In this document: positions 1 to 64,000 of the stretch, piece by piece | Position numbering within the stretch: the stretch's first letter is position 1 | Layout of the letters: each line of letters opens with the position of its first letter | DNA from: a virus | Direction: 5' to 3' (one strand) | Virus record (IMG/VR): IMGVR_UViG_3300023174_000042 | Location: 62,001 to 126,000 of that record | Length of the DNA: 64,000 nt | Position numbers and translations under genes: made by a program | The notes under the pieces: model-generated | The model's database searches: none | The model's input: only the letters and a program-made list of their open reading frames with translations | What the model was told of the DNA's origin: nothing

Positions 1-159
1 TGTGACACAGGTTTTACAAGTTGTATTTACATAAACACAATCGGTTTGGGTCAAATACCATATGTTTTTAACCTTCCATTTATTATGGAAGACATGCATT
101 CATATGTTGTAAAAGTTGTTGATAGTAATAACTGTATGGTAACACAAGAATTTACATAA
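1..159 (+). CDS. C-terminal end of a surface/fibre protein (partial)
   Basis: The frame is open from the first base and stops at TAA 157-159, giving the last 52 residues of a protein that begins outside the window. The end reads YVVKVVDSNNCMVTQEFT, which matches the closing strand of an SprB-type repeat (tYtvkVtDsngC). Cysteines are frequent, as in the next gene, whose ATG lies one base after this stop. The close spacing points to one + strand transcription unit of virion surface proteins. The function is inferred from this fragment only. Confidence 0.7.
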   Translation, partial: CDTGFTSCIYINTIGLGQIPYVFNLPFIMEDMHSYVVKVVDSNNCMVTQEFT

Positions 160-160
160 T

Positions 161-1963
161 ATGGCTTGTAGTGGTTTAGGTTTATTTGCGGTGGACACTA
201 GTCCAAATTATTCTTTGTGTTTTTCAGCACGAACAAGTCCCGTTTATGGGACTACATTAGGTTTAGGTAATTATCTTTATATCGATTCTGGATGCACTTT
301 CGCATATTCAACATCTTATTTAAGTGATGGTTCTAATATATATGTGACAAATGGACTTGGAAAAATTACTGAAATTACTGCCTGTGCTTGTAATTTCTTG
401 GGAACTTTCGCATCAGCATCAGACCCAAATTTATCTTGTATTTCTCCTTTGCTTTTTGATCTTTGGGGTCCAGGATTACTTGTTGGAAATGTGGTATACA
501 TTGACTCAGGTTGCACCACCCCTTCCACTAATACTTTTTATTCAGATGGAGTTACAATCTATGAAGTTGATTCATCAGGAACGATATTGTCAATTTCTAC
601 TTGTTCTTGTCCTGGTATTTTTTGTGTTCAAAATGATTCAAATTACGATGATACATATGTATATGCCGGAATGTATGGATCTTATACTTATTATACAGGT
701 CAGACAAACGGATATTCTATCTTTTATTCTACTGGTGAAACAAGATGGTGCTTGGCTCAAAATCTTGGGGATCCTTGTAATCAATTTGGTCCATATGGGA
801 GTGTTTCAACTTGTCCCGATTTAGATGATAGTGTTGTTTATTATGGTTCTTGTATAACAACCACAACGACCACAAATCCGTGTGTGGATTTTAATTTTGA
901 AGCGATTTTTGATTGTTATATTCCACCAACACCAAGTTTTAGTCCGACACCAACACATACACCAACGCCGACACCAACGCCAACAACTTCAAACATTTGT
1001 GGAGGAGTCTCTATGGTAGTTACATCAACCAAAGTTACTCCAACACCAACACCATCTTATTCTCCCACACCTACCCCAACACCTCAAGTTGAGCGTCCTT
1101 GTAATTTTTCGGGTGAAGTTGTGTTTAATACATTTTCCGAAATTATACAATGTGCTAATAGTAAAAAATTCCGTGATTGCTTTACAGGTATTGAATACTT
1201 TACTTCAGATCTCGTATTGGTTTCGGGATCAACGTCACCTAAAGAAAACTACGTTTATAACGCAACTATCAATGGATTAAATTATTGTGTAATTTATGAT
1301 GGTCTATTTGAAAATATCAGTGGTGTTGATAACATTACTTTAACAAATGAAGTAGGTTCTGCTATGGAAGGGTCTTGTTTAGAGTGTGTGCCATCTCCTA
1401 AAGAACCTGTAGCACAATGTTTGGTTATTCATGGAGAATGTGGCACAAGTAATGTAAGTCCAAACGTATTTATAAACGGCAAATTATCTTATATTTGGAG
1501 TTTTAGTTCATATCCTGCGGTATATAGAATATATTGGGATAATTTAAACGTAAGGTGGGTTGCTGAAAATTACGGAACAAACGTTTCTGGATCATATTTG
1601 TATAAGGACACTCAACTTCCGATTGGTTCAAGTATGGAGTGGGTTGATAATCCAAACCATGGTCCTGATGAAACTTGTTTGACTCAAAGCGTTGGATTTT
1701 ATACAACAGTGTTAGATGTTCCTTGTCCTACACCATCAGCAACACCAACACCAACGCCCACACCAAGTCCATGTGTTTCTAGTCAATATAGAATAACAAA
1801 TATTAGTCCTTCAAAAATTACGGCCAAATATTTTGACTGTGTAAAAGGTATGTTGTCAGTTTCAATAAGTCCAAATTCTTCTTTGATATTATGTTCAACA
1901 ACTACACCATCGACAGCAAACCCACAGAACTTACAAATCACAAACTTAGGAACTAGTTGTTAA
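161..1963 (+). CDS. Cys-rich modular fibre/adhesin protein with Pro-Thr linkers
   Basis: This 600-residue protein is built from modules. Residues 1-150 hold a tandem duplication of about 75 residues with a shared pattern (Y-I-D-S-G-C-T, then Y-x-S-D-G, then a C-x-C end). A Thr run follows near residue 235, then Pro-Thr linkers near 257-277, 292-308 and 523-536. A Trp-rich module at about 420-525 (NGK-x-x-Y, IYWD) also occurs twice in the - strand gene 5208-7283. No signal peptide or membrane segment is visible. Modules separated by Pro-Thr stalks suit a receptor-binding fibre. It converges on the resolvase gene at a bidirectional terminator. No enzyme motif is recognised. Confidence 0.75.
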   Translation: MACSGLGLFAVDTSPNYSLCFSARTSPVYGTTLGLGNYLYIDSGCTFAYSTSYLSDGSNIYVTNGLGKITEITACACNFLGTFASASDPNLSCISPLLFDLWGPGLLVGNVVYIDSGCTTPSTNTFYSDGVTIYEVDSSGTILSISTCSCPGIFCVQNDSNYDDTYVYAGMYGSYTYYTGQTNGYSIFYSTGETRWCLAQNLGDPCNQFGPYGSVSTCPDLDDSVVYYGSCITTTTTTNPCVDFNFEAIFDCYIPPTPSFSPTPTHTPTPTPTPTTSNICGGVSMVVTSTKVTPTPTPSYSPTPTPTPQVERPCNFSGEVVFNTFSEIIQCANSKKFRDCFTGIEYFTSDLVLVSGSTSPKENYVYNATINGLNYCVIYDGLFENISGVDNITLTNEVGSAMEGSCLECVPSPKEPVAQCLVIHGECGTSNVSPNVFINGKLSYIWSFSSYPAVYRIYWDNLNVRWVAENYGTNVSGSYLYKDTQLPIGSSMEWVDNPNHGPDETCLTQSVGFYTTVLDVPCPTPSATPTPTPTPSPCVSSQYRITNISPSKITAKYFDCVKGMLSVSISPNSSLILCSTTTPSTANPQNLQITNLGTSC

Positions 1964-1967
1964 AAAA

Positions 1968-1993
1968 AAATATCGGTTAAAAAACCGATATTT
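1968..1993 (-). terminator. Bidirectional intrinsic terminator
   Basis: An 11-bp perfect stem (AAATATCGGTT / AACCGATATTT) with a 4-base loop lies between two convergent genes. Read on the - strand it is followed by about nine T residues, so it ends the resolvase transcript. Read on the + strand it is followed by a shorter T run and can also end the fibre transcript. Confidence 0.85.
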
Positions 1994-2018
1994 CAAATTA
2001 AATAATATGTAAAAAAGT

Positions 2019-2624
2019 TTATTCCCAAATTTCTTTATATTTCATAAATCCTAAAACACAGGTGTATGCATCTGTTTGATCAAAATTTTCCTTTTTAAGG
2101 GTGTTGTTTTTTGTATATAACCATTTTATCTGTGGTTCAAGTTTTGCGACTTTTTCCCAAATAACCATTTTTTTATCAACATCCTTTGGCATTCCACCAA
2201 ACAACACAAACTTTTTTTTGTCGTTCTCTTGAACTAACTCGGGAAAAGCATACTTTCGTGAATTGTATGTAGAAATAAATTCAGGAACAATTCCTAAAAT
2301 ATTATATATTTCTTTAAATACAAAACTATTAAAACGTAATAATGTTTGAATTGTATAAACATTGTTGGAATTAAGTAGGGGTTCTTCTATTATTACTCTT
2401 ACAATACCCAAAGTTTTATATTCTTTAAGTTTTTCTCCAAATATTTCAGATTTTAATAAAAGTTCTTTTATTTTATCATCATCACTATCAGTTTTTGGTC
2501 TTGGTGAAACATGTGTTAATTCGAGTAGCTCTTTTGTTTTAATATCAAACAGAGCCCATCCTATTGTTCGAGTGGAAATATCCAATCCTAAGACTTTGGG
2601 AGAATTTTTGAAGTTTTTTGCCAT
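2019..2624 (-). CDS. RuvC-like Holliday-junction/crossover endonuclease
   Basis: This 201-residue protein has an RNase H-fold resolvase pattern. The first strand is VLGLDISTRTIGWALFD with acidic D15, the second block is VIIEEPLL with E80/E81, and the C-terminal helix is FDQTDAYTCVLGF with D182/D185. These are the expected positions for the metal-binding carboxylates of RuvC-type enzymes. Such enzymes cut branched DNA made during recombination-driven replication, before packaging. T4 uses the unrelated gp49 for this, so this would be a functional replacement. It lies downstream of the fibre genes and ends at the shared terminator at 1968-1993. No TATTTAT motif precedes it. Confidence 0.8.
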   Translation of the reverse strand: MAKNFKNSPKVLGLDISTRTIGWALFDIKTKELLELTHVSPRPKTDSDDDKIKELLLKSEIFGEKLKEYKTLGIVRVIIEEPLLNSNNVYTIQTLLRFNSFVFKEIYNILGIVPEFISTYNSRKYAFPELVQENDKKKFVLFGGMPKDVDKKMVIWEKVAKLEPQIKWLYTKNNTLKKENFDQTDAYTCVLGFMKYKEIWE

Positions 2625-2679
2625 AAAATATTGTTATATTTTAATATTATAGGTTATAAAGTAAAAAATTAAAGTTTTT

Positions 2680-5178
2680 TTAAAAGTCCAACTTAATAAC
2701 ATATTGTTGTATCCCTTGTCTTAACACAGGTGATTGTAATTTTGACATAACAAGAATATCATCATTTTCATCCAAAAGCGCAATTTCTGTTACATAAGAT
2801 TTTGTTCCAAATGTCCATGTTGGGTTTTGAGAAACCAAAAACTCATTTGAAGATAGATTGATTTTATACTTCATTTCGTAGATTGTTGCCTGAATGTCTG
2901 TTTCTAAGTTGCCGTAGAAATAATATTCGTCACCAAAATTAAGGTTTGTTCCTGTGTCTCCTTTTGGAACCAAAGAAATGTAATCATTCAAATTATAATA
3001 AGGTGCTGATGAATAATTTTCTGAAGTAATGGTAAATGTGGTTGCCGTTAGTGATTCTTGTGTGACATAACCATTTACAAAAAATTGACTCGCTTGTTCT
3101 GTAAAATCAATTATTTTCCAGTTATCCGCAATAGGTCTTTGACCAAGAGGAACTTTTTGTGCCAATACCTGAAATTGATTAGCATAAAATCCAGCAGGAA
3201 CAACACAAGTCGGACAAGATGTTGTTGTTGTGGTTGTATATGGATTTGTTGTTGTTGTGGTTGTTGTGTTTGGAAAATAAGTTGTTGTTGTTGTCGTTGG
3301 TGAATATCCAGGTTGTACTAGACAAGGAAAATCTCCTCCAAATCTAACTGCAACATTTTTTGGTGTGCTTGGGCTACAAACATTTTCTGTTCCCACGACA
3401 CTTGTATAATAATTACAATGAAGTGAGTTGGTAAAGAAATATGAATTTGATAATCTATATGTGACCCAAAGAGTTTCACCACCACCAGTTAAAACTCCTG
3501 TTGTATTTGAAGTTCCACAAGTGTTTGGTGTTAATAAAGACACTTGAGGTGCCGGTAACGTCCAATTTCGATTTGACTTGTATGAAAGTGCCGCAACAAT
3601 TTCTTCGTCATCAATAATAATCAATTTAGAGTCTGGATAAACTTTTCCTATTCTACTTGGAAGTCCGTTTGGTTGTGGAAATGTATCCCAAAGATTGTAA
3701 TATCTCAAACCAGGTTTATTCATGTTTGAGGACACGTTTGATTTTGTGTATTGAACTTGAAATAAATTTTTTCCATCAAATCCTGGTGGATCAACATAAA
3801 ATGTTTGACCAAAACAACATTCGGGGTTTTTATGCCACATCAAAGTTGGAATATGTAGTTTGAAGTTTCTTGCCTGCCCTTGTGTGTTTTCAGGATTTTG
3901 ATTATCGTATGGTTGTAACGCAAATTTTTCTCCATAAAAGAAATCAATTGTTTGATTTGTATAATGAATAATAGCAATAGCCTTTTGATCTTGTGGTGTT
4001 ACAACTTGTTTTTCACCAAAAGAGTTATAATAATAAACATCATCAGTCGATGTTTGAGCACTTGTGGTGTAACCAAAATATTCTTTTTGACCTATATAAT
4101 TTATAGACCCGAAATTTGTGTAGTCTTGAAATTGATTTGATATTAAACCCGCAGGACTTTCAGTCCACGGAATATTCATATTCCAAATTTTAACATCAAA
4201 TTGGTCTGTATCACAAACAGATTCAAAATCAATAACACTTTGAGCCCAATGTGGTTCAGGAGTAAAACTATCATACAAAGGAACCATCTGTGGTGGGTAA
4301 ATTAAAGTTCTAGCAACACAATCACTTGCTAAGTTTGTAAAATCGGGCGTTGGTCTATCTAATGTTAACTTATTATTACAAACAGAAATAATTCTATAAG
4401 TCAAAATTGAAAAACAACTTACAACATCTTTCAGACAATCAGGTGGTGGTGGTAAAGGACATTGAGCGCTTGGTGTTGGTGTTAAACAAGGTGTATGTGT
4501 TGGTGAAGGAGTTGGTGTTGGTGACGCACAAGGTTCACTATTTGTCGATGATGGTGTTGGGGTGGGTGTTGGTGTTTGATTTACAGATGCGGTTGGTGTT
4601 GGTGTTGGGAAATTAGAACAAGAACAATCTGTTTTTGCTCTTCCGTCGTAATAAATTGTTATAAAATCCCCTATTTGCGGTGTGTTGTTATTTTGAACAT
4701 TACAATCCAATCTATAAACATTAATTTCATTTGTCCCATTCAAAGTGGACATATTTACAACGTAGTTTGGTGTGACAACATATTGATTATTTACTAAAGC
4801 TTTCCAATCTACAGTTGATGCTGTTGTGTTTCCTGTAAAAAATCCTCTCATTGCCGCCCTATTAAAAACAGATTCTATTTGTGAATCCATAAAAGGAATG
4901 CCATAAATATTTGTTTGTCCTTGATCAACCAAATACGGGTATTTAATATATTGTCTATTTGATTCTGGAACACCTGAACTATTTTGTGAATTAAATTGGG
5001 GTTCTAAAACAACCGTATTAGATTGATTATAAGTTTCGGGTAATTCGTTGTAAGAAATCTCACTATCACCAATAGCAAAATATGCTATGTTGAATCTACC
5101 TTCAGATAGTCTTTGTCTTCCCGTGTCAGTAACTCGGGTATTTACCAAACCTGATGTATTTTTAATTATATATGCCAT
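2680..5178 (-). CDS. Tail fibre/virion surface protein with Thr and Pro-Thr tracts
   Basis: This protein has 832 residues. Its N-terminus (TRVTDTGRQRLSEGRFNI, then FAIGDSEISY) follows a pattern I recognise from large T4-like phage virion proteins, with a T-x-x-GR-x-x-L-x-x-G-x-F core followed by ALGDSE-like residues. A Pro-Thr linker lies at about 189-237 and Thr runs at about 626-654. The sequence is beta-rich with scattered Cys. I infer a tail- or baseplate-attached fibre because it is the first of several fibre genes on this strand. TATTTAT lies 7 nt before the ATG. The Pro-Thr and Thr tracts give GGTGTT- and GTT-rich DNA, which could be unstable. Confidence 0.7.
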   Translation of the reverse strand: MAYIIKNTSGLVNTRVTDTGRQRLSEGRFNIAYFAIGDSEISYNELPETYNQSNTVVLEPQFNSQNSSGVPESNRQYIKYPYLVDQGQTNIYGIPFMDSQIESVFNRAAMRGFFTGNTTASTVDWKALVNNQYVVTPNYVVNMSTLNGTNEINVYRLDCNVQNNNTPQIGDFITIYYDGRAKTDCSCSNFPTPTPTASVNQTPTPTPTPSSTNSEPCASPTPTPSPTHTPCLTPTPSAQCPLPPPPDCLKDVVSCFSILTYRIISVCNNKLTLDRPTPDFTNLASDCVARTLIYPPQMVPLYDSFTPEPHWAQSVIDFESVCDTDQFDVKIWNMNIPWTESPAGLISNQFQDYTNFGSINYIGQKEYFGYTTSAQTSTDDVYYYNSFGEKQVVTPQDQKAIAIIHYTNQTIDFFYGEKFALQPYDNQNPENTQGQARNFKLHIPTLMWHKNPECCFGQTFYVDPPGFDGKNLFQVQYTKSNVSSNMNKPGLRYYNLWDTFPQPNGLPSRIGKVYPDSKLIIIDDEEIVAALSYKSNRNWTLPAPQVSLLTPNTCGTSNTTGVLTGGGETLWVTYRLSNSYFFTNSLHCNYYTSVVGTENVCSPSTPKNVAVRFGGDFPCLVQPGYSPTTTTTTYFPNTTTTTTTNPYTTTTTTSCPTCVVPAGFYANQFQVLAQKVPLGQRPIADNWKIIDFTEQASQFFVNGYVTQESLTATTFTITSENYSSAPYYNLNDYISLVPKGDTGTNLNFGDEYYFYGNLETDIQATIYEMKYKINLSSNEFLVSQNPTWTFGTKSYVTEIALLDENDDILVMSKLQSPVLRQGIQQYVIKLDF
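3215..3300 (-). repeat. GTT/ACA-type triplet tract encoding Thr runs
   Basis: Three groups of GTT-rich triplets on the + strand encode three Thr runs on the - strand, separated by short Phe/Pro/Asn/Tyr spacers. The triplets are interrupted (GTG, GTC), so this is protein-coding low complexity and not a perfect microsatellite. Confidence 0.8.
4466..4610 (-). repeat. Pro-Thr-coding hexamer-like tract
   Basis: GGTGTT/GGAGTT-like units repeat here and encode PTPTP linkers in the fibre protein. Similar tracts occur at 931-1086 and 1729-1770 on the opposite coding strand and at 56401-56520 within the sheath gene. Confidence 0.75.
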
Positions 5179-5185
5179 TTATATG

Positions 5186-5192
5186 ATAAATA
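5186..5192 (-). promoter_or_regulatory. Putative late promoter element TATTTAT (fibre 2680-5178)
   Basis: The heptamer TATTTAT lies 7 nt before the ATG at 5178, read in gene direction. It is one of 19 such sites in the window. Confidence 0.5.
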
Positions 5193-5207
5193 TTGATTTT
5201 ATTAATT

Positions 5208-7283
5208 TTATATTATTGGTGGAACAGGATTTAATTTTGGATTATTTAAAATAACTTGACAACAATTACAATTACTAACCACAGGATTTGACATAAAAAG
5301 GTTGTATGATCCTAATGCCTTTTCACAAGACCCAGTTGGATTATTTATAATACTTGATGTTGTTGATCCTGTAATTACTTGTCCGCTACTAAATGTTAGA
5401 GTATTTGAATATGTTTTACTTGTTTGAACAACCGTTATTGGAAAATCAGCGGTGCAAGGACCCGATAATGGAACTGTGCCTGACGTGGTATTTACTAAAG
5501 TCATAGGTGTTGTTCCGTTGATTGTTGTTATATTGTTGTATGTTGGCACAGGACTTAAAGTACTAGGATAATAACTAAAAGTTGATGTCATGATTAGATT
5601 TAATGAAATTGTAACTCCACTAGGAAGAACGGGTGCGGTTATTGAAAAAGTTCCATTATTATAATTTACGTTCAATGCCAAAGTATATGTTGTGGGAAGA
5701 ATATTATTTACTTGAACTGATGTTAATGACCCTACTGTTGTTTGCGAATCTTTTACAAAAACTGAATATATTCCTGGAATTAAATTGTTAAAAATTGGTG
5801 ATGATTGATAGGAACCTCCACCATTAATCGAGTATTGGTATGGCGGAACTCCCCCAACGGCAGATACCGTAATACTTCCTTTTTGTTCGCAAGCAGCGTC
5901 ATTTACTGAAGCACTTACACTTATTGTATAACTTGTCAAACATTCACCTTGAGCCACGGCCATACTAAACACTTCAGGAGATCCTTGAACTTGCCAATTA
6001 CTTAATGGGGGTGATGTTGGGTCATTATTAATTAAACTAACGTAAGGACTTGAATAACCCGTCATTATCCATTGATTAGGTGTTGATCCTGTGTTCCAAT
6101 AAATAACGTATTGTCCTGTTGATGACGACCAACTTGGTTGTCCGTTTACGTCGTTGCTTGGGTCTAATTGAATTTGTTGACTTTGTGTTGCAACTCCTGG
6201 TTTTGGGCTTCTAACAACTAAAGTAACACATAAACTAGTTAAATCCTTTGGTATTGTTGGAATTTGACATGGTCCAACATAAGATTGTAATAAATAATAT
6301 GGTGAGTCAGAAATGTAATCCCAATCTCCAGTGTCTCCTGACGGATAAAATGTTGTTGTCATCAAATCGTTATAGTTTGATATATTTTGACATTCCAAAG
6401 TTTGACAAAAAGACCAATAGTTTAATTCTGAACTCCAAAAAACATATCCAATTGTTTCAACACCGTATTGAATTTTATAATATGGTTTTCCATTTTTTAA
6501 ACCAGAACTTTCACTATAAACATAAAAAGTCGTTTGATTTGAAACTCCACTAACAGCAAAACACATACCAGACAATGTTAATGTGTCCGCTGTTAACACG
6601 CATGTTGTGGTGGCAGTAAAATCACCATAATAATCTGTTACTGTTGCTTTATATTGTCCTACACCTAAATTTGTAAGAGCGGGAGCAAAACTACCTACTT
6701 CCCAAAAAATTGTGTATGGTGGTGTTCCTCCTGTTACAATCAAAGTTGTTGATCCATCAAAACTCTTATCATTTGTTGGCTGTAAAGTTAAACATTCAAT
6801 TGTCATGGGGAAAATAGTAATAACATCACATTCATTTGGTGGTTTTACTGTTGGTATTGTTGGTGGACACTGATTGTTTTGACAAATATCAGTTAATTTA
6901 ATTGGTATTTGAGTTTCTGTGTCAAATTGTGGAAATACTTTACTACAAATATTATATGTTTGCCCTTCTTGAATCGTGTCCACAACTATGGTGTCATTAC
7001 AATCAACATAAGTGACATCTGTTGTCTGAGTTGCCGATCTAATAAAATAACAATAACACTGACAAACACAAGTTGTTCCAGTATTAACATCTATGTTATA
7101 AGTTGGGGAACATTCCATCTCACCCAAACTTAAAACATAAAAACAAGTGTCAGGAGTTTCACCTAAGTCTATAATGTCTATTGAAACAAAAGTTTCTGAA
7201 TAAGCACTTAATCCACTAAAGTTTGAAACAATAGGGTCATAACTTCCGTCACAAGAATATAATATGTAGCAATTTTCAATCAT
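5208..7283 (-). CDS. SprB-repeat fibre/adhesin protein
   Basis: This 691-residue protein has at least two clear SprB-type repeats. One is near residue 175 (FDGSTTLIVTGGTPPYTI, closing GQYKATVTD). The second is near 450 (EQKGSITVSAVGGVPPYQY, closing PGIYSVFVKDS). Between them are two related Trp-rich modules, about 238-340 and 348-445, with the pattern NG-x-P and a YxIxWxT or VFW core; a third copy is in the gene at 161-1963. SprB repeats are known from Bacteroidota gliding adhesins that bind polysaccharide surfaces. I infer that this protein binds the host surface. TATTTAT lies 9 nt before the ATG. Confidence 0.75.
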   Translation of the reverse strand: MIENCYILYSCDGSYDPIVSNFSGLSAYSETFVSIDIIDLGETPDTCFYVLSLGEMECSPTYNIDVNTGTTCVCQCYCYFIRSATQTTDVTYVDCNDTIVVDTIQEGQTYNICSKVFPQFDTETQIPIKLTDICQNNQCPPTIPTVKPPNECDVITIFPMTIECLTLQPTNDKSFDGSTTLIVTGGTPPYTIFWEVGSFAPALTNLGVGQYKATVTDYYGDFTATTTCVLTADTLTLSGMCFAVSGVSNQTTFYVYSESSGLKNGKPYYKIQYGVETIGYVFWSSELNYWSFCQTLECQNISNYNDLMTTTFYPSGDTGDWDYISDSPYYLLQSYVGPCQIPTIPKDLTSLCVTLVVRSPKPGVATQSQQIQLDPSNDVNGQPSWSSSTGQYVIYWNTGSTPNQWIMTGYSSPYVSLINNDPTSPPLSNWQVQGSPEVFSMAVAQGECLTSYTISVSASVNDAACEQKGSITVSAVGGVPPYQYSINGGGSYQSSPIFNNLIPGIYSVFVKDSQTTVGSLTSVQVNNILPTTYTLALNVNYNNGTFSITAPVLPSGVTISLNLIMTSTFSYYPSTLSPVPTYNNITTINGTTPMTLVNTTSGTVPLSGPCTADFPITVVQTSKTYSNTLTFSSGQVITGSTTSSIINNPTGSCEKALGSYNLFMSNPVVSNCNCCQVILNNPKLNPVPPII

Positions 7284-7292
7284 CTAATAGTT

Positions 7293-7299
7293 ATAAATA
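7293..7299 (-). promoter_or_regulatory. Putative late promoter element TATTTAT (SprB fibre 5208-7283)
   Basis: TATTTATA lies 9 nt before the ATG at 7283 in gene direction. It is in the 17-base gap after the glycosyltransferase stop. Confidence 0.5.
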
Positions 7300-7300
7300 A

Positions 7301-8281
7301 TCAAATTTCGTATTTTTTAATATAAGATTTCATATTCTCAATATATTTAATTGTTGAACTCTTAACATCAACATAGTCAAAGTGATTAGGAGTTTCTTTA
7401 AGTTTTGTTATTGGGTCAATATTAATATAATCCCCTTTATAAAATTTTGTAGTTTTAAGGTTTTCTGTGACTCCTGCCATGTGTAATATTGGTTTAGAAT
7501 TATAAACATCAATTGAGTCTGTTGCCCAAGAAAAATCCAACTCTTTTGTTATTTTTGTCTGATGATTATACAACCACAAATTCCAAAGAACCGACCACAT
7601 TTCGGCTGTCCAAAATTGTATTTCCCCTGGAGATATTGGAAATTTTTTTTGGTATGACATCATTCTATCATAAAGTTTAATAGAATCTTTATAGATCTTA
7701 TCCCACAACTCACAACTTGTGTTTTTTAAAAGGTATTGACCACCACCAGAATTTTCTTGGTTTAACTTTATTGTTTCAACATCAATACCAATAACTTCAG
7801 CCATTTCTTTTATCAATTGGCCTTTTTCTGAAGACGGATAGCGATTTTCATATCTATCACAACAATCCATAATATAATTATATCCAATATATCCAATGGT
7901 ATCAGATAGATAATTTACATCATCATTTAACAACCGATCAAAGCTCGGTAGTTCTCTAAAAATAATATCAGCATCATGTAAAAAAAATAATTCACCAAAT
8001 TTTGCTTTTGATTGAATCCATTTTGAAATTAAATATGGTTTTATTGACGGGATGTAATGTTTTTTTACTCTTTGGTCAACAAAATAATGAATATTTATAT
8101 TTAAGTTTTTTAACTCTTCAGATTCTTTTGATGGTTTTGTTTTTCCTTGGACAAGTCCTAAAACAACGTGAATTTGATTTGGCTTGATCCCTTTTTCAAT
8201 AAAATTATTTACATATAATTTAATTTGCCAAATAAAGTATGGAACGTCAGGTTGTGCAGAAACAAATAAAATTTCTTCCAT
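7301..8281 (-). CDS. GT-A-fold glycosyltransferase-like protein
   Basis: This 326-residue protein has an N-terminal Rossmann-like strand (ILFVSAQPDVPYF) and a metal-binding DxD-type motif, FFLHDADIIF, with D103 and D105. Later it has a GGGQYLLK segment and a Trp-rich acceptor region (IQFWTAEMWSVLWNLW), then HMAG. This order fits nucleotide-sugar-dependent GT-A transferases. The motif is seen directly; the donor and acceptor are unknown. Its place between fibre and adhesin genes suggests that it glycosylates the fibres, which are Ser/Thr-rich, though modification of host surface sugars is also possible. It has no signal peptide, so it should act in the cytoplasm. No TATTTAT precedes it, so it probably reads through from the upstream gene. 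Confidence 0.65.
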   Translation of the reverse strand: MEEILFVSAQPDVPYFIWQIKLYVNNFIEKGIKPNQIHVVLGLVQGKTKPSKESEELKNLNINIHYFVDQRVKKHYIPSIKPYLISKWIQSKAKFGELFFLHDADIIFRELPSFDRLLNDDVNYLSDTIGYIGYNYIMDCCDRYENRYPSSEKGQLIKEMAEVIGIDVETIKLNQENSGGGQYLLKNTSCELWDKIYKDSIKLYDRMMSYQKKFPISPGEIQFWTAEMWSVLWNLWLYNHQTKITKELDFSWATDSIDVYNSKPILHMAGVTENLKTTKFYKGDYINIDPITKLKETPNHFDYVDVKSSTIKYIENMKSYIKKYEI

Positions 8282-8315
8282 ACTTTAATTATATGAAAAA
8301 CTTAAAACAAGTGTA

Positions 8316-8540
8316 TTATGAGGTGCAGTTAATTGTTTCAATTTTTTCACATCCATTATCTTTGATTAATTTTAATCCTATCGCAGGGGCGGTGTTGAAT
8401 TGAATTGGTAGTGTTATTGTTGTTGGTAAACTGCTAATTATTCCAATATAAGAACATTGATTTCCATATACATCACAACAATATCCACTAAATGGGGTTG
8501 TTAAACCTGAAATGCTATTTATTGTTACTTGATTTGCCAT
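8316..8540 (-). CDS. Small Cys-rich virion-associated protein
   Basis: This 74-residue protein lies 3 bases downstream of the SprB-repeat fibre gene, so it is very probably co-transcribed and translated with it. It is Thr/Ile-rich with five Cys, including a YCCDVYGNQC segment. I recognise no family. The context suggests a small fibre tip, cap or chaperone for the upstream fibre. Confidence 0.55.
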   Translation of the reverse strand: MANQVTINSISGLTTPFSGYCCDVYGNQCSYIGIISSLPTTITLPIQFNTAPAIGLKLIKDNGCEKIETINCTS

Positions 8541-8543
8541 AAC

Positions 8544-10730
8544 TTAAGAACACGAAACACAAGATATGTCAAAATCAATAATTAGATTTACAGTTATCTG
8601 TGTATCTTGTAAGGGGTTTATAGGTTCAATTTTACACCCTTTTGGTATGTCTTCGCAGGTTGTTTTGATTGTAATTCTATTTGAAATAATATCAACTGTT
8701 GTTCCTGATATTCCCAAAAAAGAATCTAATGTATTTGAAATTGTTTGTGCCCAAAGCGAATCACTAGGGTAATCTGTCGCTCCAGTTGAGACAAAAAATT
8801 GGGTTTGAGCAGACTGCGACCCAACTTGTGCAAATATTGAAAAAGTTGCTTCATTTATAATACAATTTGTATCTCCACTTGTAAGATCAGAAAATCCTTC
8901 CAAATACATAGATCTTATGTCTCTTTTGGTTATACTTCCACTATCTTTAAAAGTATTTTCACAAATATTATAATATCTGTAGTCGCTATATTTTTTTGTC
9001 CCTGACAATTTAATACTTTTAGTTAACGTGCAACCACTAGCATCCGTTATGGTTAATGAATATTTTCCAGAGGTTAAACCTGTTATTGTAGATCCTGTTT
9101 GTCCTGAAACACTTCCACTCCAACTTAAAGTAAATGGTGGTTCACCCGATGTAATAATTGTTGTTATTGACCCGTCATTTCCGTTAAAAGGCTGATTGGG
9201 GTAAAGGTTAAAAAATACGCTTTGACTATAATTAATGTAAACTGGAAAAGATTGAATACAAGCCGGAGATCCTGAGTCCTGCACGGTAAGAACATAATTT
9301 CCATATTTAAGATTTGTAAATGTTCCAATCGGTGTGGTTAATGAAACGGGCGCGTAAGATGGTCCAACTAACGTAAATAAATAAGGTAATGTCCCTCCAG
9401 TTGACACTAAAACTTGTAATACCCCATTACTAGACCCACAAGTCGTTCCTGTTGTTGATGCGGTTACAGTAAATAAGTTAACAGAAGTTATATTTGTAGT
9501 TGCGGTATAAACGCAACCTATTGTTTCTACTGAAATTAAATAAGTTCCGTTTGGTAATCCGTAGAACGTTTGACTTGGGTTTCCTAATGTTCCAATTTGT
9601 TGCGTTCCTGTTGATCCTGATACCGATATCAACAAACTTGGTTCAGTAGCAAGACCATTATCAATAATTACTTGAATTGTTCCATCGTTTGCAGAACAAT
9701 TTGATGGTGTTGTGTTAATCGCAACGGTGCTAAAAGAATTTGGAGTTATCAAAGAAACAGAATCATAAATTGTGCAAAGTCCTGAATCGGTAACCAAAAA
9801 ACTATATCCTCCAGACGAAAGTCCAGTGAAAATAACCGATTGGTTAAAAGTTATATCAACTTGACCTGATGATCCGCTAAAAAAATACGGAGCAGTTCCT
9901 CCTGTTATTATAAATTCAACAACTCCGTCATTAGAAAAACAAGTTGGTTGAGATATTGTAATGAATCCAGCGGAAGTTAATGCTCCCACAGAATTTACAG
10001 TAAATGAATTTGTTGTTGTGCAATTATTAGGATCTGTTATGGTTGCCAAATAAACGCCACTTGTTAATCCTGTTACGGTTGTTCCTGTTTGTGATCCAAC
10101 ATTCGGAGACCAAGTTATTGTATATGCCGATACGGGTAGTGTTAATCCTGTTATAAATATTTTTCCACTTGGGGTCCCTATACAACTTCCGTCGTCAACA
10201 ACGTATGCTCCAAATGTTAGTCCCGTTGATGGAGTTAAAATAACAGATGCTGTAATTCCTGTGCAACCCCCTCCGTCATTAGCAACAATATAATATGTTC
10301 CTGCCGATAAACTTGTAAAAGTATAATTTGAGTTTGGTGTTGTTGCAGAACTTATATAGTTATCGTCCCCATCGTAAAGTGTAAATGTTGCCGTGCCATA
10401 AACTCCTGATGTAAATCCTGTAACTTCACCATTATCTAAACCACAACTTGTATTTAATGAATCAATAGTGGCGGTTGTTCCTGATGATATATAAACGGAT
10501 TGTAAATAAGAATTAGAAGCACCATCAACAATTTGTAAGAAATAAGTTCCTGCAGATAAACTTGTTGCCGAATAACTTAAAGTGGCCGCTGATGTTGGTA
10601 ATGGACATCCAGAAGTAATACAAGTAATTGCAAATGGGGGTGTAGATCCTGTAATATTAAAAGACACACTCCCTGAATTTGTATTACTACAATCTCCAGT
10701 TACGTTTAGGTTATATATTGATATACTCAT
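8544..10730 (-). CDS. Seven-unit SprB-repeat fibre protein
   Basis: This 728-residue protein has about seven consecutive repeat units of roughly 70-80 residues from residue 5 to about 540. Each opens with a Cys and a DG or NG turn (such as CFSNDGVVEFIITGGTAPY) and closes with GLxxGxYxxxVtDxxxC. This is the SprB-repeat consensus. The last 150-190 residues are not repeats and resemble the C-terminus of the neighbouring protein 10730-13717 (an aromatic-W segment, a long amphipathic stretch, a lone Cys, then I/V-x-I-x-F-x-x-x-C at the end). I infer that the repeat shaft is anchored through this shared C-terminal domain. The stop/start overlap with the upstream gene indicates one operon. Confidence 0.8.
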   Translation of the reverse strand: MSISIYNLNVTGDCSNTNSGSVSFNITGSTPPFAITCITSGCPLPTSAATLSYSATSLSAGTYFLQIVDGASNSYLQSVYISSGTTATIDSLNTSCGLDNGEVTGFTSGVYGTATFTLYDGDDNYISSATTPNSNYTFTSLSAGTYYIVANDGGGCTGITASVILTPSTGLTFGAYVVDDGSCIGTPSGKIFITGLTLPVSAYTITWSPNVGSQTGTTVTGLTSGVYLATITDPNNCTTTNSFTVNSVGALTSAGFITISQPTCFSNDGVVEFIITGGTAPYFFSGSSGQVDITFNQSVIFTGLSSGGYSFLVTDSGLCTIYDSVSLITPNSFSTVAINTTPSNCSANDGTIQVIIDNGLATEPSLLISVSGSTGTQQIGTLGNPSQTFYGLPNGTYLISVETIGCVYTATTNITSVNLFTVTASTTGTTCGSSNGVLQVLVSTGGTLPYLFTLVGPSYAPVSLTTPIGTFTNLKYGNYVLTVQDSGSPACIQSFPVYINYSQSVFFNLYPNQPFNGNDGSITTIITSGEPPFTLSWSGSVSGQTGSTITGLTSGKYSLTITDASGCTLTKSIKLSGTKKYSDYRYYNICENTFKDSGSITKRDIRSMYLEGFSDLTSGDTNCIINEATFSIFAQVGSQSAQTQFFVSTGATDYPSDSLWAQTISNTLDSFLGISGTTVDIISNRITIKTTCEDIPKGCKIEPINPLQDTQITVNLIIDFDISCVSCS

Positions 10731-13717
10731 TATCCGTTACAATATACCTCAAAGTTTATTCCAATATTAATTTGGAGTTCGTCAAAATTTGGTTGACAAT
10801 TATTGTTGAAAACAACAACTTCTTGGTTTGTTTCATCAATATTATAACTATACCCTTCTAGTTGTAAACCATCTAATGCTTCAGACAAAGCCGTAACCCA
10901 TTGTGTGTTATTTGGAAGACCATTTGTTCCAATACCTTCAAAGAACCCATATTGTGTTAGAATAGCACCATTTACTCTTATATCAACATACCAATCACTT
11001 ACTATCGTATTGATTTGACAATTATTAGGATCTAAACCTTGTGATGTAAAGAAATCCAACATGGTTATACCCAAAACGGCCCCAAACGAAGGTGTATTAG
11101 GGTCTGTCGTCCATGGATATAATCCACAAGTAACTTTTTGAACCGGACAATCCAAAACATATAGTTGGGTTGTAAGATTACAAGGTTTACAAGGGATTGG
11201 TAAAAACTTACAACCTTCTTGTCTTCTCCACACAAATTTTTGTCTATGAAATATTGAATTTTCTAATCTTGTTCCTGTGTTCCAAATTGTGGTTGCCGGA
11301 ACCATCTGTTCAATCATTTGAATCCAATAATCGCCCATCCCATTTACATAATCAATCATAGTCTGATATGTAAAGTTGTCGTTTGGAACTCCTGCCAATT
11401 TTTGTGATTCTAAATATCTCCAATATATTGATTGTAATGTTGGGTAACCTCCAGTTTTTCCATCAGTAATAAATTGACGATTTCTTGTATTTATCATATT
11501 TCGCCAAAAAGTTTGAGCGAATTCAAAAAAAGTTTTTTGTTTTGGTTTTGGAACTATTGTTGTCCAATCAACACCTCCCAATTTTGGATATGGGTTTGGG
11601 ACATAACACGGAGAAGGTGGTTGATAAAATAATCCTTGTTCTGGAATTGGGAAATTATATTTGTTTGACATATACCAAACATCGTAGGCCAATCCTTGAG
11701 CCGGATTCATCATTATGTCAACATTTTTAACATTCAATACCAAACATTCTTCTCCAACATTATAATATGAATTAAAACCACCATCAAAACTTGTTCTTAA
11801 AGTTGGATTTGTGTCTACCCAACTTTTTTTGTTATCAATAACATCTCTCAATTTGAATCCAAGATTCATATATGGAAAATGTCTATAAACTTGTAAATAT
11901 TCTTCACCGTAGTTAAAAGGTAAAAGTTGTGTTTGATAATTTGGGTTATTTCCTGTGAACACAGCATTTGTTGGGACCGCAAACTCAGGCATTCTATGTT
12001 GTGGTGTGGATTCAAACCATCCGCCACCTATTTGAAAAAAGTATGATTCTGTGGGTGTTGGCATTTGTGGGCAACCAAATTCATCCACGGGATAGTCCGA
12101 TCTTGTTGTTAAAACATTTGTGTTTGTTGCGGTTGTTGTGAATCCTGTATATGAAACTCCTTGAATTGAATAAACGTTTGTTGTTTCTAAAACAGGAGTT
12201 TGTGTTAAAATTGTTCCTGTGCTAATTTGAGCATATTGTTGGTTAAACTCGCTCATATTTATTCTTTGATCGGCAACATAAACGTATTCGTTAAATTCGG
12301 TTATTGCTTCAGGGGCTCCGATCATTCTTAATAAACATTCAATAGATTTTCTTGTCCCTTTTGATTTGAAAAGGTAGGCAGAATTAAGAATTAAATTTCT
12401 ATAAAACTGATAATTTATTTCTTCTGGTGTTTGTCCTATTTGAAGTCCAGGAAAAGTATTTGGTTGTGTTGTAAAAACTGCTTTTAACAATTCTTCATTA
12501 GATATTGGCGAAAAATTTGTAACCCATCCAAGTGTTTGTGCCAAGTTTTTTAATAATTGCGAAGGAATATCGTTTTGAATTGTATAGTGAATACTATTAA
12601 TATTTCCTAAAGCACTTATAAATGTTTTAGTCTCATCAAAACTTCTTCCGTATATTTGAAGTAATTTTTCAAATTTTTGGTCGGGAGTGTCAAATTCTTT
12701 TAATGCTCCTGTTGTTAAAAATCTTGATACAATATTTGTAGTGTATTGATCAAGATTGTAGGCAAAGTCATTAATTTTGGTTAAATAATTGTCAAAAGAA
12801 ACTGATCTAATATCTAAATTCCAAAATCCTGCCCTAGGCCAAGTTGCAGTCTCGTTAGTTAAAATAAAAGTCCCATTTTCTTGTTCTACAGGCACGGTAA
12901 ACGTTGCGGTATAAGCCGGAGTAATTTGTCTATTCAACAAAAAGTTTTCAACCGCATCAAAATCTAAATTAAAAACTTTGTTTGTTTCATAATCACTTGG
13001 TCTAATAACTAAATAATCATAAGAAATTTGATTTCCACTAAACGGATTTCCGTCAACAATAAGTTTCAAGGTTGTTGATGAACTATCTGTTGGGAATAAA
13101 TAATTTACAGGATATTGATTTCCGTTTATATATAAAACATACTTTTTATATTGTAGTTTCATATTTCTCAACGGAGAAACTTCCATTTCATTGAACATCA
13201 TGTTTATTTCTGAATTGATTGAATAATCAATTTCAAATGGGTTTTGAATCGATGATATATAAACCTCAAATGTTGTATCGTTTTCTACAGAATCGTATGA
13301 AATGTTGATTGCGGTTTCTTGTGTTATAAATTTTGGAGTTTTTGGTGGAACTTCTAATCCCGCGGGAAAAAAATTAATAATCTTAGTAACGGAGGTCGAT
13401 AATCTTTTTACTAAAGATCCATATTGTGTAAAATTTGTGACTTGTGATAAGTCGTAATTTGGATAAACCCTATAATTGTTGGCCAGAATTTCTGCAGACT
13501 CAATGTTGCTTTCCATATTCATGGTTTGCAAATTGATCGGGTCAGAAAAAGTTCCGATTGTAAAAGTTCGATTTTGTTTTTCTGAAATACCTGTTGTAAA
13601 ATTAAAATTTGCTTGCGTTAAACCACCACCGGTAACCAATTGAACTCCAACTAAATCGTTGGAAAATTGATTTGCCGCACTACTTTGGGGTGGACAAGTA
13701 AATTTATTTGTTGCCAT
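10730..13717 (-). CDS. Large baseplate-peripheral tail protein (P2 gpI-like segment)
   Basis: This 995-residue protein has a segment near residues 380-475 with FLTTGALKEFDTPDQKFEKL, then LAQTLGW, then KSKGTRKSIECLLRMIGAPE. The GT-x-x-(S/A)-x-x-x-LL-x-x-(I/F)G pattern resembles the P2 gpI/tail protein I family that connects wedge to fibre. This is inference from a short motif. The C-terminus resembles that of the adjoining SprB fibre. The ATG overlaps the neighbouring stop by a single base at each end (13717 and 10730), so translation is probably coupled. I infer a role in attaching fibres to the baseplate. Confidence 0.65.
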   Translation of the reverse strand: MATNKFTCPPQSSAANQFSNDLVGVQLVTGGGLTQANFNFTTGISEKQNRTFTIGTFSDPINLQTMNMESNIESAEILANNYRVYPNYDLSQVTNFTQYGSLVKRLSTSVTKIINFFPAGLEVPPKTPKFITQETAINISYDSVENDTTFEVYISSIQNPFEIDYSINSEINMMFNEMEVSPLRNMKLQYKKYVLYINGNQYPVNYLFPTDSSSTTLKLIVDGNPFSGNQISYDYLVIRPSDYETNKVFNLDFDAVENFLLNRQITPAYTATFTVPVEQENGTFILTNETATWPRAGFWNLDIRSVSFDNYLTKINDFAYNLDQYTTNIVSRFLTTGALKEFDTPDQKFEKLLQIYGRSFDETKTFISALGNINSIHYTIQNDIPSQLLKNLAQTLGWVTNFSPISNEELLKAVFTTQPNTFPGLQIGQTPEEINYQFYRNLILNSAYLFKSKGTRKSIECLLRMIGAPEAITEFNEYVYVADQRINMSEFNQQYAQISTGTILTQTPVLETTNVYSIQGVSYTGFTTTATNTNVLTTRSDYPVDEFGCPQMPTPTESYFFQIGGGWFESTPQHRMPEFAVPTNAVFTGNNPNYQTQLLPFNYGEEYLQVYRHFPYMNLGFKLRDVIDNKKSWVDTNPTLRTSFDGGFNSYYNVGEECLVLNVKNVDIMMNPAQGLAYDVWYMSNKYNFPIPEQGLFYQPPSPCYVPNPYPKLGGVDWTTIVPKPKQKTFFEFAQTFWRNMINTRNRQFITDGKTGGYPTLQSIYWRYLESQKLAGVPNDNFTYQTMIDYVNGMGDYWIQMIEQMVPATTIWNTGTRLENSIFHRQKFVWRRQEGCKFLPIPCKPCNLTTQLYVLDCPVQKVTCGLYPWTTDPNTPSFGAVLGITMLDFFTSQGLDPNNCQINTIVSDWYVDIRVNGAILTQYGFFEGIGTNGLPNNTQWVTALSEALDGLQLEGYSYNIDETNQEVVVFNNNCQPNFDELQINIGINFEVYCNG

Positions 13718-14622
13718 TAAGCCGTTATATTATTAAATGCCTTTGAAAAATCAATATTCTCACCACGATCTTGTCTAACTTCATAAAGAAGAGCGTTAAA
13801 CTGATCTTTAATTTCATACAAGTTGTATTGTTTGTATATATTGTTATTAGAATCGTAAATGGTGTAAATACCATCCTCAATAGATTTAGTTTGGTTTCCG
13901 TAAAGAGCAATTGCAAGTGTCGAAATATCTTGGTCAACAATTTCAATTTCTGTGCTTATTGGATTAAAATAAGTATTAGTTATAATAATACTTTGATTTG
14001 GTTGTCCAATATAGGGGGTCGCACTTGGTTTGTTAGTTGGTGATGATGAAGGAGACAATGTGCAAAACAACAAGTTAGTTGCTCCTTCAACATACTTATA
14101 TCTAATAGATTTTTGAATTGTGTTTGTAAGGTTTTGAACCACAGGTTCGCAATAAAAAGATGATGTAATAATTCTAAAAAAGTTTGGTATTTTTGTTCCG
14201 TCAGGATTTAAATATTCAACTCTAAATCCAACTAATCCTTGATTTACAAATTTATTTCGACTTTGTGCCGGAACATTATTCAAATCAATTACAATTCCTT
14301 TAACATTTGGTAATGCCGATAAGACACCACAATCAGTAATTATTGTTCTAATTTCCGCTGGTCGAATCATTAGAGTATAGATTCCCAATTTGTTAAATTG
14401 ATCTGCCGGTAATTTTAGATTATACAAACCACCAAGTATTTCTACCGAACTTCCTCCCGTGGCATTATTATTAAAATAAGGTCTAAGAACGTCTTGTGCG
14501 TTCAAAGTTGTTAAGGTAAAATTTTGTGTGTCGTCTCTCGATTGAGTGTAAACCAATACGATTTGAACATCTTCAGGGCTAACATCTGAAGGTCTTATTG
14601 TGCCATAATTGCCAGTTGCCAT
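13717..14622 (-). CDS. Virion structural protein, baseplate-fibre region
   Basis: This 301-residue protein is beta-rich. It has a short Ser/Thr/Pro-rich stretch near residues 190-205 and a C-terminal part rich in Tyr/Asn (YDSNNNIYKQYNLYEI). I do not recognise the family. It starts an operon of fibre-region genes: TATTTAT lies 19 nt before its ATG, and the next gene starts on its last base. I infer a structural protein from context. Confidence 0.6.
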   Translation of the reverse strand: MATGNYGTIRPSDVSPEDVQIVLVYTQSRDDTQNFTLTTLNAQDVLRPYFNNNATGGSSVEILGGLYNLKLPADQFNKLGIYTLMIRPAEIRTIITDCGVLSALPNVKGIVIDLNNVPAQSRNKFVNQGLVGFRVEYLNPDGTKIPNFFRIITSSFYCEPVVQNLTNTIQKSIRYKYVEGATNLLFCTLSPSSSPTNKPSATPYIGQPNQSIIITNTYFNPISTEIEIVDQDISTLAIALYGNQTKSIEDGIYTIYDSNNNIYKQYNLYEIKDQFNALLYEVRQDRGENIDFSKAFNNITA

Positions 14623-14641
14623 TTTTTTATATTACTTTTTT

Positions 14642-14648
14642 ATAAATA
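14642..14648 (-). promoter_or_regulatory. Putative late promoter element TATTTAT (operon from 14622)
   Basis: ACTATTTATAA lies 19 nt before the ATG at 14622, followed by an A-rich leader. It would drive the fibre operon 13717-14622, 10730-13717 and 8544-10730. Confidence 0.55.
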
Positions 14649-14649
14649 G

Positions 14650-15825
14650 TTATGTTGATACTTTTTCTATTGTAAAATATTTGTATCCATATTTTTCTAA
14701 ATCACCCATGTTATCAACTTCACCAAGTCTCATAACATTTTCCAATGGGGCATACTTCCCCCTTTCAATATAAACATTAGTTATAATTTCTGGTTGGTCA
14801 ATAACATTTAACAAAGCCTCATTTTTTGTTAGTGCGGTTAACACTAAATCATCAGGAACTAATCCATACGAATCTGTAAAATATATTGTAAAATCTTCAT
14901 AATCGTGATAAATCGTTCCGTTCATAGTGTAAGCACTAAAAGTTCCTGTTGGGTCAACTCCATAGTAAGTTCCAATACCTCCTGTAGTTCCTGTTACTTG
15001 AACTCCTAATTTGTATTTCCCTCCTGCCAAATTAATTTTTGGTCCAAATTGTGCCAGATCATTTAATGTTGATTCTGTATAACCTGTAATTGGAAAAGGA
15101 ACTGAAGTATAGTTGTATGAATAATAGTCATTAATGTTTGTATTTGAATCTCCCGTAAAGATGTAGTCATAACTTATTGGGTTAGCAGACCACGATCCGC
15201 CCGCAGGATAGAATGTAATTGATCCTTGTGGATTTGGTATTGTGGCCGCACTATATGGTGTTAATACAGGTTTTTGAACTTTTGATATTCCCCAAGGCGA
15301 ATTGGCCGTTAAAGTTATTGTGTAGTTGTTATTTGCCGTAGAATAAGTATGTGAAATAGGTGTTATTCCCAAAACCGCCTGTGGTGGTGACCCATCACCC
15401 CAATCTAAGACATATGTTACAAGTTGTAAAAACTTAATAAACTCCAAATCTGATGTATTATAAAATGTATAGGTATAGGGATTTATTGTGTTTGCTGTAA
15501 CAATAAAATTATTTAACACATCGGCCTGTAATACTAAACCATCAAAGGGTGTATAATAACCAAAATCAACAGCGGATTCTGTAATCATTATATTAACCGA
15601 TAACCCTGTTAAAAACGAAGTTCCACCTGTATTTCCACTTAATACATAAGACATTGGAAGATAAACTCCGGTTGTTCCTGTTGTGGTTGCGCTAACAGTG
15701 GTTGCAGTTAAACAACATGGATCAATAATTGTTGTAATATCAGTATTTCCTGTATAATTAACAAAAATAAGATCACTTTTTATATTTTCGGGTGAAACAA
15801 TAAATTTATATTCTTGTAATTCCAT
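14650..15825 (-). CDS. Tail/baseplate protein with a PKD-like domain
   Basis: This 391-residue protein has a PKD-type domain at about residues 138-190: VLDWGDGSPP, then ISHTYS, then YTITLTANSPWG. That is the classic WGDGS/HtYs signature of beta-sandwich domains in surface proteins. A VTGTTGGIGTYYG loop recurs in similar form in the giant hub protein. Its ATG overlaps the stop of the upstream gene (15825). The PKD domain suggests a carbohydrate- or protein-binding role at the virion surface. Confidence 0.65.
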   Translation of the reverse strand: MELQEYKFIVSPENIKSDLIFVNYTGNTDITTIIDPCCLTATTVSATTTGTTGVYLPMSYVLSGNTGGTSFLTGLSVNIMITESAVDFGYYTPFDGLVLQADVLNNFIVTANTINPYTYTFYNTSDLEFIKFLQLVTYVLDWGDGSPPQAVLGITPISHTYSTANNNYTITLTANSPWGISKVQKPVLTPYSAATIPNPQGSITFYPAGGSWSANPISYDYIFTGDSNTNINDYYSYNYTSVPFPITGYTESTLNDLAQFGPKINLAGGKYKLGVQVTGTTGGIGTYYGVDPTGTFSAYTMNGTIYHDYEDFTIYFTDSYGLVPDDLVLTALTKNEALLNVIDQPEIITNVYIERGKYAPLENVMRLGEVDNMGDLEKYGYKYFTIEKVST

Positions 15826-16631
15826 TATGGGTTAACATATTCATACCAGATAATCGGTGAAATCGCATCTCCAACCCTTAAAGTTGTTGATGTTGAAAAC
15901 ACTTCGTAAGTTTTGTTGTTATAATCCAAGTCCACCTTATAATAAAAATAGTCCGCATTATTAAATTGAAATTTATTTGGTGTAATTAAATCTTGTCTTG
16001 TGTTTGTCATTTGTTTAAAAACACCCAATCTTCCATCAAAAAACTTTGCGGTCATATAAAATGTTGAGATATCAATAAAATTTCTACTTCTTAACCAATA
16101 AATAAAAAATCCTTCCTTATCGTTTCCAATATAATCTAAGACCATTTTTGGTTTTTTAATTTCAACTGGAGGAATTTGGGGCGATAAAACTGCGGTTTGC
16201 GTAAGTCCTTGTTGAACGGGAAGTATGACCGATAAATAAATTTGTTGTGTTTTTTCTTCTGTTGTATTGTAAAAATCCAATTTGAAAAAGGACTTTGTGA
16301 AAGGTTTTGAAAAATAATAAATGTCTTGAACCGAAAAATTGTTATTCAAATATGTTGATGACCAATTTCCAACAGTGTTTGCTGTTATTGGTTGCGAATC
16401 GTCATAAAAGTTAAATTCATAATTTATCGCAGAATCTTGATTGTAAAATACGTTATGGGCAAATCTTGCGATTTCAAAATCTGGAGCAATTCCTGTGACT
16501 TGTTTAATGGCATCAACCTCATATTCCGAAATACTTTCGTCTCGACCCATAAAATCCCATTGCATGTTAATTGGTATATTAACAAACTTATTTATGTCGT
16601 CTTTTACTATTTTAATTCTATTCGCATTCAT
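15825..16631 (-). CDS. Baseplate-region structural protein, unknown family
   Basis: This 268-residue protein overlaps its upstream neighbour by 14 bases and its downstream neighbour by one base, so it is translationally coupled to both. It contains repeated Y/F-rich strands (YFYYKVDLDYNNKTYEV) and no enzyme motif. The DFEIARFAHNVFYNQDSAINYEFNF region resembles beta-sandwich tail proteins only in composition. I do not recognise it. Its position between the gp7-like wedge and the fibre genes suggests a baseplate periphery component. Confidence 0.55.
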   Translation of the reverse strand: MNANRIKIVKDDINKFVNIPINMQWDFMGRDESISEYEVDAIKQVTGIAPDFEIARFAHNVFYNQDSAINYEFNFYDDSQPITANTVGNWSSTYLNNNFSVQDIYYFSKPFTKSFFKLDFYNTTEEKTQQIYLSVILPVQQGLTQTAVLSPQIPPVEIKKPKMVLDYIGNDKEGFFIYWLRSRNFIDISTFYMTAKFFDGRLGVFKQMTNTRQDLITPNKFQFNNADYFYYKVDLDYNNKTYEVFSTSTTLRVGDAISPIIWYEYVNP

Positions 16632-18420
16632 CGGCCGCTGGATCTGCTATCGTTGTTATGTTTATAGGAACCGCTCCCGTTTGAGCATAATCGCTTGGTA
16701 TATTGTAATTTTCTGGTGTAACTCTAAATATTGTGTTTGTAAACGGATAATGGGAATCATTTAAAAAAGGAAAATCAACACCAACTCCATCGGTGTCAAT
16801 AAACCCATAAGGATATAAATCTCTCCATCTAAAAAGAGCGTTCATTGTGGAATAATATGCGTAATCAGGTATTCCCACAACATTTATTGAACTTCCTTCT
16901 TCTATGTAATCAGAAAAAGCTCTAATTTGAATTGGGCTATGTGGTTGATAAAAATAACCATATTGATTGTTTGGTGTTAAAGTTGTTGCTGATAAACTAA
17001 ACCAATTTTCATTGTATGTTATTTTATGTTGATATAAGGAAATTACCCTTTCTAATTGCTCAAAGTTATTCCACTCACAATAGTCTCCGTCTATTGTATC
17101 TCCTGTGTTTAATAGTTCGTTATAAAAAAATGGTCCTTGATTTGTTAAAGAAGTATATTGATTTTGAATTATGCTTGTATTAGAATCAGGATTATTTTGA
17201 TCCCACCAAATTTGTGGTTTTGTTTGATCTAAATATGTATTAAAATACCAACCTTGTTTTAATTTTTGTGTCCAACCAAAATAACCTCTCCAAACTGTTG
17301 TAAAAAATAATTCACTAACGGGTCTGTTTTCGTTATCCAATAAATCAAGAATATCAACATCACAATTAAAAGATAAAGTATATGATCTTGCACCTTCTTT
17401 AACAGATGTCCTACGTGTTTGATTTGGTGTTAATGACTTTATTTCACACTTAGTTTTATTGTTATAGATATTTTGTTCGAATCCCGCATTTACCAAAACC
17501 GCACATTCGGGTTTAGTTAATATTTTATGTTTTCTAACATAATATTTACTAATCGTATCGGCAGAATTTGCCAAATTTATAACCCTTTTGAAAGTTCCTT
17601 GTGTTAAGGTTAAAAATGTGTTTCCTGTATAACCAACATTTCTAATATTAAAGATGTATTCATCTGACCCCGATGAAGGGTCACCCAAACTTGTTACCTG
17701 AAAAAATTGATTTCCATTGTAGTTGGTCGATAATTGAACAAATTCTCCAACAGATAAACCATGCATAACTGGGCATTTAAAACTTATAATTCTTGTTGTT
17801 TGATCGCTTCCAACTATCACAAAATATGGAAGTCCGTCTGAAGCAACCCAATTCCAAGAAATATTTGTATTTGGTTGAACTGTATAAAGATTTTTGTTAT
17901 AATCATTTTGATATACATAACTTATGTAATGGGACCAGTTGTATGTTGTTGCGCTAACGGATTTGAAATCTAAGTGTCTTCCGTTTCCGATTGTATACCC
18001 CAATACGTCAAAATCAGTTCTTATAAAATCAAATTCGGGATATTGGGGAAATCCATCCCAAGCCGCGTTTTGATTTGTTGGTTGTGGTGGGACTGATGGA
18101 TTATTTCCAGAAGGGTAATAGGAAATTGCGTTTGCTACCGCATTTGTGTAATATAAATTATCTCTAAACGGAGGATAAATCGTAGATCCTGTATAAGCAT
18201 TTTCAAATATAACGGTATATTTGGTTACAGGTCTAAATATTGTAGATTGTTGTCTTTCATCATCAAAAACTGTAACCAAGTTTAAATCAACACTTCTATC
18301 AAATTCAATAATTTCTTTATTACTTTGAGCAAAAGGAACATTAATAAACTGATCTGTTTTTGGGGCTCCTTTATATCTTTGAGTTGATAAAATAATATTT
18401 GTTGTTGGGTCTACTATCAT
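16618..18420 (-). CDS. Baseplate-region structural protein, possible gp8 counterpart
   Basis: This 600-residue protein follows the 1852-residue wedge protein with an ATGA overlap (18417-18420), as T4 gene 8 follows gene 7. That order is the only argument for a gp8-like role; I see no sequence signature. It is aromatic- and Asn-rich, with a lone internal Cys pair near the middle and an acidic C-terminus (AADECE). It contains no membrane segment. Confidence 0.55.
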   Translation of the reverse strand: MIVDPTTNIILSTQRYKGAPKTDQFINVPFAQSNKEIIEFDRSVDLNLVTVFDDERQQSTIFRPVTKYTVIFENAYTGSTIYPPFRDNLYYTNAVANAISYYPSGNNPSVPPQPTNQNAAWDGFPQYPEFDFIRTDFDVLGYTIGNGRHLDFKSVSATTYNWSHYISYVYQNDYNKNLYTVQPNTNISWNWVASDGLPYFVIVGSDQTTRIISFKCPVMHGLSVGEFVQLSTNYNGNQFFQVTSLGDPSSGSDEYIFNIRNVGYTGNTFLTLTQGTFKRVINLANSADTISKYYVRKHKILTKPECAVLVNAGFEQNIYNNKTKCEIKSLTPNQTRRTSVKEGARSYTLSFNCDVDILDLLDNENRPVSELFFTTVWRGYFGWTQKLKQGWYFNTYLDQTKPQIWWDQNNPDSNTSIIQNQYTSLTNQGPFFYNELLNTGDTIDGDYCEWNNFEQLERVISLYQHKITYNENWFSLSATTLTPNNQYGYFYQPHSPIQIRAFSDYIEEGSSINVVGIPDYAYYSTMNALFRWRDLYPYGFIDTDGVGVDFPFLNDSHYPFTNTIFRVTPENYNIPSDYAQTGAVPINITTIADPAADECE

Positions 18421-21400
18421 TCTTCTACTGTTGCAACATAAAGTTTATAAAATCTATCAACGGCAGTTTTTCCGTTGTTTAATCCGAAGTAAAAGTGGTA
18501 TGGAGCACCAACTATAACCGCTTGATTCGGATTGCCAGTAGGTTGTCCTTGTATTATTGTATTCATTGGTGGTTGTGGGTTGGGATTTCCATTAATATCA
18601 TAATTTGTAATATACCCTAATTTGGTGGTTGATGTAATATATTTTTCACTTAAGGTTGTAAAATCCAAATCTTGATATTTTTTCTTGAAAAATCCTCCTG
18701 AACTGATTGTATTTGTATACCAATTATTATCTTCTGTTCCAAAAATGTTTGATGATGGATTACTTTGTTTTAACGACCATTTATAATTTGGGACAACTTG
18801 AGACTTTGTGTAACCAAATTTTTCTTCAATCAAAGGGGTAAAATTATAGGTTTCAATTCCTGGAGATTCTATTTTTCGATATCTTAAATTAGTTGTTGGT
18901 GTTTGGAAAAATAATCCCATAACAGGTTTAAGTTGATTTCCTGATGCTCCGTTATCTCCAAAATAGATGTAATTGGCCGCTGGAACATTTTCTGTTATAA
19001 AAGGTAAAACTTTCCATTCTGAATTTATCGACAGCATTTGGGCCCAATCCCCGTCAATTCTATATCCCCCTCTTGTGCTGTTGAAAAATTGAACTATCCC
19101 TTTTCCTTCGCTTGAATTTCCTCCATTTGTGATTGGTATCATTCTCTGTCTAACACCATCGTTAAGTATTCGTGATAAAAACCCAAGTTGTATAATATCA
19201 GAGTTGTCTTGATATGAAGTTGCTTTTAGTTGATCGGCGTAGTATGATCCAAAACCATCCACACCACCAGTACAACAAACTTCATTTATAAAATAATCTC
19301 TAGGTCCTAAATCAACAACCGTTGTTGGAAATTGTATTTGTTTTTCGTTATATCCAAATCCAGGGAATTTAGCCAAGGAACTTTGTGAATTGTAACTTGG
19401 CGAATCTTTTCCAATAAACTCTTGAGTTGTATTATTCCAAGGTGATGATCTATAATAAAAATTGTTTGTTAGTTCATTAAAAACAATAACATTTTCACAA
19501 TAATTATAATTAGGTTTGGTTGGGTTTAGACCAAAAGTTGTGGTTTTATTAAAGTTAAACATATACAAAACACCATTTATCCAATTGTTTTGAAACACCT
19601 GAGCAAAAACACCTCTACAGGCAGCAAAATTCATTGTAAATCTAACTTTCCATTCTAAAAACAATCTAGCGTCTTCACCATACTCTTTTAAGTATGTTTT
19701 ATTCAATAAACAGTAACATCCATTAATCATTCTGTTTTCAGGAACAGAACATTGACCTGAAGGAACAACGCCAACATTACTTCCTGATCCAGTATAACAA
19801 GCCAAAGGAACCATACCCTCACAAGTAAGAGTTTCTGTAAGTCCAGAAGTTATTGAATCATTATCTTGATGTTCGCCAGTTGCTAAATCACCACCTGCGG
19901 TTACTACAGGTTCAGTTTGTGTTCCGTTTACGATATAAAAAGCAAAATTGTCATTTTGGTGTAAAGCATAACCTGTTTGTGTTCCTGATGGTCCATTTTC
20001 GATACCTGTAGAAGTTGGAAGTCTATCTGACCTCATCACAACACGGTTGCTGTTTGCCACAGGAAATGAAATTGGGGATAAATTTTGTCTGTAATATGCA
20101 GGAGAATAAAGTGCCGATAAATTACCCATGTTGTTAATTCCTGTATAAAAAGTAGAACTAGTGTCAAAATATTCGCCTATCTGACAATTAGAATTACAAG
20201 GTGGGTTACTATTACTATTTCCTGTTTGCATGTAAATACTTGTAGTATTAAAATCATTAACCCACCTTAAATAAGTTCCACCAACAGTGTAATTTGATAA
20301 AGGGGGTAGTGTTGGTATGTTGAATCCGTTTGGAATGGTTTGTTGTAATAAAGTTGTGCTTTGTTGATTTGTTTTCCATTGACCTGGATATGGTGAATAT
20401 CCATTAGACACTGAAGTGTCGTCGGTGCTCAAATAATAGTATGGTAAGTTTGAAGTAAATGCAGTGTATTGTGTTGGGTCAGGTGTAAAAGTAAATGATG
20501 GAAAATATAACGTTTGATTTCCATTATTTACGGTATTATGTGTTGTCGGTTTTAATGATGTGTTTAATCCTTGTATTGGAATGTTTAAATAATAATCTCC
20601 TTGTATTATAAAATTTCCATATGATGTTCCAAATATTTTAGACACGTCATATGAAATTGTTTGTTTTGCGGTGAACGGATCTACCCCTCTGACAAAGATA
20701 CAAATTTCGTAAGTTTGATATCCTTGCATTGATTGGATTATATTATAAAGAGAATTACTTGCTCCACAAGGGGCGGTATAATTTATATCATGATACAAAT
20801 ATTCGTCAGGGAAGAAACCTGCGGTAAAACTTGCCTGATTAACAAAATCCGTATAAGTTATTCCTGTAATTAATTGAAAGTATTCAATATCTGTTGGGTA
20901 TTGAAGGTATGACTGCTCAACTTGGGGATTACCTATTACAGGTTTTTGACTCACTTGTGGTGAATTAAGGACGATCGTAGCAGGCAATGAACCTGAAGGA
21001 TTGTTAGGATTTGCATAATTGATTGATATAGATGTTTGACCTGTTAATGTTGTTCCTGTTATTGAGTTATTTTGAAATTGGTTTGTTGTTGCTCCAGTCA
21101 AATTTACCATTCTTAAAGAAGATCCTGAATCCATATAATTTGGATTTTGGAATGTTACAATGTTTCCAACTCCTAAAGATGATGTAGATCCTGCATTCAT
21201 CAGAACTACAACAACCTGATCTTCAAATGGTGTTGATCCTGATGTTGGGTTTACTAACGTTTTTATCCTATTTACACCAGTTCCATATGCTGAAGTTGTA
21301 TTACTTTTAAAGTATTTGTCTCTTGTGTTAAATTCATTTAATTTTTGTGAAAAGGTTACAGAAGTAGGATAAGCAAAATATCTATCATCTTTACCTGCGT

Positions 21401-23975
21401 TTTTGGCGGCCGTAAACAAAAATGGTTGTGGTGCTTTTAATAAGTAAGCTTCGTTTGGTATATACTTGTTTGGGTCTGTAGAACTTAAAACATCATATCC
21501 TGATGCAATTCTTTTAAAATCTAAAGAGGCCCTAACGGCAACATCAGTAGTAATGTCAGGATTATTGGAGCCAAGTAACGTTGTTAACGATTTACATGGA
21601 GGATAAGGATCGTTGCCGGCAGAGTCATTATTGAAATTTGGGTGGTCTATTAAATACGATCCAGAAGAGTTTAGAGGTGCAATAATGGTTTGTGATGTTG
21701 CTAAAATTGTATTGTTTGGTCCTGTTGATGATTGTGTTTCGGCGTTAACTTGTGCTTGCACTGAATTAGAATCAAAATTATCGTCTTGTTCTGCATTTTT
21801 ACAATCACAATCGCAACTTGTACAGTCAGGATATGATATCATTGGTAATCCAATTCTTGGGAAACCTTTGACTTTTATAGCCGCAAGGGTGGCAAATGCG
21901 GTAAATGTTGCCGCCAATGCTATTTTGAACGCGGCAATTGCGATTTGTGCAATTCCCCATAATAAATTTCTTATAGTTTCTGCCAATAATCCGGCATTTA
22001 TGACAACACCAAGTCCAGTACTAAGAACACCCGCAGCGTCGTTTATTGCTGCCAATCCTGTTTGGATTGCCTCCAATCCAGACACAACAGCATCATAAGT
22101 TAAATAAATTCCAAGTATTATCAAAACATATTTGAGTACTGGCCACATAAATGAAATTAAGTGAGCAACAAATAAAAGAGTTAATATTGGAAATGTTAAA
22201 ATGTTTATAAGAATATTAAAAACAAAAAATATTGCATCAAAATTTCTTATAATATCATTTACAGGAAAAGTATTTACTGTGGATTTACAAGATCTATTAT
22301 CAATTTCTTTAATCCCCAAATGTCTTGCTCTACCAATACCTTTTTTATAACGATCCAAAAACATGGCAGTGGTGTAAACTTTATTATAATGAAATTCATA
22401 AAATGTGTCTTCACATTTAAGGGCTTCTTGTGTATTGGCATAATCATCCCAATCTGTACTAAACGCATATGATCTTAGCAAATTAAATAATTCTTCTGGA
22501 TATGATGTAAATACGATTGATTGAGATTGTGAAGAATCAATAGGTGTTGCAACAATTTGTATGGTATCTCCAACATTAAAGGGTATTGAATTTATACTTC
22601 CAATATAGAGTTGTCCATTAAGATAAATTGAATATGAACTAACATTGTTTGTTGTCGGTTGTGATAATCCAAAATTCACACCAAAAATATTAGTCGCTGT
22701 TATTCCACTTGTTGATCCGGCCGGTATTGATGGATATGTGTAAGTTCCTGACGATGAGTTTATAAATGGATCGTTTCCTGAATTATATGTGTTGTTCCAT
22801 CCATATTCTTTAACATTAGGAACTAAAAAATTTGCTCTCTGAAAGCTTCCTTGTAATCCTTGTTCGTTTTGCCATTTAAACTTGAACCTATACCTCCCTT
22901 TTGTTGGTATACCTTTTTTTGGATCATTTGATATAACCTGTTGTCCGAATTCGTTTGTATAAACATAGTCCAAATTCATTGGGACGTTAAGTAAATAAGT
23001 TCCGTCAGAATCAATAACTTTCCCTTCTTGTTCAATTTGATATCTTTCTAAGATTGGGAGTCCTTTGTCGTCTGAGTATATTGTATGTCTAATGGCTTGA
23101 ATTTCTCCTGGACCCGCAACTAATTCACATAAATTACCTGTGTTATTTTTTGGTTTACATTTAACCTTTAAGGCGTCGTCATCACTTGTTGAGATGATTG
23201 ATCCCATAAAAATTGCTGTGGGTTGGATGTTGATATTTGCTTGTTTTGTTAAGTCAAAATCAACCCTTGTTATACCAATTTGACAAAGGTCCGCATCTCC
23301 CCAAAAAGGTCTAACATCAACATCAAAAACTAAATTTTTAATTTGGGGTAATTCTCTAAGGTTTGTGGACGATTTAAATCTAGCACCATTTACTTGACTT
23401 TCAGTTGCCAAACCTTGTTGAATTAAATCTTGTGGTGATAATGAAAAACAACCTATATCTGATAAATCAACGTCCATAACAATCGTTTGAGTCCCGATTG
23501 GAACTCCAAAAAACATAAAATCACCACTTTCATTTGTTGTAACGGTGAACCTATAATATTTGTCGTATACCTCAATATACGACCCATCCATCAAAACATC
23601 CGCCTTATTAGGAAATGAACCGGTTGATACGTGACCTTTATATGATGGCAGTTTGGGTAATAAATTATATCTATAACCATCAGCGTTGGTTTCAGTTATC
23701 GTTTTATATGGATATAGTTCTGAAATTACTGGATTTAATTCATCAGCAGCCTCTAATGGTATAAAAACCGATACTTTAGCGTTTGGCAATCCAAATCCTC
23801 CGTTTACAAAAACTCTACCCGTCACAACTCCATAATCAGAACAAAAACGAGTATACACATCGTTTGCCAAAATCTTTAAAGATAATATCTCCAAAGATTC
23901 CCAATCCTGTTCTAAATTAACGTTTATGTATTTGTCTACACCAACTTGGGTTCTTATTCTATATGATTTAGGCAT
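18417..23975 (-). CDS. Giant baseplate wedge-region protein with membrane segments (gp7-like by position)
   Basis: This 1852-residue protein follows gp25 and gp6, the position of T4 gp7. Near residues 45-160 it has a carboxypeptidase-regulatory-like beta domain (GVVTGRVFVNGGFGLPNAKV, later DGYRYNL). Residues about 580-700 contain three or more strongly hydrophobic helices (IFFVFNILINILTFPILTLL, VLKYVLIILGIYLTY, ALAATFTAFATLAAIKV). They are followed by a Cys cluster, CTSCDCDC. Transmembrane helices are unexpected in a baseplate protein and could insert into the host envelope on injection; that is inference. TATTTAT lies 17 nt before the ATG. Confidence 0.7.
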   Translation of the reverse strand: MPKSYRIRTQVGVDKYINVNLEQDWESLEILSLKILANDVYTRFCSDYGVVTGRVFVNGGFGLPNAKVSVFIPLEAADELNPVISELYPYKTITETNADGYRYNLLPKLPSYKGHVSTGSFPNKADVLMDGSYIEVYDKYYRFTVTTNESGDFMFFGVPIGTQTIVMDVDLSDIGCFSLSPQDLIQQGLATESQVNGARFKSSTNLRELPQIKNLVFDVDVRPFWGDADLCQIGITRVDFDLTKQANINIQPTAIFMGSIISTSDDDALKVKCKPKNNTGNLCELVAGPGEIQAIRHTIYSDDKGLPILERYQIEQEGKVIDSDGTYLLNVPMNLDYVYTNEFGQQVISNDPKKGIPTKGRYRFKFKWQNEQGLQGSFQRANFLVPNVKEYGWNNTYNSGNDPFINSSSGTYTYPSIPAGSTSGITATNIFGVNFGLSQPTTNNVSSYSIYLNGQLYIGSINSIPFNVGDTIQIVATPIDSSQSQSIVFTSYPEELFNLLRSYAFSTDWDDYANTQEALKCEDTFYEFHYNKVYTTAMFLDRYKKGIGRARHLGIKEIDNRSCKSTVNTFPVNDIIRNFDAIFFVFNILINILTFPILTLLFVAHLISFMWPVLKYVLIILGIYLTYDAVVSGLEAIQTGLAAINDAAGVLSTGLGVVINAGLLAETIRNLLWGIAQIAIAAFKIALAATFTAFATLAAIKVKGFPRIGLPMISYPDCTSCDCDCKNAEQDDNFDSNSVQAQVNAETQSSTGPNNTILATSQTIIAPLNSSGSYLIDHPNFNNDSAGNDPYPPCKSLTTLLGSNNPDITTDVAVRASLDFKRIASGYDVLSSTDPNKYIPNEAYLLKAPQPFLFTAAKNAGKDDRYFAYPTSVTFSQKLNEFNTRDKYFKSNTTSAYGTGVNRIKTLVNPTSGSTPFEDQVVVVLMNAGSTSSLGVGNIVTFQNPNYMDSGSSLRMVNLTGATTNQFQNNSITGTTLTGQTSISINYANPNNPSGSLPATIVLNSPQVSQKPVIGNPQVEQSYLQYPTDIEYFQLITGITYTDFVNQASFTAGFFPDEYLYHDINYTAPCGASNSLYNIIQSMQGYQTYEICIFVRGVDPFTAKQTISYDVSKIFGTSYGNFIIQGDYYLNIPIQGLNTSLKPTTHNTVNNGNQTLYFPSFTFTPDPTQYTAFTSNLPYYYLSTDDTSVSNGYSPYPGQWKTNQQSTTLLQQTIPNGFNIPTLPPLSNYTVGGTYLRWVNDFNTTSIYMQTGNSNSNPPCNSNCQIGEYFDTSSTFYTGINNMGNLSALYSPAYYRQNLSPISFPVANSNRVVMRSDRLPTSTGIENGPSGTQTGYALHQNDNFAFYIVNGTQTEPVVTAGGDLATGEHQDNDSITSGLTETLTCEGMVPLACYTGSGSNVGVVPSGQCSVPENRMINGCYCLLNKTYLKEYGEDARLFLEWKVRFTMNFAACRGVFAQVFQNNWINGVLYMFNFNKTTTFGLNPTKPNYNYCENVIVFNELTNNFYYRSSPWNNTTQEFIGKDSPSYNSQSSLAKFPGFGYNEKQIQFPTTVVDLGPRDYFINEVCCTGGVDGFGSYYADQLKATSYQDNSDIIQLGFLSRILNDGVRQRMIPITNGGNSSEGKGIVQFFNSTRGGYRIDGDWAQMLSINSEWKVLPFITENVPAANYIYFGDNGASGNQLKPVMGLFFQTPTTNLRYRKIESPGIETYNFTPLIEEKFGYTKSQVVPNYKWSLKQSNPSSNIFGTEDNNWYTNTISSGGFFKKKYQDLDFTTLSEKYITSTTKLGYITNYDINGNPNPQPPMNTIIQGQPTGNPNQAVIVGAPYHFYFGLNNGKTAVDRFYKLYVATVEE

Positions 23976-23992
23976 TAAAAATCGTTTTTTTC

Positions 23993-23999
23993 ATAAATA
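23993..23999 (-). promoter_or_regulatory. Putative late promoter element TATTTAT (wedge operon)
   Basis: ACTATTTATGA lies 17 nt before the ATG at 23975. The flanks match the copies at 14642 and 27370 (AACTATTTAT). Confidence 0.55.
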
Positions 24000-24050
24000 G
24001 TTTATTTGCTATTTTGATAAAAATAGTTATAGTTTGAAAAAAATAAATTG

Positions 24051-25892
24051 CTACGAAAAGTTTACCGATCTGAGGTTTAAAACTCTGACATTTATATCTT
24101 TGTTTGGGTATCTAATTTGATATGTTTGTGTAGGTGTTGCAAACAAGGTGTCTGCGGTTGGTTGAATTTGTCTTGTGGCAGGGTCTGCATACGGCATAGA
24201 TGTTTGACTAGATGAATATTGTCCCCCAACTTGATTAAAGAATAAAATATCTGTAATACTTACAATTCCATTTTCTGACTGAATTAATCTTCTGAGTTCA
24301 GAAATATTAACATTTTGACCAAGGTTTCTAACTAGCGGGTTGAAGAAGTCGGTAATAATTTGAATTGTTTTTGAGATAATCGCTCCTTGATTTTGACTAT
24401 TGTCTAAAACAACATCAACTGTTACGGCCAAGTCTATTGTTTCTGCGGCTTCAATAGATATGTAGTCATTTATCATTCGATAGTTTGATAAATAATTTGC
24501 AACATTTTGTTTTAAAGTGTTTGACACAACATTTGTTAAAGTTCCGCTTGAATCATAAGACAACATTTTAATTTTTATCTTGTTGTTTTCTTCAGTTATG
24601 GCAACTTTTGCTGGTGCCCCAAATTGAGAAGGCATTGTTCTAATTAACGAATTGTAATCATTTACTGTTACGGCCCTGTTTTGTGCTGCGAAGTTAAATG
24701 CCACCAAATTTCTAACATCTTCAGTTGTTGGTGGATTTGCCCCACCAATGGCAGCAGTTACATTGTTACATTGTAAACTATTTATTACACTATTGTTTAC
24801 AGTTTGTGATGGTCCATTAACCGCAAATGAAACGGTTCCAATTTGGTTGATTGTATTAATACCTAAATTACTTGATAAACCACCACCAATTCTATATTGA
24901 ACAAATAATGTCGTGTTTGGCGAAAGAGCGGCACCTAAAGCATAATTATTTGTATATCTACTTAAATCAAACCCTTTCCCATCAATTGCAAATTGTCTTA
25001 ATTGTTCATCGGCAGAAATATTTCCCCCACCAAAAGTCATTTTACAAAATCCTTCAGGTGTATATTCAGAAATGAATTTGTTTGATGTTGTAATATATCT
25101 TCCCACTTTAATACCTGGTTGATCTGAAGTTTTGGTTGGGTCTTCAATAAAAACTCTATCTTGAACTAACGCATCAACTTCATACCATCTTTCGGGACCT
25201 AAACTTAAAAAATCTTGTGGGTTTGGAATTGTCGAATATTGTGTTCCAGGTTTTAATAAAACACTTGTAATACCCAAAACATTTTTTTCTGGTAAGAACA
25301 ATTCTAAATAAGGTTTTGAGTCATTTGGTGTAATTACTCTTTTATATACTTTTGTAATACCATTTACAACAACTTCTCTTTTTACGATCGTATAATTTAA
25401 TAATTTACCGCTAGAATCAAAGTTGGGAATTTTTACTCTGTTTGGTGATCCTTCGGCATTAATTGGTGATGCAAAGTCAATATCGTATACGGTTTCAAAC
25501 GGCTGTCCTCCACCATTAACTTGTGAACCCCTTCTTAAAACACCACAATATCTTAAATCTTCTCTATCTCCGAAGGCAGGAACTGTAATTGAAAAATCAA
25601 TTAAGGCAACTGATGGTCTTTGACCAGGAACTTTAAGACCATATGTTCTTGCAATATTATATACAGAATTTTTTTGTTGTGCGAATTGTAATACAGTTTC
25701 TTGTATACTTCGATCAATTTGATAATTTAAATTATCGGTGACCGCAGCATTCAAATCCAACATAACAGAAAAAATACCTGCGTCATTAAAATTTTGGACT
25801 AAGTCAGGATAATAGGCTCGTGTAAAGTTAATCAACTCGGTTCTTACACCTTGAAAGTCCCTTGCAACGTATGATATTTTCTTTTCTGCCAT
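24051..25892 (-). CDS. gp6: Baseplate wedge protein gp6-like (baseplate J family)
   Basis: This 613-residue protein, close to the T4 gp6 length of 660, begins ISYVARDFQGVRTELINFTR and continues with FNDAGIFSVMLDLNAAVTDN. That is the gp6 N-terminal pattern, in which the wedge dimer builds the inner baseplate ring. A later region, VRNLVAFNFAAQNRAVTVNDY, is the J-like strand set. It starts 6 bases after the gp25 stop, so both form the wedge operon. A near-match (TATTTAAC) precedes the ATG instead of the full motif. Confidence 0.88.
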   Translation of the reverse strand: MAEKKISYVARDFQGVRTELINFTRAYYPDLVQNFNDAGIFSVMLDLNAAVTDNLNYQIDRSIQETVLQFAQQKNSVYNIARTYGLKVPGQRPSVALIDFSITVPAFGDREDLRYCGVLRRGSQVNGGGQPFETVYDIDFASPINAEGSPNRVKIPNFDSSGKLLNYTIVKREVVVNGITKVYKRVITPNDSKPYLELFLPEKNVLGITSVLLKPGTQYSTIPNPQDFLSLGPERWYEVDALVQDRVFIEDPTKTSDQPGIKVGRYITTSNKFISEYTPEGFCKMTFGGGNISADEQLRQFAIDGKGFDLSRYTNNYALGAALSPNTTLFVQYRIGGGLSSNLGINTINQIGTVSFAVNGPSQTVNNSVINSLQCNNVTAAIGGANPPTTEDVRNLVAFNFAAQNRAVTVNDYNSLIRTMPSQFGAPAKVAITEENNKIKIKMLSYDSSGTLTNVVSNTLKQNVANYLSNYRMINDYISIEAAETIDLAVTVDVVLDNSQNQGAIISKTIQIITDFFNPLVRNLGQNVNISELRRLIQSENGIVSITDILFFNQVGGQYSSSQTSMPYADPATRQIQPTADTLFATPTQTYQIRYPNKDINVRVLNLRSVNFS

Positions 25893-25898
25893 ATAATG

Positions 25899-26357
25899 TT
25901 AAATATTGATAATGATAAAATCTTGAGATTCAAAAGCCGAGTCGGTTATTTTATAGTCGATTTTGATTTTTGCGGTGTGCTCTAAAGTTGCTATATTAGT
26001 AACTTTGAACTCTCTTTCACCTTCTTTGTTTATTGTATAACCTTTATCCTCTAAACCTGCGGATGCTGGTTCTACACTTATATTGGTTACCTGTAAATTT
26101 GGCATATAAGTTCCAATGGTGCTTCTTATTTCGGCTTCAATATCTGAAAAAGTTGGTCCATCTAAAGGTTCAAATATAAACTCATAAAGACGAGTTCCAA
26201 AATCAGGTAAAAAATATCTAGATCCCTTTCTTGTTAATAATAAATGAACTAAATTTGCTCTTATTTCTCCCTCAGTTGAATTTGTTACGTCCAAATAACG
26301 ACCTGTAAAAGAGTCAACAAAAGGAAAAGAAATTCCATAAGTAATACCATTTGCCAT
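25899..26357 (-). CDS. gp25: Baseplate wedge protein gp25-like
   Basis: This 152-residue protein has the gp25/GpW-like core: VHLLLTRKGSRYFLPDFGTR, then LYEFIFEPLDG. Proteins of this family, found in phage tails, T6SS and extracellular contractile systems, nucleate sheath assembly at the baseplate. T4 gp25 has 132 residues. It lies directly upstream of gp6. TATTTAT lies 7 nt before the ATG, leaving a very short leader. Confidence 0.9.
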   Translation of the reverse strand: MANGITYGISFPFVDSFTGRYLDVTNSTEGEIRANLVHLLLTRKGSRYFLPDFGTRLYEFIFEPLDGPTFSDIEAEIRSTIGTYMPNLQVTNISVEPASAGLEDKGYTINKEGEREFKVTNIATLEHTAKIKIDYKITDSAFESQDFIIINI

Positions 26358-26364
26358 ATCACAT

Positions 26365-26371
26365 ATAAATA
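26365..26371 (-). promoter_or_regulatory. Putative late promoter element TATTTAT (gp25-gp6)
   Basis: TATATTTATATG lies 7 nt before the ATG at 26357. Confidence 0.5.
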
Positions 26372-26425
26372 TAGGTTAGGTTTTTTTTAAGTAAAAATTA
26401 CAGAAAAACTTTATTTACCTATACT

Positions 26426-26614
26426 TTATATTAGTGCGATAATTTTCCCGTTCAATAGTTTGACGTTACTTTTTTCATATTCAAACTCAACAAATTTTTG
26501 ATTAATTATGTAATCTTTAATATTATCGTTAATTGGATAACAATTCAAACAATCAACCATTGGTGTTGTCGATGATTTATATTTATAATAACCAATTTCA
26601 TAACCCCATATCAT
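26426..26614 (-). CDS. Small hypothetical protein overlapping the flavoprotein gene
   Basis: This is a possible 62-residue protein starting MIWGYEIGYYKYKSS and ending NGKIIALI. Its ATG at 26614 overlaps the last codons of the upstream reductase by 17 bases in another frame, a usual coupled-gene arrangement. The frame stays open further upstream inside the reductase, but that part looks like a shadow. One CLNC motif is present. I do not recognise a family. Confidence 0.4.
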   Translation of the reverse strand: MIWGYEIGYYKYKSSTTPMVDCLNCYPINDNIKDYIINQKFVEFEYEKSNVKLLNGKIIALI

Positions 26615-27365
26615 CAATGAATTTTTTGTGGGATTTTTTGTAAGAAGATTTACTTTCGTCATAAGCGTCGGTTGTGTATTGCCAATTCCAATATAGTTTT
26701 TTATTAGGTTTAAATCCATAAAATTTATGAACTTCCATTTGTGTTTTTGTAACATTTTCTCCATTCCAATTTTGTCCAACACAAATAAAACCAGTTTCAA
26801 CATCCTTAACGATATTTTTTTCACCATAAGTGGTGTGTCTATTTTCAATCCAATTTAGTCTTTCTATTAAATTTTGATAGAACATATTTGCCTGTCCCCA
26901 TCTTACTGAACTAAAAAATACCACAGCATCTGATTCAAATAATTCCTTACTTACCTTCCAAAGTTCATCTGTTTTATTATTCAAACTTGCCCAACACCTA
27001 TGATAACCTGATGGATTTTTTTTATCATCTTTGAGTAATGACTTTAATATACCACAACTATTTCCTTCTTTTCTTGAAACATTTCCTTCGCAAGGAAATA
27101 TTTTAAGTTCTGACACGTCCATAAACACAGATTTTTTTCCAAGTTCTTCATTCAAATACATTCCAAGAATCTTAGATTTAGGAACGTCTACATTTTTTGG
27201 ATCCCAATTAAATCTGTTTGAGCAACTTAAAAGTAAAACTTTATCTTTTTTTTGTAGAATGTCTAAAGTTTGTTTTAATTTTTTAGCACCGTCTTCTTGG
27301 ACAAGTTCTTCCAAGAGCATCATTTTTCTGATTTTTTGAATTTCTTCTGAAATTAGGTTTGACAT
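26598..27365 (-). CDS. Flavodoxin-fold NAD(P)H-dependent FMN reductase-like protein
   Basis: This 255-residue protein has a flavodoxin-like fold from residue about 42: VLLLSCSNRFNW (FMN-phosphate loop), then SDAVVFFSSVRWGQANMFYQ (the SP-x-Y-x-G-like loop), then FICVGQNWNGE. Family members reduce FMN or use bound flavin with NAD(P)H. The first 35 residues are different: a helical stretch EEIQKIRKMMLLEEL containing I-x-E/L-x-E sites, like T4 capsid-targeting sequences cut by the prohead protease. I infer a virion-packaged redox enzyme. TATTTAT is only 4 nt before the ATG, so the transcript could be nearly leaderless. Confidence 0.7.
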   Translation of the reverse strand: MSNLISEEIQKIRKMMLLEELVQEDGAKKLKQTLDILQKKDKVLLLSCSNRFNWDPKNVDVPKSKILGMYLNEELGKKSVFMDVSELKIFPCEGNVSRKEGNSCGILKSLLKDDKKNPSGYHRCWASLNNKTDELWKVSKELFESDAVVFFSSVRWGQANMFYQNLIERLNWIENRHTTYGEKNIVKDVETGFICVGQNWNGENVTKTQMEVHKFYGFKPNKKLYWNWQYTTDAYDESKSSYKKSHKKFIDDMGL

Positions 27366-27369
27366 AAAA

Positions 27370-27376
27370 ATAAATA
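27370..27376 (-). promoter_or_regulatory. Putative late promoter element TATTTAT (FMN reductase-like)
   Basis: AACTATTTAT ends 4 nt before the ATG at 27365, one of the three closest spacings in the window. Confidence 0.5.
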
Positions 27377-27405
27377 GTTTGTGTGACTAAAAAAATTATA
27401 AAACG

Positions 27406-27436
27406 AAAAAACCCTCCTTTTTGGGGAGGGTTTTTT
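27406..27436 (-). terminator. Strong intrinsic terminator (bidirectional form)
   Basis: AAAAAACCCTCC pairs with GGAGGGTTTTTT, with a 7-base loop. On the - strand a T run follows the GC stem, ending the transcript of 27451-27981 and separating it from the reductase gene, which has its own promoter. Confidence 0.92.
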
Positions 27437-27450
27437 ATTTATTGTCTTAA

Positions 27451-27981
27451 TTAACCTTTATAAGTGTTATCACCATAAGTGTTATCACCCATACGCATTA
27501 CTTTATCTGCTGTAAATTGTCCAAATCTTTTATCATAATCATCTCTCATTCTAGCCTGATCTGAAAAATCATGTGCAACTTCAGATTTTAACATTCTTTC
27601 AATTTTTTGAGGATTGTCTCCTTTGAATAATAAAACTTTTCTTTCTCTAAATCCTTCGTCTCTTGTCATATCAGTAGTATCTATACCCCAATATATTTCA
27701 CCTGTATTGTTGTCACGGTACTCTTTCATAGTAAAGAAGTTACCTTCTTGGTCACCACCAGTTGATTTTTTAACATTACCTGTTGGTGTCATTTTGTTTA
27801 TTAATAATCTATTAGTTACGTAATCATAAGCTTTCTTAACAATAGCTCCACCAAGAGCAAGTCCTCCTAATGTCATCAAAACACCTTCATTGAGGTTTTT
27901 GTTATTTTTTTGCTCCTCATTAATCACTCTTTTAACGATACGAACAAGATCTGATTCAGTTAATTTTATAATTCTTTTCAT
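27451..27981 (-). CDS. Small protein with capsid-targeting-like N-terminus
   Basis: This 176-residue protein begins MKRIIKLTESDLVRIVKRV followed by INEEQ. This N-terminal block is one I recognise as recurring on otherwise unrelated proteins of uncultured T4-like phages. It contains a VINE site and soon an LNEG site that fit the I/L-x-E rule for the T4 prohead protease. A short hydrophobic Gly-rich stretch follows (VLMTLGGLALGGAIV, residues about 34-48). The rest is polar, with a repeated GDNTYGDNTYKG end. I recognise no enzyme. I infer an internal virion protein. It is a single-gene unit with TATTTAT 19 nt upstream and a strong terminator downstream. Confidence 0.6.
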   Translation of the reverse strand: MKRIIKLTESDLVRIVKRVINEEQKNNKNLNEGVLMTLGGLALGGAIVKKAYDYVTNRLLINKMTPTGNVKKSTGGDQEGNFFTMKEYRDNNTGEIYWGIDTTDMTRDEGFRERKVLLFKGDNPQKIERMLKSEVAHDFSDQARMRDDYDKRFGQFTADKVMRMGDNTYGDNTYKG

Positions 27982-28000
27982 AACTTTTTTTAATTTACTA

Positions 28001-28007
28001 ATAAATA
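28001..28007 (-). promoter_or_regulatory. Putative late promoter element TATTTAT (27451-27981)
   Basis: ATATATTTATTAG lies 19 nt before the ATG at 27981, just after the upstream gene's terminator. Confidence 0.5.
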
Positions 28008-28020
28008 TATCAATAAAAAA

Positions 28021-28046
28021 AAAATCACTAATTTCTTAGTGATTTT
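28021..28046 (-). terminator. Intrinsic terminator after the DUF5522-like gene
   Basis: An 11-bp stem (AAAATCACTAA / TTAGTGATTTT) with a TTTC loop overlaps the TAA stop of the gene at 28036. On the - strand it is followed by a T run of about ten bases. Confidence 0.87.
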
Positions 28047-28254
28047 CTACAATTTTATTTCCTTTAACATATTTTGGTTCGTATGGACAATTTAAACATT
28101 TTGATCCACAACAAAAACCCCTTTTTATATGATAAGATTTGGTCATAACAATTTTCCCGTTTTCATTTTCGTAAAAATCAGGTTCAGGAGATTTTTTTAG
28201 TGTCTCCTGAACATATAATTGTTGTATCCAATCGTTTGATGCTTTTATTGTCAT
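28036..28254 (-). CDS. DUF5522-like Cys-rich small protein
   Basis: This 72-residue protein has the core KIVMTKSYHIKRGFCCGSKC followed by LNCPY. That matches the pattern yvfTaayHlkRGyCCgxxCrhCPY that I recall for the DUF5522 family. Four Cys (CC-x3-C-x2-C) plus a His could bind a metal. The function of the family is unknown to me. The domain is common in Bacteroidota genomes as far as I recall, so it may be host-derived. It lies 5 bases after the homing-endonuclease stop and ends in a terminator. Confidence 0.7.
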   Translation of the reverse strand: MTIKASNDWIQQLYVQETLKKSPEPDFYENENGKIVMTKSYHIKRGFCCGSKCLNCPYEPKYVKGNKIVENH

Positions 28255-28259
28255 TTGTA

Positions 28260-29039
28260 TTAAGTATTTTCTTTTTTATTTTCAACAACTAATTTAAATG
28301 TAAACATATAATAATTCTTACCTTTTTTAACACATTTATAAGGTTCACCGTTTTTAGCTTTAACTCTAACAGTATGTGCTGGAATCCCTAAATGTTTATT
28401 AACCTCAACAGCACTTTCGTATCTACCATATTCAACACCATTATTATCGTAAACAATAATATAACCTAACCATCTTCCGTTTTTATTCCCACTTTTTACT
28501 TCAGACCACAATTTCCTTTTTTCTGGATCTTCTAAACTTTTTTTTACACCCATAGATAATTTATCTTTGTGTTCTTTTGTATTTACAACTTTCTTTAAAC
28601 CATTTAAAACTTTTACCCTATAATCTTTGTTTTCCCATTTTTTTCTTGTTAAATCACTCATTTTTTTTCTATAATCATCTGTTAAATTTTTTTTTGCCGT
28701 TTCAGATAATTTTTTACGAGTAATTTCTTTTAGTTCATCACATTTGTTTGTGAATGTGTCTCCACCAGTACCACCGATAGTGTAATTATATCCATTTAAA
28801 ACTGTATCATATTGTTCTATATATTGAACTTCTAAATCGTTTATTTTATCTGAAGTTGTTTGATTGAGAATTATAAACTCAAAATTATCCCATCCATAGT
28901 GTAGAATTGCATCATAAAGTTTGTGTCTTTTTTTTCCAACCAACATTTTATGTTCGGTTAATCTTTTATTTGGTCTTTTTGTTTTTCCAATGTATAGTTT
29001 ACCATTAATTTTATTTTTTATACAATATATATATTCCAT
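28260..29039 (-). CDS. GIY-YIG homing endonuclease with NUMOD-type DNA-binding motifs
   Basis: The protein has 259 residues from ATG 29039 (263 from ATG 29051). The nuclease domain reads YIYCIKNKINGKLYIGKT (the GIY..YIG strands), with R26 and H30, and LEVQYIEQY with candidate catalytic E70. The middle holds two or three NUMOD3-like segments (SETAKKNL, MSDLTRKKW, WSEVKSGNKNGRW). The C-terminus is a NUMOD1/IENR1-like helix-turn-helix (YESAVEVNKHLGIPAHTV). Such free-standing enzymes spread by cutting unmarked alleles and often sit beside nrd genes, as here. ATG 29039 is preferred because GGGAGG lies 4 bases before it. That site is paired in a hairpin (29042-29076). Confidence 0.9.
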   Translation of the reverse strand: MEYIYCIKNKINGKLYIGKTKRPNKRLTEHKMLVGKKRHKLYDAILHYGWDNFEFIILNQTTSDKINDLEVQYIEQYDTVLNGYNYTIGGTGGDTFTNKCDELKEITRKKLSETAKKNLTDDYRKKMSDLTRKKWENKDYRVKVLNGLKKVVNTKEHKDKLSMGVKKSLEDPEKRKLWSEVKSGNKNGRWLGYIIVYDNNGVEYGRYESAVEVNKHLGIPAHTVRVKAKNGEPYKCVKKGKNYYMFTFKLVVENKKENT

Positions 29040-29041
29040 AG

Positions 29042-29076
29042 AACCTCCCATTTATTTAATAAATATCTGGGAGGTT
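29042..29076 (-). promoter_or_regulatory. Hairpin sequestering the homing-endonuclease start
   Basis: A perfect 9-bp inverted repeat, AACCTCCCA (29068-29076 in gene sense) and TGGGAGGTT (29042-29050), flanks a 17-base AT loop. The 3' arm contains the GGGAGG sequence and part of the first ATG. The loop contains TATTTAT at 29059-29065. RNA read through from nrdJ would fold and hide the start; RNA begun at the loop promoter would lack the 5' arm. There is no T run after the stem, so it is not a standard terminator. Confidence 0.75.
29059..29065 (-). promoter_or_regulatory. Putative late promoter element TATTTAT inside the hairpin loop
   Basis: GATATTTATTA lies 7 nt before ATG 29051 and 19 nt before ATG 29039, within the loop of the 29042-29076 hairpin. 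Confidence 0.55.
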
Positions 29077-29099
29077 GTGAAATTAAGTAAAAATCATTT

Positions 29100-30965
29100 T
29101 TAAAATTCTGAAACAGTACAAGCTCCACCAGCACAAGCCGCTTCACCACTAAGATTTGTATTGTCTTGTAATTCAATTACTTTTGTTAGATCAACATTAT
29201 TTAATGTTTTTAACAAGTTTTCGAATTGTTCTTTGGTGCAATCTTCAAAAGGTGCTTGTGTGTAAGTTCCTCCGTTATAAGGTAATACCGATAATCCATT
29301 ATAAAATTTTCTTGATTTCCACATCCATTCTCCAACTTTTTCCCACTCATCTTCTTTAATTGATACAGTTGCAGAAACGTTATGTGTGTTTTGTCCTGAT
29401 CTATGTCCAGGTTTAATCCACTCTTTAGATACTTTTTTAACTCTTTCTAACATTTGAAAAACAGATTCATATCGTAGAATCGATCCTTCTGGTGCCTTTT
29501 GAGGAATTGTAATTACTGCCGTATCATGTGGTCTGAAATATTCATCTTCAATAAGTTCGGGGTGGTTGATTGCAAGATAAGAATAAATTGCTTCATTTTT
29601 TCCAACACGAATTCTTCTTAAATAATAGTCATTGTGCCAAGCGTGAATTCCTGATGAGGTTCCTAAAACCAAAGATGAAGTTCCTGATGGTTTAACTGTG
29701 GTTGTTCTTGCCGCTTTATTAATTCCAATAATTTCAGATACTCTTTCGTTTTCATCTTTAACTGCTTGAGCCGCCGCTTCCATATCATAACCTAAAACAA
29801 CTCCCGAACCAATTCCTGTCATACCTACACCGATAAGAGCATCTTTTTCTGTTGTTCTTTTCCATACATCACGAAGATAATGAAAATCTGTATATCCTGC
29901 TTGTAATGTTCCAATGAACGCCGCTCCTTTAACTCTTTTTTCAAAATCTTCTTGTGATTTGATGTCTGACGCATTTACTTCACACAAATTACAGAATTGA
30001 TAAGGACGAAGACCGATTTCACAACAAGGATTTGTTCCCCAATCTTTATCGTTTGATAAATAAATTCCAGGTTCTCCTGCTCCTGATAATTCAATTCTTT
30101 TCCACAAGTCCATAAAATATTCTTGTGTTACTTTGTGACGAAGAAGAACCGCTGAATTATTTGCTCTTCCTCGTTGTGGATTTTGTTCCCACCAACTTCC
30201 ACTTTTACATGAAATCATATCATCATCATCGGCAGAAAATAACGAAATAAGAGCCGCTCTTCTGATACCTCCAGCCAATACTGCGTCTGCAATATGACAA
30301 ACAATATCATGAGTTTCAATTGGTGTAAGTTTTTCTCCTTCAGTTTTATTTTCAAACACTTTTGTAATATGGTGAATACAATCTTTAAGTGGTTGTGGAC
30401 CTGGAGCCTTTCCTCCTGATGTTACTAACAAAGCCCCTTTTTGTCTAATGTCTGAAAAATCAAAAATTGGTGTTGAAGATTTTAATCCAAAATAGGATTC
30501 TACTAATACTTTAATTGCGTCTGCCCATCCTTCAATAGAATCACCAATCAAATATCTTCTTGTTCTACTTGGGTTAGGTTTTTTTATTTCAGGTAATTTA
30601 TCAACATGATGTTTTTGAACTGAAAATCCTACTCCGGTTCCTCCTAAAAGTAAAAACATTGTTTCTGAAAAAGCATCCGGATGGTCAATTGGTAAATAGG
30701 CGCAATTATAAACCCTATTTGGCGAAATTTCAATTGGTTTTCCTCCAAATTGTAAAGATCTCATAGAAGGAAGAATTTTTTTGTCATATACCATTTTATA
30801 AACTTCCTCAATTTCTTCTTTAATTTGTGGATATTTTTTTTGATGCATTTCTTTGTTTCTTGTAACCAACTCTTCCCACGTTTCTCTTCTGTTTAAGTCA
30901 GGAACAAATTTTGCGTATTTCATATACACCGTAATGTCGCTCAATATTCTTTGTGAAATGTCCAT
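29100..30965 (-). CDS. nrdJ: Adenosylcobalamin-dependent (class II) ribonucleotide reductase
   Basis: This 621-residue protein has the Cys set of monomeric class II reductases: NRVYNCAYLP (first redox Cys), NPCCEIGLRP (thiyl-radical Cys) and FNLCEVNA (second redox Cys). Other family blocks are GGTGVGFSVQKHH, VKPSGTSSLVLGTSSGIHAW and the C-terminal redox pair CAGGAC (C-x4-C). It makes deoxynucleotides without oxygen dependence but needs B12. It is somewhat shorter than the roughly 740-residue Lactobacillus enzyme. No NrdB-like subunit is nearby. The leader is A/T-rich with no TATTTAT, so it is probably an early or middle gene. Confidence 0.92.
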   Translation of the reverse strand: MDISQRILSDITVYMKYAKFVPDLNRRETWEELVTRNKEMHQKKYPQIKEEIEEVYKMVYDKKILPSMRSLQFGGKPIEISPNRVYNCAYLPIDHPDAFSETMFLLLGGTGVGFSVQKHHVDKLPEIKKPNPSRTRRYLIGDSIEGWADAIKVLVESYFGLKSSTPIFDFSDIRQKGALLVTSGGKAPGPQPLKDCIHHITKVFENKTEGEKLTPIETHDIVCHIADAVLAGGIRRAALISLFSADDDDMISCKSGSWWEQNPQRGRANNSAVLLRHKVTQEYFMDLWKRIELSGAGEPGIYLSNDKDWGTNPCCEIGLRPYQFCNLCEVNASDIKSQEDFEKRVKGAAFIGTLQAGYTDFHYLRDVWKRTTEKDALIGVGMTGIGSGVVLGYDMEAAAQAVKDENERVSEIIGINKAARTTTVKPSGTSSLVLGTSSGIHAWHNDYYLRRIRVGKNEAIYSYLAINHPELIEDEYFRPHDTAVITIPQKAPEGSILRYESVFQMLERVKKVSKEWIKPGHRSGQNTHNVSATVSIKEDEWEKVGEWMWKSRKFYNGLSVLPYNGGTYTQAPFEDCTKEQFENLLKTLNNVDLTKVIELQDNTNLSGEAACAGGACTVSEF

Positions 30966-30994
30966 TTTTTTTACTTTAATTATTATTTATTTAT

Positions 30995-32374
30995 TTAATT
31001 TTGAGAGTCTTTTTGTTTTCTTTTTTCAAGTAACTCTCTAACTCTTTGTCTTTGTCTTTCTTCTTTTTGTTCTTCCAAACCTAAAAAAGTCATAGAACTT
31101 TCAGTATCTATCTCTAACATGGCGTTATCAAATTTACAATTTTCAAATACAACACCATCATCACCTATTCGAGACTTTGTAATTGCTATTGTTGCCAATT
31201 TTAATTCTTTTTGTTGTAATGTTTTTGCCACCGAAATAATTACGTGACCAACTTGTGCTTTTTTAATTGATCCTCCCATTTGATCTGTCGTTACAACTTC
31301 AGATGATATTGAAGATCTATTTCCTTGAGTTGCTGTCCATCCAACTAAGTTCATTTCGTGACACATTGCTTCAAATGCTCTCATTACAGATCCTTCACTT
31401 TTCCATTCATCACCTAAGTTTTTGTCAGGAACAATACAATCAATATAATCTAAAACAACCATATCAATTTTAATACCATCTGAAACCATTTTTCTGATTT
31501 GATTTTTAATTTGTAACATCGTCAGAGTATCAGAAGGAAGTTTTTTCAAAATCAATTTGTTTGGCATTGTTTCTTCAATTTCTTTAACTTTTGACATGAC
31601 ATCATCTTTTTTTTCTGACAAATCGTCAGGGTGTATCTTTGTCCAAAGTGTAAAATGCTTTCGTTGAATTACTTTCGAATTGTCTTCAAAAAACACTTGA
31701 AGAACGTTAAATCCGAGATTAAATGCGTGGTTTGATATTTTGGTTAAAATGGTTGATTTACCCACACCAGTTGGGGCTAAGATAACACCAATTTCTCCTT
31801 TGGCTAAACCACCTTTTAGTAGTCTATCAATACCAGGTATTCCCATCGGAATTGGGTGTCTGTAATCTTCTTCAAGCACTTGATCGAGGTTTGAAAATAC
31901 ATCTAAAATTGATGTATCTTTTGACCCCACCTGAAGAGCGGTTTTAACCATTTCTTCAAGGGTGTCATAGTTTTCAAACTCTCCACCATCAATGATCTTT
32001 TGAGCCTTCCCCATTACCTTTTGAAGTTCTTGTTGTTTACAAAATTTTAAGGCCTTTTCTTGAACGAAAGCCACGCCATCGATAGGTGCATCTTTAATTT
32101 TCTTAATTGTATCTAAAACAATTTTGGATGCTAATGCTTGTTGTAGTTCTGATTTTGTAATTTGTTCTAACGTTTCAAATGATGGTGTGTGATCGTATTT
32201 TACATAATACTCGCGGACCATTTGAATTATAATTTTGAAATATTTGTTTTCAAAATAATTGTTATCAATCACATCAATTATAGATTGTGAAAAGTCTTTA
32301 TCTACAATAATTTGATTTAATAATTGTAATTGAAAAGTGTTTCCTAAGTATTCAAAATTTTTTGTTGTCGCCAT
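30995..32374 (-). CDS. gp41: Replicative DNA helicase, T4 gp41/DnaB type
   Basis: This 459-residue protein (T4 gp41 has 475) has an N-terminal helical domain, then LLKGGLAKGEIGVILA and the Walker A APTGVGKST at residues 200-208. It continues with VFFEDNS and a Walker B strand, MVVLDYIDCI. The TATQGNRSS block is the sensor region. It forms the hexameric 5'-3' helicase at the fork. It is followed by nrdJ. Among the replication genes here it alone has a TATTTAT element, 20 nt upstream. Confidence 0.92.
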   Translation of the reverse strand: MATTKNFEYLGNTFQLQLLNQIIVDKDFSQSIIDVIDNNYFENKYFKIIIQMVREYYVKYDHTPSFETLEQITKSELQQALASKIVLDTIKKIKDAPIDGVAFVQEKALKFCKQQELQKVMGKAQKIIDGGEFENYDTLEEMVKTALQVGSKDTSILDVFSNLDQVLEEDYRHPIPMGIPGIDRLLKGGLAKGEIGVILAPTGVGKSTILTKISNHAFNLGFNVLQVFFEDNSKVIQRKHFTLWTKIHPDDLSEKKDDVMSKVKEIEETMPNKLILKKLPSDTLTMLQIKNQIRKMVSDGIKIDMVVLDYIDCIVPDKNLGDEWKSEGSVMRAFEAMCHEMNLVGWTATQGNRSSISSEVVTTDQMGGSIKKAQVGHVIISVAKTLQQKELKLATIAITKSRIGDDGVVFENCKFDNAMLEIDTESSMTFLGLEEQKEERQRQRVRELLEKRKQKDSQN

Positions 32375-32394
32375 GTTTTTCTTTTTTCGTATTG

Positions 32395-32401
32395 ATAAAT
32401 A
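32395..32401 (-). promoter_or_regulatory. Putative promoter element TATTTAT (helicase)
   Basis: AGTATTTATCA lies 20 nt before the ATG at 32374. It is the one exception to the late-gene bias of this motif, so it may be chance. Confidence 0.35.
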
Positions 32402-32404
32402 CTA

Positions 32405-32854
32405 CTAGTTTTTGATAAAAGTCGGATAATAATAATTAAAATTTTTACCTGAAAAAATGTCAGTCAAACCAGCCATGATTGATTTTAACTTTGGGCGTAG
32501 GTCTACGGTGTATCTGACCTTTGGTGGGTATGGTTTTGCATCAAACTGCCTATGACAAATTGTCAGGTCGGCGACCTTTATTATTATGTTAAAGTTTTCT
32601 GGCCCATCGGTTATTGACGTATTAAGGATTTCTGGATTTTCCAAAATTTCATATTGGTTTTCCAACATGTATGATACAGACCTCATCTTTAAGTCATACA
32701 TAAGTTGATTTGTCAACATTCTAATATGATCATAAAACTCTACAGATTTATGAGCATTTTTGTTAAAACCTCTGACATTAAAAAACCTTTGAACTACGAT
32801 GTTCTCATTACACATTAACAAAAACTCTACTTTTGTTATATCTTGCTCTTTCAT
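32405..32854 (-). CDS. Conserved-looking hypothetical protein in the replication cluster
   Basis: This 149-residue protein lies between the RNase H and the helicase genes, 16 bases after the RNase H stop. It is mixed alpha/beta (VEFLLMCNENIVVQRFFNV; KVRYTVDLRPKLKSIM) and has no recognisable catalytic motif. Position alone suggests a replication accessory factor; the helicase loader gp59 sits in a similar neighbourhood in T4, but I see no sequence support for that. Confidence 0.65.
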   Translation of the reverse strand: MKEQDITKVEFLLMCNENIVVQRFFNVRGFNKNAHKSVEFYDHIRMLTNQLMYDLKMRSVSYMLENQYEILENPEILNTSITDGPENFNIIIKVADLTICHRQFDAKPYPPKVRYTVDLRPKLKSIMAGLTDIFSGKNFNYYYPTFIKN

Positions 32855-32870
32855 TTGTTTTTTTTTGTTT

Positions 32871-33878
32871 TTACTTTTTGTTTCGAAATTTACTTTTTTC
32901 TTTTCTTGTCAACTTTAAAAATGGTTTTAGAAAACTCACCCAAGCGTCGTCACCCTTCGGCAAGTATTTGAAAAAACCATCTTCCATCATCATTCGAATT
33001 AGATTTCTATGTCCTCTTCCATCGGGATCCATCGATTCGGAGTGATATAGTTTCACTAACTCTTTTTCTTCTTCGGTTAAGAGTGGATTTTCTAAATCTA
33101 CAAGTTTCTCGTTAATTTGAAAAAACTCATCGCCGAATATACCTTCTTTAGTTTTACCACTTAGAAGATTTTGAAGTGTGATATTTCCTTTATCTTCTGT
33201 TAAAAGTTTTTCACTCTTTTGTAAAATATAAGTTAATTCTACTTTTTGTTCAAGTAGTTCAGGAAACATTTTAATTAAAGTTTTCTCACCTAAATAAAAA
33301 ATCCCGTCAATATTATCGGAACTATCTCCAGTAAGAATTTTAACTATTTTTACATTATAGTAGGGGACTTCAATATCGTGTAATTTTATTTTATCTCCTA
33401 GTTTATAATATTTTTTTGTTGTTGGTGAATATATAGACACCTTTTCAGAAATAAGTTGAGTTAAGTCTCTGTCGCTTGAAAATATTGTTTTTTCTTCGTC
33501 TACAGAAACTTTACAATAATGCGCAATCAAATCATCGGCTTCAGCATTTTCAGTCTCTAATTGTCTTACAAACATCTCCTCGAGGTATTGTTTAACCCTT
33601 TGTTTTTGTTCTAAAAAAGATTCTTCTTTTGATTCTGTTTCAGAAGATTTACGATTTAACTTATATTTTGGGTATAACAATCTTCTTTTGGAAGACGATG
33701 TTTTAGAATCCCAAAAAACAACAACTTTATTGTAATTATGTTCATCTAAAAATTTTCTAAGAGTATTTAAAAAATGCCAAATGCCACCAACATGATTACC
33801 TTTATGGTAAAAATCTCTAACCCCATGGAATCCAACTTTTAGTAAGTTATTTCCATCAACTAATAATGTTTTTGACAA
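32871..33878 (-). CDS. rnh: 5'-3' exonuclease/RNase H (FEN family, T4 Rnh-like)
   Basis: This 335-residue protein (T4 RNase H has 305) carries all the FEN acidic blocks: LLVDGNNL, VVFWDS, NAEADDLIAHY, FSSDRDLTQL and LTGDSSDNIDGI. The H3TH region after the last block is GEKTLIKMFPEL. It removes RNA primers and 5' flaps from lagging-strand fragments. It is placed directly after uvsX, within the replication operon, and precedes the small protein and gp41. Confidence 0.92.
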   Translation of the reverse strand: MSKTLLVDGNNLLKVGFHGVRDFYHKGNHVGGIWHFLNTLRKFLDEHNYNKVVVFWDSKTSSSKRRLLYPKYKLNRKSSETESKEESFLEQKQRVKQYLEEMFVRQLETENAEADDLIAHYCKVSVDEEKTIFSSDRDLTQLISEKVSIYSPTTKKYYKLGDKIKLHDIEVPYYNVKIVKILTGDSSDNIDGIFYLGEKTLIKMFPELLEQKVELTYILQKSEKLLTEDKGNITLQNLLSGKTKEGIFGDEFFQINEKLVDLENPLLTEEEKELVKLYHSESMDPDGRGHRNLIRMMMEDGFFKYLPKGDDAWVSFLKPFLKLTRKEKSKFRNKK

Positions 33879-33899
33879 TTTTTTATTTATTAAAAATTA

Positions 33900-34907
33900 C
33901 TACTCTATTTCTTCTTTTTCTTCTTTCAAATCAAAATCACCTTCCATACCAATAATGTCTTTCCAATATTCAGCATAATCTTTTTTATATTTTTCAATAT
34001 TAGTTTTTTCTTCAACGGTATCTTTACCAGCAATAAATCCGTGTGGTGTTACGATAATTTTACCATCATCATATCCCAAACCATTGATATGGTTTTTCAT
34101 TACAGAAATTTTTGTTCTTGATGCAAATTTAATTGTTCGTTTATCTTTAGTTGCGGTAATTTTAGTAGTGCCAGCATCTTTTTGATTTCCAAATAAAAAT
34201 ACTAATGATGAGTTTAACCAAATTGCTTCACCACCCTTGCTTTTTATTTTAGGTTGTCCAAAAGGATTATCCGGAAGTTGGACCCAAGGTTGGTTGACAA
34301 CAATCAATGTATTTTCATACTTTGATTCCGATTTTCTTGATCCTGAAATACGTTGATTAATACCCATACCAATTTTATCTGCCAACGCCGCCGCATTGTG
34401 TTGTTTTCCTCCACGACCTTCAAAAGTCATTTTACAAGGAACGCTCCCAACTGAATCCCACATTATACAAAGTGAATAATCTAATTCACCTTTTTCTTGC
34501 GCATCCAATAGATCATTAATATAGTCAGTAATTTGTTCAATATAACTAAAGTTATTATTAAACAAAAAGAATCCATCCCAAGTTAATTCACCTGTTTCTT
34601 CATCAACAACTTCTTCACATTCAAATCCCATAAGTTTAGCATGTTCAAAAGACCATTTTTGTTCTGTAATAATAAACACAGGTAAAATACCTTTCTTTTG
34701 AGCATCCACGGCCGTTTTAACCAATGCTGTTGTTTTTCCTGTGTCTGAATGACCTAAATACATGTTAAGGTGTCCTATTGCGGGTCCAGGTAAACCAACC
34801 GCATCCAAGAAATCAGGACCAAGATCAAAAAATCTTTGTGGTTTGTATTTTGCGTCCGAAGAAAACTTTTTCTTTAACGAACTAAAATCATTTTTTTTAA
34901 GTGCCAT
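33900..34907 (-). CDS. uvsX: UvsX-like RecA recombinase
   Basis: This 335-residue protein (T4 UvsX has 391) begins its core with FFDLGPDFLDAVGLPGPAIG and has Walker A GHSDTGKTT at residues 52-60. The catalytic Glu strand is PVFIITEQ, the Walker B strand is CIMWDSVGSVP, and an NQPW motif follows. The C-terminus is acidic (EEKEEIE), as in UvsX, where it modulates DNA and gp32 interplay. It catalyses strand invasion for recombination-dependent replication. Its ATG overlaps the upstream stop as TAATG. Confidence 0.92.
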   Translation of the reverse strand: MALKKNDFSSLKKKFSSDAKYKPQRFFDLGPDFLDAVGLPGPAIGHLNMYLGHSDTGKTTALVKTAVDAQKKGILPVFIITEQKWSFEHAKLMGFECEEVVDEETGELTWDGFFLFNNNFSYIEQITDYINDLLDAQEKGELDYSLCIMWDSVGSVPCKMTFEGRGGKQHNAAALADKIGMGINQRISGSRKSESKYENTLIVVNQPWVQLPDNPFGQPKIKSKGGEAIWLNSSLVFLFGNQKDAGTTKITATKDKRTIKFASRTKISVMKNHINGLGYDDGKIIVTPHGFIAGKDTVEEKTNIEKYKKDYAEYWKDIIGMEGDFDLKEEKEEIE

Positions 34908-35128
34908 TATAGATCGTAAATTTTAAAGTTTTTAATTGTTTCTAATTTGTCATTAGCATTTGTTAGTTGTTCAACTAAATTATCCATTTCTTCGGTGTGT
35001 TGTGGATGTTCTCCAATTCCGACCGAATTTGTGAAATAAACATATAGTCTTGCTTCAGCATCTGCGATTTCTGCCTCATATTTTTTTATAAGGGCTTCTT
35101 TTAATTTTTCTGCAATAAATGAATTCAT
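34907..35128 (-). CDS. Small helical protein between gp32 and uvsX
   Basis: This 73-residue protein is almost all helix with coiled-coil-like heptads (AEKLKEALIKKYEAEIADAE; LVEQLTNANDKLETI). It is translationally coupled to uvsX through TAATG. I recognise no family. The position between gp32 and uvsX suggests a recombination mediator or modulator such as a UvsY-like helper, but T4 UvsY is about twice as long, so this is only a guess. Confidence 0.6.
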   Translation of the reverse strand: MNSFIAEKLKEALIKKYEAEIADAEARLYVYFTNSVGIGEHPQHTEEMDNLVEQLTNANDKLETIKNFKIYDL

Positions 35129-35150
35129 AATCTTTTTTTTAAAAATATAG

Positions 35151-35183
35151 ATAAAAAAACGGGAACAATAAACTGCTCCCGTT
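35151..35183 (-). terminator. Intrinsic terminator after gp32
   Basis: AACGGGA (gene sense, 35177-35183) pairs with TCCCGTT (35158-35164), with a 12-base loop, followed by a run of seven T residues. It lies 20 bases after the gp32 stop and insulates gp32 from uvsX. T4 gene 32 also ends in its own terminator. Confidence 0.85.
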
Positions 35184-35202
35184 AAAATTTTCTTTAATTA
35201 AA

Positions 35203-36066
35203 TTAGAAAGGTAAATCTCCGTCTACTTCATCTGACATCTGCGGATCTTCGATCTCATTGATGGATTTTGTTTTAGATGAACCTCCGATAGAAAGTTCTG
35301 CCGTTTCATCATTAGAATAAACATATCCACCTTTTTCTGAATCCCAACGTGGAGTTTCTCCTCTTGCGATTGCTTCAAGATATTCAACAGGTTTTTTTGA
35401 ATAAACATCTTCCCATGTCATTTCATCTGAAACCCATTCTGTTAATTGATCTTCATCTTTAGAAATTGGTGATGGGTCATCATACATTACAGTTTGAATA
35501 ACTGTGTAAAATGCTCCTTTTGGTGTTTTGGCTTTGGTTAGTTCCAAAATTAGATCTCGTCCTGTTGTTGGGTCTGTGATATCTCCTTTTGCTTTCCAAA
35601 TTGGAATGACTTTGTCTAAGATTCCTTCTTGTTTGTAGTTATGTTTGAATCTCCAAAATTTAACTCCATCTTGCTCGTTGTCTCGGTCAATAACTTTTAC
35701 AATGTAAAACTTACGAGCCTTGTATTGTTTAGCAAGTTCTTTGTCGGATTCTTTTCCTGTTGACATAAGTTCTTCATAAACTTCGTTAAGTGGTGAACGT
35801 TCGTTGTCGTTTTTAGCCGGATCATAAAACTTTTGCCACTTTCCGTCTACTTGAATTTCGTGAAACCAGACCTCTTTAAAAGGTGAAGATCCGTCTGTTG
35901 TAGGAAGAATACGAACTCGTCTCTGTCCTTGTTTTTCATTGTCTTTTAGAAGTGCCGCGAAATATTTTTTCATTCGGTCTTCTGAAGACATTTTTGTTGT
36001 AGTGTTTGAACTACTTTGTGATTTTTCGTACTGTGCTAGTACCGCGTCTAATGAATTTGTCGCCAT
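35203..36066 (-). CDS. gp32: Single-stranded DNA-binding protein, T4 gp32 type
   Basis: This 287-residue protein (T4 gp32 has 301) has a basic N-terminus for cooperativity and an OB-like core with RRVRILPTTDGSSPFKEVWF and KFWRFKHNYKQEGILDKVIP, the latter aligning with the T4 block FKYRFGKKIWDKI. The tail is acidic and ends DGDLPF, the type of C-terminal tip that recruits partners. The Cys/His zinc-finger ligands of T4 gp32 are not seen; the protein has no CPxC segment. It is flanked by terminators on both sides, so it is made as a single-gene unit. Confidence 0.88.
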   Translation of the reverse strand: MATNSLDAVLAQYEKSQSSSNTTTKMSSEDRMKKYFAALLKDNEKQGQRRVRILPTTDGSSPFKEVWFHEIQVDGKWQKFYDPAKNDNERSPLNEVYEELMSTGKESDKELAKQYKARKFYIVKVIDRDNEQDGVKFWRFKHNYKQEGILDKVIPIWKAKGDITDPTTGRDLILELTKAKTPKGAFYTVIQTVMYDDPSPISKDEDQLTEWVSDEMTWEDVYSKKPVEYLEAIARGETPRWDSEKGGYVYSNDETAELSIGGSSKTKSINEIEDPQMSDEVDGDLPF

Positions 36067-36140
36067 TTGTAAATAAAAATTAAAGGTTTATGTGTTAAAA
36101 TTATAAGAGTAAGTAAATATATTGTCAAATGTTGGATGTC

Positions 36141-36180
36141 AAAAAAAGTATTATAAGGTCACAGATTGTGACCTTATAAT
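36141..36180 (-). terminator. Intrinsic terminator after 36181-36858
   Basis: A 14-bp perfect stem (ATTATAAGGTCACA at 36150-36163; TGTGACCTTATAAT at 36167-36180) with a 3-base loop is followed on the - strand by AC and seven T residues. It directly abuts the stop codon at 36181 and ends the tail operon. Confidence 0.87.
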
Positions 36181-36858
36181 TTAAGAATTATATCTGTTTA
36201 ATAAAATGTCGTCTTCATCTTCCATTGGTTCATTAAATGATTTTTCAATTTCGGATGGACTAAAATTTTCAACTTCGTCTTGTGTTAAAACGTATTCATT
36301 TTTTCCAGTTTTTTCCATTTCAGATTCTTTGTCTTTGAAAAAGTCTGCCAAGTTTTGCTTGAATGGTCCTGAATCTAAACTTCTTAACTGAAGTTTTTCT
36401 TGTGCTGTTTTTGGTCTATATTTTTCATACTTGGCATCCAAAGCATCAATTTTTTGAACCAAACTATCCATTTCGGACAATTTTTCTTCCATTTTTTTAA
36501 TTTGACCAAAAAGATTTTCAAAGTATTCTTCTTGTTTGTCTGCCATTGTTTTTTGTGAATCAACTAAGTCTGTAATATCTAATTCTTCAGTTTCTTCTTC
36601 ACCTTCTTTTCCAACTTCTTCAACGTCAGGATCTTTTTCAACATCAACAGGTTGTCCTTCGGGGGCTGCCGGTGGTGTTGGGGCTGCTCCTGCCGCGGGT
36701 GCCGGGGCCGCTCCTGCATCAGGTGCGGGAGCCGCAGCGGGACCACCAGGAGGTGGTGGAATGTCACCAGGTGCTGGTGGAGCGTCTTGTTCTAAAATAT
36801 AGTTATTGATCGATCTATATCTTCTAATTTCTTCTAATATTTTTTCATCTAATTTCAT
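36181..36858 (-). CDS. Pro-Ala-rich acidic coiled-coil protein with capsid-targeting-like N-terminus
   Basis: This 225-residue protein starts MKLDEKILEEIRRYRSINN and then YILEQD, a helical N-terminus with I-L-E sites like those cut by T4 prohead protease. Residues about 25-70 are Pro/Ala/Gly-rich, residues 70-100 are very acidic, residues about 100-150 form a coiled coil (EEYFENLFGQIKKMEEKLSE), and the end is acidic. The GC content of the Pro-Ala part is visibly higher than the surroundings. I infer an internal or core-type virion protein. It is the last gene of the tail operon and is followed by a strong terminator. Confidence 0.6.
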   Translation of the reverse strand: MKLDEKILEEIRRYRSINNYILEQDAPPAPGDIPPPPGGPAAAPAPDAGAAPAPAAGAAPTPPAAPEGQPVDVEKDPDVEEVGKEGEEETEELDITDLVDSQKTMADKQEEYFENLFGQIKKMEEKLSEMDSLVQKIDALDAKYEKYRPKTAQEKLQLRSLDSGPFKQNLADFFKDKESEMEKTGKNEYVLTQDEVENFSPSEIEKSFNEPMEDEDDILLNRYNS

Positions 36859-36859
36859 A

Positions 36860-37084
36860 TTATCCGTTTAATAATGTTTTTATACCATTTTTGGTTTCCA
36901 CTTGAATTTTTTTAAAAGAATTTTTTGTGTTATCAACTCTTTCAATTAACCCATCTTTCATTCTTATTGTATAGCAATCTCCAGTGTCCAAGTCACAAAC
37001 TTCTTTATAGCCATCACCTTGATCTTTTTCTGAAACTCTTGTGTTTTTTCCCAAGTAGTTATCTAATATAAGTTTAGTATTCAT
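36860..37084 (-). CDS. Small hypothetical protein
   Basis: This 74-residue protein lies one base before the Pro-Ala-rich gene, so the two are co-translated. It has a YKEVCDLDTGDCYTIRMKDG core that looks like a small beta barrel or SH3-like fold, with two Cys. I recognise no family. TATTTAT lies 14 nt before the ATG. Confidence 0.6.
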   Translation of the reverse strand: MNTKLILDNYLGKNTRVSEKDQGDGYKEVCDLDTGDCYTIRMKDGLIERVDNTKNSFKKIQVETKNGIKTLLNG

Positions 37085-37098
37085 ATTTAATTTTTATT

Positions 37099-37105
37099 AT
37101 AAATA
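37099..37105 (-). promoter_or_regulatory. Putative late promoter element TATTTAT (36860-37084)
   Basis: AGATATTTATAA lies 14 nt before the ATG at 37084, just after the stop of the giant hub gene. Confidence 0.55.
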
Positions 37106-37120
37106 TCTGTATTATTTTAT

Positions 37121-40100
37121 TTAGGACCACAATGATGTAAAAATTTGATAAGCCCTCTTGAATTCTGTATTTAATGCTCCAATTTGTTCTGGATCTTGTG
37201 TAATTTTTGTGTAAACATCATCATTTTGATTAATAGGATAATGTAATACATATTGTTTCGCCAAATTTGCAGGAACATCCTCTTCGGTTGGGAATTGGTT
37301 TGAATCTTGAATTAAAAATGTTGGGACATTTCCAACCTTTATTAAAACAAAATTTATAAAATCTTTTAAAGATCTAAAAGCGACAATTGGTAGATTTTTA
37401 TCTGTTCCTCTTGAAACGCAAAAATACTTTCTGTTTATGTATTCAAAAAACGAATCTCCGTAAACTTCCTTTAGGTTTATTGTGCTGTAATTATTTTCAT
37501 AAGCACTTATTTCTGTTCCGTTATTATTTCCTGAATCAACAAAAACAAATGTAAAAACAGATGCGGCAGTTTGGTAAGTGGTATTTGCCGTCATATCATA
37601 TTTTAATTCAATTAAATTATTTCTTAATTCAGTTAAGAATGTTTTTACTGAAACAGTTGTTGATTGTGGAGTATCTACTCCTGTAAAATTATTATATCTA
37701 GTGTTCAATTGATTTGCACAATCTTGATTTTTAGTTAAAGTGTCTTGGGATTGTAAGTTTGCTATTGTATTTTGTGCCTGAAACAATATATTAGCAGAAT
37801 CTTCTTTTTGTTTTGATTCATTTTCTTGAATTTTGCTTTGTAATTGTGAAAGAATTTTAACATTTAACGTTTGTAAAAAGTTATCTACCGTTGGCAGACT
37901 ATAAAAAGGTTGTCGTATTCCTTCAAAAACAGTGCTAAAACCATTTTCATTAACGTCATGACTTACTTTTGTAATCATGTATGGTCCAGAAAACATTGGT
38001 ATATTTCTAATATTAAAATACATCATCGGTTGTATTAAAGCACATCCCATCATATCTACAGAACAACTATAACTTCTGTTTTTATATAAATTGTATAATG
38101 AAACGCTCTGAGTTGATGATCGTCTATTTTTTTCAACATTCGCCATTTGATCCAAAATCTGTAAAGATTCGCTTGTTGGTTTACCTGGATCTTGTGAAAC
38201 ACTAAATGATTTAAATATTTGTTGGTTTTCTTTTGTTGGGTCAACATTAAACCCAACAACTTTATTTGATTTATCCCAATCTATTTTTTTTGCTTGGTTT
38301 TCTGTTAAAGGGTTATCACTTGCTCTTCTTAAATCAAAGGCATCATCTCTGAATCTATAGTCTATATTGTTGTTCAAGTTCAAATGTTCACTAGGTTTAC
38401 TTACATAGTAGCACAAAAATTTTGGGGAACTCTGTCTATAATCAACATTTAAAAAAGTCCCAAACAACATATTACCAAATTCCATAGTGCCGTCAGGTCG
38501 TGGTGTTGGGTTTTTTTGTGCGTCTTGGACGTTATAGAAATTGACATACGACGGAAGCATAAAATGTTGAAAATTGTTTTCAATTAAGATTGTTGTGACC
38601 ATATCTAAAAGAGTGTTCTTATACGAACTACTACCATTATTTTTTTCTGTTGATCCGTCTTCCAACAATTTGATAACTCCGTAAATATCAACTAAAACTT
38701 TATCGCCAACATTTCTACTTGCCCTATCAACTAACATGACATCTTCAAATAAAGTTTTGTTTTGAAAATCAAATCCTGCTATCCATGTATCGTTTAAGGC
38801 TTTAAATGTGTTCCATAATTCTGTTCTTGTTTGTTCTGTAAATCCTGCCTCTAAATTGGCTCTATTTGACGACCCATCTTCACTTATAAAAATATTTGGT
38901 AATTCTTTTCTAACCATAGGCAACATGGTGTTCAACACGTTATCAACATATTTATTTGAATCGTCAATATAGGTGTCCATTAGTTGATAAAAACTTTTTA
39001 AGTTTAAATTTTTGTTAGCTAATTTTTGAGTGGCATAAATTTTTATAAGGGGGGCAAAATCCTGAACGTTCTTTTCGTTAAAAGCAACGTTAAGGTCAAT
39101 AAAAAAATCTGTTATATATGAACCATTATTTTTATAAACAAGTTCTGGTATGGATGAATTACCAACATAATATTCTAAAGCATCCCATGTTTTGGGATTT
39201 TGTTGTTTGGATTGTGATAAACTTACTTCAGGTGGTAAATTTCCTTGTTGATATGGGCTATATATTATTGGGTTTTCAATATACCTTGTAGAAAAAGTAT
39301 AAAACAATCTTCTATCAAAATTTGATGGGTTTCCGATCTTGAAACAAACATCATAATTTATAAATCCGCCCAAAATTTGTTGGAAAGTGTCATTCTGATT
39401 CGAAATTATATTTTCAAGTTTTGTTTCTGGCGAATCTCCTGTTGGTTTATTTATCACAAGTAATTGTCTCATCAAGTAATGAAAATTTTTATATCCTTTT
39501 TCAGTGTTTGAGTCTGTGGTAACTAATCCTTGGTTTTCCGTTGGTTTTTCTTCTTTACTACTTGAATTTGGTAAAGTGTCGACATAATCATATAATGACC
39601 GACTAAAATTTAAAAATTCTGATTCAAAATTATCTAAAACTGAAATGTCAAAAGTTGTAAATAGTTCTTCTATACTTGTGTATTCAGTGTCATCACCTGT
39701 TATTAAAAAGTTTTGTTGATCTTTTTGTTCGTTTAATATCTTTTTAAGATATGTTTCTGGATTATTTTTTTTCAGTTTTGAATTATCAAACCAACCATAT
39801 TGCGAAACATTCCAAAATAACCTAACCGTCCCGTTAAACATTGCAGGATTATTAGAGAGTTCAACTTTCATAGTTCCATTTTTAAAAGCCTCTTCTTTAG
39901 CCTGATTGATATTAGAACCAAAAGATGGTAAAACATAATATAAATCAGGTTGGGTTGATGAACTAACAATTACTGACCAAGGACTAACTCTCATAGATCT
40001 AGTATTATTATTTGGGTCAAATCCTGGTAATTCAAAAATGGTTGAGTTAGTTGTGTTTAATAAAACTAATTTTTCATTGTTTATTAAGTTTTGTATTTGT

Positions 40101-43100
40101 TGTGACCCAATTCCTTGGACGTAAGCACCCTGCACTACAAATGGTGATGTTGTTGGTGGTTGTATTGTTGATATAGAATAAAGTCCAACACCTCCTGTTG
40201 TTCCTGAGATTTGTGACGATATAATGAGATTACCATTTAGATTAGATCCGTTAAGTGTTGTTCCTCCCGAAATAACATTAGAACCTATTGATGTTACTTG
40301 TAATGGTGGATTTAATACTGTATAGGTAAATGTTTCCGCAGAAGTTTTACTAACTTCAAAAATTGAAGTTGTTCCTGTTGAAGCGCTAAAAACACTTTGT
40401 ATCGTAGTTGTTGATATTGATGAACTTCCGCTCAATATTTGTCCTACTTGTAATGGGTAGGGCGCTGTGTTTGTTATATTAGCAAATGTCCCCAATACAA
40501 AATCTAAACCGGTAAATGCGGCATTAAAGTTTAATGGTGTTGTATAATAACCTGTTCCCCCTGTTATTCCATTTACTTGTGAAACAAGTTGTATATTAGC
40601 ATTTAATGAGGGTAAATATATTGTGTGTGGAACTTTGATATAATTTTTAGATATAGAATTAATTGTAATTCCTGTTCCATTTGTAGAACATGTTCCTGTA
40701 ACTTGGAAAGTTTCACAAGTTCCTGTAACATTTTGACTAACACAAGTTCCAGTTACTTGTGTTTGACCACTAAATAATTTTAATCCTTGTAAAAAAACAT
40801 TAAAATCATCAACCAATTGTGGATAAAATCCTGTATTTATATCTGTTAATGGAGGTGTTCCAGTGGTATTATCTAAAACTAAATTTCTTGGAGTTCCATC
40901 TATTAAAAGATTATAGGAATATGTAGTTGCTGAATTTGCCGGATCCCAATTTTTTTTGTAATTAAAATCTTGCCAAACTTCATCTAAAATATCCACACCA
41001 GTTTCTTTGTAAATTTTGTAACGATGCCATATTGATCCATATTTTAAAATCCAAGAATATGGTAATTTATGAACCGCACCAAATTTTTTCATTGTAGACA
41101 GAATATAATCCAAATCTGTGGTTGCCTGACCTGAACTGGTTTTATACCTTTCTCTAAGCGTTGATAAAGGTAAACTATTCAAAAACAAATAAGCACCTAA
41201 CTTATATGGTGCTAAATCAGTTTGTTTGTATCTAAAGTTAAAAACCCCTTTTTGAATTGCGTTAATAAAATATGGTGTGTTCAACATAGATGTTGTCTGA
41301 CTAGCATCGAGATAGTTAGAATAATTACTATAATATAGGTTACCCTCCGTTATAAGTTGGTTAGAATAAGTTCTTGTGTTATAAAAAGTTTTTAAATTTG
41401 TTGTGTCAGGTGTAACATTTAAGTTTTGAAAATTAAAATACGTAAATGGTCTAATATCATCTGCGGTGGTTGCTAAACCAAAATTTGTAATTGTTTTATG
41501 TATATTATTATATTGTAAAACTTTTTTTGTGTCGAAAGCTTCTTTTGAGTTGTTTAAACTTTTACCATTTGCCAAATTGTTTCTATCCCAATTTAAATCA
41601 ACCAAGGGGTAAGTATCAATAAATTCAAATTCATTGGATTGTGAACTTCCTGTTAAATATTGATTTATATTTATTAAGTTTTTTGGATTTGATAAAGAAA
41701 CATCAGGTTGTGATTTTAAAGAATTAAATATCGATGCGTTTATTAAAATGTTTGGATTTTGAACTTCGTTTTTGATATATGGCGTAACAAACTCACCTTT
41801 GATGTATGTTTGCCAACTTTCACCTTGTCCTTCATTGGATATATGTTTTAAAAATGAAACATAGTTATTTGAATCCAAAAGGTATTCTTTTAATATTTTG
41901 CTTAAAAATGGATTATCGCTTCCCAAACTTTGAAGGACGTTGATTGCTTCATCTTCGGATTCGACCTCATATATCGCTAAAGGGTATCCACTTTTTCTGT
42001 TAAAATTACTGTAAAAAGAGTTTAATAACAATCTTTCATATATTTCATAAAAATATTTTGATTCTTCTTTGTTTTGAAATATTTGATTTGTTGCGGGAAA
42101 ATCTATCGCGTTTAAAGAAATTCGTAGTGGTTTTAGATTTGTTTCAAAAACTTTTGAGTCATTATTGTTTAACTGCCTTTCTGTAAAACCCTTTATAAAT
42201 TGTTCCACAAACTCAACTTCTGGCCAAACTTCAGGACTATATGCTCTATAAGTGTTTGCAACAGTTTGGTCTCCTGGGTATATTATTTCAAATTTTTCTT
42301 TATTATCTTCACCAACAGATTCTTTTAATACTTGTGGCCAAGGATAAATTGGTTCATTATTTTGTGTAGATGTTTTCAAGTCAACACTTGGTGCCGTTGA
42401 TGAGTTTCCAAAAATTGCCGCTCTTCTGTATTGATTTTCTCTTTGATCCCATGCCTTTTTATGAACCTCGTCAAGTAATCTTAAAAACGCTTCTCCTTGA
42501 CAATAAAAAACCGCCAATATATTTCTTATAGAAGGAATAAACCCCAAACCACCATTTCCCTGTGAATTAAATTTTGAAGACAAACTTGCGGTTATTTCTG
42601 TTTCGACTTTTTTTCTTGTTTCAGAAGCGGTTTTTGCTATGTTATCAGTTATACTCATAAATGAGTCTTGTCCTTCAAAAAAGTAAGTAATGTTTTCATT
42701 AACAAGAAGTTGTGCTTGTAATGTTTGTTTGAATTGAATTATCACATCGTCTGACTCTTTATAATTTCCTTTTGGTGCGTTTTTTTGTGCGGTGTATGTT
42801 TTTACAAGATCAATATCGGATAGTGTGATTTTTTTTTGAAGTGTTTTTAAACTTATTGGAACGTCAATATTTGATTTTGTCGTAATTCCACCTACGGTAT
42901 ATTTTCCGTTTATACCAAAAACTCCGTTTTGATTTAATACGTCATTGTATTGTTCAATATCTCCTTTTAACTTTGTAACCCCTTCGGATCTTTTGTCGGC
43001 ATCTAATTCTTTTTTAAAAATATAAACATTTTGTGAATTTTCTTTTAGAACTATTGGATTATCTCTATCCATAAAGGTTCCATACCAAGAAGCATTTGTA

Positions 43101-44170
43101 TATAAAAAAACTTTTTGTTGATAAGACAACAAATTATTGGTATACAAAGTCATATCGGATAATATTCCCATATTTTCTTTTTCAAATTGACTTAAAACAT
43201 CATCAATAAATTTCTGTAAACGGTATTTTAATTGATTTAATGTGATTTCAGGAAAATCATCCGGTATAAGACCTTTTGATTTATAGTCTGAATAAACTTC
43301 TTTCATTTTTTGATATCCTCTACTAACACTTGAAGTTGTGGTCAAGGTATTGGAACTTGATTGTTGGTTTCCTTGTGTTTTAGAAACAGGAGTTTGTGTT
43401 ACGTTATTTCTATACATTTGGGGAACTGCCATTAGAGCACCAAAATTAACGTATGAAAGTAAGGTATATTTATACCCGTAAAATTTTAATTTAATTTGAA
43501 AATTATGTGTTGAAGGATCAAACGTTGACGTAAACGATTGAAGCATTATTGGAAATTTTATTGCCTTTCCATAATATCCTTTTAACGTCAATGTAAATTG
43601 GGGATAGGGTAATTGAAAAAATGCCGAGTATGGAGAATTGTTACCGCCTTCAAAAAGAGCTCTTCCCTTAACGTCTTCTAATTCAACATCTATTTGTGGT
43701 AAAAAGTCGGTTCCAATTGACATTCTTATTGATTTCATTCCCAAAAATCCATTATCAACAGCACCAGGTGTCCCGTTTGACCATAAGTTTTGAGTAATAT
43801 AATAATCATTAGTTTGATTTGGGTTTTTAACTGCCGTTTGTCTTGGTTGATTAACCCCTTTACCTTGTAAAGTTCCTTTACCTGTTAGTTCATCTGACCA
43901 AGCGGTGTCTAAAAATGTTTTATTTCCAGGATTTAAAAAATTAATTTTAGCAACAGATATTGTTCTTTGCGAATCGTTCATCGCAGAACCTACTGATAGT
44001 TTTGTTCTTGGTAAAACATTACACTCCAAGTTAGCATAATACACTAAGTCTTCTTGTTTAACTAATCTATCTTTAACATTTCCTTGTTGGTCAATAACTT
44101 TGTTAGGATCAATAAGGCTTATGTTATCATAGTCAAGTTCTACTAATATATTTTCTTGATTATCTACCAT
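37121..44170 (-). CDS. Giant baseplate hub-like protein
   Basis: This 2349-residue protein has a hub-like beta domain at residues about 140-250 (MKSIRMSIGTDFLPQIDVEL; PQFTLTLKGYYGKAIKFPIM; FQIKLKFYGYKYTLL). A second hub-type block lies near 2037-2100 (YSCSVDMMGCALIQPMMYF; FSGPYMITKVSHDVNENGF; FEGIRQPFY), which resembles the gp27/late-control-D tail hub pattern. The region about 1137-1350 looks inserted, with three VTGTC repeats and TGG-x-G-x-Y repeats. T4 gp27 has 391 residues, so this would be a great expansion or a fusion. It overlaps the LysM gene by 11 bases. Confidence 0.65.
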   Translation of the reverse strand: MVDNQENILVELDYDNISLIDPNKVIDQQGNVKDRLVKQEDLVYYANLECNVLPRTKLSVGSAMNDSQRTISVAKINFLNPGNKTFLDTAWSDELTGKGTLQGKGVNQPRQTAVKNPNQTNDYYITQNLWSNGTPGAVDNGFLGMKSIRMSIGTDFLPQIDVELEDVKGRALFEGGNNSPYSAFFQLPYPQFTLTLKGYYGKAIKFPIMLQSFTSTFDPSTHNFQIKLKFYGYKYTLLSYVNFGALMAVPQMYRNNVTQTPVSKTQGNQQSSSNTLTTTSSVSRGYQKMKEVYSDYKSKGLIPDDFPEITLNQLKYRLQKFIDDVLSQFEKENMGILSDMTLYTNNLLSYQQKVFLYTNASWYGTFMDRDNPIVLKENSQNVYIFKKELDADKRSEGVTKLKGDIEQYNDVLNQNGVFGINGKYTVGGITTKSNIDVPISLKTLQKKITLSDIDLVKTYTAQKNAPKGNYKESDDVIIQFKQTLQAQLLVNENITYFFEGQDSFMSITDNIAKTASETRKKVETEITASLSSKFNSQGNGGLGFIPSIRNILAVFYCQGEAFLRLLDEVHKKAWDQRENQYRRAAIFGNSSTAPSVDLKTSTQNNEPIYPWPQVLKESVGEDNKEKFEIIYPGDQTVANTYRAYSPEVWPEVEFVEQFIKGFTERQLNNNDSKVFETNLKPLRISLNAIDFPATNQIFQNKEESKYFYEIYERLLLNSFYSNFNRKSGYPLAIYEVESEDEAINVLQSLGSDNPFLSKILKEYLLDSNNYVSFLKHISNEGQGESWQTYIKGEFVTPYIKNEVQNPNILINASIFNSLKSQPDVSLSNPKNLININQYLTGSSQSNEFEFIDTYPLVDLNWDRNNLANGKSLNNSKEAFDTKKVLQYNNIHKTITNFGLATTADDIRPFTYFNFQNLNVTPDTTNLKTFYNTRTYSNQLITEGNLYYSNYSNYLDASQTTSMLNTPYFINAIQKGVFNFRYKQTDLAPYKLGAYLFLNSLPLSTLRERYKTSSGQATTDLDYILSTMKKFGAVHKLPYSWILKYGSIWHRYKIYKETGVDILDEVWQDFNYKKNWDPANSATTYSYNLLIDGTPRNLVLDNTTGTPPLTDINTGFYPQLVDDFNVFLQGLKLFSGQTQVTGTCVSQNVTGTCETFQVTGTCSTNGTGITINSISKNYIKVPHTIYLPSLNANIQLVSQVNGITGGTGYYTTPLNFNAAFTGLDFVLGTFANITNTAPYPLQVGQILSGSSSISTTTIQSVFSASTGTTSIFEVSKTSAETFTYTVLNPPLQVTSIGSNVISGGTTLNGSNLNGNLIISSQISGTTGGVGLYSISTIQPPTTSPFVVQGAYVQGIGSQQIQNLINNEKLVLLNTTNSTIFELPGFDPNNNTRSMRVSPWSVIVSSSTQPDLYYVLPSFGSNINQAKEEAFKNGTMKVELSNNPAMFNGTVRLFWNVSQYGWFDNSKLKKNNPETYLKKILNEQKDQQNFLITGDDTEYTSIEELFTTFDISVLDNFESEFLNFSRSLYDYVDTLPNSSSKEEKPTENQGLVTTDSNTEKGYKNFHYLMRQLLVINKPTGDSPETKLENIISNQNDTFQQILGGFINYDVCFKIGNPSNFDRRLFYTFSTRYIENPIIYSPYQQGNLPPEVSLSQSKQQNPKTWDALEYYVGNSSIPELVYKNNGSYITDFFIDLNVAFNEKNVQDFAPLIKIYATQKLANKNLNLKSFYQLMDTYIDDSNKYVDNVLNTMLPMVRKELPNIFISEDGSSNRANLEAGFTEQTRTELWNTFKALNDTWIAGFDFQNKTLFEDVMLVDRASRNVGDKVLVDIYGVIKLLEDGSTEKNNGSSSYKNTLLDMVTTILIENNFQHFMLPSYVNFYNVQDAQKNPTPRPDGTMEFGNMLFGTFLNVDYRQSSPKFLCYYVSKPSEHLNLNNNIDYRFRDDAFDLRRASDNPLTENQAKKIDWDKSNKVVGFNVDPTKENQQIFKSFSVSQDPGKPTSESLQILDQMANVEKNRRSSTQSVSLYNLYKNRSYSCSVDMMGCALIQPMMYFNIRNIPMFSGPYMITKVSHDVNENGFSTVFEGIRQPFYSLPTVDNFLQTLNVKILSQLQSKIQENESKQKEDSANILFQAQNTIANLQSQDTLTKNQDCANQLNTRYNNFTGVDTPQSTTVSVKTFLTELRNNLIELKYDMTANTTYQTAASVFTFVFVDSGNNNGTEISAYENNYSTINLKEVYGDSFFEYINRKYFCVSRGTDKNLPIVAFRSLKDFINFVLIKVGNVPTFLIQDSNQFPTEEDVPANLAKQYVLHYPINQNDDVYTKITQDPEQIGALNTEFKRAYQIFTSLWS

Positions 44171-44483
44171 AATAGAAGAAATAGTTTTCGTAAGAGTTTT
44201 TATAATCTTGTAATGAAGCTACTAAAGGAAATGGAATTGTCAATACCGCACCATCAGGTATTGCATATTCGTTTCCTGAATATTGCGGATTTGCCGCTTG
44301 GATCAACCATCCAAAATACGGAGATCCATAAAATTGTTGTGAAATTTTGTCCAACCTAGACTGACCAATAATATATATATAATTTTTGTCTGAAGTCTTT
44401 GAAGGCAACTGAACATACGGAACAACAGTTTGTTGTCCATTAATTAAAAAATCTGTATATCTATTCCAATATTGTAATCCCAT
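44160..44483 (-). CDS. gp53: LysM-like baseplate wedge protein, gp53 type
   Basis: This 107-residue protein has the LysM-like block RLDKISQQFYGSPYFGWLI followed by QAANPQYSG, and a final IPDGAVLTIPFP. T4 gp53 and P2 gpX share this pattern. gp53 links wedges to one another and holds the hub. It starts 2 bases after the stop of the 1699-residue protein and overlaps the giant hub gene. The length is about half that of T4 gp53, so only the LysM core is kept. Confidence 0.8.
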   Translation of the reverse strand: MGLQYWNRYTDFLINGQQTVVPYVQLPSKTSDKNYIYIIGQSRLDKISQQFYGSPYFGWLIQAANPQYSGNEYAIPDGAVLTIPFPLVASLQDYKNSYENYFFYYGR

Positions 44484-44485
44484 GT

Positions 44486-47400
44486 TTAGTTAAATGTTAC
44501 TTTTCCGTTGAATGATTTTTTATCATCATTTAAATTAATGTTTGAGTAAAGGTCCTTTATCCTTTTAGTTTTTTGTTTTATATCCCCTTCAGCAGGTGTT
44601 ACATATGAACACGTTTTAATTGTGTTATCAGGTATTTTCCAAGTTGTTACTGTTTTATATACCTGATCGTCAATAATCTTTTTTAATTGATCTGTCCAAA
44701 ATTTTTGAAAACTTTCATATTCTTTTTTCAAGTCATTACATGCCTCTTTTATCTGATCGGTCAGTCCTTTAGTATCTCCTTTAACTTCAGGACCACTAAT
44801 TAATTCATTGACCATATTTTGAAATTTTTCAGAGTTTGTAAAGTATGGACACATCAAACTATAATATCTATTGGTGGGGCAGTTTATTAAATATCCCTGA
44901 TTGTTTCCTTCAACAAAACTACACCCGTTTCCGTTGTCTAACGTTGAATTAGATTTTTTAAAGAAGTCTGGATTAAAATCGGAACTTAGAATTAATTTAT
45001 TGAAATCTTCAATTGTTTTGGGAACTTTATTTGTAAAAACATCAAAAATAGATCCACTATTTTCCGTAGGATCAAAAAATGTGTTGCCGCTTAAGTCATA
45101 CAATACTGGTTCATTGGATTGTAATAAACTTCCGTCCAGTTTTGAGGCAACAACATCAAGTTGTCTAAAAATATAATTAAGATCAGTTTCTACTTGAACA
45201 ATATTTGTATTATTGTTTGTTATTGTATTTGAAATATCAATTTGACCTTTTGATACTTGTGATTTTAACTTTTCTTGTAGTTCTCTTTTTTGTTTTCCTG
45301 TAATACCACCTGATCTATCGCTCACAACTTTAAGTATTGGATTATCTCCTTGATTAATATCTTTTTGAACTTCTTTTACAAGATTGTCTATAAATCCTTG
45401 ATACTCATTTGATTTACCATAGAGGATTGTTTTTGTTTTTTGGCTTGTATATTGGGATAATTCACCTTCAGTATAATTTTTATTTTTTAACGATATAAGT
45501 GTTGCCCCATAAGAATAATCCGTAGTTGTTTTATTTATAGTATCATAATATGCTTTGAAATATTCTTGTAGTTTTGATTGTAAAGAATCGTATAGTCCCG
45601 AATAGTTCATAGTTGTTGTGTCTACAATTGTTCCAACAGTGTTTCCCCCTTTTTTTGGTTGAACACTGTTAATTACCGCCTGTTGTTGTTGTGTCACCGG
45701 TGGAAGTCCTCCTGTTATTTTTTCAACAACATAATTATCTAATTTACTTGTATCGTAGGTCGAAACCGCTCTTTCGTCAAAAATTTCTGTGTTTGCATAA
45801 TAATTAAATGACAGAGCATTTTGTAGTTCTTGAACTGGTTCTTTTAATCCCATTCCTCCAATTATGTTAAAACTTAAACTTATGTTTGCCAACATTGGTT
45901 GAACTCCGATTCCTTCGGGATTCATATCCAATAATAATGGTTCATATGTTATACCTAAAGATGTTGGAACGATTTTAGTGTGGTAAAAGTCACCAACTCT
46001 TAATACCAAAATTGGGGGTGCTCCAAAAGAAGTATTTAAAGCGTCATTATATTTTGGTCGTCCGTCAGGTCCTATAATTGGTATTGTTTGACCTGGTCTT
46101 GTGCATTGCTGTAAAAACGTTAGTCTTGAATTTAAACCTTCAGGTGTCATGGAGTGAAAAGCAGGATTGAAATACTTAATACTATCTTTTATAGTATCAA
46201 ACACGGTGGGGTCTGTTTGTTTTATTATTTCAAAATAATCACATTCGGTAAAAAGATTTCTTAATATTTTTTTTGAAATGCCTTCTCTAACTTTTTGTTC
46301 TACCGTAATTTGAGGTTCAGGTTTAATACTCTGAGTGGTTGCTGTTAATATATTCTGAGAGTTATTAGTTTTATTTTGTGTTGTATCTTTTGTTTCTACA
46401 GGATTTGGTGTTACAGGATTTGTTGGGATAACTGCAGTAATTTTTTGAATTGCAACTCGTCGACAAGCCATCGCAGGAATACTATACCACTGCGCTTCGT
46501 TTGGTTTTGTTTGATCGGGTATTTTTACTCCTTTATCTGTCACAGCATAACTATCAACAGTACAATTGATGCTTGCAGATAAGATGTCTCCTCCTTTTGA
46601 ATTTGCAACACTAATATCATTTGTTTCTGAAGTTCCTGACGCAATTGCTCTTGTTTGAGGAATTACGGTTTCTTCTCCTTGAGGATTTAAATTCATTTTG
46701 AATTTGTCTCCATATTCTTGTATTGTTTTATTATCAGATAATTTATAAGCTAAAAACCATTTTTTAACTGAATCATTTCTTCTTTCTGATAATTTAACGT
46801 TATACGCTTTTTCTTGTGGTGCTGATGCCGATCCTAACATATCTAAAGTAATACTCCCCTTTTGTTTTACCAAAACATCATCAATTTTTTTCATTAGGTC
46901 ATTTTGAACCGTATTAAAGTTTCCTTCAATAACTTCACTAAAAAAGTTTGGAATTGCGGCCTTGTTAAATATTTCTCCGTTTGAATTTACGTATTCTGGT
47001 GCCTTTGCGTTGTAAACGCTCTTTAAACCAATATATTGATTATAATAAACATCAAAATTACTTGCTGATGTTCCCAAAGTTTTGTTTTCACCAGGTTTTG
47101 TTCCGTTTGGTCCACCAGGGACATCGTTTTCGAAATAAAACCCAAGTCCTTCGTATGAACTCCAATTGTAATCTGGAGGTGTATTATCTTGTGTTTGATT
47201 TCCCTCCCCTGTTGTGTTTAAGTTTGTGTCAGCACCTGATGAACTATTTGAGTTTGAATTACTTTGATTAACAGGTAAACTTTGTAAAACTTGAACTTGC
47301 TCTTCTGATGTAAGTCTTGGGTTATTTAGAATTTGTTGATATGTGTATAAATCTTTAGTTGGGATCGTGTTAAATTTAATTCCCAATTCATACATGTCGT

Positions 47401-49585
47401 ATTTTGTACAACCAGCAAAAAAGGAATCAACCACACTTTGTACTCTTTCTTTGGCAACCCCTTTCATTTGTTTTTCAATTATTGTGTTTAGCATTGATGG
47501 ATTATCAACAATAATTGTCCAACTTAATTGTCCAGACCTACTTGTATTTTTGTATGTGTAGATAGGTTCTGACCTTCCAAGAAAAGAAGTTGAATTGAAG
47601 TCTGGTTTTGAATCATCTGAAAATTTCAAGTTGTAAGGTGGAAACCACATGATTCTTCCACCGTTTGGTCCTTTTTCACAAACAGGAAGGTCGTCGTATG
47701 TATATCCTGGTCTATCGGAAGTTCTCCATGCCAAGTTTTCGATTGAAAACATATATTTTTTTACTTTTCCGTCCACAATATTGGTTGAACCTGGATTTCT
47801 TAATGGGGCAATATTCAGATTATAAGTGTTATCAAATATTGAATAATCCGCTCTTCTTCCTGCGGTTGTAATACCATCAGTTTTTTGTAAATCGGCGTAA
47901 GTGTAATATGGAGTATCTTTTTGAAATACTCTACAATATTCTAACCCTGCTTGTGTTCCATCTGCTTGATTGACATATGACAAAACTCTTGATCCTTTTG
48001 TTAATTCTTTGTAACCATCGTTGAAAACTTTTGAAACTTGATTGATTGCCGTTCCTACATGTTTTAGTCTTGTTTGTCCTTGGACTTGGTCTGCGGAATT
48101 TACTAATTGTTGTGTTTCATACAAAATAGACCCAGGTCTAAATTCAACATCTGTTGATTGATATTGTAAATAATCTGCTGATATTTGATTAAAGTCGTCG
48201 TTTAAACTTCCGGCACCTCCTCCTTCTGTTGCTCTAAAACCTGCGTTTGGTTTATACTTTGGTGATGTCCAAACCATTTGTCCCGAAGTTCCACCCCCAT
48301 CGGTATAAGCCTTTCCTTTTAGACCAAATTTAATTTTTTCTTCGTTACCCTCATATAGTATTCCCAATTCTTGTGGTCCATAAACTATACTTTGTTGTTG
48401 AACTCCAAATTGATTTGTTGGTAGTTGGTTTGGTGGTCCGTCTATTTGTGATGGTTCAGCATTTTCACTTCCGACATAATATCCCGAAGATTGGGATTTG
48501 TCTTGGTTGAACAATCTATTAACGGCCGCAGAAGCATTTGCAATAACTCCTCCGATAAGACCTCTGTTATATGCCGGTCTAAATAAGTTATAATCCAAGG
48601 CCGAAAATAATGCAGATCTTTGTCCGTTTCCTGTGTTTGCGACAAACACTTCGGATGGATTTCTATATTTGTTTAATATTGGTGCTAATAACCCACCAGT
48701 CAAACTATTTGCAACACCAAGAGCGGCTTCGGTTTGTGGTTTGTCAATAGGATTATCATTACTAAAGTAATCGCCAGGAATAAAAGAAACAGGAAAATAA
48801 GTTCCCGTTAATCTATTTGCTAATGAAACTGCCGCTAACGCAGGGTTTTCAGGAACTGTAATTTTCCAATCTCTAATAAAAAAAGGTTGTTGTCCTGTTG
48901 CTAATAAACTAGCAGAAAACGGATCACTTATGGTATCTAAGTTTATAACTCCTATGGTTGCTTGTTGTATTTCTTGAGACACTCTTTCGTTGAAAGCAAA
49001 TTTTAGTTGTGCCGCACCTATTTGAGCAATAAAACTATCTGACGATAAAGGTCCGTTTGATCCAATAGGATCGTCTTGAAAGACCACATTAAAAGTGGGA
49101 TATAATGAATAATTGTAGTAACCCGGATCCCAATAAGGTTGGTAAATGTTTCCAGCATTTTGTAAATCTGTTATAATTATTAAATCCTTATATCCACCAC
49201 TTGGTCCCCATTTATTTGTAACATAAGCAGTTTCGATATAAAATTCATTAACAACATCTAAAACAGTGTCGTTTGGTTGATATGGACCTTGATTTGTTCC
49301 TTGGGGATTATTAGTGGATGCAATGCTATTAACACTTATTGGGTTTCCAAAACCACCTTCAGGTCCATATTCATTTAATGGATATAGATCGGTGGCAAAT
49401 AAGTTTGTCGATACATAGTTGTTTGGAGAATCAATTACGTTAGATACCGTCAAGTTTGTTTCATAATTAATTGGGTTTCCTGGCGCCGTGTATGCTCCTG
49501 GCACACCATATGGTACTAGATTTCTAACTAATAATTGTTTTCTAAATGATTCTGAATTACCAAAAGATAAAAAACTTTCAGCCAT
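44486..49585 (-). CDS. Giant tail/baseplate protein containing an OmpA-like segment
   Basis: This 1699-residue protein has no single recognisable family. Near residues 905-1010 it has an OmpA/MotB-like block: ITLDMLGSASAPQEKAYNV, then LSERRNDSVKKWFL, then INCTVDSYAV. The N-x-x-LS-x-R-R-x-x-x-V signature is the peptidoglycan-contact motif, but the usual TD before it is absent. The end has coiled-coil and Lys-rich stretches. It sits between the tape measure and the LysM/hub genes, the place of gp48/gp54 and hub proteins in T4. I infer a tail-tube-tip or hub component that may touch the cell wall. TATTTAT lies 11 nt before the ATG. Confidence 0.6.
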   Translation of the reverse strand: MAESFLSFGNSESFRKQLLVRNLVPYGVPGAYTAPGNPINYETNLTVSNVIDSPNNYVSTNLFATDLYPLNEYGPEGGFGNPISVNSIASTNNPQGTNQGPYQPNDTVLDVVNEFYIETAYVTNKWGPSGGYKDLIIITDLQNAGNIYQPYWDPGYYNYSLYPTFNVVFQDDPIGSNGPLSSDSFIAQIGAAQLKFAFNERVSQEIQQATIGVINLDTISDPFSASLLATGQQPFFIRDWKITVPENPALAAVSLANRLTGTYFPVSFIPGDYFSNDNPIDKPQTEAALGVANSLTGGLLAPILNKYRNPSEVFVANTGNGQRSALFSALDYNLFRPAYNRGLIGGVIANASAAVNRLFNQDKSQSSGYYVGSENAEPSQIDGPPNQLPTNQFGVQQQSIVYGPQELGILYEGNEEKIKFGLKGKAYTDGGGTSGQMVWTSPKYKPNAGFRATEGGGAGSLNDDFNQISADYLQYQSTDVEFRPGSILYETQQLVNSADQVQGQTRLKHVGTAINQVSKVFNDGYKELTKGSRVLSYVNQADGTQAGLEYCRVFQKDTPYYTYADLQKTDGITTAGRRADYSIFDNTYNLNIAPLRNPGSTNIVDGKVKKYMFSIENLAWRTSDRPGYTYDDLPVCEKGPNGGRIMWFPPYNLKFSDDSKPDFNSTSFLGRSEPIYTYKNTSRSGQLSWTIIVDNPSMLNTIIEKQMKGVAKERVQSVVDSFFAGCTKYDMYELGIKFNTIPTKDLYTYQQILNNPRLTSEEQVQVLQSLPVNQSNSNSNSSSGADTNLNTTGEGNQTQDNTPPDYNWSSYEGLGFYFENDVPGGPNGTKPGENKTLGTSASNFDVYYNQYIGLKSVYNAKAPEYVNSNGEIFNKAAIPNFFSEVIEGNFNTVQNDLMKKIDDVLVKQKGSITLDMLGSASAPQEKAYNVKLSERRNDSVKKWFLAYKLSDNKTIQEYGDKFKMNLNPQGEETVIPQTRAIASGTSETNDISVANSKGGDILSASINCTVDSYAVTDKGVKIPDQTKPNEAQWYSIPAMACRRVAIQKITAVIPTNPVTPNPVETKDTTQNKTNNSQNILTATTQSIKPEPQITVEQKVREGISKKILRNLFTECDYFEIIKQTDPTVFDTIKDSIKYFNPAFHSMTPEGLNSRLTFLQQCTRPGQTIPIIGPDGRPKYNDALNTSFGAPPILVLRVGDFYHTKIVPTSLGITYEPLLLDMNPEGIGVQPMLANISLSFNIIGGMGLKEPVQELQNALSFNYYANTEIFDERAVSTYDTSKLDNYVVEKITGGLPPVTQQQQAVINSVQPKKGGNTVGTIVDTTTMNYSGLYDSLQSKLQEYFKAYYDTINKTTTDYSYGATLISLKNKNYTEGELSQYTSQKTKTILYGKSNEYQGFIDNLVKEVQKDINQGDNPILKVVSDRSGGITGKQKRELQEKLKSQVSKGQIDISNTITNNNTNIVQVETDLNYIFRQLDVVASKLDGSLLQSNEPVLYDLSGNTFFDPTENSGSIFDVFTNKVPKTIEDFNKLILSSDFNPDFFKKSNSTLDNGNGCSFVEGNNQGYLINCPTNRYYSLMCPYFTNSEKFQNMVNELISGPEVKGDTKGLTDQIKEACNDLKKEYESFQKFWTDQLKKIIDDQVYKTVTTWKIPDNTIKTCSYVTPAEGDIKQKTKRIKDLYSNINLNDDKKSFNGKVTFN

Positions 49586-49596
49586 ACTTTTGTTTT

Positions 49597-49603
49597 ATAA
49601 ATA
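49597..49603 (-). promoter_or_regulatory. Putative late promoter element TATTTAT (44486-49585)
   Basis: CTATTTATAAAAC lies 11 nt before the ATG at 49585, followed by an A-rich leader with no Shine-Dalgarno site. Confidence 0.55.
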
Positions 49604-49635
49604 GATGTTATGCTATTTTTTTTTATAGTGTATGA

Positions 49636-51480
49636 TTACTTATTTTTAGAACCAGTTGCCGCACTAACACCTTTATCATCTGCACTTTTTGAATTAAGAG
49701 CTGTTCTTACATTGGGATCATCAATACCGTTGATAACAGCATCTATTGCTTGTTTTCCGTCTATTTTATTTAATGTATTTGGATCTCCGGTTAAATTTAT
49801 ATTAAGGTTGATATTTTTTGTTTCTTTGACTTCAGTGTTTCCTTTACTTTGATAAGTTTCTGAAAAGATTTTTGCGACATCTTTTCCGGTATTTTGAATT
49901 ACCTCTTGCGCTGTTGGTATTATTTTTCCAACAATGTCTCCTAAGTTAGATCCAAGTTTGTCAAAGTTAGTTGCAAGACTTGCGGCATTACCTTCGGCTA
50001 ATGATTTTACTATATCTTCTATAGGTCCTCCGATTTTTTCAACATTTTCTCTAACACCTTTAGTTGTGCCTGCCGCTTCACTTATGTTTTTAGCAGCCGA
50101 CATATTACTTTTAGCGAGTGCTCCATAAAATTTACTAAGACTTGGAGCAGTTGCCTTTCCCATTTTAAGGGCCAACTCTCCACTTTTGAAATAATTCAAA
50201 GTTTGTTCTTGTATTGATAACTGTTCTGCTGCCAATTGTTCCAAAGATTTGGAAGATTCTTCATTTGCTTTTTTCAATTCGGCAATATCTTGTGGTGTCA
50301 ATTCTTCAACCTTTCTTTCTTCCCCTTTGATCTGAACGGTTGCGACACCTCCTTTTAATTGAGACATCGACGCGATTAGTTGTTTTGTTTCTTCATCACC
50401 TTCGGCCAATGAAGGGAATTTAATTTGTTTCATTTTCATGTCAAAATCTGCAGCGTTAATTGACATTTTTGCTAATTCATCTGCATTCATACCCATCTCT
50501 TTGGCAATTTCTCTCAACCTTCTTTTAGAACCTGGAAGTATTTCAAATTTACCATTTTTTTCATTAAATGTTGTAAACTCTTTTGTTATGTTGATCATTT
50601 CTTTTTGTAGACCTTCAGGATCATTTGCTGCCAAATCCATCGCTCTTAATGGATCTAATAATCCACTAGCGGTTACACCAAGTCTTTGTAACCCTGCCGC
50701 CATTTCTATTGCACCTTCAGGATTATATATTTTTTCAGAAAATTCAAAAACATCACGCATCTGTAAACCTATTCTTTGCGAGGTGGCTGCCATAGTTGCT
50801 AAACCTTTGATTCCGTTGTCAAAGTTGTATAGATTCATTTTGTTCAAATTAGAAACTACATCACTCGATACTCCTTTTACTGAAACTCCGACATTTTTAG
50901 CGTAATCAATTACTGTTTTCATTTCTGAACCAACATCATTGATTGATACACCGACTTCTTTAAATTTTGACGCTAAATCATCTTCATCTTGTGCCGTTAT
51001 TTTTGATACTGCGGCCAGTTCAGTAATGGCCTTTGTGCTTAGACTTGCAGTTGTTCCTAATCCTGTCATTATATCGGAAATATGTGTCGCAACGTTTTCT
51101 TCTTCTATTCCTAATTTTTTCAATTCGGGAGCAACATCGGCTATAGTTAATTTGAATTCTTCAATTCTATCTTTTCCTAATCCAAAAGTGGATTGTAGTT
51201 TTGTTCCGTAGTCATCTAAATTGGCAAATGCTTTAGAGTCAAATGGATCTATGGCTTCACCATATTCTTTGGCCGTTGATAATAACTTATTTGATATTCC
51301 GTCTACATTTGCCACCCATACATTATAAGAGTCTGCGCTTGCATCAAGCGATGAAGTTTGACTTGAATATTGATCTCGTTGAAGTTTTTTGATTCTACCA
51401 TCTTGATAATCTATGGTTGCATCTTTTTCTTTAAGAGCTTTAATTAATTTATCTGTGCTGAGATTGTCGTAACTAGGCAT
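49636..51480 (-). CDS. gp29: Tail tape measure protein (gp29 counterpart)
   Basis: This 614-residue protein is almost wholly helical, with an N-terminal coiled coil (LIKALKEKDATIDYQDGRIK) and long amphipathic stretches typical of tape measures (LGTTASLSTKAITELAAVSK; FEFSEKIYNPEGAIEMAAGL). T4 gp29 has 590 residues, so a T4-like tail length is expected. It follows the tube and the gp26-like chaperone in the canonical order. A central region is Gly/Ala-rich, and a polar tail ends VSAATGSKNK. TATTTAT lies 16 nt before the ATG. Confidence 0.82.
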   Translation of the reverse strand: MPSYDNLSTDKLIKALKEKDATIDYQDGRIKKLQRDQYSSQTSSLDASADSYNVWVANVDGISNKLLSTAKEYGEAIDPFDSKAFANLDDYGTKLQSTFGLGKDRIEEFKLTIADVAPELKKLGIEEENVATHISDIMTGLGTTASLSTKAITELAAVSKITAQDEDDLASKFKEVGVSINDVGSEMKTVIDYAKNVGVSVKGVSSDVVSNLNKMNLYNFDNGIKGLATMAATSQRIGLQMRDVFEFSEKIYNPEGAIEMAAGLQRLGVTASGLLDPLRAMDLAANDPEGLQKEMINITKEFTTFNEKNGKFEILPGSKRRLREIAKEMGMNADELAKMSINAADFDMKMKQIKFPSLAEGDEETKQLIASMSQLKGGVATVQIKGEERKVEELTPQDIAELKKANEESSKSLEQLAAEQLSIQEQTLNYFKSGELALKMGKATAPSLSKFYGALAKSNMSAAKNISEAAGTTKGVRENVEKIGGPIEDIVKSLAEGNAASLATNFDKLGSNLGDIVGKIIPTAQEVIQNTGKDVAKIFSETYQSKGNTEVKETKNINLNINLTGDPNTLNKIDGKQAIDAVINGIDDPNVRTALNSKSADDKGVSAATGSKNK

Positions 51481-51496
51481 TAAGTATTATTTTACA

Positions 51497-51503
51497 ATAA
51501 ATA
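51497..51503 (-). promoter_or_regulatory. Putative late promoter element TATTTAT (tape measure)
   Basis: CAGTATTTATTG lies 16 nt before the ATG at 51480, just downstream of the hidden +1-frame ORF stop. Confidence 0.55.
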
Positions 51504-51508
51504 CTGTT

Positions 51509-51631
51509 TTATTTTTTTTCACTTTCAGTAACAAATTTATTTATAAGATATTTTCTTACATACGTTGGCATATTCAAAAACTCAGAGTATTGAGTTCTAA
51601 ATATTTTGGAAAAATAATAGAATTCGTCCAA
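51509..51631 (-). CDS. Hidden small ORF/frameshift extension of the gp26-like chaperone
   Basis: The reading frame is +1 relative to the upstream gp26-like gene and runs past that gene's stop. From TTG 51631 it encodes 40 residues beginning (M)DEFYYFSKIF and including YSEFLNMPTYVRKYLINKF. It looks coding: aromatic/helical, no stops, and the PTYVRKYLI style resembles small hub-assembly proteins I recall near gp26 in T4-like phages. There is no ATG except a late one. The frame is open back to about 51692, so it could be a TTG-started gene or the end of a gp26 fusion made by +1 shift at TTTTTTC (51662-51668). Confidence 0.55.
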   Translation of the reverse strand: MDEFYYFSKIFRTQYSEFLNMPTYVRKYLINKFVTESEKK

Positions 51632-51641
51632 AATTGTTGTT

Positions 51642-52412
51642 TTATATTGATAAGAAAGGCCGAAAAAACTCCACCCCAAAAGTAATGTCGACCATTACTC
51701 TTTCTCCTGACGGGGCTATTACTTCTTTTGATAGATCTAATCTTGGTTCATTTTCTGTTAAAAACTTTCTTATGTATTTGGAATCTGCAATTGGCATTTT
51801 TTCTATAAACATAGCAATATTTCCTTTGTCTGTATCTCCATCAATCTCAACAATTTGTTTTAGTAGTCTTGTTGTTATAGTTGGAATCGTTCTTCCAGCA
51901 GGATATAATTTTAAGGTATTTTCGATTTCAAATTTTTCTCCCATGTTTAAAATTTTCAGTTTTACATGATTTTTTGACACAGGAAGTATAGTCTCGAATA
52001 AACCTTCTTCGTTTGGTTGGAAATTGACTTTTTTATAGTTAAGTTCTTCTAAACTAATGGTAGTTTGAAATCTTTTGTCTGTTTCAGGGTCTACCGCTGT
52101 AATCGTGTATTCGGGGCCAAATGATGTATTTCGTAAAAATAAAAGAATTGCTTCAACATCCCCGTCTATTAATTCATCAGGTCTTAAATCTTTTTCATAG
52201 ATTTTATTTCTTAATAACGGAAATATAATGCTTTCAGTTATACTTTTTTTATAATCTGCCTCAGCAATTATGTTTTCATCAAAAGCGGTTAAATAACCAA
52301 CTTTTACTGATTTCTTTTTTGATTTATAAAATTTACCTTGACTTGGTAATTGTATTACATCGTGTGGTAAATTAAATTCGGCTTGACCGGCTTGATAAAC
52401 ATCTTGTTCCAT
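51642..52412 (-). CDS. gp26: gp26-like baseplate hub/tape-measure chaperone
   Basis: This 256-residue protein starts with DVIQLPSQGKFYKSKKKSVK and VGYLTAFDENIIAE, the LPS-x-G-x-xY and LTA-x-(D/E)E signature of the T4 gp26 baseplate family. T4 gp26 has 208 residues. It lies between tube and tape measure, where other tailed phages encode frameshifted tape-measure chaperones (lambda G/GT). A second frame reads past its stop (see 51509-51631). The upstream 131-base gap holds the tube terminator; no TATTTAT is present, so I see no promoter. Confidence 0.75.
   Translation of the reverse strand: MEQDVYQAGQAEFNLPHDVIQLPSQGKFYKSKKKSVKVGYLTAFDENIIAEADYKKSITESIIFPLLRNKIYEKDLRPDELIDGDVEAILLFLRNTSFGPEYTITAVDPETDKRFQTTISLEELNYKKVNFQPNEEGLFETILPVSKNHVKLKILNMGEKFEIENTLKLYPAGRTIPTITTRLLKQIVEIDGDTDKGNIAMFIEKMPIADSKYIRKFLTENEPRLDLSKEVIAPSGERVMVDITFGVEFFRPFLSI
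51662..51668 (-). other. Candidate +1 programmed frameshift site
   Basis: The gene reads GAG TTT TTT CGG. A Phe tRNA on TTT can slip one base forward onto TTT/TTC while the next codon, CGG, which is likely rare in this AT-rich genome, is slow to decode. The shift continues into FGLSYQYKTTILDEFYYF without a stop for about 50 codons. This is seen in sequence; its use is inferred. Confidence 0.4.
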
Positions 52413-52475
52413 ACTTTATTTATTTTAATTAAAAAATACATAAAAATTGTAGTTAGTAAATATTTTTATATCTAA

Positions 52476-52522
52476 ATGAAAAAATCCACACATTTGAGTA
52501 TAAACTCTAAACATGTGGATTT
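52476..52522 (-). terminator. Intrinsic terminator after the tail tube gene
   Basis: AAATCCACA (52482-52490) pairs with TGTGGATTT (52514-52522), with a small inner GAG/CTC pairing. On the - strand it is followed by six T residues. It insulates the highly expressed tube gene from the gp26-like gene. Confidence 0.77.
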
Positions 52523-52543
52523 AAATACTAAAAAAATATGTGA

Positions 52544-53032
52544 TTAATAAACTAATATACAACGGTCCATTCTCATCTGACAAGATATTTTTGCAACACC
52601 ATCTGATGAATATGTTAATGATCCCCCATCATACCCCAAAAGAAAAGTCCCTTCTAAAATCCATTTCTCGACAACAACACCAGTAGGGTCTAACATTTCA
52701 AGATCGACGTTTTTCTTATATCCCGCAGCATAACCCATACGACCTGTTACTGACTCAGCACATAATCTAATCCATTCCATAACCGCTTGTGATGCCGAAG
52801 GACCAATCGGGTCACGAAACGTTACGGGAAGTTCACCCCAATTGAATCTTCCTGCAACGAAAGTTGATGTATTTAAAAACTGAATCTCTGTAGATGCAAT
52901 TGTAAGTTTTGGTCTAGACGTTGTCTCAACATACCACTCATTTATTCCAAGTGACGATGGGAAACGTAGTATCCATCGGTTCTCCCTTTTCGGTTCGTAA
53001 GGGATAGGCATTTTCATTAATAAATCAGCCAT
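52544..53032 (-). CDS. gp19: Tail tube protein (gp19 type)
   Basis: This 162-residue protein matches the T4 gp19 length of 163. It has the tube pattern RWILRFPSSLGINEWYVETT, then TSTFVAGRFNWGELPVTFRD, a long helix (QAVMEWIRLC), and KNVDLEMLDPTGVVVEKWIL, ending with the strand KISCQMRMDRCILVY. It stacks in hexamers around the tape measure. TATTTAT lies 34 nt upstream, and a terminator follows 21 bases after the stop, so it is a single-gene unit suited to high expression. Confidence 0.88.
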   Translation of the reverse strand: MADLLMKMPIPYEPKRENRWILRFPSSLGINEWYVETTSRPKLTIASTEIQFLNTSTFVAGRFNWGELPVTFRDPIGPSASQAVMEWIRLCAESVTGRMGYAAGYKKNVDLEMLDPTGVVVEKWILEGTFLLGYDGGSLTYSSDGVAKISCQMRMDRCILVY

Positions 53033-53066
53033 GTTAGTTTTTTGTTTTTTTTTGTTTTATTTTATT

Positions 53067-53073
53067 ATAAATA
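53067..53073 (-). promoter_or_regulatory. Putative late promoter element TATTTAT (tail tube)
   Basis: TAGTATTTATAATA lies 34 nt before the ATG at 53032; the leader is A-rich with AAAAAAAAAC repeats. Confidence 0.55.
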
Positions 53074-53138
53074 CTATCTTATGAAAAAATTTTTCTATTT
53101 ACTTTTATTTTTTTTAAAATAATCTATAACTAGATTTA

Positions 53139-53969
53139 TTATTCATATTTAGTTTTACCTTCTTTACCAGTATGATAAATTTTTAATTTGTCTTCGTCAT
53201 TAAAATATTTTCTCATTGTTTGAACATTTTTTAGATCATCATCTGAAAAACCAATATAAGGTAAAAAATAATTACTTATTTTATTTTTCATAAATGCCTT
53301 CTCTTGAAGTTGTCTTGACAGTTTTTGAACGTAAGTCATAAACTCTGTCATTGCTTCCACTTTTAGTTTTTCAGGGTTTGCTGCCGACCCCTGACCAAAA
53401 GTAACCGGATAAAATTTACACATGTCTAAATAATATCTGATTATTTCATCATCTGTTAAGATATCTTCATCGGCTAACTCTCTATATTTCTTTAGATTTC
53501 TAACAATAGTTTTTTCGTTCAATCCGTGTTTATTTTTCTTAATTAAATTATATACCGCATTTTTTAACACACTTGGGGTATGTCCTCGTGCCGTAATGAT
53601 TGAAAAAATTGATCCTTGATTAACGGCTTCCACAAAATCGTCCCATGAAGGTCCTGTTTCTGATGACATTGCGTCTTTAACAAATTCTTTATCACCTGGA
53701 ACCTTAAAATCTCTAAACGCTTCGTCGTCAAAACCAACAATCTTGTGTCCTTTGTAATTAAAAGGTTCTTTACCAATTTCAGTTCTGTATTCAGCAAAAT
53801 CTTCAGTTGACATACCAACACTTTTTCCTTTATCGTCTTTCAAATAAATTTTGGTCGGCATATACATTAAGTTATCATCCCAATCAAAAGCATAATACTT
53901 CATTGTTGGTTTTAACTGATCACTAATAATTTCTGTAATTATATCTTTTACAAAAGTTTTGTAATTCAT
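53139..53969 (-). CDS. HAD-superfamily phosphatase-like protein
   Basis: This 276-residue protein has HAD motif I, YYAFDWDDNL (D29 nucleophile, D31 acid/base), motif II SIITARGHTP (T126), and a late acidic motif GFSDDDLKN (about 242). The HAD class removes phosphate from nucleotides, sugars or polynucleotide 3' ends; the substrate is unknown. It has an N-terminal KDIITEIIS segment with an I-x-E site near residue 13. It lies between the sheath and tube genes, an unusual place for an enzyme. TATTTAT lies 4 nt before the ATG. There is no obvious terminator after it. Confidence 0.75.
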   Translation of the reverse strand: MNYKTFVKDIITEIISDQLKPTMKYYAFDWDDNLMYMPTKIYLKDDKGKSVGMSTEDFAEYRTEIGKEPFNYKGHKIVGFDDEAFRDFKVPGDKEFVKDAMSSETGPSWDDFVEAVNQGSIFSIITARGHTPSVLKNAVYNLIKKNKHGLNEKTIVRNLKKYRELADEDILTDDEIIRYYLDMCKFYPVTFGQGSAANPEKLKVEAMTEFMTYVQKLSRQLQEKAFMKNKISNYFLPYIGFSDDDLKNVQTMRKYFNDEDKLKIYHTGKEGKTKYE

Positions 53970-53973
53970 AACA

Positions 53974-53980
53974 ATAAATA
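53974..53980 (-). promoter_or_regulatory. Putative late promoter element TATTTAT (HAD gene)
   Basis: AGATATTTATTG ends 4 nt before the ATG at 53969. Confidence 0.5.
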
Positions 53981-53988
53981 TCTTAAAT

Positions 53989-54018
53989 TAAAAAAAGGGG
54001 GAACTAATGTCCCCCCTT
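53989..54018 (-). terminator. Intrinsic terminator after the sheath gene
   Basis: AAGGGGGA (53995-54002) pairs with TCCCCCCTT (54010-54018), with one extra C, and is followed on the - strand by seven T residues. It separates the sheath from the HAD gene, which has its own promoter. Confidence 0.86.
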
Positions 54019-54036
54019 ATTTATGATCTGATAAAT

Positions 54037-57000
54037 TTAGATATTTTCAAACGACGCTCCTGTTGGAGTGATGTAGAAAGTAATATCAATAAATTCAAGA
54101 GCTCTTGTAGGTTTGATATAGATTTTTCCTGTTAATTGGTTTCTATCTAAATCTTCAGGAGAAGACGAAACGGTTACACGGAAGTCATATAAACCACGGT
54201 CTCTTCTAATGGCATCCAAGATAGGATTAACAGCGTTTAAGAAGTCTTGTCTAACTTGTGCGTCATTTTGTTCAAACAACAATCGAATAGATACTGCAGA
54301 AATCAATTTACGTGCTTGTAATAACAATCTTCTTACGTTAATTCTGTCAAGGGCCGACTCTCTAATTTGTAGAGTTTTGTTACCCCAAATTACAGTTCCC
54401 ACATCAGAGAAAGTAGCAATTGGGTTAATTCTACCAACATAAAGGATATCTCTGTCTTCTTGAGTTAGTTTCTTACGTGCTTTAATACAATTAACAATAC
54501 CACGAGTGTAACCAGCCGCCGCAAACCAAGGGAACGCGATGTTGTCTGTTAATGCTAAGTTTCTTGTAACTTCAGCCGTAGGTGGAATATAAATTTGGGT
54601 ATTATTCACACTATCTCTTGTTAACACCCAAGGATAATAAGTTGCCGTGTAGTTTGAGTCAATTCCTGTATTATCCAAGTTATTAACCGCCTCTGTAGGA
54701 TAAATGAAACCATCTATACCTGTAGTTGTTGGTAAATATAAGTCATAGTCAGGTGTCGTACAAACATAAAGTGAATCGGCTCTATTGAACTCAATCATTT
54801 GAACTGCGTCTTCAACTAAGTTACTGTTGTTTACATAGTCAATACCAGGTGTTACAAAAACGTTGATGTTTGTTGCTTCAGGATTGGCAAAAGTTTGTTG
54901 TCCTAATAAGTAAGCGTAATAGTCGGTATTTGCAAAATTTTGTGTTCCGTCGCCTAATGATATTTCTTTAAATGCACCCCAACCAACCGCAGTTGGATAT
55001 CTCGGTGAAGGACAAGCACCATTTAAGAAACCTCTTCTACCAATTTGGTATTCGTCAGTATTGGTTCTCCATTCTCTGTAAATATCCCATCCATCAAATC
55101 CACCTTGAACTAAGAATGTGAATTTACGTGCGAATAATCTGTAATAAACATTTGTAGGTGATTCAGGTTCTGTAATGAAAGATGAATTACCACAAACAAA
55201 TCTTGGTTCGCCACTTGTAGAGAACTCAGGTCCGATTGTAAGTCCACTGGCATTTACGTCCATGTGGAACCCTTCAGATCTGAAATTGAAAGGTAATCCT
55301 TCTATATCACAAGAATTAATTGGGTTTCTTTTTCCAACATACTCAAAGAATGATGGATCCCATCCATAAGAATTTGAAATACCTAAGTAAACTCTTCTTA
55401 CATTGTCACCAGGACTTGTAAGAGCATTATCATTTCCGGAAGACAAACCAAAAGGTGGGTTGTAAATTACTTCACCAGGGAAGTCATATTTCCCTTTGAT
55501 AATTGGGAATGGTGAATTAGCACCTGCGTAATTTCTAAAGTTAAACCCGTTAAACCCACAAGGGAGTGTGTCAATTGGAGCATCTTCACTCATTTCTACC
55601 ATTACATATTTTGAGTTAAGCATATATTCCCCATTTAGGGTTCCAATTTTATTTCCAATAAAATTGTTTTGACCCGGATCCATACCGCAGTTAGTGAATT
55701 TTTCTAAAACAACAGGGTTTGAATCAGTGTCAAAGTAATCACGAATTAAAACATCAAATGTTAAATTGTTATATGATTGATTAACAATTGAAATTTTAAT
55801 CAATGTGTTTGCTGCGTCACCGTCAGAAATTGTGTAAAATCTAAATAGGTCATAAACTTTATTACCCCTTAATTCTGAAACAACAAATGGAGATACTGGT
55901 GTTTGCCATTTATCTAAATACCAACCAATTGAATTTGGATCACCGCTTTGTGCCGAATCAAGAGCAATTAAATTAGGATTTAAACCTCTAATATAACCCT
56001 TCTTCCAAGAATAATTTAACCAAGATTGGAAGTTTTCTTCAGCAAAGACAGGAACTTCAATTCTAGGTTTTTGAAAGTTAGTAACTCCAAATACCTTAGT
56101 CCAATATTCAGGATCATTTTGTGTAAAAGAAGTTTCAAATGAGTAGTGAGTTCCAAAGTGGTCAACAACATTTACACCAAATGTGGAGTAAGGGTTTTTC
56201 AATACTGCTGAGTATTGACCGGTCATGTTAAGAGTGACATCTGATGTCCCTGTTACTGAATATTTTGGATTAGTAGCGTTTGTATAAGTCGAAATACCCC
56301 TTGATCTTAAAGTTCCTACAACTACATTGTCGTAATTTACATATGATGTTCCGGTATAGTAATAAATTTTACCAACAATCGTTCCTGAATAACAATCAAT
56401 ATTAACAGGAGTTGGTGTTGGAGTTGGGGATGTAAACGGTGAAGGTGTAATACAAGGATTTACAAATGAAGGAGTTGGTGTTGGAGATGCTGTTGCTTGT
56501 GGTGTTGGTGTTGGGTTTGGATAATAAGGTGTCAAACCTGAAACGTAAGTAAAGAATGAGTAACCACTATAGTGAGTATTTCCTGTATTTGTGAATAAAG
56601 CATAATACCAAGCATCATTTAATGGTGAAGTTAAACTTGTATCGTCAAGTGAAACTGAAGGAACATTAAAGACGTTAGTTGCTGCTGTCCATCCAGCACC
56701 TTCTAAAGTATTATAATCCATAGTATCTATTGAACCAAAATATGAAATATATTCATCTTCTGCCATATATGGATTAGAATCTGTTATTACATCAAAAATT
56801 AAATTTCTAATTTGTGAATCCAAGGTCGACGTTGATCCATTGAATTGTTCAAATTGAGAATAAAGAATGTCTTGAATTTCATCTGGAAAATCAGCATTGT
56901 ATCCAATTGTTGTCACAGAATTTGTACAAGCGGTAAAAGGAACTGTAAATGCCAATTCTTTAGGAGTAACACAAGTAGTTTCACAAGTTGTATAATCTGT

Positions 57001-57387
57001 AACTGAACTTAAACACCAAACACCAATAGTTGATGGGTTTACGTTAGCCACAGTTGTTACAGACCAAGATGGTCCTGCGTCATAACCCGATAAACCAAGG
57101 ATTCTTGTAACAAATAATTGATTAGATTGTTGCAAGTATGCTTTAGCGATATAAGATGCTTCATATTTAGGAATTTGAGTGTTTACAAATTTTTCTGGTG
57201 AAGTCCCACCAAACACCGTTTCAAATTCCGTGAAATTTGTTATAAAAATAGGTTCGAAAGCCGGACCTATTAAAGTTTCACCAACAATACCTAATGTAGT
57301 TACACCAACACTTTGAGCCACAAAGCTTAGGTCAACTTCAGAAGTATACACACCGGGCGAAACAAAAACCTTACTGTTAGTTGCCAT
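54037..57387 (-). CDS. gp18: Contractile tail sheath protein (gp18 type) with inserted domain
   Basis: This 1116-residue protein (T4 gp18 has 659) starts VFVSPGVYTSEVDLSFVAQS, the sheath N-terminus. The C-terminus has the sheath core PWFAAAGYTRGIVNCIKARK, LTQEDRDILYVGRINPIATF, ALDRINVRRLLLQARKLISA and GKIYIKPTRALEFIDITFYI. Its excess length is in the middle. A Pro-Thr-rich linker at residues 290-329 (PTPTP repeats) and Cys-containing flanks are inserted between the conserved N-terminus and the next sheath part. I infer a surface-exposed decoration domain. TATTTAT lies 35 nt before the ATG, and a terminator follows. Confidence 0.92.
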   Translation of the reverse strand: MATNSKVFVSPGVYTSEVDLSFVAQSVGVTTLGIVGETLIGPAFEPIFITNFTEFETVFGGTSPEKFVNTQIPKYEASYIAKAYLQQSNQLFVTRILGLSGYDAGPSWSVTTVANVNPSTIGVWCLSSVTDYTTCETTCVTPKELAFTVPFTACTNSVTTIGYNADFPDEIQDILYSQFEQFNGSTSTLDSQIRNLIFDVITDSNPYMAEDEYISYFGSIDTMDYNTLEGAGWTAATNVFNVPSVSLDDTSLTSPLNDAWYYALFTNTGNTHYSGYSFFTYVSGLTPYYPNPTPTPQATASPTPTPSFVNPCITPSPFTSPTPTPTPVNIDCYSGTIVGKIYYYTGTSYVNYDNVVVGTLRSRGISTYTNATNPKYSVTGTSDVTLNMTGQYSAVLKNPYSTFGVNVVDHFGTHYSFETSFTQNDPEYWTKVFGVTNFQKPRIEVPVFAEENFQSWLNYSWKKGYIRGLNPNLIALDSAQSGDPNSIGWYLDKWQTPVSPFVVSELRGNKVYDLFRFYTISDGDAANTLIKISIVNQSYNNLTFDVLIRDYFDTDSNPVVLEKFTNCGMDPGQNNFIGNKIGTLNGEYMLNSKYVMVEMSEDAPIDTLPCGFNGFNFRNYAGANSPFPIIKGKYDFPGEVIYNPPFGLSSGNDNALTSPGDNVRRVYLGISNSYGWDPSFFEYVGKRNPINSCDIEGLPFNFRSEGFHMDVNASGLTIGPEFSTSGEPRFVCGNSSFITEPESPTNVYYRLFARKFTFLVQGGFDGWDIYREWRTNTDEYQIGRRGFLNGACPSPRYPTAVGWGAFKEISLGDGTQNFANTDYYAYLLGQQTFANPEATNINVFVTPGIDYVNNSNLVEDAVQMIEFNRADSLYVCTTPDYDLYLPTTTGIDGFIYPTEAVNNLDNTGIDSNYTATYYPWVLTRDSVNNTQIYIPPTAEVTRNLALTDNIAFPWFAAAGYTRGIVNCIKARKKLTQEDRDILYVGRINPIATFSDVGTVIWGNKTLQIRESALDRINVRRLLLQARKLISAVSIRLLFEQNDAQVRQDFLNAVNPILDAIRRDRGLYDFRVTVSSSPEDLDRNQLTGKIYIKPTRALEFIDITFYITPTGASFENI
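56401..56520 (-). repeat. Pro-Thr-coding tract inside the sheath gene
   Basis: GGTGTT/GGAGTT-type units encode PTPTP repeats (sheath residues 290-329). The same kind of tract occurs in the fibre genes at 931-1086, 1729-1770 and 4466-4610. Confidence 0.75.
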
Positions 57388-57422
57388 ATTGTAAAATACT
57401 TTTAATTATTTATTTTTTTTTT

Positions 57423-57429
57423 ATAAATA
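57423..57429 (-). promoter_or_regulatory. Putative late promoter element TATTTAT (sheath)
   Basis: AAGTATTTATAAAA lies 35 nt before the sheath ATG at 57387. About 36 bases further on there is a matching copy on the other strand for the small + gene. Confidence 0.55.
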
Positions 57430-57465
57430 CTTTGATTTTTATCAAAAACTTTACTTGGTAAAAAG

Positions 57466-57472
57466 TATTTAT
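57466..57472 (+). promoter_or_regulatory. Putative late promoter element TATTTAT (+ strand small gene)
   Basis: AAGTATTTATATC lies 8 nt before ATG 57481 and 38 nt before ATG 57511. This + strand copy supports that the motif is oriented with the gene. Confidence 0.5.
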
Positions 57473-57510
57473 ATCTTGGTATGATTTTATTCTGCCTTTT
57501 TTCTACCACT

Positions 57511-57675
57511 ATGGATAAAGACGTAAAGACGATAAAAAATTTAAAAATAGACGCTAAGGTCCATGATATCCTAAAAAAATATTGTGACAAACGGGGTATT
57601 AAAATGTATAAGTTTTTAGAAAATCTTATTGTGGAAAAGTGTAAAGAAAAAAAAGATATATACGGAGAAATTTAA
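57511..57675 (+). CDS. Small ribbon-helix-helix-like protein
   Basis: The protein has 54 residues from ATG 57511 (64 from ATG 57481, which adds a hydrophobic stretch). It reads as strand TIKNLKIDA, helix VHDILKKYCDKRG, then helix MYKFLENLIVEKCKE, the order of an Arc/MetJ-like ribbon-helix-helix DNA-binding protein. It lies on the opposite strand to the tail operon, between the sheath and gp15-like genes. Its TAA overlaps the stop of the neighbour on the other strand by 3 bases. I infer a regulator that could act on the local promoters; this is not shown. Confidence 0.6.
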   Translation: MDKDVKTIKNLKIDAKVHDILKKYCDKRGIKMYKFLENLIVEKCKEKKDIYGEI

Positions 57676-58712
57676 ATAAGTTTTCTTGTATAAACCAATG
57701 TTGGGGTTTCGTTTGTTAAACCTATTGTTATATCAACTCTTAACTTATCTCCATCATTTATCTGAATCAAATCAACATCATCCCCATAATAATTGTCATT
57801 AATAAACACAGAATAATTTTCAATGTTGATAGATTTTTCAAAAAATAAATTACATGTGTAGTCAAAATGATATTCTGTAGTTGTTGCACTATTTGGGTAT
57901 TCTAAAGTAATTGACCCCAATTTGACAGGTTCTTGTTTTTTTTGTCGTCCTTTTACAGGACGAGAATCCACTTCAAACATTTGAAATGTTCTTGACAAAG
58001 CAGGAAATACTTCAAATTGTTCTTCATCAATTAAAAAACCCATCATAGTAAAATCGTATTTTTGAATGTAGTATTTTCTTTTCTCTAAATCTAAAACAGA
58101 TTCGTCTGAAAACGAATCATTAATAATAGGAATATAATGTCCATTTATAGTTTGATAAGCTTGTCGAGAAGCAAAAGTTTCCATGACTCTTTGATTTAAG
58201 GTATTTGCTTCTCTCATTCTGTTACAAACAATTGCCACCGTATATTTCAGATCAATTGGAACTGGTTGAGGTATTTTATAAATGTCGGCCCCTTCTCTAT
58301 TTCCATCCCAAGTCGGAACTTCCATGTAATAATACATCCTTCTAACTGGTATATTATATAAAACAGAAGGGTTATTTCCATATTTTACTTCAGGATTTCT
58401 AATGATTACCAAAAAGGGTGGTTCAACGTTTTTGTCAATATTTTGAAAATCCCATGTTTCAACAAATTGAGACCAATTTTGTGTTGTTATCAAAATATCA
58501 ACCACAGGTATTTTTTTTCCTTCAGAAACAATATTGAATTTTTCTTTAACAAAATCTAAAAACCCTTTATCTAAATCGGCATGAAGTAAGGATTTAGGAA
58601 GATAAGTTCCATCTTTAGTAATCATATCCTTTATTTGTTCTCTTCTTGGTAAAAGAGTTTTTGGATAATTTAAAGGTATAGATGGTTTAACTTGTTTTTT
58701 TGGTAATCCCAT
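57672..58712 (-). CDS. Tail terminator/sheath-stabiliser (gp15-like)
   Basis: This 346-residue protein has the pattern PVPIDLKYTVAIVCNRMREA, then QRVMETFASRQAYQTINGHY, then YDFTMMGFLIDEEQFEVFPA. The order of an integral beta strand, a helix with NQ-x-x-x-x-F, and a final G-x-L-x-x-x-E strand resembles T4 gp15, which caps the tail tube and sheath. T4 gp15 has 272 residues. It lies directly upstream of the sheath gene, as gp15 does in related phages. It starts 17 bases after the neck gene stop. Confidence 0.6.
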   Translation of the reverse strand: MGLPKKQVKPSIPLNYPKTLLPRREQIKDMITKDGTYLPKSLLHADLDKGFLDFVKEKFNIVSEGKKIPVVDILITTQNWSQFVETWDFQNIDKNVEPPFLVIIRNPEVKYGNNPSVLYNIPVRRMYYYMEVPTWDGNREGADIYKIPQPVPIDLKYTVAIVCNRMREANTLNQRVMETFASRQAYQTINGHYIPIINDSFSDESVLDLEKRKYYIQKYDFTMMGFLIDEEQFEVFPALSRTFQMFEVDSRPVKGRQKKQEPVKLGSITLEYPNSATTTEYHFDYTCNLFFEKSINIENYSVFINDNYYGDDVDLIQINDGDKLRVDITIGLTNETPTLVYTRKLI

Positions 58713-58729
58713 TATTTTATTTTAATATT

Positions 58730-59242
58730 TTATAATCCTCTAAATTCATTTGGACCAACAGGTGCCGCAATAATAGTGCGATAGAATGGTTTATAGCCTT
58801 TATATGTGTGTTTTATGTCTGAAATAACACGTCCATCATTTACTACGGTGTAATATCTAACAAAGTTTTCACTATCATAGTATCCTACATAATCCCCAAA
58901 ATCTATATCGATATTAAGGTCAGTTAATGTCTTCAAATAAACAGACATAGTAATGTTTCCTGGCTCTACTTGATCCAATTTTGTGGTTCCAAGTAATTTA
59001 TTTTCGGGGGACGCTATACCAACGTAAGCATTAAACTCAACTGGAGGTAAAAACTTAATACCATCTTCAACAACTTCACCGTAAACATCATCAGTCTTAA
59101 TCTTATTTCTATCAATCTTGTATAATATACAAGTGTAGTTCATATCACCAATTAACCATTCTTGACCCATTTCAATTTCCAACTCAAAATCACGGTCACC
59201 AAAAAATTTACCAAGTCTTGTAATAGGGACATTATTTCGCAT
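58730..59242 (-). CDS. Neck/head-completion protein (gp14-like)
   Basis: This 170-residue protein has the block YKIDRNKIKTDDVYGEVVED, then KFLPPVEFNAYVG, weakly resembling the T4 gp14 pattern (Y-x-P-R-x ... D-x-x-FGE ... F). It then has a beta-rich part with FGDYVGYYDSENFVRYYTV and a C-terminal helix end. T4 gp14 has 256 residues. It is the first gene of the tail operon, 5' of the gp15-like gene, which fits a neck protein. The assignment rests on short motifs and order. Confidence 0.5.
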   Translation of the reverse strand: MRNNVPITRLGKFFGDRDFELEIEMGQEWLIGDMNYTCILYKIDRNKIKTDDVYGEVVEDGIKFLPPVEFNAYVGIASPENKLLGTTKLDQVEPGNITMSVYLKTLTDLNIDIDFGDYVGYYDSENFVRYYTVVNDGRVISDIKHTYKGYKPFYRTIIAAPVGPNEFRGL

Positions 59243-59259
59243 AAAAAAGGTTTTTCTTG

Positions 59260-59266
59260 ATAAATA
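59260..59266 (-). promoter_or_regulatory. Putative late promoter element TATTTAT (tail operon start)
   Basis: GTATATTTATCAA lies 17 nt before the ATG at 59242, in the gap between divergent genes. Confidence 0.5.
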
Positions 59267-59301
59267 TACAATTATTGATTATCTTTTTTAAAAGACTAAC
59301 T

Positions 59302-61062
59302 TTGGAAACTCAAAAGTCGCTTATAGAGTATAAAGCCATAGATATACTTGCCACTTATAGTGGTTCCAATAACTATATATTATATTTAAAAAACAAAAAA
59401 GAGTCTTCTTCAAAATTTTTTCCAACAAGAACACAAGCAGAATACATCGTAAATTATTCAAACACTGTTCCCAAAATCGCAAGAAAATGGGTTGAATTGG
59501 ATTCGTATTTTTCTAAGAAATTTGCGGAGGAAAAATATTTTATACAAACACCAAAAGAAATTTATATTGAGAAGTTATTAGTAGAAAAAGAAAAATCTTA
59601 TCATGTTTGGGCTAAATTTTTTGAAAAAGATCAACTATCGGAGTTTTGGATACCAAAATCCGCTCTTATTAAAAGTCATAACACCCAATCTGTTAATGTT
59701 GATTATTTGAAATATTCACATAGACCTCCTTTAGATCATCAAAAAATAGCAATTGAAAAACTAGCAGGGTCTAAAAGATTTATTTTGGCAGACGACATGG
59801 GTTTGGGGAAAACCACATCAACAATTATTGCGGCTCTTGAGACCGGAGCAAAAAAAATATTAATTGTTTGTCCTGCGTCTTTAAAGATAAATTGGCAAAG
59901 AGAAATCGAAAATTATTCCAATAGACCAGTTTTTATCGCAGAAGGAAAAAAATTTTCAACGGACCATGATTTTGTAATAATAAATTATGACATCTTAAAA
60001 AACTTTCATGACACAAAAGAAAAAGAAAATTCGTTATTAGAAAAATCTAATTTTGATTTAGTAATACTTGATGAAGCCCACATGATATCAAATGGTCAGG
60101 CTCAAAGAACAAAAATTATAAATAGTTTTGTAAAAAAAATAGATAAAGTTTGGTTATTAACAGGAACACCAATGACATCTCGACCTATGAATTATTATAA
60201 TCTATTAAACATAATAGAAAGTCCTGTTGCTCAAAATTGGAAGGCTTATGCGATTCGTTATTGTCAGGGATTTCAGTTTACGGCTGGTAAAAGAAAAGTA
60301 TGGAATGTATCGGGAGCGTCTAATTTAGAAGAATTAAGAGATAGAACTTCAAAACAAATATTAAGAAGACTTAAAGAAGATGTGTTAGATCTACCTGACA
60401 AAATTATAACACCAGTTTATTTGAGATTGAAATCAAAAGAATACGAAGAACTGATGGGTGATTATTATGATTGGTATGATAAAAACCCCGAAGAGTCATC
60501 ATCACTTACGGTTCAGTTTTCAAAGTTAATGAAAGTTAGAAAAGTAATCGCGAATGAAAAAACAAAACAAACTATTGAGTTTGCTGAAAACATAATAGAT
60601 CAAGGAAAAAAAGTTATTATATTTACAAACTTCACAGACACACTTCAGACAATACACCATCATTTTGGAAAACAATCTGTTTATCTTGACGGAAGTTGTT
60701 CTAATTCAGTTCGCCAACAAGCCGTCGACTTATTTCAAAATGATGAAAAAATTAAAGTCTTTGTTGGAAATTTAAAAGCGGCGGGAGTTGGTTTAACTCT
60801 AACAAGAGCAGAGGCGGTTATTATGAACGACTTATCTTTTGTTCCCGCAGAACATGCGCAAGCCGAGGACAGAGCATATCGTTATGGTCAAAAATCAAAC
60901 GTATTGGTTTATTATCCTTTGTTTGAAAATACTATTGAAGGGGTTATTTATGATATATTAAATAAGAAAAAACAAATCATTAGAACCGTTATGGGTGATG
61001 AAATACAAGAAAATGTTGGTGATGTTGCCGAGGAAATATTAAATCTAATCAACAAAAGGTGA
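59302..61062 (+). CDS. SNF2-family DNA helicase/translocase
   Basis: The protein has 586 residues from TTG 59302; the frame is open back to TTG 59257. It has SNF2 motifs: Walker A LADDMGLGKTTSTIIAAL, Ia ILIVCPASLKINW, DEAH box LVILDEAHMISNGQA, LLTGTPMTSRP, then helicase C motifs (YLDGSCSNSVRQQAVDLF; VGNLKAAGVGLTLTRAE; AQAEDRAYRYGQ). SNF2 translocases act on dsDNA in repair, fork remodelling or anti-defence; T4 uses UvsW for fork regression. No ATG lies before motif I, so a non-ATG start is needed. The 59302 TTG is preferred because upstream residues are hydrophobic and AT-biased. It is divergent from the tail operon, and I see no TATTTAT in its direction. Confidence 0.88.
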   Translation: METQKSLIEYKAIDILATYSGSNNYILYLKNKKESSSKFFPTRTQAEYIVNYSNTVPKIARKWVELDSYFSKKFAEEKYFIQTPKEIYIEKLLVEKEKSYHVWAKFFEKDQLSEFWIPKSALIKSHNTQSVNVDYLKYSHRPPLDHQKIAIEKLAGSKRFILADDMGLGKTTSTIIAALETGAKKILIVCPASLKINWQREIENYSNRPVFIAEGKKFSTDHDFVIINYDILKNFHDTKEKENSLLEKSNFDLVILDEAHMISNGQAQRTKIINSFVKKIDKVWLLTGTPMTSRPMNYYNLLNIIESPVAQNWKAYAIRYCQGFQFTAGKRKVWNVSGASNLEELRDRTSKQILRRLKEDVLDLPDKIITPVYLRLKSKEYEELMGDYYDWYDKNPEESSSLTVQFSKLMKVRKVIANEKTKQTIEFAENIIDQGKKVIIFTNFTDTLQTIHHHFGKQSVYLDGSCSNSVRQQAVDLFQNDEKIKVFVGNLKAAGVGLTLTRAEAVIMNDLSFVPAEHAQAEDRAYRYGQKSNVLVYYPLFENTIEGVIYDILNKKKQIIRTVMGDEIQENVGDVAEEILNLINKR

Positions 61063-61069
61063 TATTTAT
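61063..61069 (+). promoter_or_regulatory. Putative late promoter element TATTTAT (61084-61791)
   Basis: GATATTTATTTA lies 14 nt before the ATG at 61084 on the + strand, right at the stop of the helicase gene. Confidence 0.5.
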
Positions 61070-61083
61070 TTAATAAAAAAATT

Positions 61084-61791
61084 ATGCCAACTAAATTAGA
61101 TCAAAATCAAATATCAGGATTGAATGAAGAACTAAGTTCATTAGATTCAATAGACGCGTCTTTAGAAAAAAAAATTTCAGTAGAAGACTCTATCAATGAT
61201 GCGGTTGATGTGACATTAACAAATACAATATCTTTAAAACAAGACAAATTAGTTAGTGGGACAAATATAAAAACAATCAACGGAAATTCTTTACTTGGGA
61301 GTGGAAATTTGTCTGTTACAGCAACATCACCTATAACTCAAATTGGATATGGAACAGGAACTTCTGTTTCTAACACCACAACTGTTACTATATCAGCATC
61401 TTTATTAATACCCGCAGGAACTTTATCCACAGATCAAGTTTTAATGATTAGAGCAAAATCCATTAAGACCGCAGGAACAGGAACAAGTTGTGCTCGAATT
61501 CATATTAACACATCAAATAGTTTGGTTGGAGCAACTCAAATTGCTATTGCCGCAGCTCAATCGGGGGGGTCAACTTATATACAATCTTTTTGGAGAGACA
61601 TTTATTTTGACGGAACTTATTTACAATGTTATAACCCTTCAAACGCAATATCATCAGACATTACGTCAGGAAACATACAGCCAATTTCATTTAATAAAAA
61701 CGTAGATAATTATCTTATTTTTAGTGTAGGACATGCCGCTACAACAGATTCAATGAGCATAAAAAAATATAGCGTATTCAAATATGATTAA
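61084..61791 (+). CDS. Short tail-fibre-like protein
   Basis: This 235-residue protein begins with a helical segment (LNEELSSLDSIDASLEKK), then a motif common in fibre proteins, KQDKLVSGTNIKTINGNSLL. A trimeric-looking beta-sandwich C-terminal half follows (IGYGTGTSVSNTTTVTISAS). I infer a fibre tip or whisker by this pattern. It overlaps the next small gene by 8 bases. It is on the + strand, away from the main fibre cluster. Confidence 0.6.
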   Translation: MPTKLDQNQISGLNEELSSLDSIDASLEKKISVEDSINDAVDVTLTNTISLKQDKLVSGTNIKTINGNSLLGSGNLSVTATSPITQIGYGTGTSVSNTTTVTISASLLIPAGTLSTDQVLMIRAKSIKTAGTGTSCARIHINTSNSLVGATQIAIAAAQSGGSTYIQSFWRDIYFDGTYLQCYNPSNAISSDITSGNIQPISFNKNVDNYLIFSVGHAATTDSMSIKKYSVFKYD

Positions 61792-61984
61792 TTTAACAAA
61801 AACACAAAATGGATTTACTGTAAATGGTGTTGATTACATACTAAGTGGTGAGTCAGAAGTTTTTAATGAACAACAAGCAAATTTCCCAACAAATAAAGGT
61901 GTGTTATTTCTTGACACATCAGTATCAATAGACAACAGAAAATTTGACAACATTCAAAGTTTTATTGAAGAGTTATACAAATGA
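61784..61984 (+). CDS. Small protein coupled to the fibre-like gene
   Basis: This 66-residue protein starts MINLTKTQNGFTVNGVDYIL and ends FDNIQSFIEELYK. Its ATG lies inside the last codons of the preceding gene, so it is translationally coupled to the fibre-like protein. I recognise no family; it may be a fibre chaperone or a minor virion protein. Confidence 0.5.
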   Translation: MINLTKTQNGFTVNGVDYILSGESEVFNEQQANFPTNKGVLFLDTSVSIDNRKFDNIQSFIEELYK

Positions 61985-61995
61985 TAAATTATAAA

Positions 61996-62002
61996 TATTT
62001 AT
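61996..62002 (+). promoter_or_regulatory. Putative late promoter element TATTTAT (peptidase-SOD fusion)
   Basis: AATATTTATC ends 4 nt before the ATG at 62007. The wider site is palindromic (ATAAATATTTAT). Confidence 0.5.
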
Positions 62003-62006
62003 CATT

Positions 62007-64000
62007 ATGAAAGTATCATTTCAATACGAAAATAAAGACTTTAAGAAATATTCAAATTTTGTTAACAGGTTTATAAAACTCCTACAAAAAGAATTTCCTT
62101 TAAAAAACGATGTAAAAATCTTTTTTTTAAATGACAAAAAGGGGGAAATGTCCACTGGAAGTAGAATGCCAAATAACATAATTAAGGTTTTGGTCGCCAA
62201 CAGATTAAATCGCGACATTATGAGAACTTTGGCTCACGAATGGGTTCATGAATATCAAATGGATGTTCAGAAAAGAAAACAAGGTCCTAATATTGGTGGT
62301 AAAAACGAAGATGAAGCAAATGCGTTTGCTGGTAGACTTATTAAAATGTTTGAAAAAGACAACCCTAACTTAGAGGAAATGATGTATGAACAAAAAGGTA
62401 TCAGAGGTAAAATTAGTTTAATTAACGAAGAAATAATAACTGAAGAGAAAAAAACGATAAAAGAAAACTTTTTGGTTGAGATGAAAAAAATTGGAATTGA
62501 AAAATTACCATATTCATACTCTTCCTTGTCAAGATTTATTGATTCTAAAACAATGAACGTCCATTACAATAAACATTACAAAGGATATGTTGACAAATTA
62601 AATAAAGCCATAAAAAAAATTGATGGAGATATGGATTTAGAAGAAATTATTAGATCCATATCAAAATTTGACAAAAATATTAGAAATAACGCAGGAGGTT
62701 CTTTTAATCACGCTTTATTTTGGAAAATGTTGTCACCAAAAAAACAATTACCAAAAGGGGAAATTCTTAAAAAGATAAACAAAGACTTTGGAAACATAAA
62801 AAAAATGAAAGACGAGTTTAATCAAGCGGCAAAAGATCGTTTTGGATCAGGTTGGGCTTGGTTATACCTTAGCAAAGACGGAAAATTGAAAATAATGTCC
62901 ACCCCAAATCAGGATAATCCACTTATGAATGTTGTTAAAAAAGGTGGATTTCCATTATTGGGTTTAGATGTTTGGGAACATGCTTATTATTTGAAATATC
63001 AAAACAAACGAGATGAATATATCAATAACTTTTGGAATGTTGTAAATTGGGAGTTTGTAAATGATTTATATTTGTCAAAAACAAAAAAAGAAAACATTAA
63101 AGAAAATGTTGAGTCTAAAGAAATTATAAATGAGATCAGCTCAACATTTGCATTTCCATACACAGCAAAACAATTAAGAGAATTAATTCATTCGCAGTAT
63201 GTAGGATGCCATGGTCAACAATATAAAAATGGATGTATAGGAAAGATCCAAACAAAAAAATGTAAAACAGATATTGGTGTTTTAGGCGGTGATTATGCAG
63301 AAAAAAAACACGGAGGAACAAGTCAATGGTCTGTAATCAATCGTTTTGACACCAATGGCAAAGTCAAAAAAGAGATTTACAATATTTGGCAAGAAGAAAC
63401 AGAAGGAGTAACAGATTTTAAAACATGGATTAAAGAACATGCATACGATCTTTTTTCAAATGAAGGAATGTATTTAGATAGATTGGCCGAAATAAACGTT
63501 GGGACTATAGAAATTGGTAAAGAAAATGAGGGATACGCAACAAGTATCATCAAACAAATATATAAATTAAATCCTGATGAAGAAGGTATAACTTACGAAA
63601 TATATGAACATTGTTCGGGAGATGTTAATGATAGAAAAAAAGGTCAAGATATAGTTTTAAAAATTAAAGGTCACGACACAATTTATTTTCAAGTCAAACC
63701 ATTTTTAAATCAAAATAACGATATTCAATATTTTGATGGTGGAGATAGAGGACATTATTTCAAAGTAAATTCTTGGAACACAAACAAAAAATATAAAGAA
63801 GAAAATGTTGATGTAATAGTGTATGTTGATAGATCTGAACAAAAATATATTATGTTTAGAAACGATCATAGTAAAATTTTAACAATAGGAACCTCAAGAA
63901 AAAACATACCATATTTTATATATTATTATGAAATGCCGCTCAAAAGTAATTTCCAAGTTCCATTACAAAAAGAAACATCAAGTGCTCCCGTAAAACAATT
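62007..64000 (+). CDS. HExxH peptidase - Mn-type superoxide dismutase - nuclease-like fusion (open at window end)
   Basis: The frame is open for 664 codons to the window end. Residues 1-115 form a zinc-peptidase-like domain with HEWVH (77-81) and, 22 residues on, NEDEANAFAGRL, a glutamate helix like that of M78/ImmA peptidases. Residues 166-358 are an Fe/Mn superoxide dismutase with all four ligands: H186, H235, D321 and H325 (DVWEHAYY). The GGSFNH and NQDNPLM blocks are Mn-type. Residues 375-664 include a Cys cluster and a PD-(D/E)XK-like D548 with Q562-V-K564. Linkers LINEEIITEE and EIINEIS fit I/L-x-E cleavage sites. TATTTAT lies 4 nt before the ATG. A three-domain fusion of this kind is unfamiliar to me. 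Confidence 0.85.
   Translation, partial: MKVSFQYENKDFKKYSNFVNRFIKLLQKEFPLKNDVKIFFLNDKKGEMSTGSRMPNNIIKVLVANRLNRDIMRTLAHEWVHEYQMDVQKRKQGPNIGGKNEDEANAFAGRLIKMFEKDNPNLEEMMYEQKGIRGKISLINEEIITEEKKTIKENFLVEMKKIGIEKLPYSYSSLSRFIDSKTMNVHYNKHYKGYVDKLNKAIKKIDGDMDLEEIIRSISKFDKNIRNNAGGSFNHALFWKMLSPKKQLPKGEILKKINKDFGNIKKMKDEFNQAAKDRFGSGWAWLYLSKDGKLKIMSTPNQDNPLMNVVKKGGFPLLGLDVWEHAYYLKYQNKRDEYINNFWNVVNWEFVNDLYLSKTKKENIKENVESKEIINEISSTFAFPYTAKQLRELIHSQYVGCHGQQYKNGCIGKIQTKKCKTDIGVLGGDYAEKKHGGTSQWSVINRFDTNGKVKKEIYNIWQEETEGVTDFKTWIKEHAYDLFSNEGMYLDRLAEINVGTIEIGKENEGYATSIIKQIYKLNPDEEGITYEIYEHCSGDVNDRKKGQDIVLKIKGHDTIYFQVKPFLNQNNDIQYFDGGDRGHYFKVNSWNTNKKYKEENVDVIVYVDRSEQKYIMFRNDHSKILTIGTSRKNIPYFIYYYEMPLKSNFQVPLQKETSSAPVKQ

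Follow-up and report, generated by a model that had tools for sequence, protein, structure and literature searches.

The stretch analysed here, which we call the window, comprises 64,000 nucleotides, corresponding to positions 62001-126000 of a virus record of 272,576 bp. At its 3' end lies a single open reading frame (ORF) whose product begins with a Wss1/SprT-like zincin, continues with a complete superoxide dismutase (SOD) of the Mn type and ends with a PD-(D/E)XK-like nuclease domain. The gene and its surroundings show the following features (window positions unless the record is named, with the basis in brackets).

59257..61062, plus strand: SNF2-family helicase, the conserved gene upstream by which the locus can be recognised (Pfam, synteny)
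61996..62002, plus strand: TATTTAT, a promoter-like motif separated from the start codon by 4 nt (genome-wide enrichment)
62007..64000, plus strand, continuing past the window to record position 126151 (= window 64151): whole ORF, 714 aa (translation of the record)
62007..62390, plus strand: zincin-type metallopeptidase domain, residues 1-128 (AlphaFold2 model, fold match, invariant motif)
62391..62480, plus strand: linker 1, residues 129-158, with three conserved L/I-x-E sites (homologue alignment)
62418..62429, plus strand: site A, LINE, residues 138-141, the same tetrapeptide as the predicted capsid maturation site (alignment)
62433..62444, plus strand: site B, IITE, residues 143-146 (alignment)
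62472..62480, plus strand: site C, LVE, residues 156-158, immediately before M159 (conservation)
62481..63080, plus strand: Mn-type SOD, residues 159-358 (Pfam, PDB SOD matches, ligands)
63081..63152, plus strand: linker 2, residues 359-382, with IKE (364-366) and IINE (373-376) (alignment)
63123..63134, plus strand: site D, IINE, residues 373-376 (alignment)
63153..64000, cut by the window end, plus strand: tail class C1, PD-(D/E)XK-like nuclease domain, residues 383-714 (AlphaFold2 and fold match)

A first-pass annotation of the window had described one uninterrupted frame joining a peptidase, a dismutase and a nuclease-like domain, and had advised reading on to the true stop. The frame, which has no internal stop from the ATG at 62007, is open to the window end and terminates 151 bases beyond it, at record position 126151, and all the residues that had been singled out are in place, namely H77-E78-W-V-H81, EDEANAFA (101-108), H186, H235, D321, H325, D548, Q562-V-K564, LINE (138-141), IITE (143-146) and IINE (373-376). 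The three-domain architecture is seen again, at a length of 700-740 aa, in dozens of independent contigs, and because it recurs in full length in so many of them, an assembly or frameshift artefact is ruled out. A search of isolate phages for the three-domain architecture returned none, only matches to the SOD region. One otherwise typical family member (L005/L067, contig IMGVR_UViG_3300032305_001605) has an in-frame stop within the SOD, which is either a sequencing error or a real inactivation.

The N-terminal domain was modelled by AlphaFold2 with a pLDDT of 93.8 for residues 1-128, and its best PDB fold in Foldseek is that of yeast Wss1, an SprT-like zinc protease (prob 1.00, TM 0.60, E=0.008). 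It carries the HExxH motif as H77-E-W-V-H81, with E101 as the candidate for what we infer to be the third metal ligand, and H77, E78, H81 and E101 do not vary among the 96 homologues that possess the domain. Individual family members give weak matches, below the cut-off, to several zincin families in Pfam, and a profile of the domain found nothing significant among PDB chain sequences. The Foldseek E-value of about 0.008 for this fold, as for that of the C-terminal domain below, is suggestive rather than decisive. The peptidase domain is also present alone, as short proteins, in other contexts. Its task may lie in the host cell, or it may contribute to processing, a part that has been suggested for other polyvalent proteins (PMC5512222).

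The SOD assignment rests on Pfam Sod_Fe_C (E=1e-41) and Sod_Fe_N (E=2e-21), which at 141 and 77 bits both exceed their curated cut-offs of 20.9 and 27, and on PDB MnSODs that match down to E=1e-64. Its ligands, three His and one Asp (H186, H235, D321 and H325), are kept in 97 of 97 homologues. The nearest cellular SODs are mostly from Bacteroidota and reach about 55% identity, whereas the best 80 phage copies are 72-91% identical to the window copy, which rules out a recent host origin. Given these cellular neighbours, and given that the nearest isolate capsid proteins include those of Flavobacterium phages, the phage, a large T4-like one, likely infects Bacteroidota.

For the C-terminal domain, termed C1, the AlphaFold2 model of residues 383-714 is of fair quality (pLDDT 83.7). 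Ranks 1-4 of its PDB fold matches are the four chains of I-Ssp6803I, a homing endonuclease of the PD-(D/E)XK type (prob 0.95-0.99, E about 0.01), and the SPARDA DREN nuclease stands further down the same list. DREN resembles I-Ssp6803I and has the catalytic residues D41, Q60 and K62 (PMC12205087), of which D548, Q562 and K564 of C1 are the counterparts; together with E508 these three residues are invariant across 19 C1 domains, with identity down to 35%. C1 has the D...Q-x-K pattern of these D-QxK-type PD-(D/E)XK nucleases and, as its model predicts, may have their fold, but differs from them in its extra N- and C-terminal parts and in having no sequence-level family match: the C-terminal tails matched no PHROG or Pfam family, and a C1 profile found nothing significant among PDB chain sequences. 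These results support the three domain identities originally proposed.

The family is widespread, scans of IMG/VR having yielded 108 distinct homologous proteins. Nearly all homologues with an SOD carry the peptidase domain in front of it. Behind it the chain either ends or goes on into a tail, for which there are at least four unrelated classes; the window type, C1, was found in 34 proteins, C2 in 27, C3 in 12 and C4 in 2, with a further, fifth type in L119/L120. The peptidase-SOD core is the constant part of the family and the C-terminal tail the variable one; a core tree built from 89 proteins implies some 25 switches of tail class, and near-identical cores can bear different tails (C2 in L143, C1 in L145). 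The tail is an exchangeable slot, probably for cargo, an aspect absent from the earlier reading. The motif RG-x-D/E-FE ... P-x-D ... SCK of C3 is nearly or fully invariant. In L119 (3347-4960) an SOD without a peptidase is fused to the fifth tail type, which carries GID...QIK in its end part, and by these motifs both C3 and the L119 tail look like PD-(D/E)XK nucleases.

As far as the contigs reach, the core-bearing loci that we examined share one gene order: sheath, two genes, SNF2 helicase, polyprotein gene, head-tail adaptor, a small gene and DNA polymerase. The TATTTAT motif upstream of the window gene is about 13-fold concentrated in front of genes, with 100 of its 302 genome copies, or about one third, lying no more than 45 nt upstream of one, and with many of these copies only 4-5 nt away from the start codon. 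It precedes the genes for the gp21-type protease, portal, terL (terminase), sheath and adaptor as well as the polyprotein gene, and is absent upstream of the DNA polymerase; it was not found directly before the capsid protein gene, and the scaffold-like gene ahead of that gene has it. This promoter-like motif is a probable phage promoter with very short leaders, and the polyprotein gene would be expressed late. The position between tail-sheath-side genes and the head-tail adaptor would also suit a structural or assembly protein of the neck or tail region with enzymatically dead domains, a reading that we regard as very improbable, as the peptidase and SOD ligands and the C1 nuclease core are all invariant, and the tail, unlike a structural part, is dispensable and often swapped.

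The first-pass annotation had further proposed that the linkers contain cleavage sites of a T4-type prohead protease. The genome does encode a protease of the gp21 family (record positions 184049-184774; PF03420, E=1e-23; PHROG head maturation protease, E=1e-42), and the stretch FLINE/ASSDG of its major capsid protein aligns with SFLTE/AEIGG of T4 gp23, from which gp21 removes 65 residues (PMC9958956). Since T4 gp21 cuts after L/I-X-E (PMC9026906), this alignment makes LINE a credible cleavage site in the present phage. In linker 1, at least three [IL]xE motifs fall within 35 aa in 64 of 69 distinct linkers, compared with about 1% of internal proteome windows, and the total of 231 such motifs is about two-fold that of shuffled sequences (109+/-8), although these linkers are homologous and hence not independent. 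Sites A-C all keep I/L at P3 and E at P1, whereas their P2 columns belong to the most variable ones, as the L/I-x-E rule would predict. Site C (L156-V-E158), a junction site beyond those first noted, has Glu at P1 in 97 of 97 homologues and I, L or V at P3 in 69 of 69 distinct linkers, and it adjoins M159, the apparent native start of the SOD. In linker 2, the motif [IL][NTS]E is found ahead of 19/22 C1, 16/19 C2, 9/10 C3 and 2/2 C4 tails against a background of 6%, and because the tails are unrelated, it is not simply due to shared ancestry. Proteins without a tail terminate just ahead of the first linker-2 site. The prohead-protease reading of the linkers is supported by the presence of the protease, by the capsid LINE site and by the conservation of the sites in homologues and across unrelated tails.

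These data also bear on two other readings of the chain. It might be a stable multidomain enzyme of the infected cell, serving auxiliary metabolism or host takeover and never packaged or cut, in which the linkers are charged helical spacers whose motifs stem from composition and ancestry. The residues I, L, E and K do abound in linker 1, whose overall likeness to the genome's own set of leaders does not exceed what composition explains (mean z 0.5), the motif alone doing so; the idea that linker 1 is a recognisable copy of N-terminal leaders accordingly found no support beyond composition. Standalone SODs also exist in other large phages, one example being that of Vibrio phage 2.275.O, which lies beside topoisomerase genes. 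We nevertheless consider a stable enzyme unlikely, as the motif count in linker 1 exceeds shuffles of the same residues, P3 and P1 are held at three sites where P2 is free, the linker-2 motif precedes four unrelated tails, and both the locus and the upstream TATTTAT are those of virion genes. Alternatively, the protein might be a polyvalent protein that processes itself, its N-terminal zincin freeing the dismutase and the nuclease before packaging or in the host without involvement of the prohead protease. There are known examples of packaged phage proteins in which a zincin is one of several domains, autoprocessing has been proposed for DdrB of phage P1 (PMC5512222), and here the HExxH+E set on a predicted Wss1-like fold is intact wherever the N domain exists. 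However, the junction motifs agree with the L/I-x-E rule of gp21 and with the site in this phage's capsid protein, and L119, which has no peptidase, still retains the linker-1 stretch before its SOD together with the P1 Glu. Moreover, we know of no Glu-specific rule for zincins of the Wss1-like fold, and self-processing seems to us equally doubtful.

Relatives in which the parts are separate genes suggest how the chain may have been assembled. In L051, three separate genes come after the tail that is fused to the SOD; they are closely related to this tail and start with MKIIITENQSDKIN, and the fused junction reads KNIITENQSDKIN. The same pattern is seen in L212, the separate neighbours in the two loci starting MKIIITENQSDKIN.../MKIIISESQYKLIKENVSLKEK... 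and matching linker 2 and the tail of the fused copy, so that in two relatives linker 2 has homologues in the leaders of genes that stand alone. L119/L120 encode C1 as a separate gene with the leader MKYIFTESQLDILKNKILINE, and their SOD without peptidase has the linker-1 stretch as its N-terminus; a leader-like N-terminus on the SOD protein is found only in relatives such as L119. The window's own genome also holds, outside the window, a standalone relative of C1 at record positions 27438-28334 (L080:7438-8334), a protein of 299 aa that starts with the leader-like MNSLHEDIRRIKKLMNLLEGEQ, shares 35% identity with the C1 domain over 144 aa (E 2e-15) and is a candidate for a second nuclease-type cargo protein. 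On account of the relatives' separate genes and of this protein, the tails look like independent proteins with leaders of their own that have been joined in frame, and the split and standalone versions lend weight to the proposal of a polyprotein.

Leader-like N-termini, which the earlier reading lacked, are carried by dozens of further proteins of this phage. The leader-like motif [IL][NTSK]E is genome-wide 3.1-fold denser in the first 27 residues than internally (p=8e-17), and 74 of 294 predicted proteins have such a motif in their first 30 residues. TATTTAT lies upstream of 44 of these 74 leader genes and of 53 of the 220 others (p=5e-8). The genome further contains runs of different small proteins with near-identical N-termini (MKRIIRLTESDLARIVRRVINEE..., MKELIRHILKEET..., MNLQEQIRRILKEET...) ending in L/I-x-E, which are candidate head-targeting leaders, at the following positions.

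Record 234155-238341, outside the window: run of small proteins with shared N-termini
Record 240033-248089, outside the window: run of small proteins with shared N-termini
Window 27454-27981: run of small proteins with shared N-termini

Beside the tail sheath gene, at window positions 53142-53969, lies a further leader-bearing protein (MNYKTFVKDIITEIISDQ...) whose FDWDDNL motif is reminiscent of HAD phosphatases.

The sequence and comparative evidence for a polyprotein is strong, and in our judgement the protein is probably head cargo of a T4-like phage that is cut by the prohead protease, with packaging, cleavage, ejection and activity deduced from the genes. According to this model, a late gene would yield several enzymes in one chain, namely a zinc-peptidase, an SOD and an exchangeable nuclease-like end, and the chain would enter the prohead core. 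There the gp21-type protease would cut the L/I-x-E sites of both linkers, dividing the chain into two or three proteins and releasing an SOD whose N-terminus is the native one, along with the tail as a protein of its own. The freed enzymes would then be ejected with the DNA, as T4 internal proteins are, and in their likeliest role the dismutase would limit superoxide damage as infection starts and the nuclease would attack host or rival DNA. Cargo genes that once stood alone with leaders of their own were probably fused in frame to create the tail slot, and such fusions probably also refill it. The fuller version of this model, in which T4-like phages of probable Bacteroidota hosts join a fixed peptidase-dismutase core to a rapidly exchanged effector slot made of fused leader-tagged genes and the prohead protease takes the chain apart inside the head, so that one gene delivers several enzymes, including the SOD, to the next host, seems to us evenly poised between right and wrong. 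Its targeting step faces one difficulty: the capsid targeting sequences of T4 are N-terminal (PMC9026906), whereas the N-terminus of the polyprotein is the peptidase domain, with no leader ahead of it and the leader-like stretch internal, and linker 1 is no more like the genome's leaders than composition explains; both points count against the model.

Comparison with known systems places the polyprotein between several of them. The T4 proteins IPI-III and Alt have a capsid targeting sequence, are cleaved by gp21 and are ejected with the DNA, and the present system resembles them in its gp21-family protease, its L/I-x-E sites, its late virion-gene setting and a cargo that varies among close relatives. 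However, each T4 cargo is single with a short N-terminal propeptide, a trait of internal head proteins that the polyprotein lacks, whereas here three enzymes are chained with internal sites. Polyvalent proteins, described by Iyer et al. 2017 (PMC5512222), likewise combine a zincin and a nuclease among several enzymatic domains beside virion genes, and the present protein has, as they do, at least two enzymatic domains including a metallopeptidase in that setting. Superoxide is not mentioned in that work, which attributes processing to the metallopeptidase; here, prohead-protease sites stand at the junctions, and one fixed core is joined to one exchangeable end. The virion of chlorovirus PBCV-1 packages a Cu/Zn SOD and restriction endonucleases (PMC7019647) and so unites SOD and DNA-cutting enzymes in one particle, a precedent for the pairing proposed here; PBCV-1 is, however, a eukaryotic algal virus with a Cu/Zn SOD and separate genes, whereas ours is a phage with an Mn-type SOD fused to nuclease-like domains. 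Lastly, the hypothetical protein gp223 of Pseudomonas phage PA5oct (L328:2453-3001) is a phage Fe/Mn-SOD homologue that is divergent but keeps the ligands, and its record carries the note 'ESI-MS/MS', which suggests detection in the particle proteome; unlike the window protein it is standalone, shortened and 30% identical, with no peptidase or nuclease fused.

The ingredients, namely internal head proteins, polyvalent proteins, viral SODs and PD-(D/E)XK nucleases, are thus each known. A phage-encoded or packaged SOD polyprotein was not found in the open literature, most subscription journals lying outside that scope, and neither was their combination in a head-protease-cleavable enzyme polyprotein whose peptidase-dismutase core is fixed while its effector slot is swapped. 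Cleavable polyproteins are a familiar strategy of RNA viruses. If our model is true, a polyprotein of this kind supplies the enzymes with which a phage head is loaded, which we have not found described for T4-type head cargo. A sequence rule, namely a leader or linker with L/I-x-E together with a gp21 homologue, would predict injected proteins and would reach the dozens of proteins with leader-like N-termini in this phage. The model would also raise the question of whether superoxide limits early infection, prompting phages to bring a dismutase, and the exchange of nuclease-like tails suggests a rapid arms race in which the DNA of the host or of rivals is at stake.
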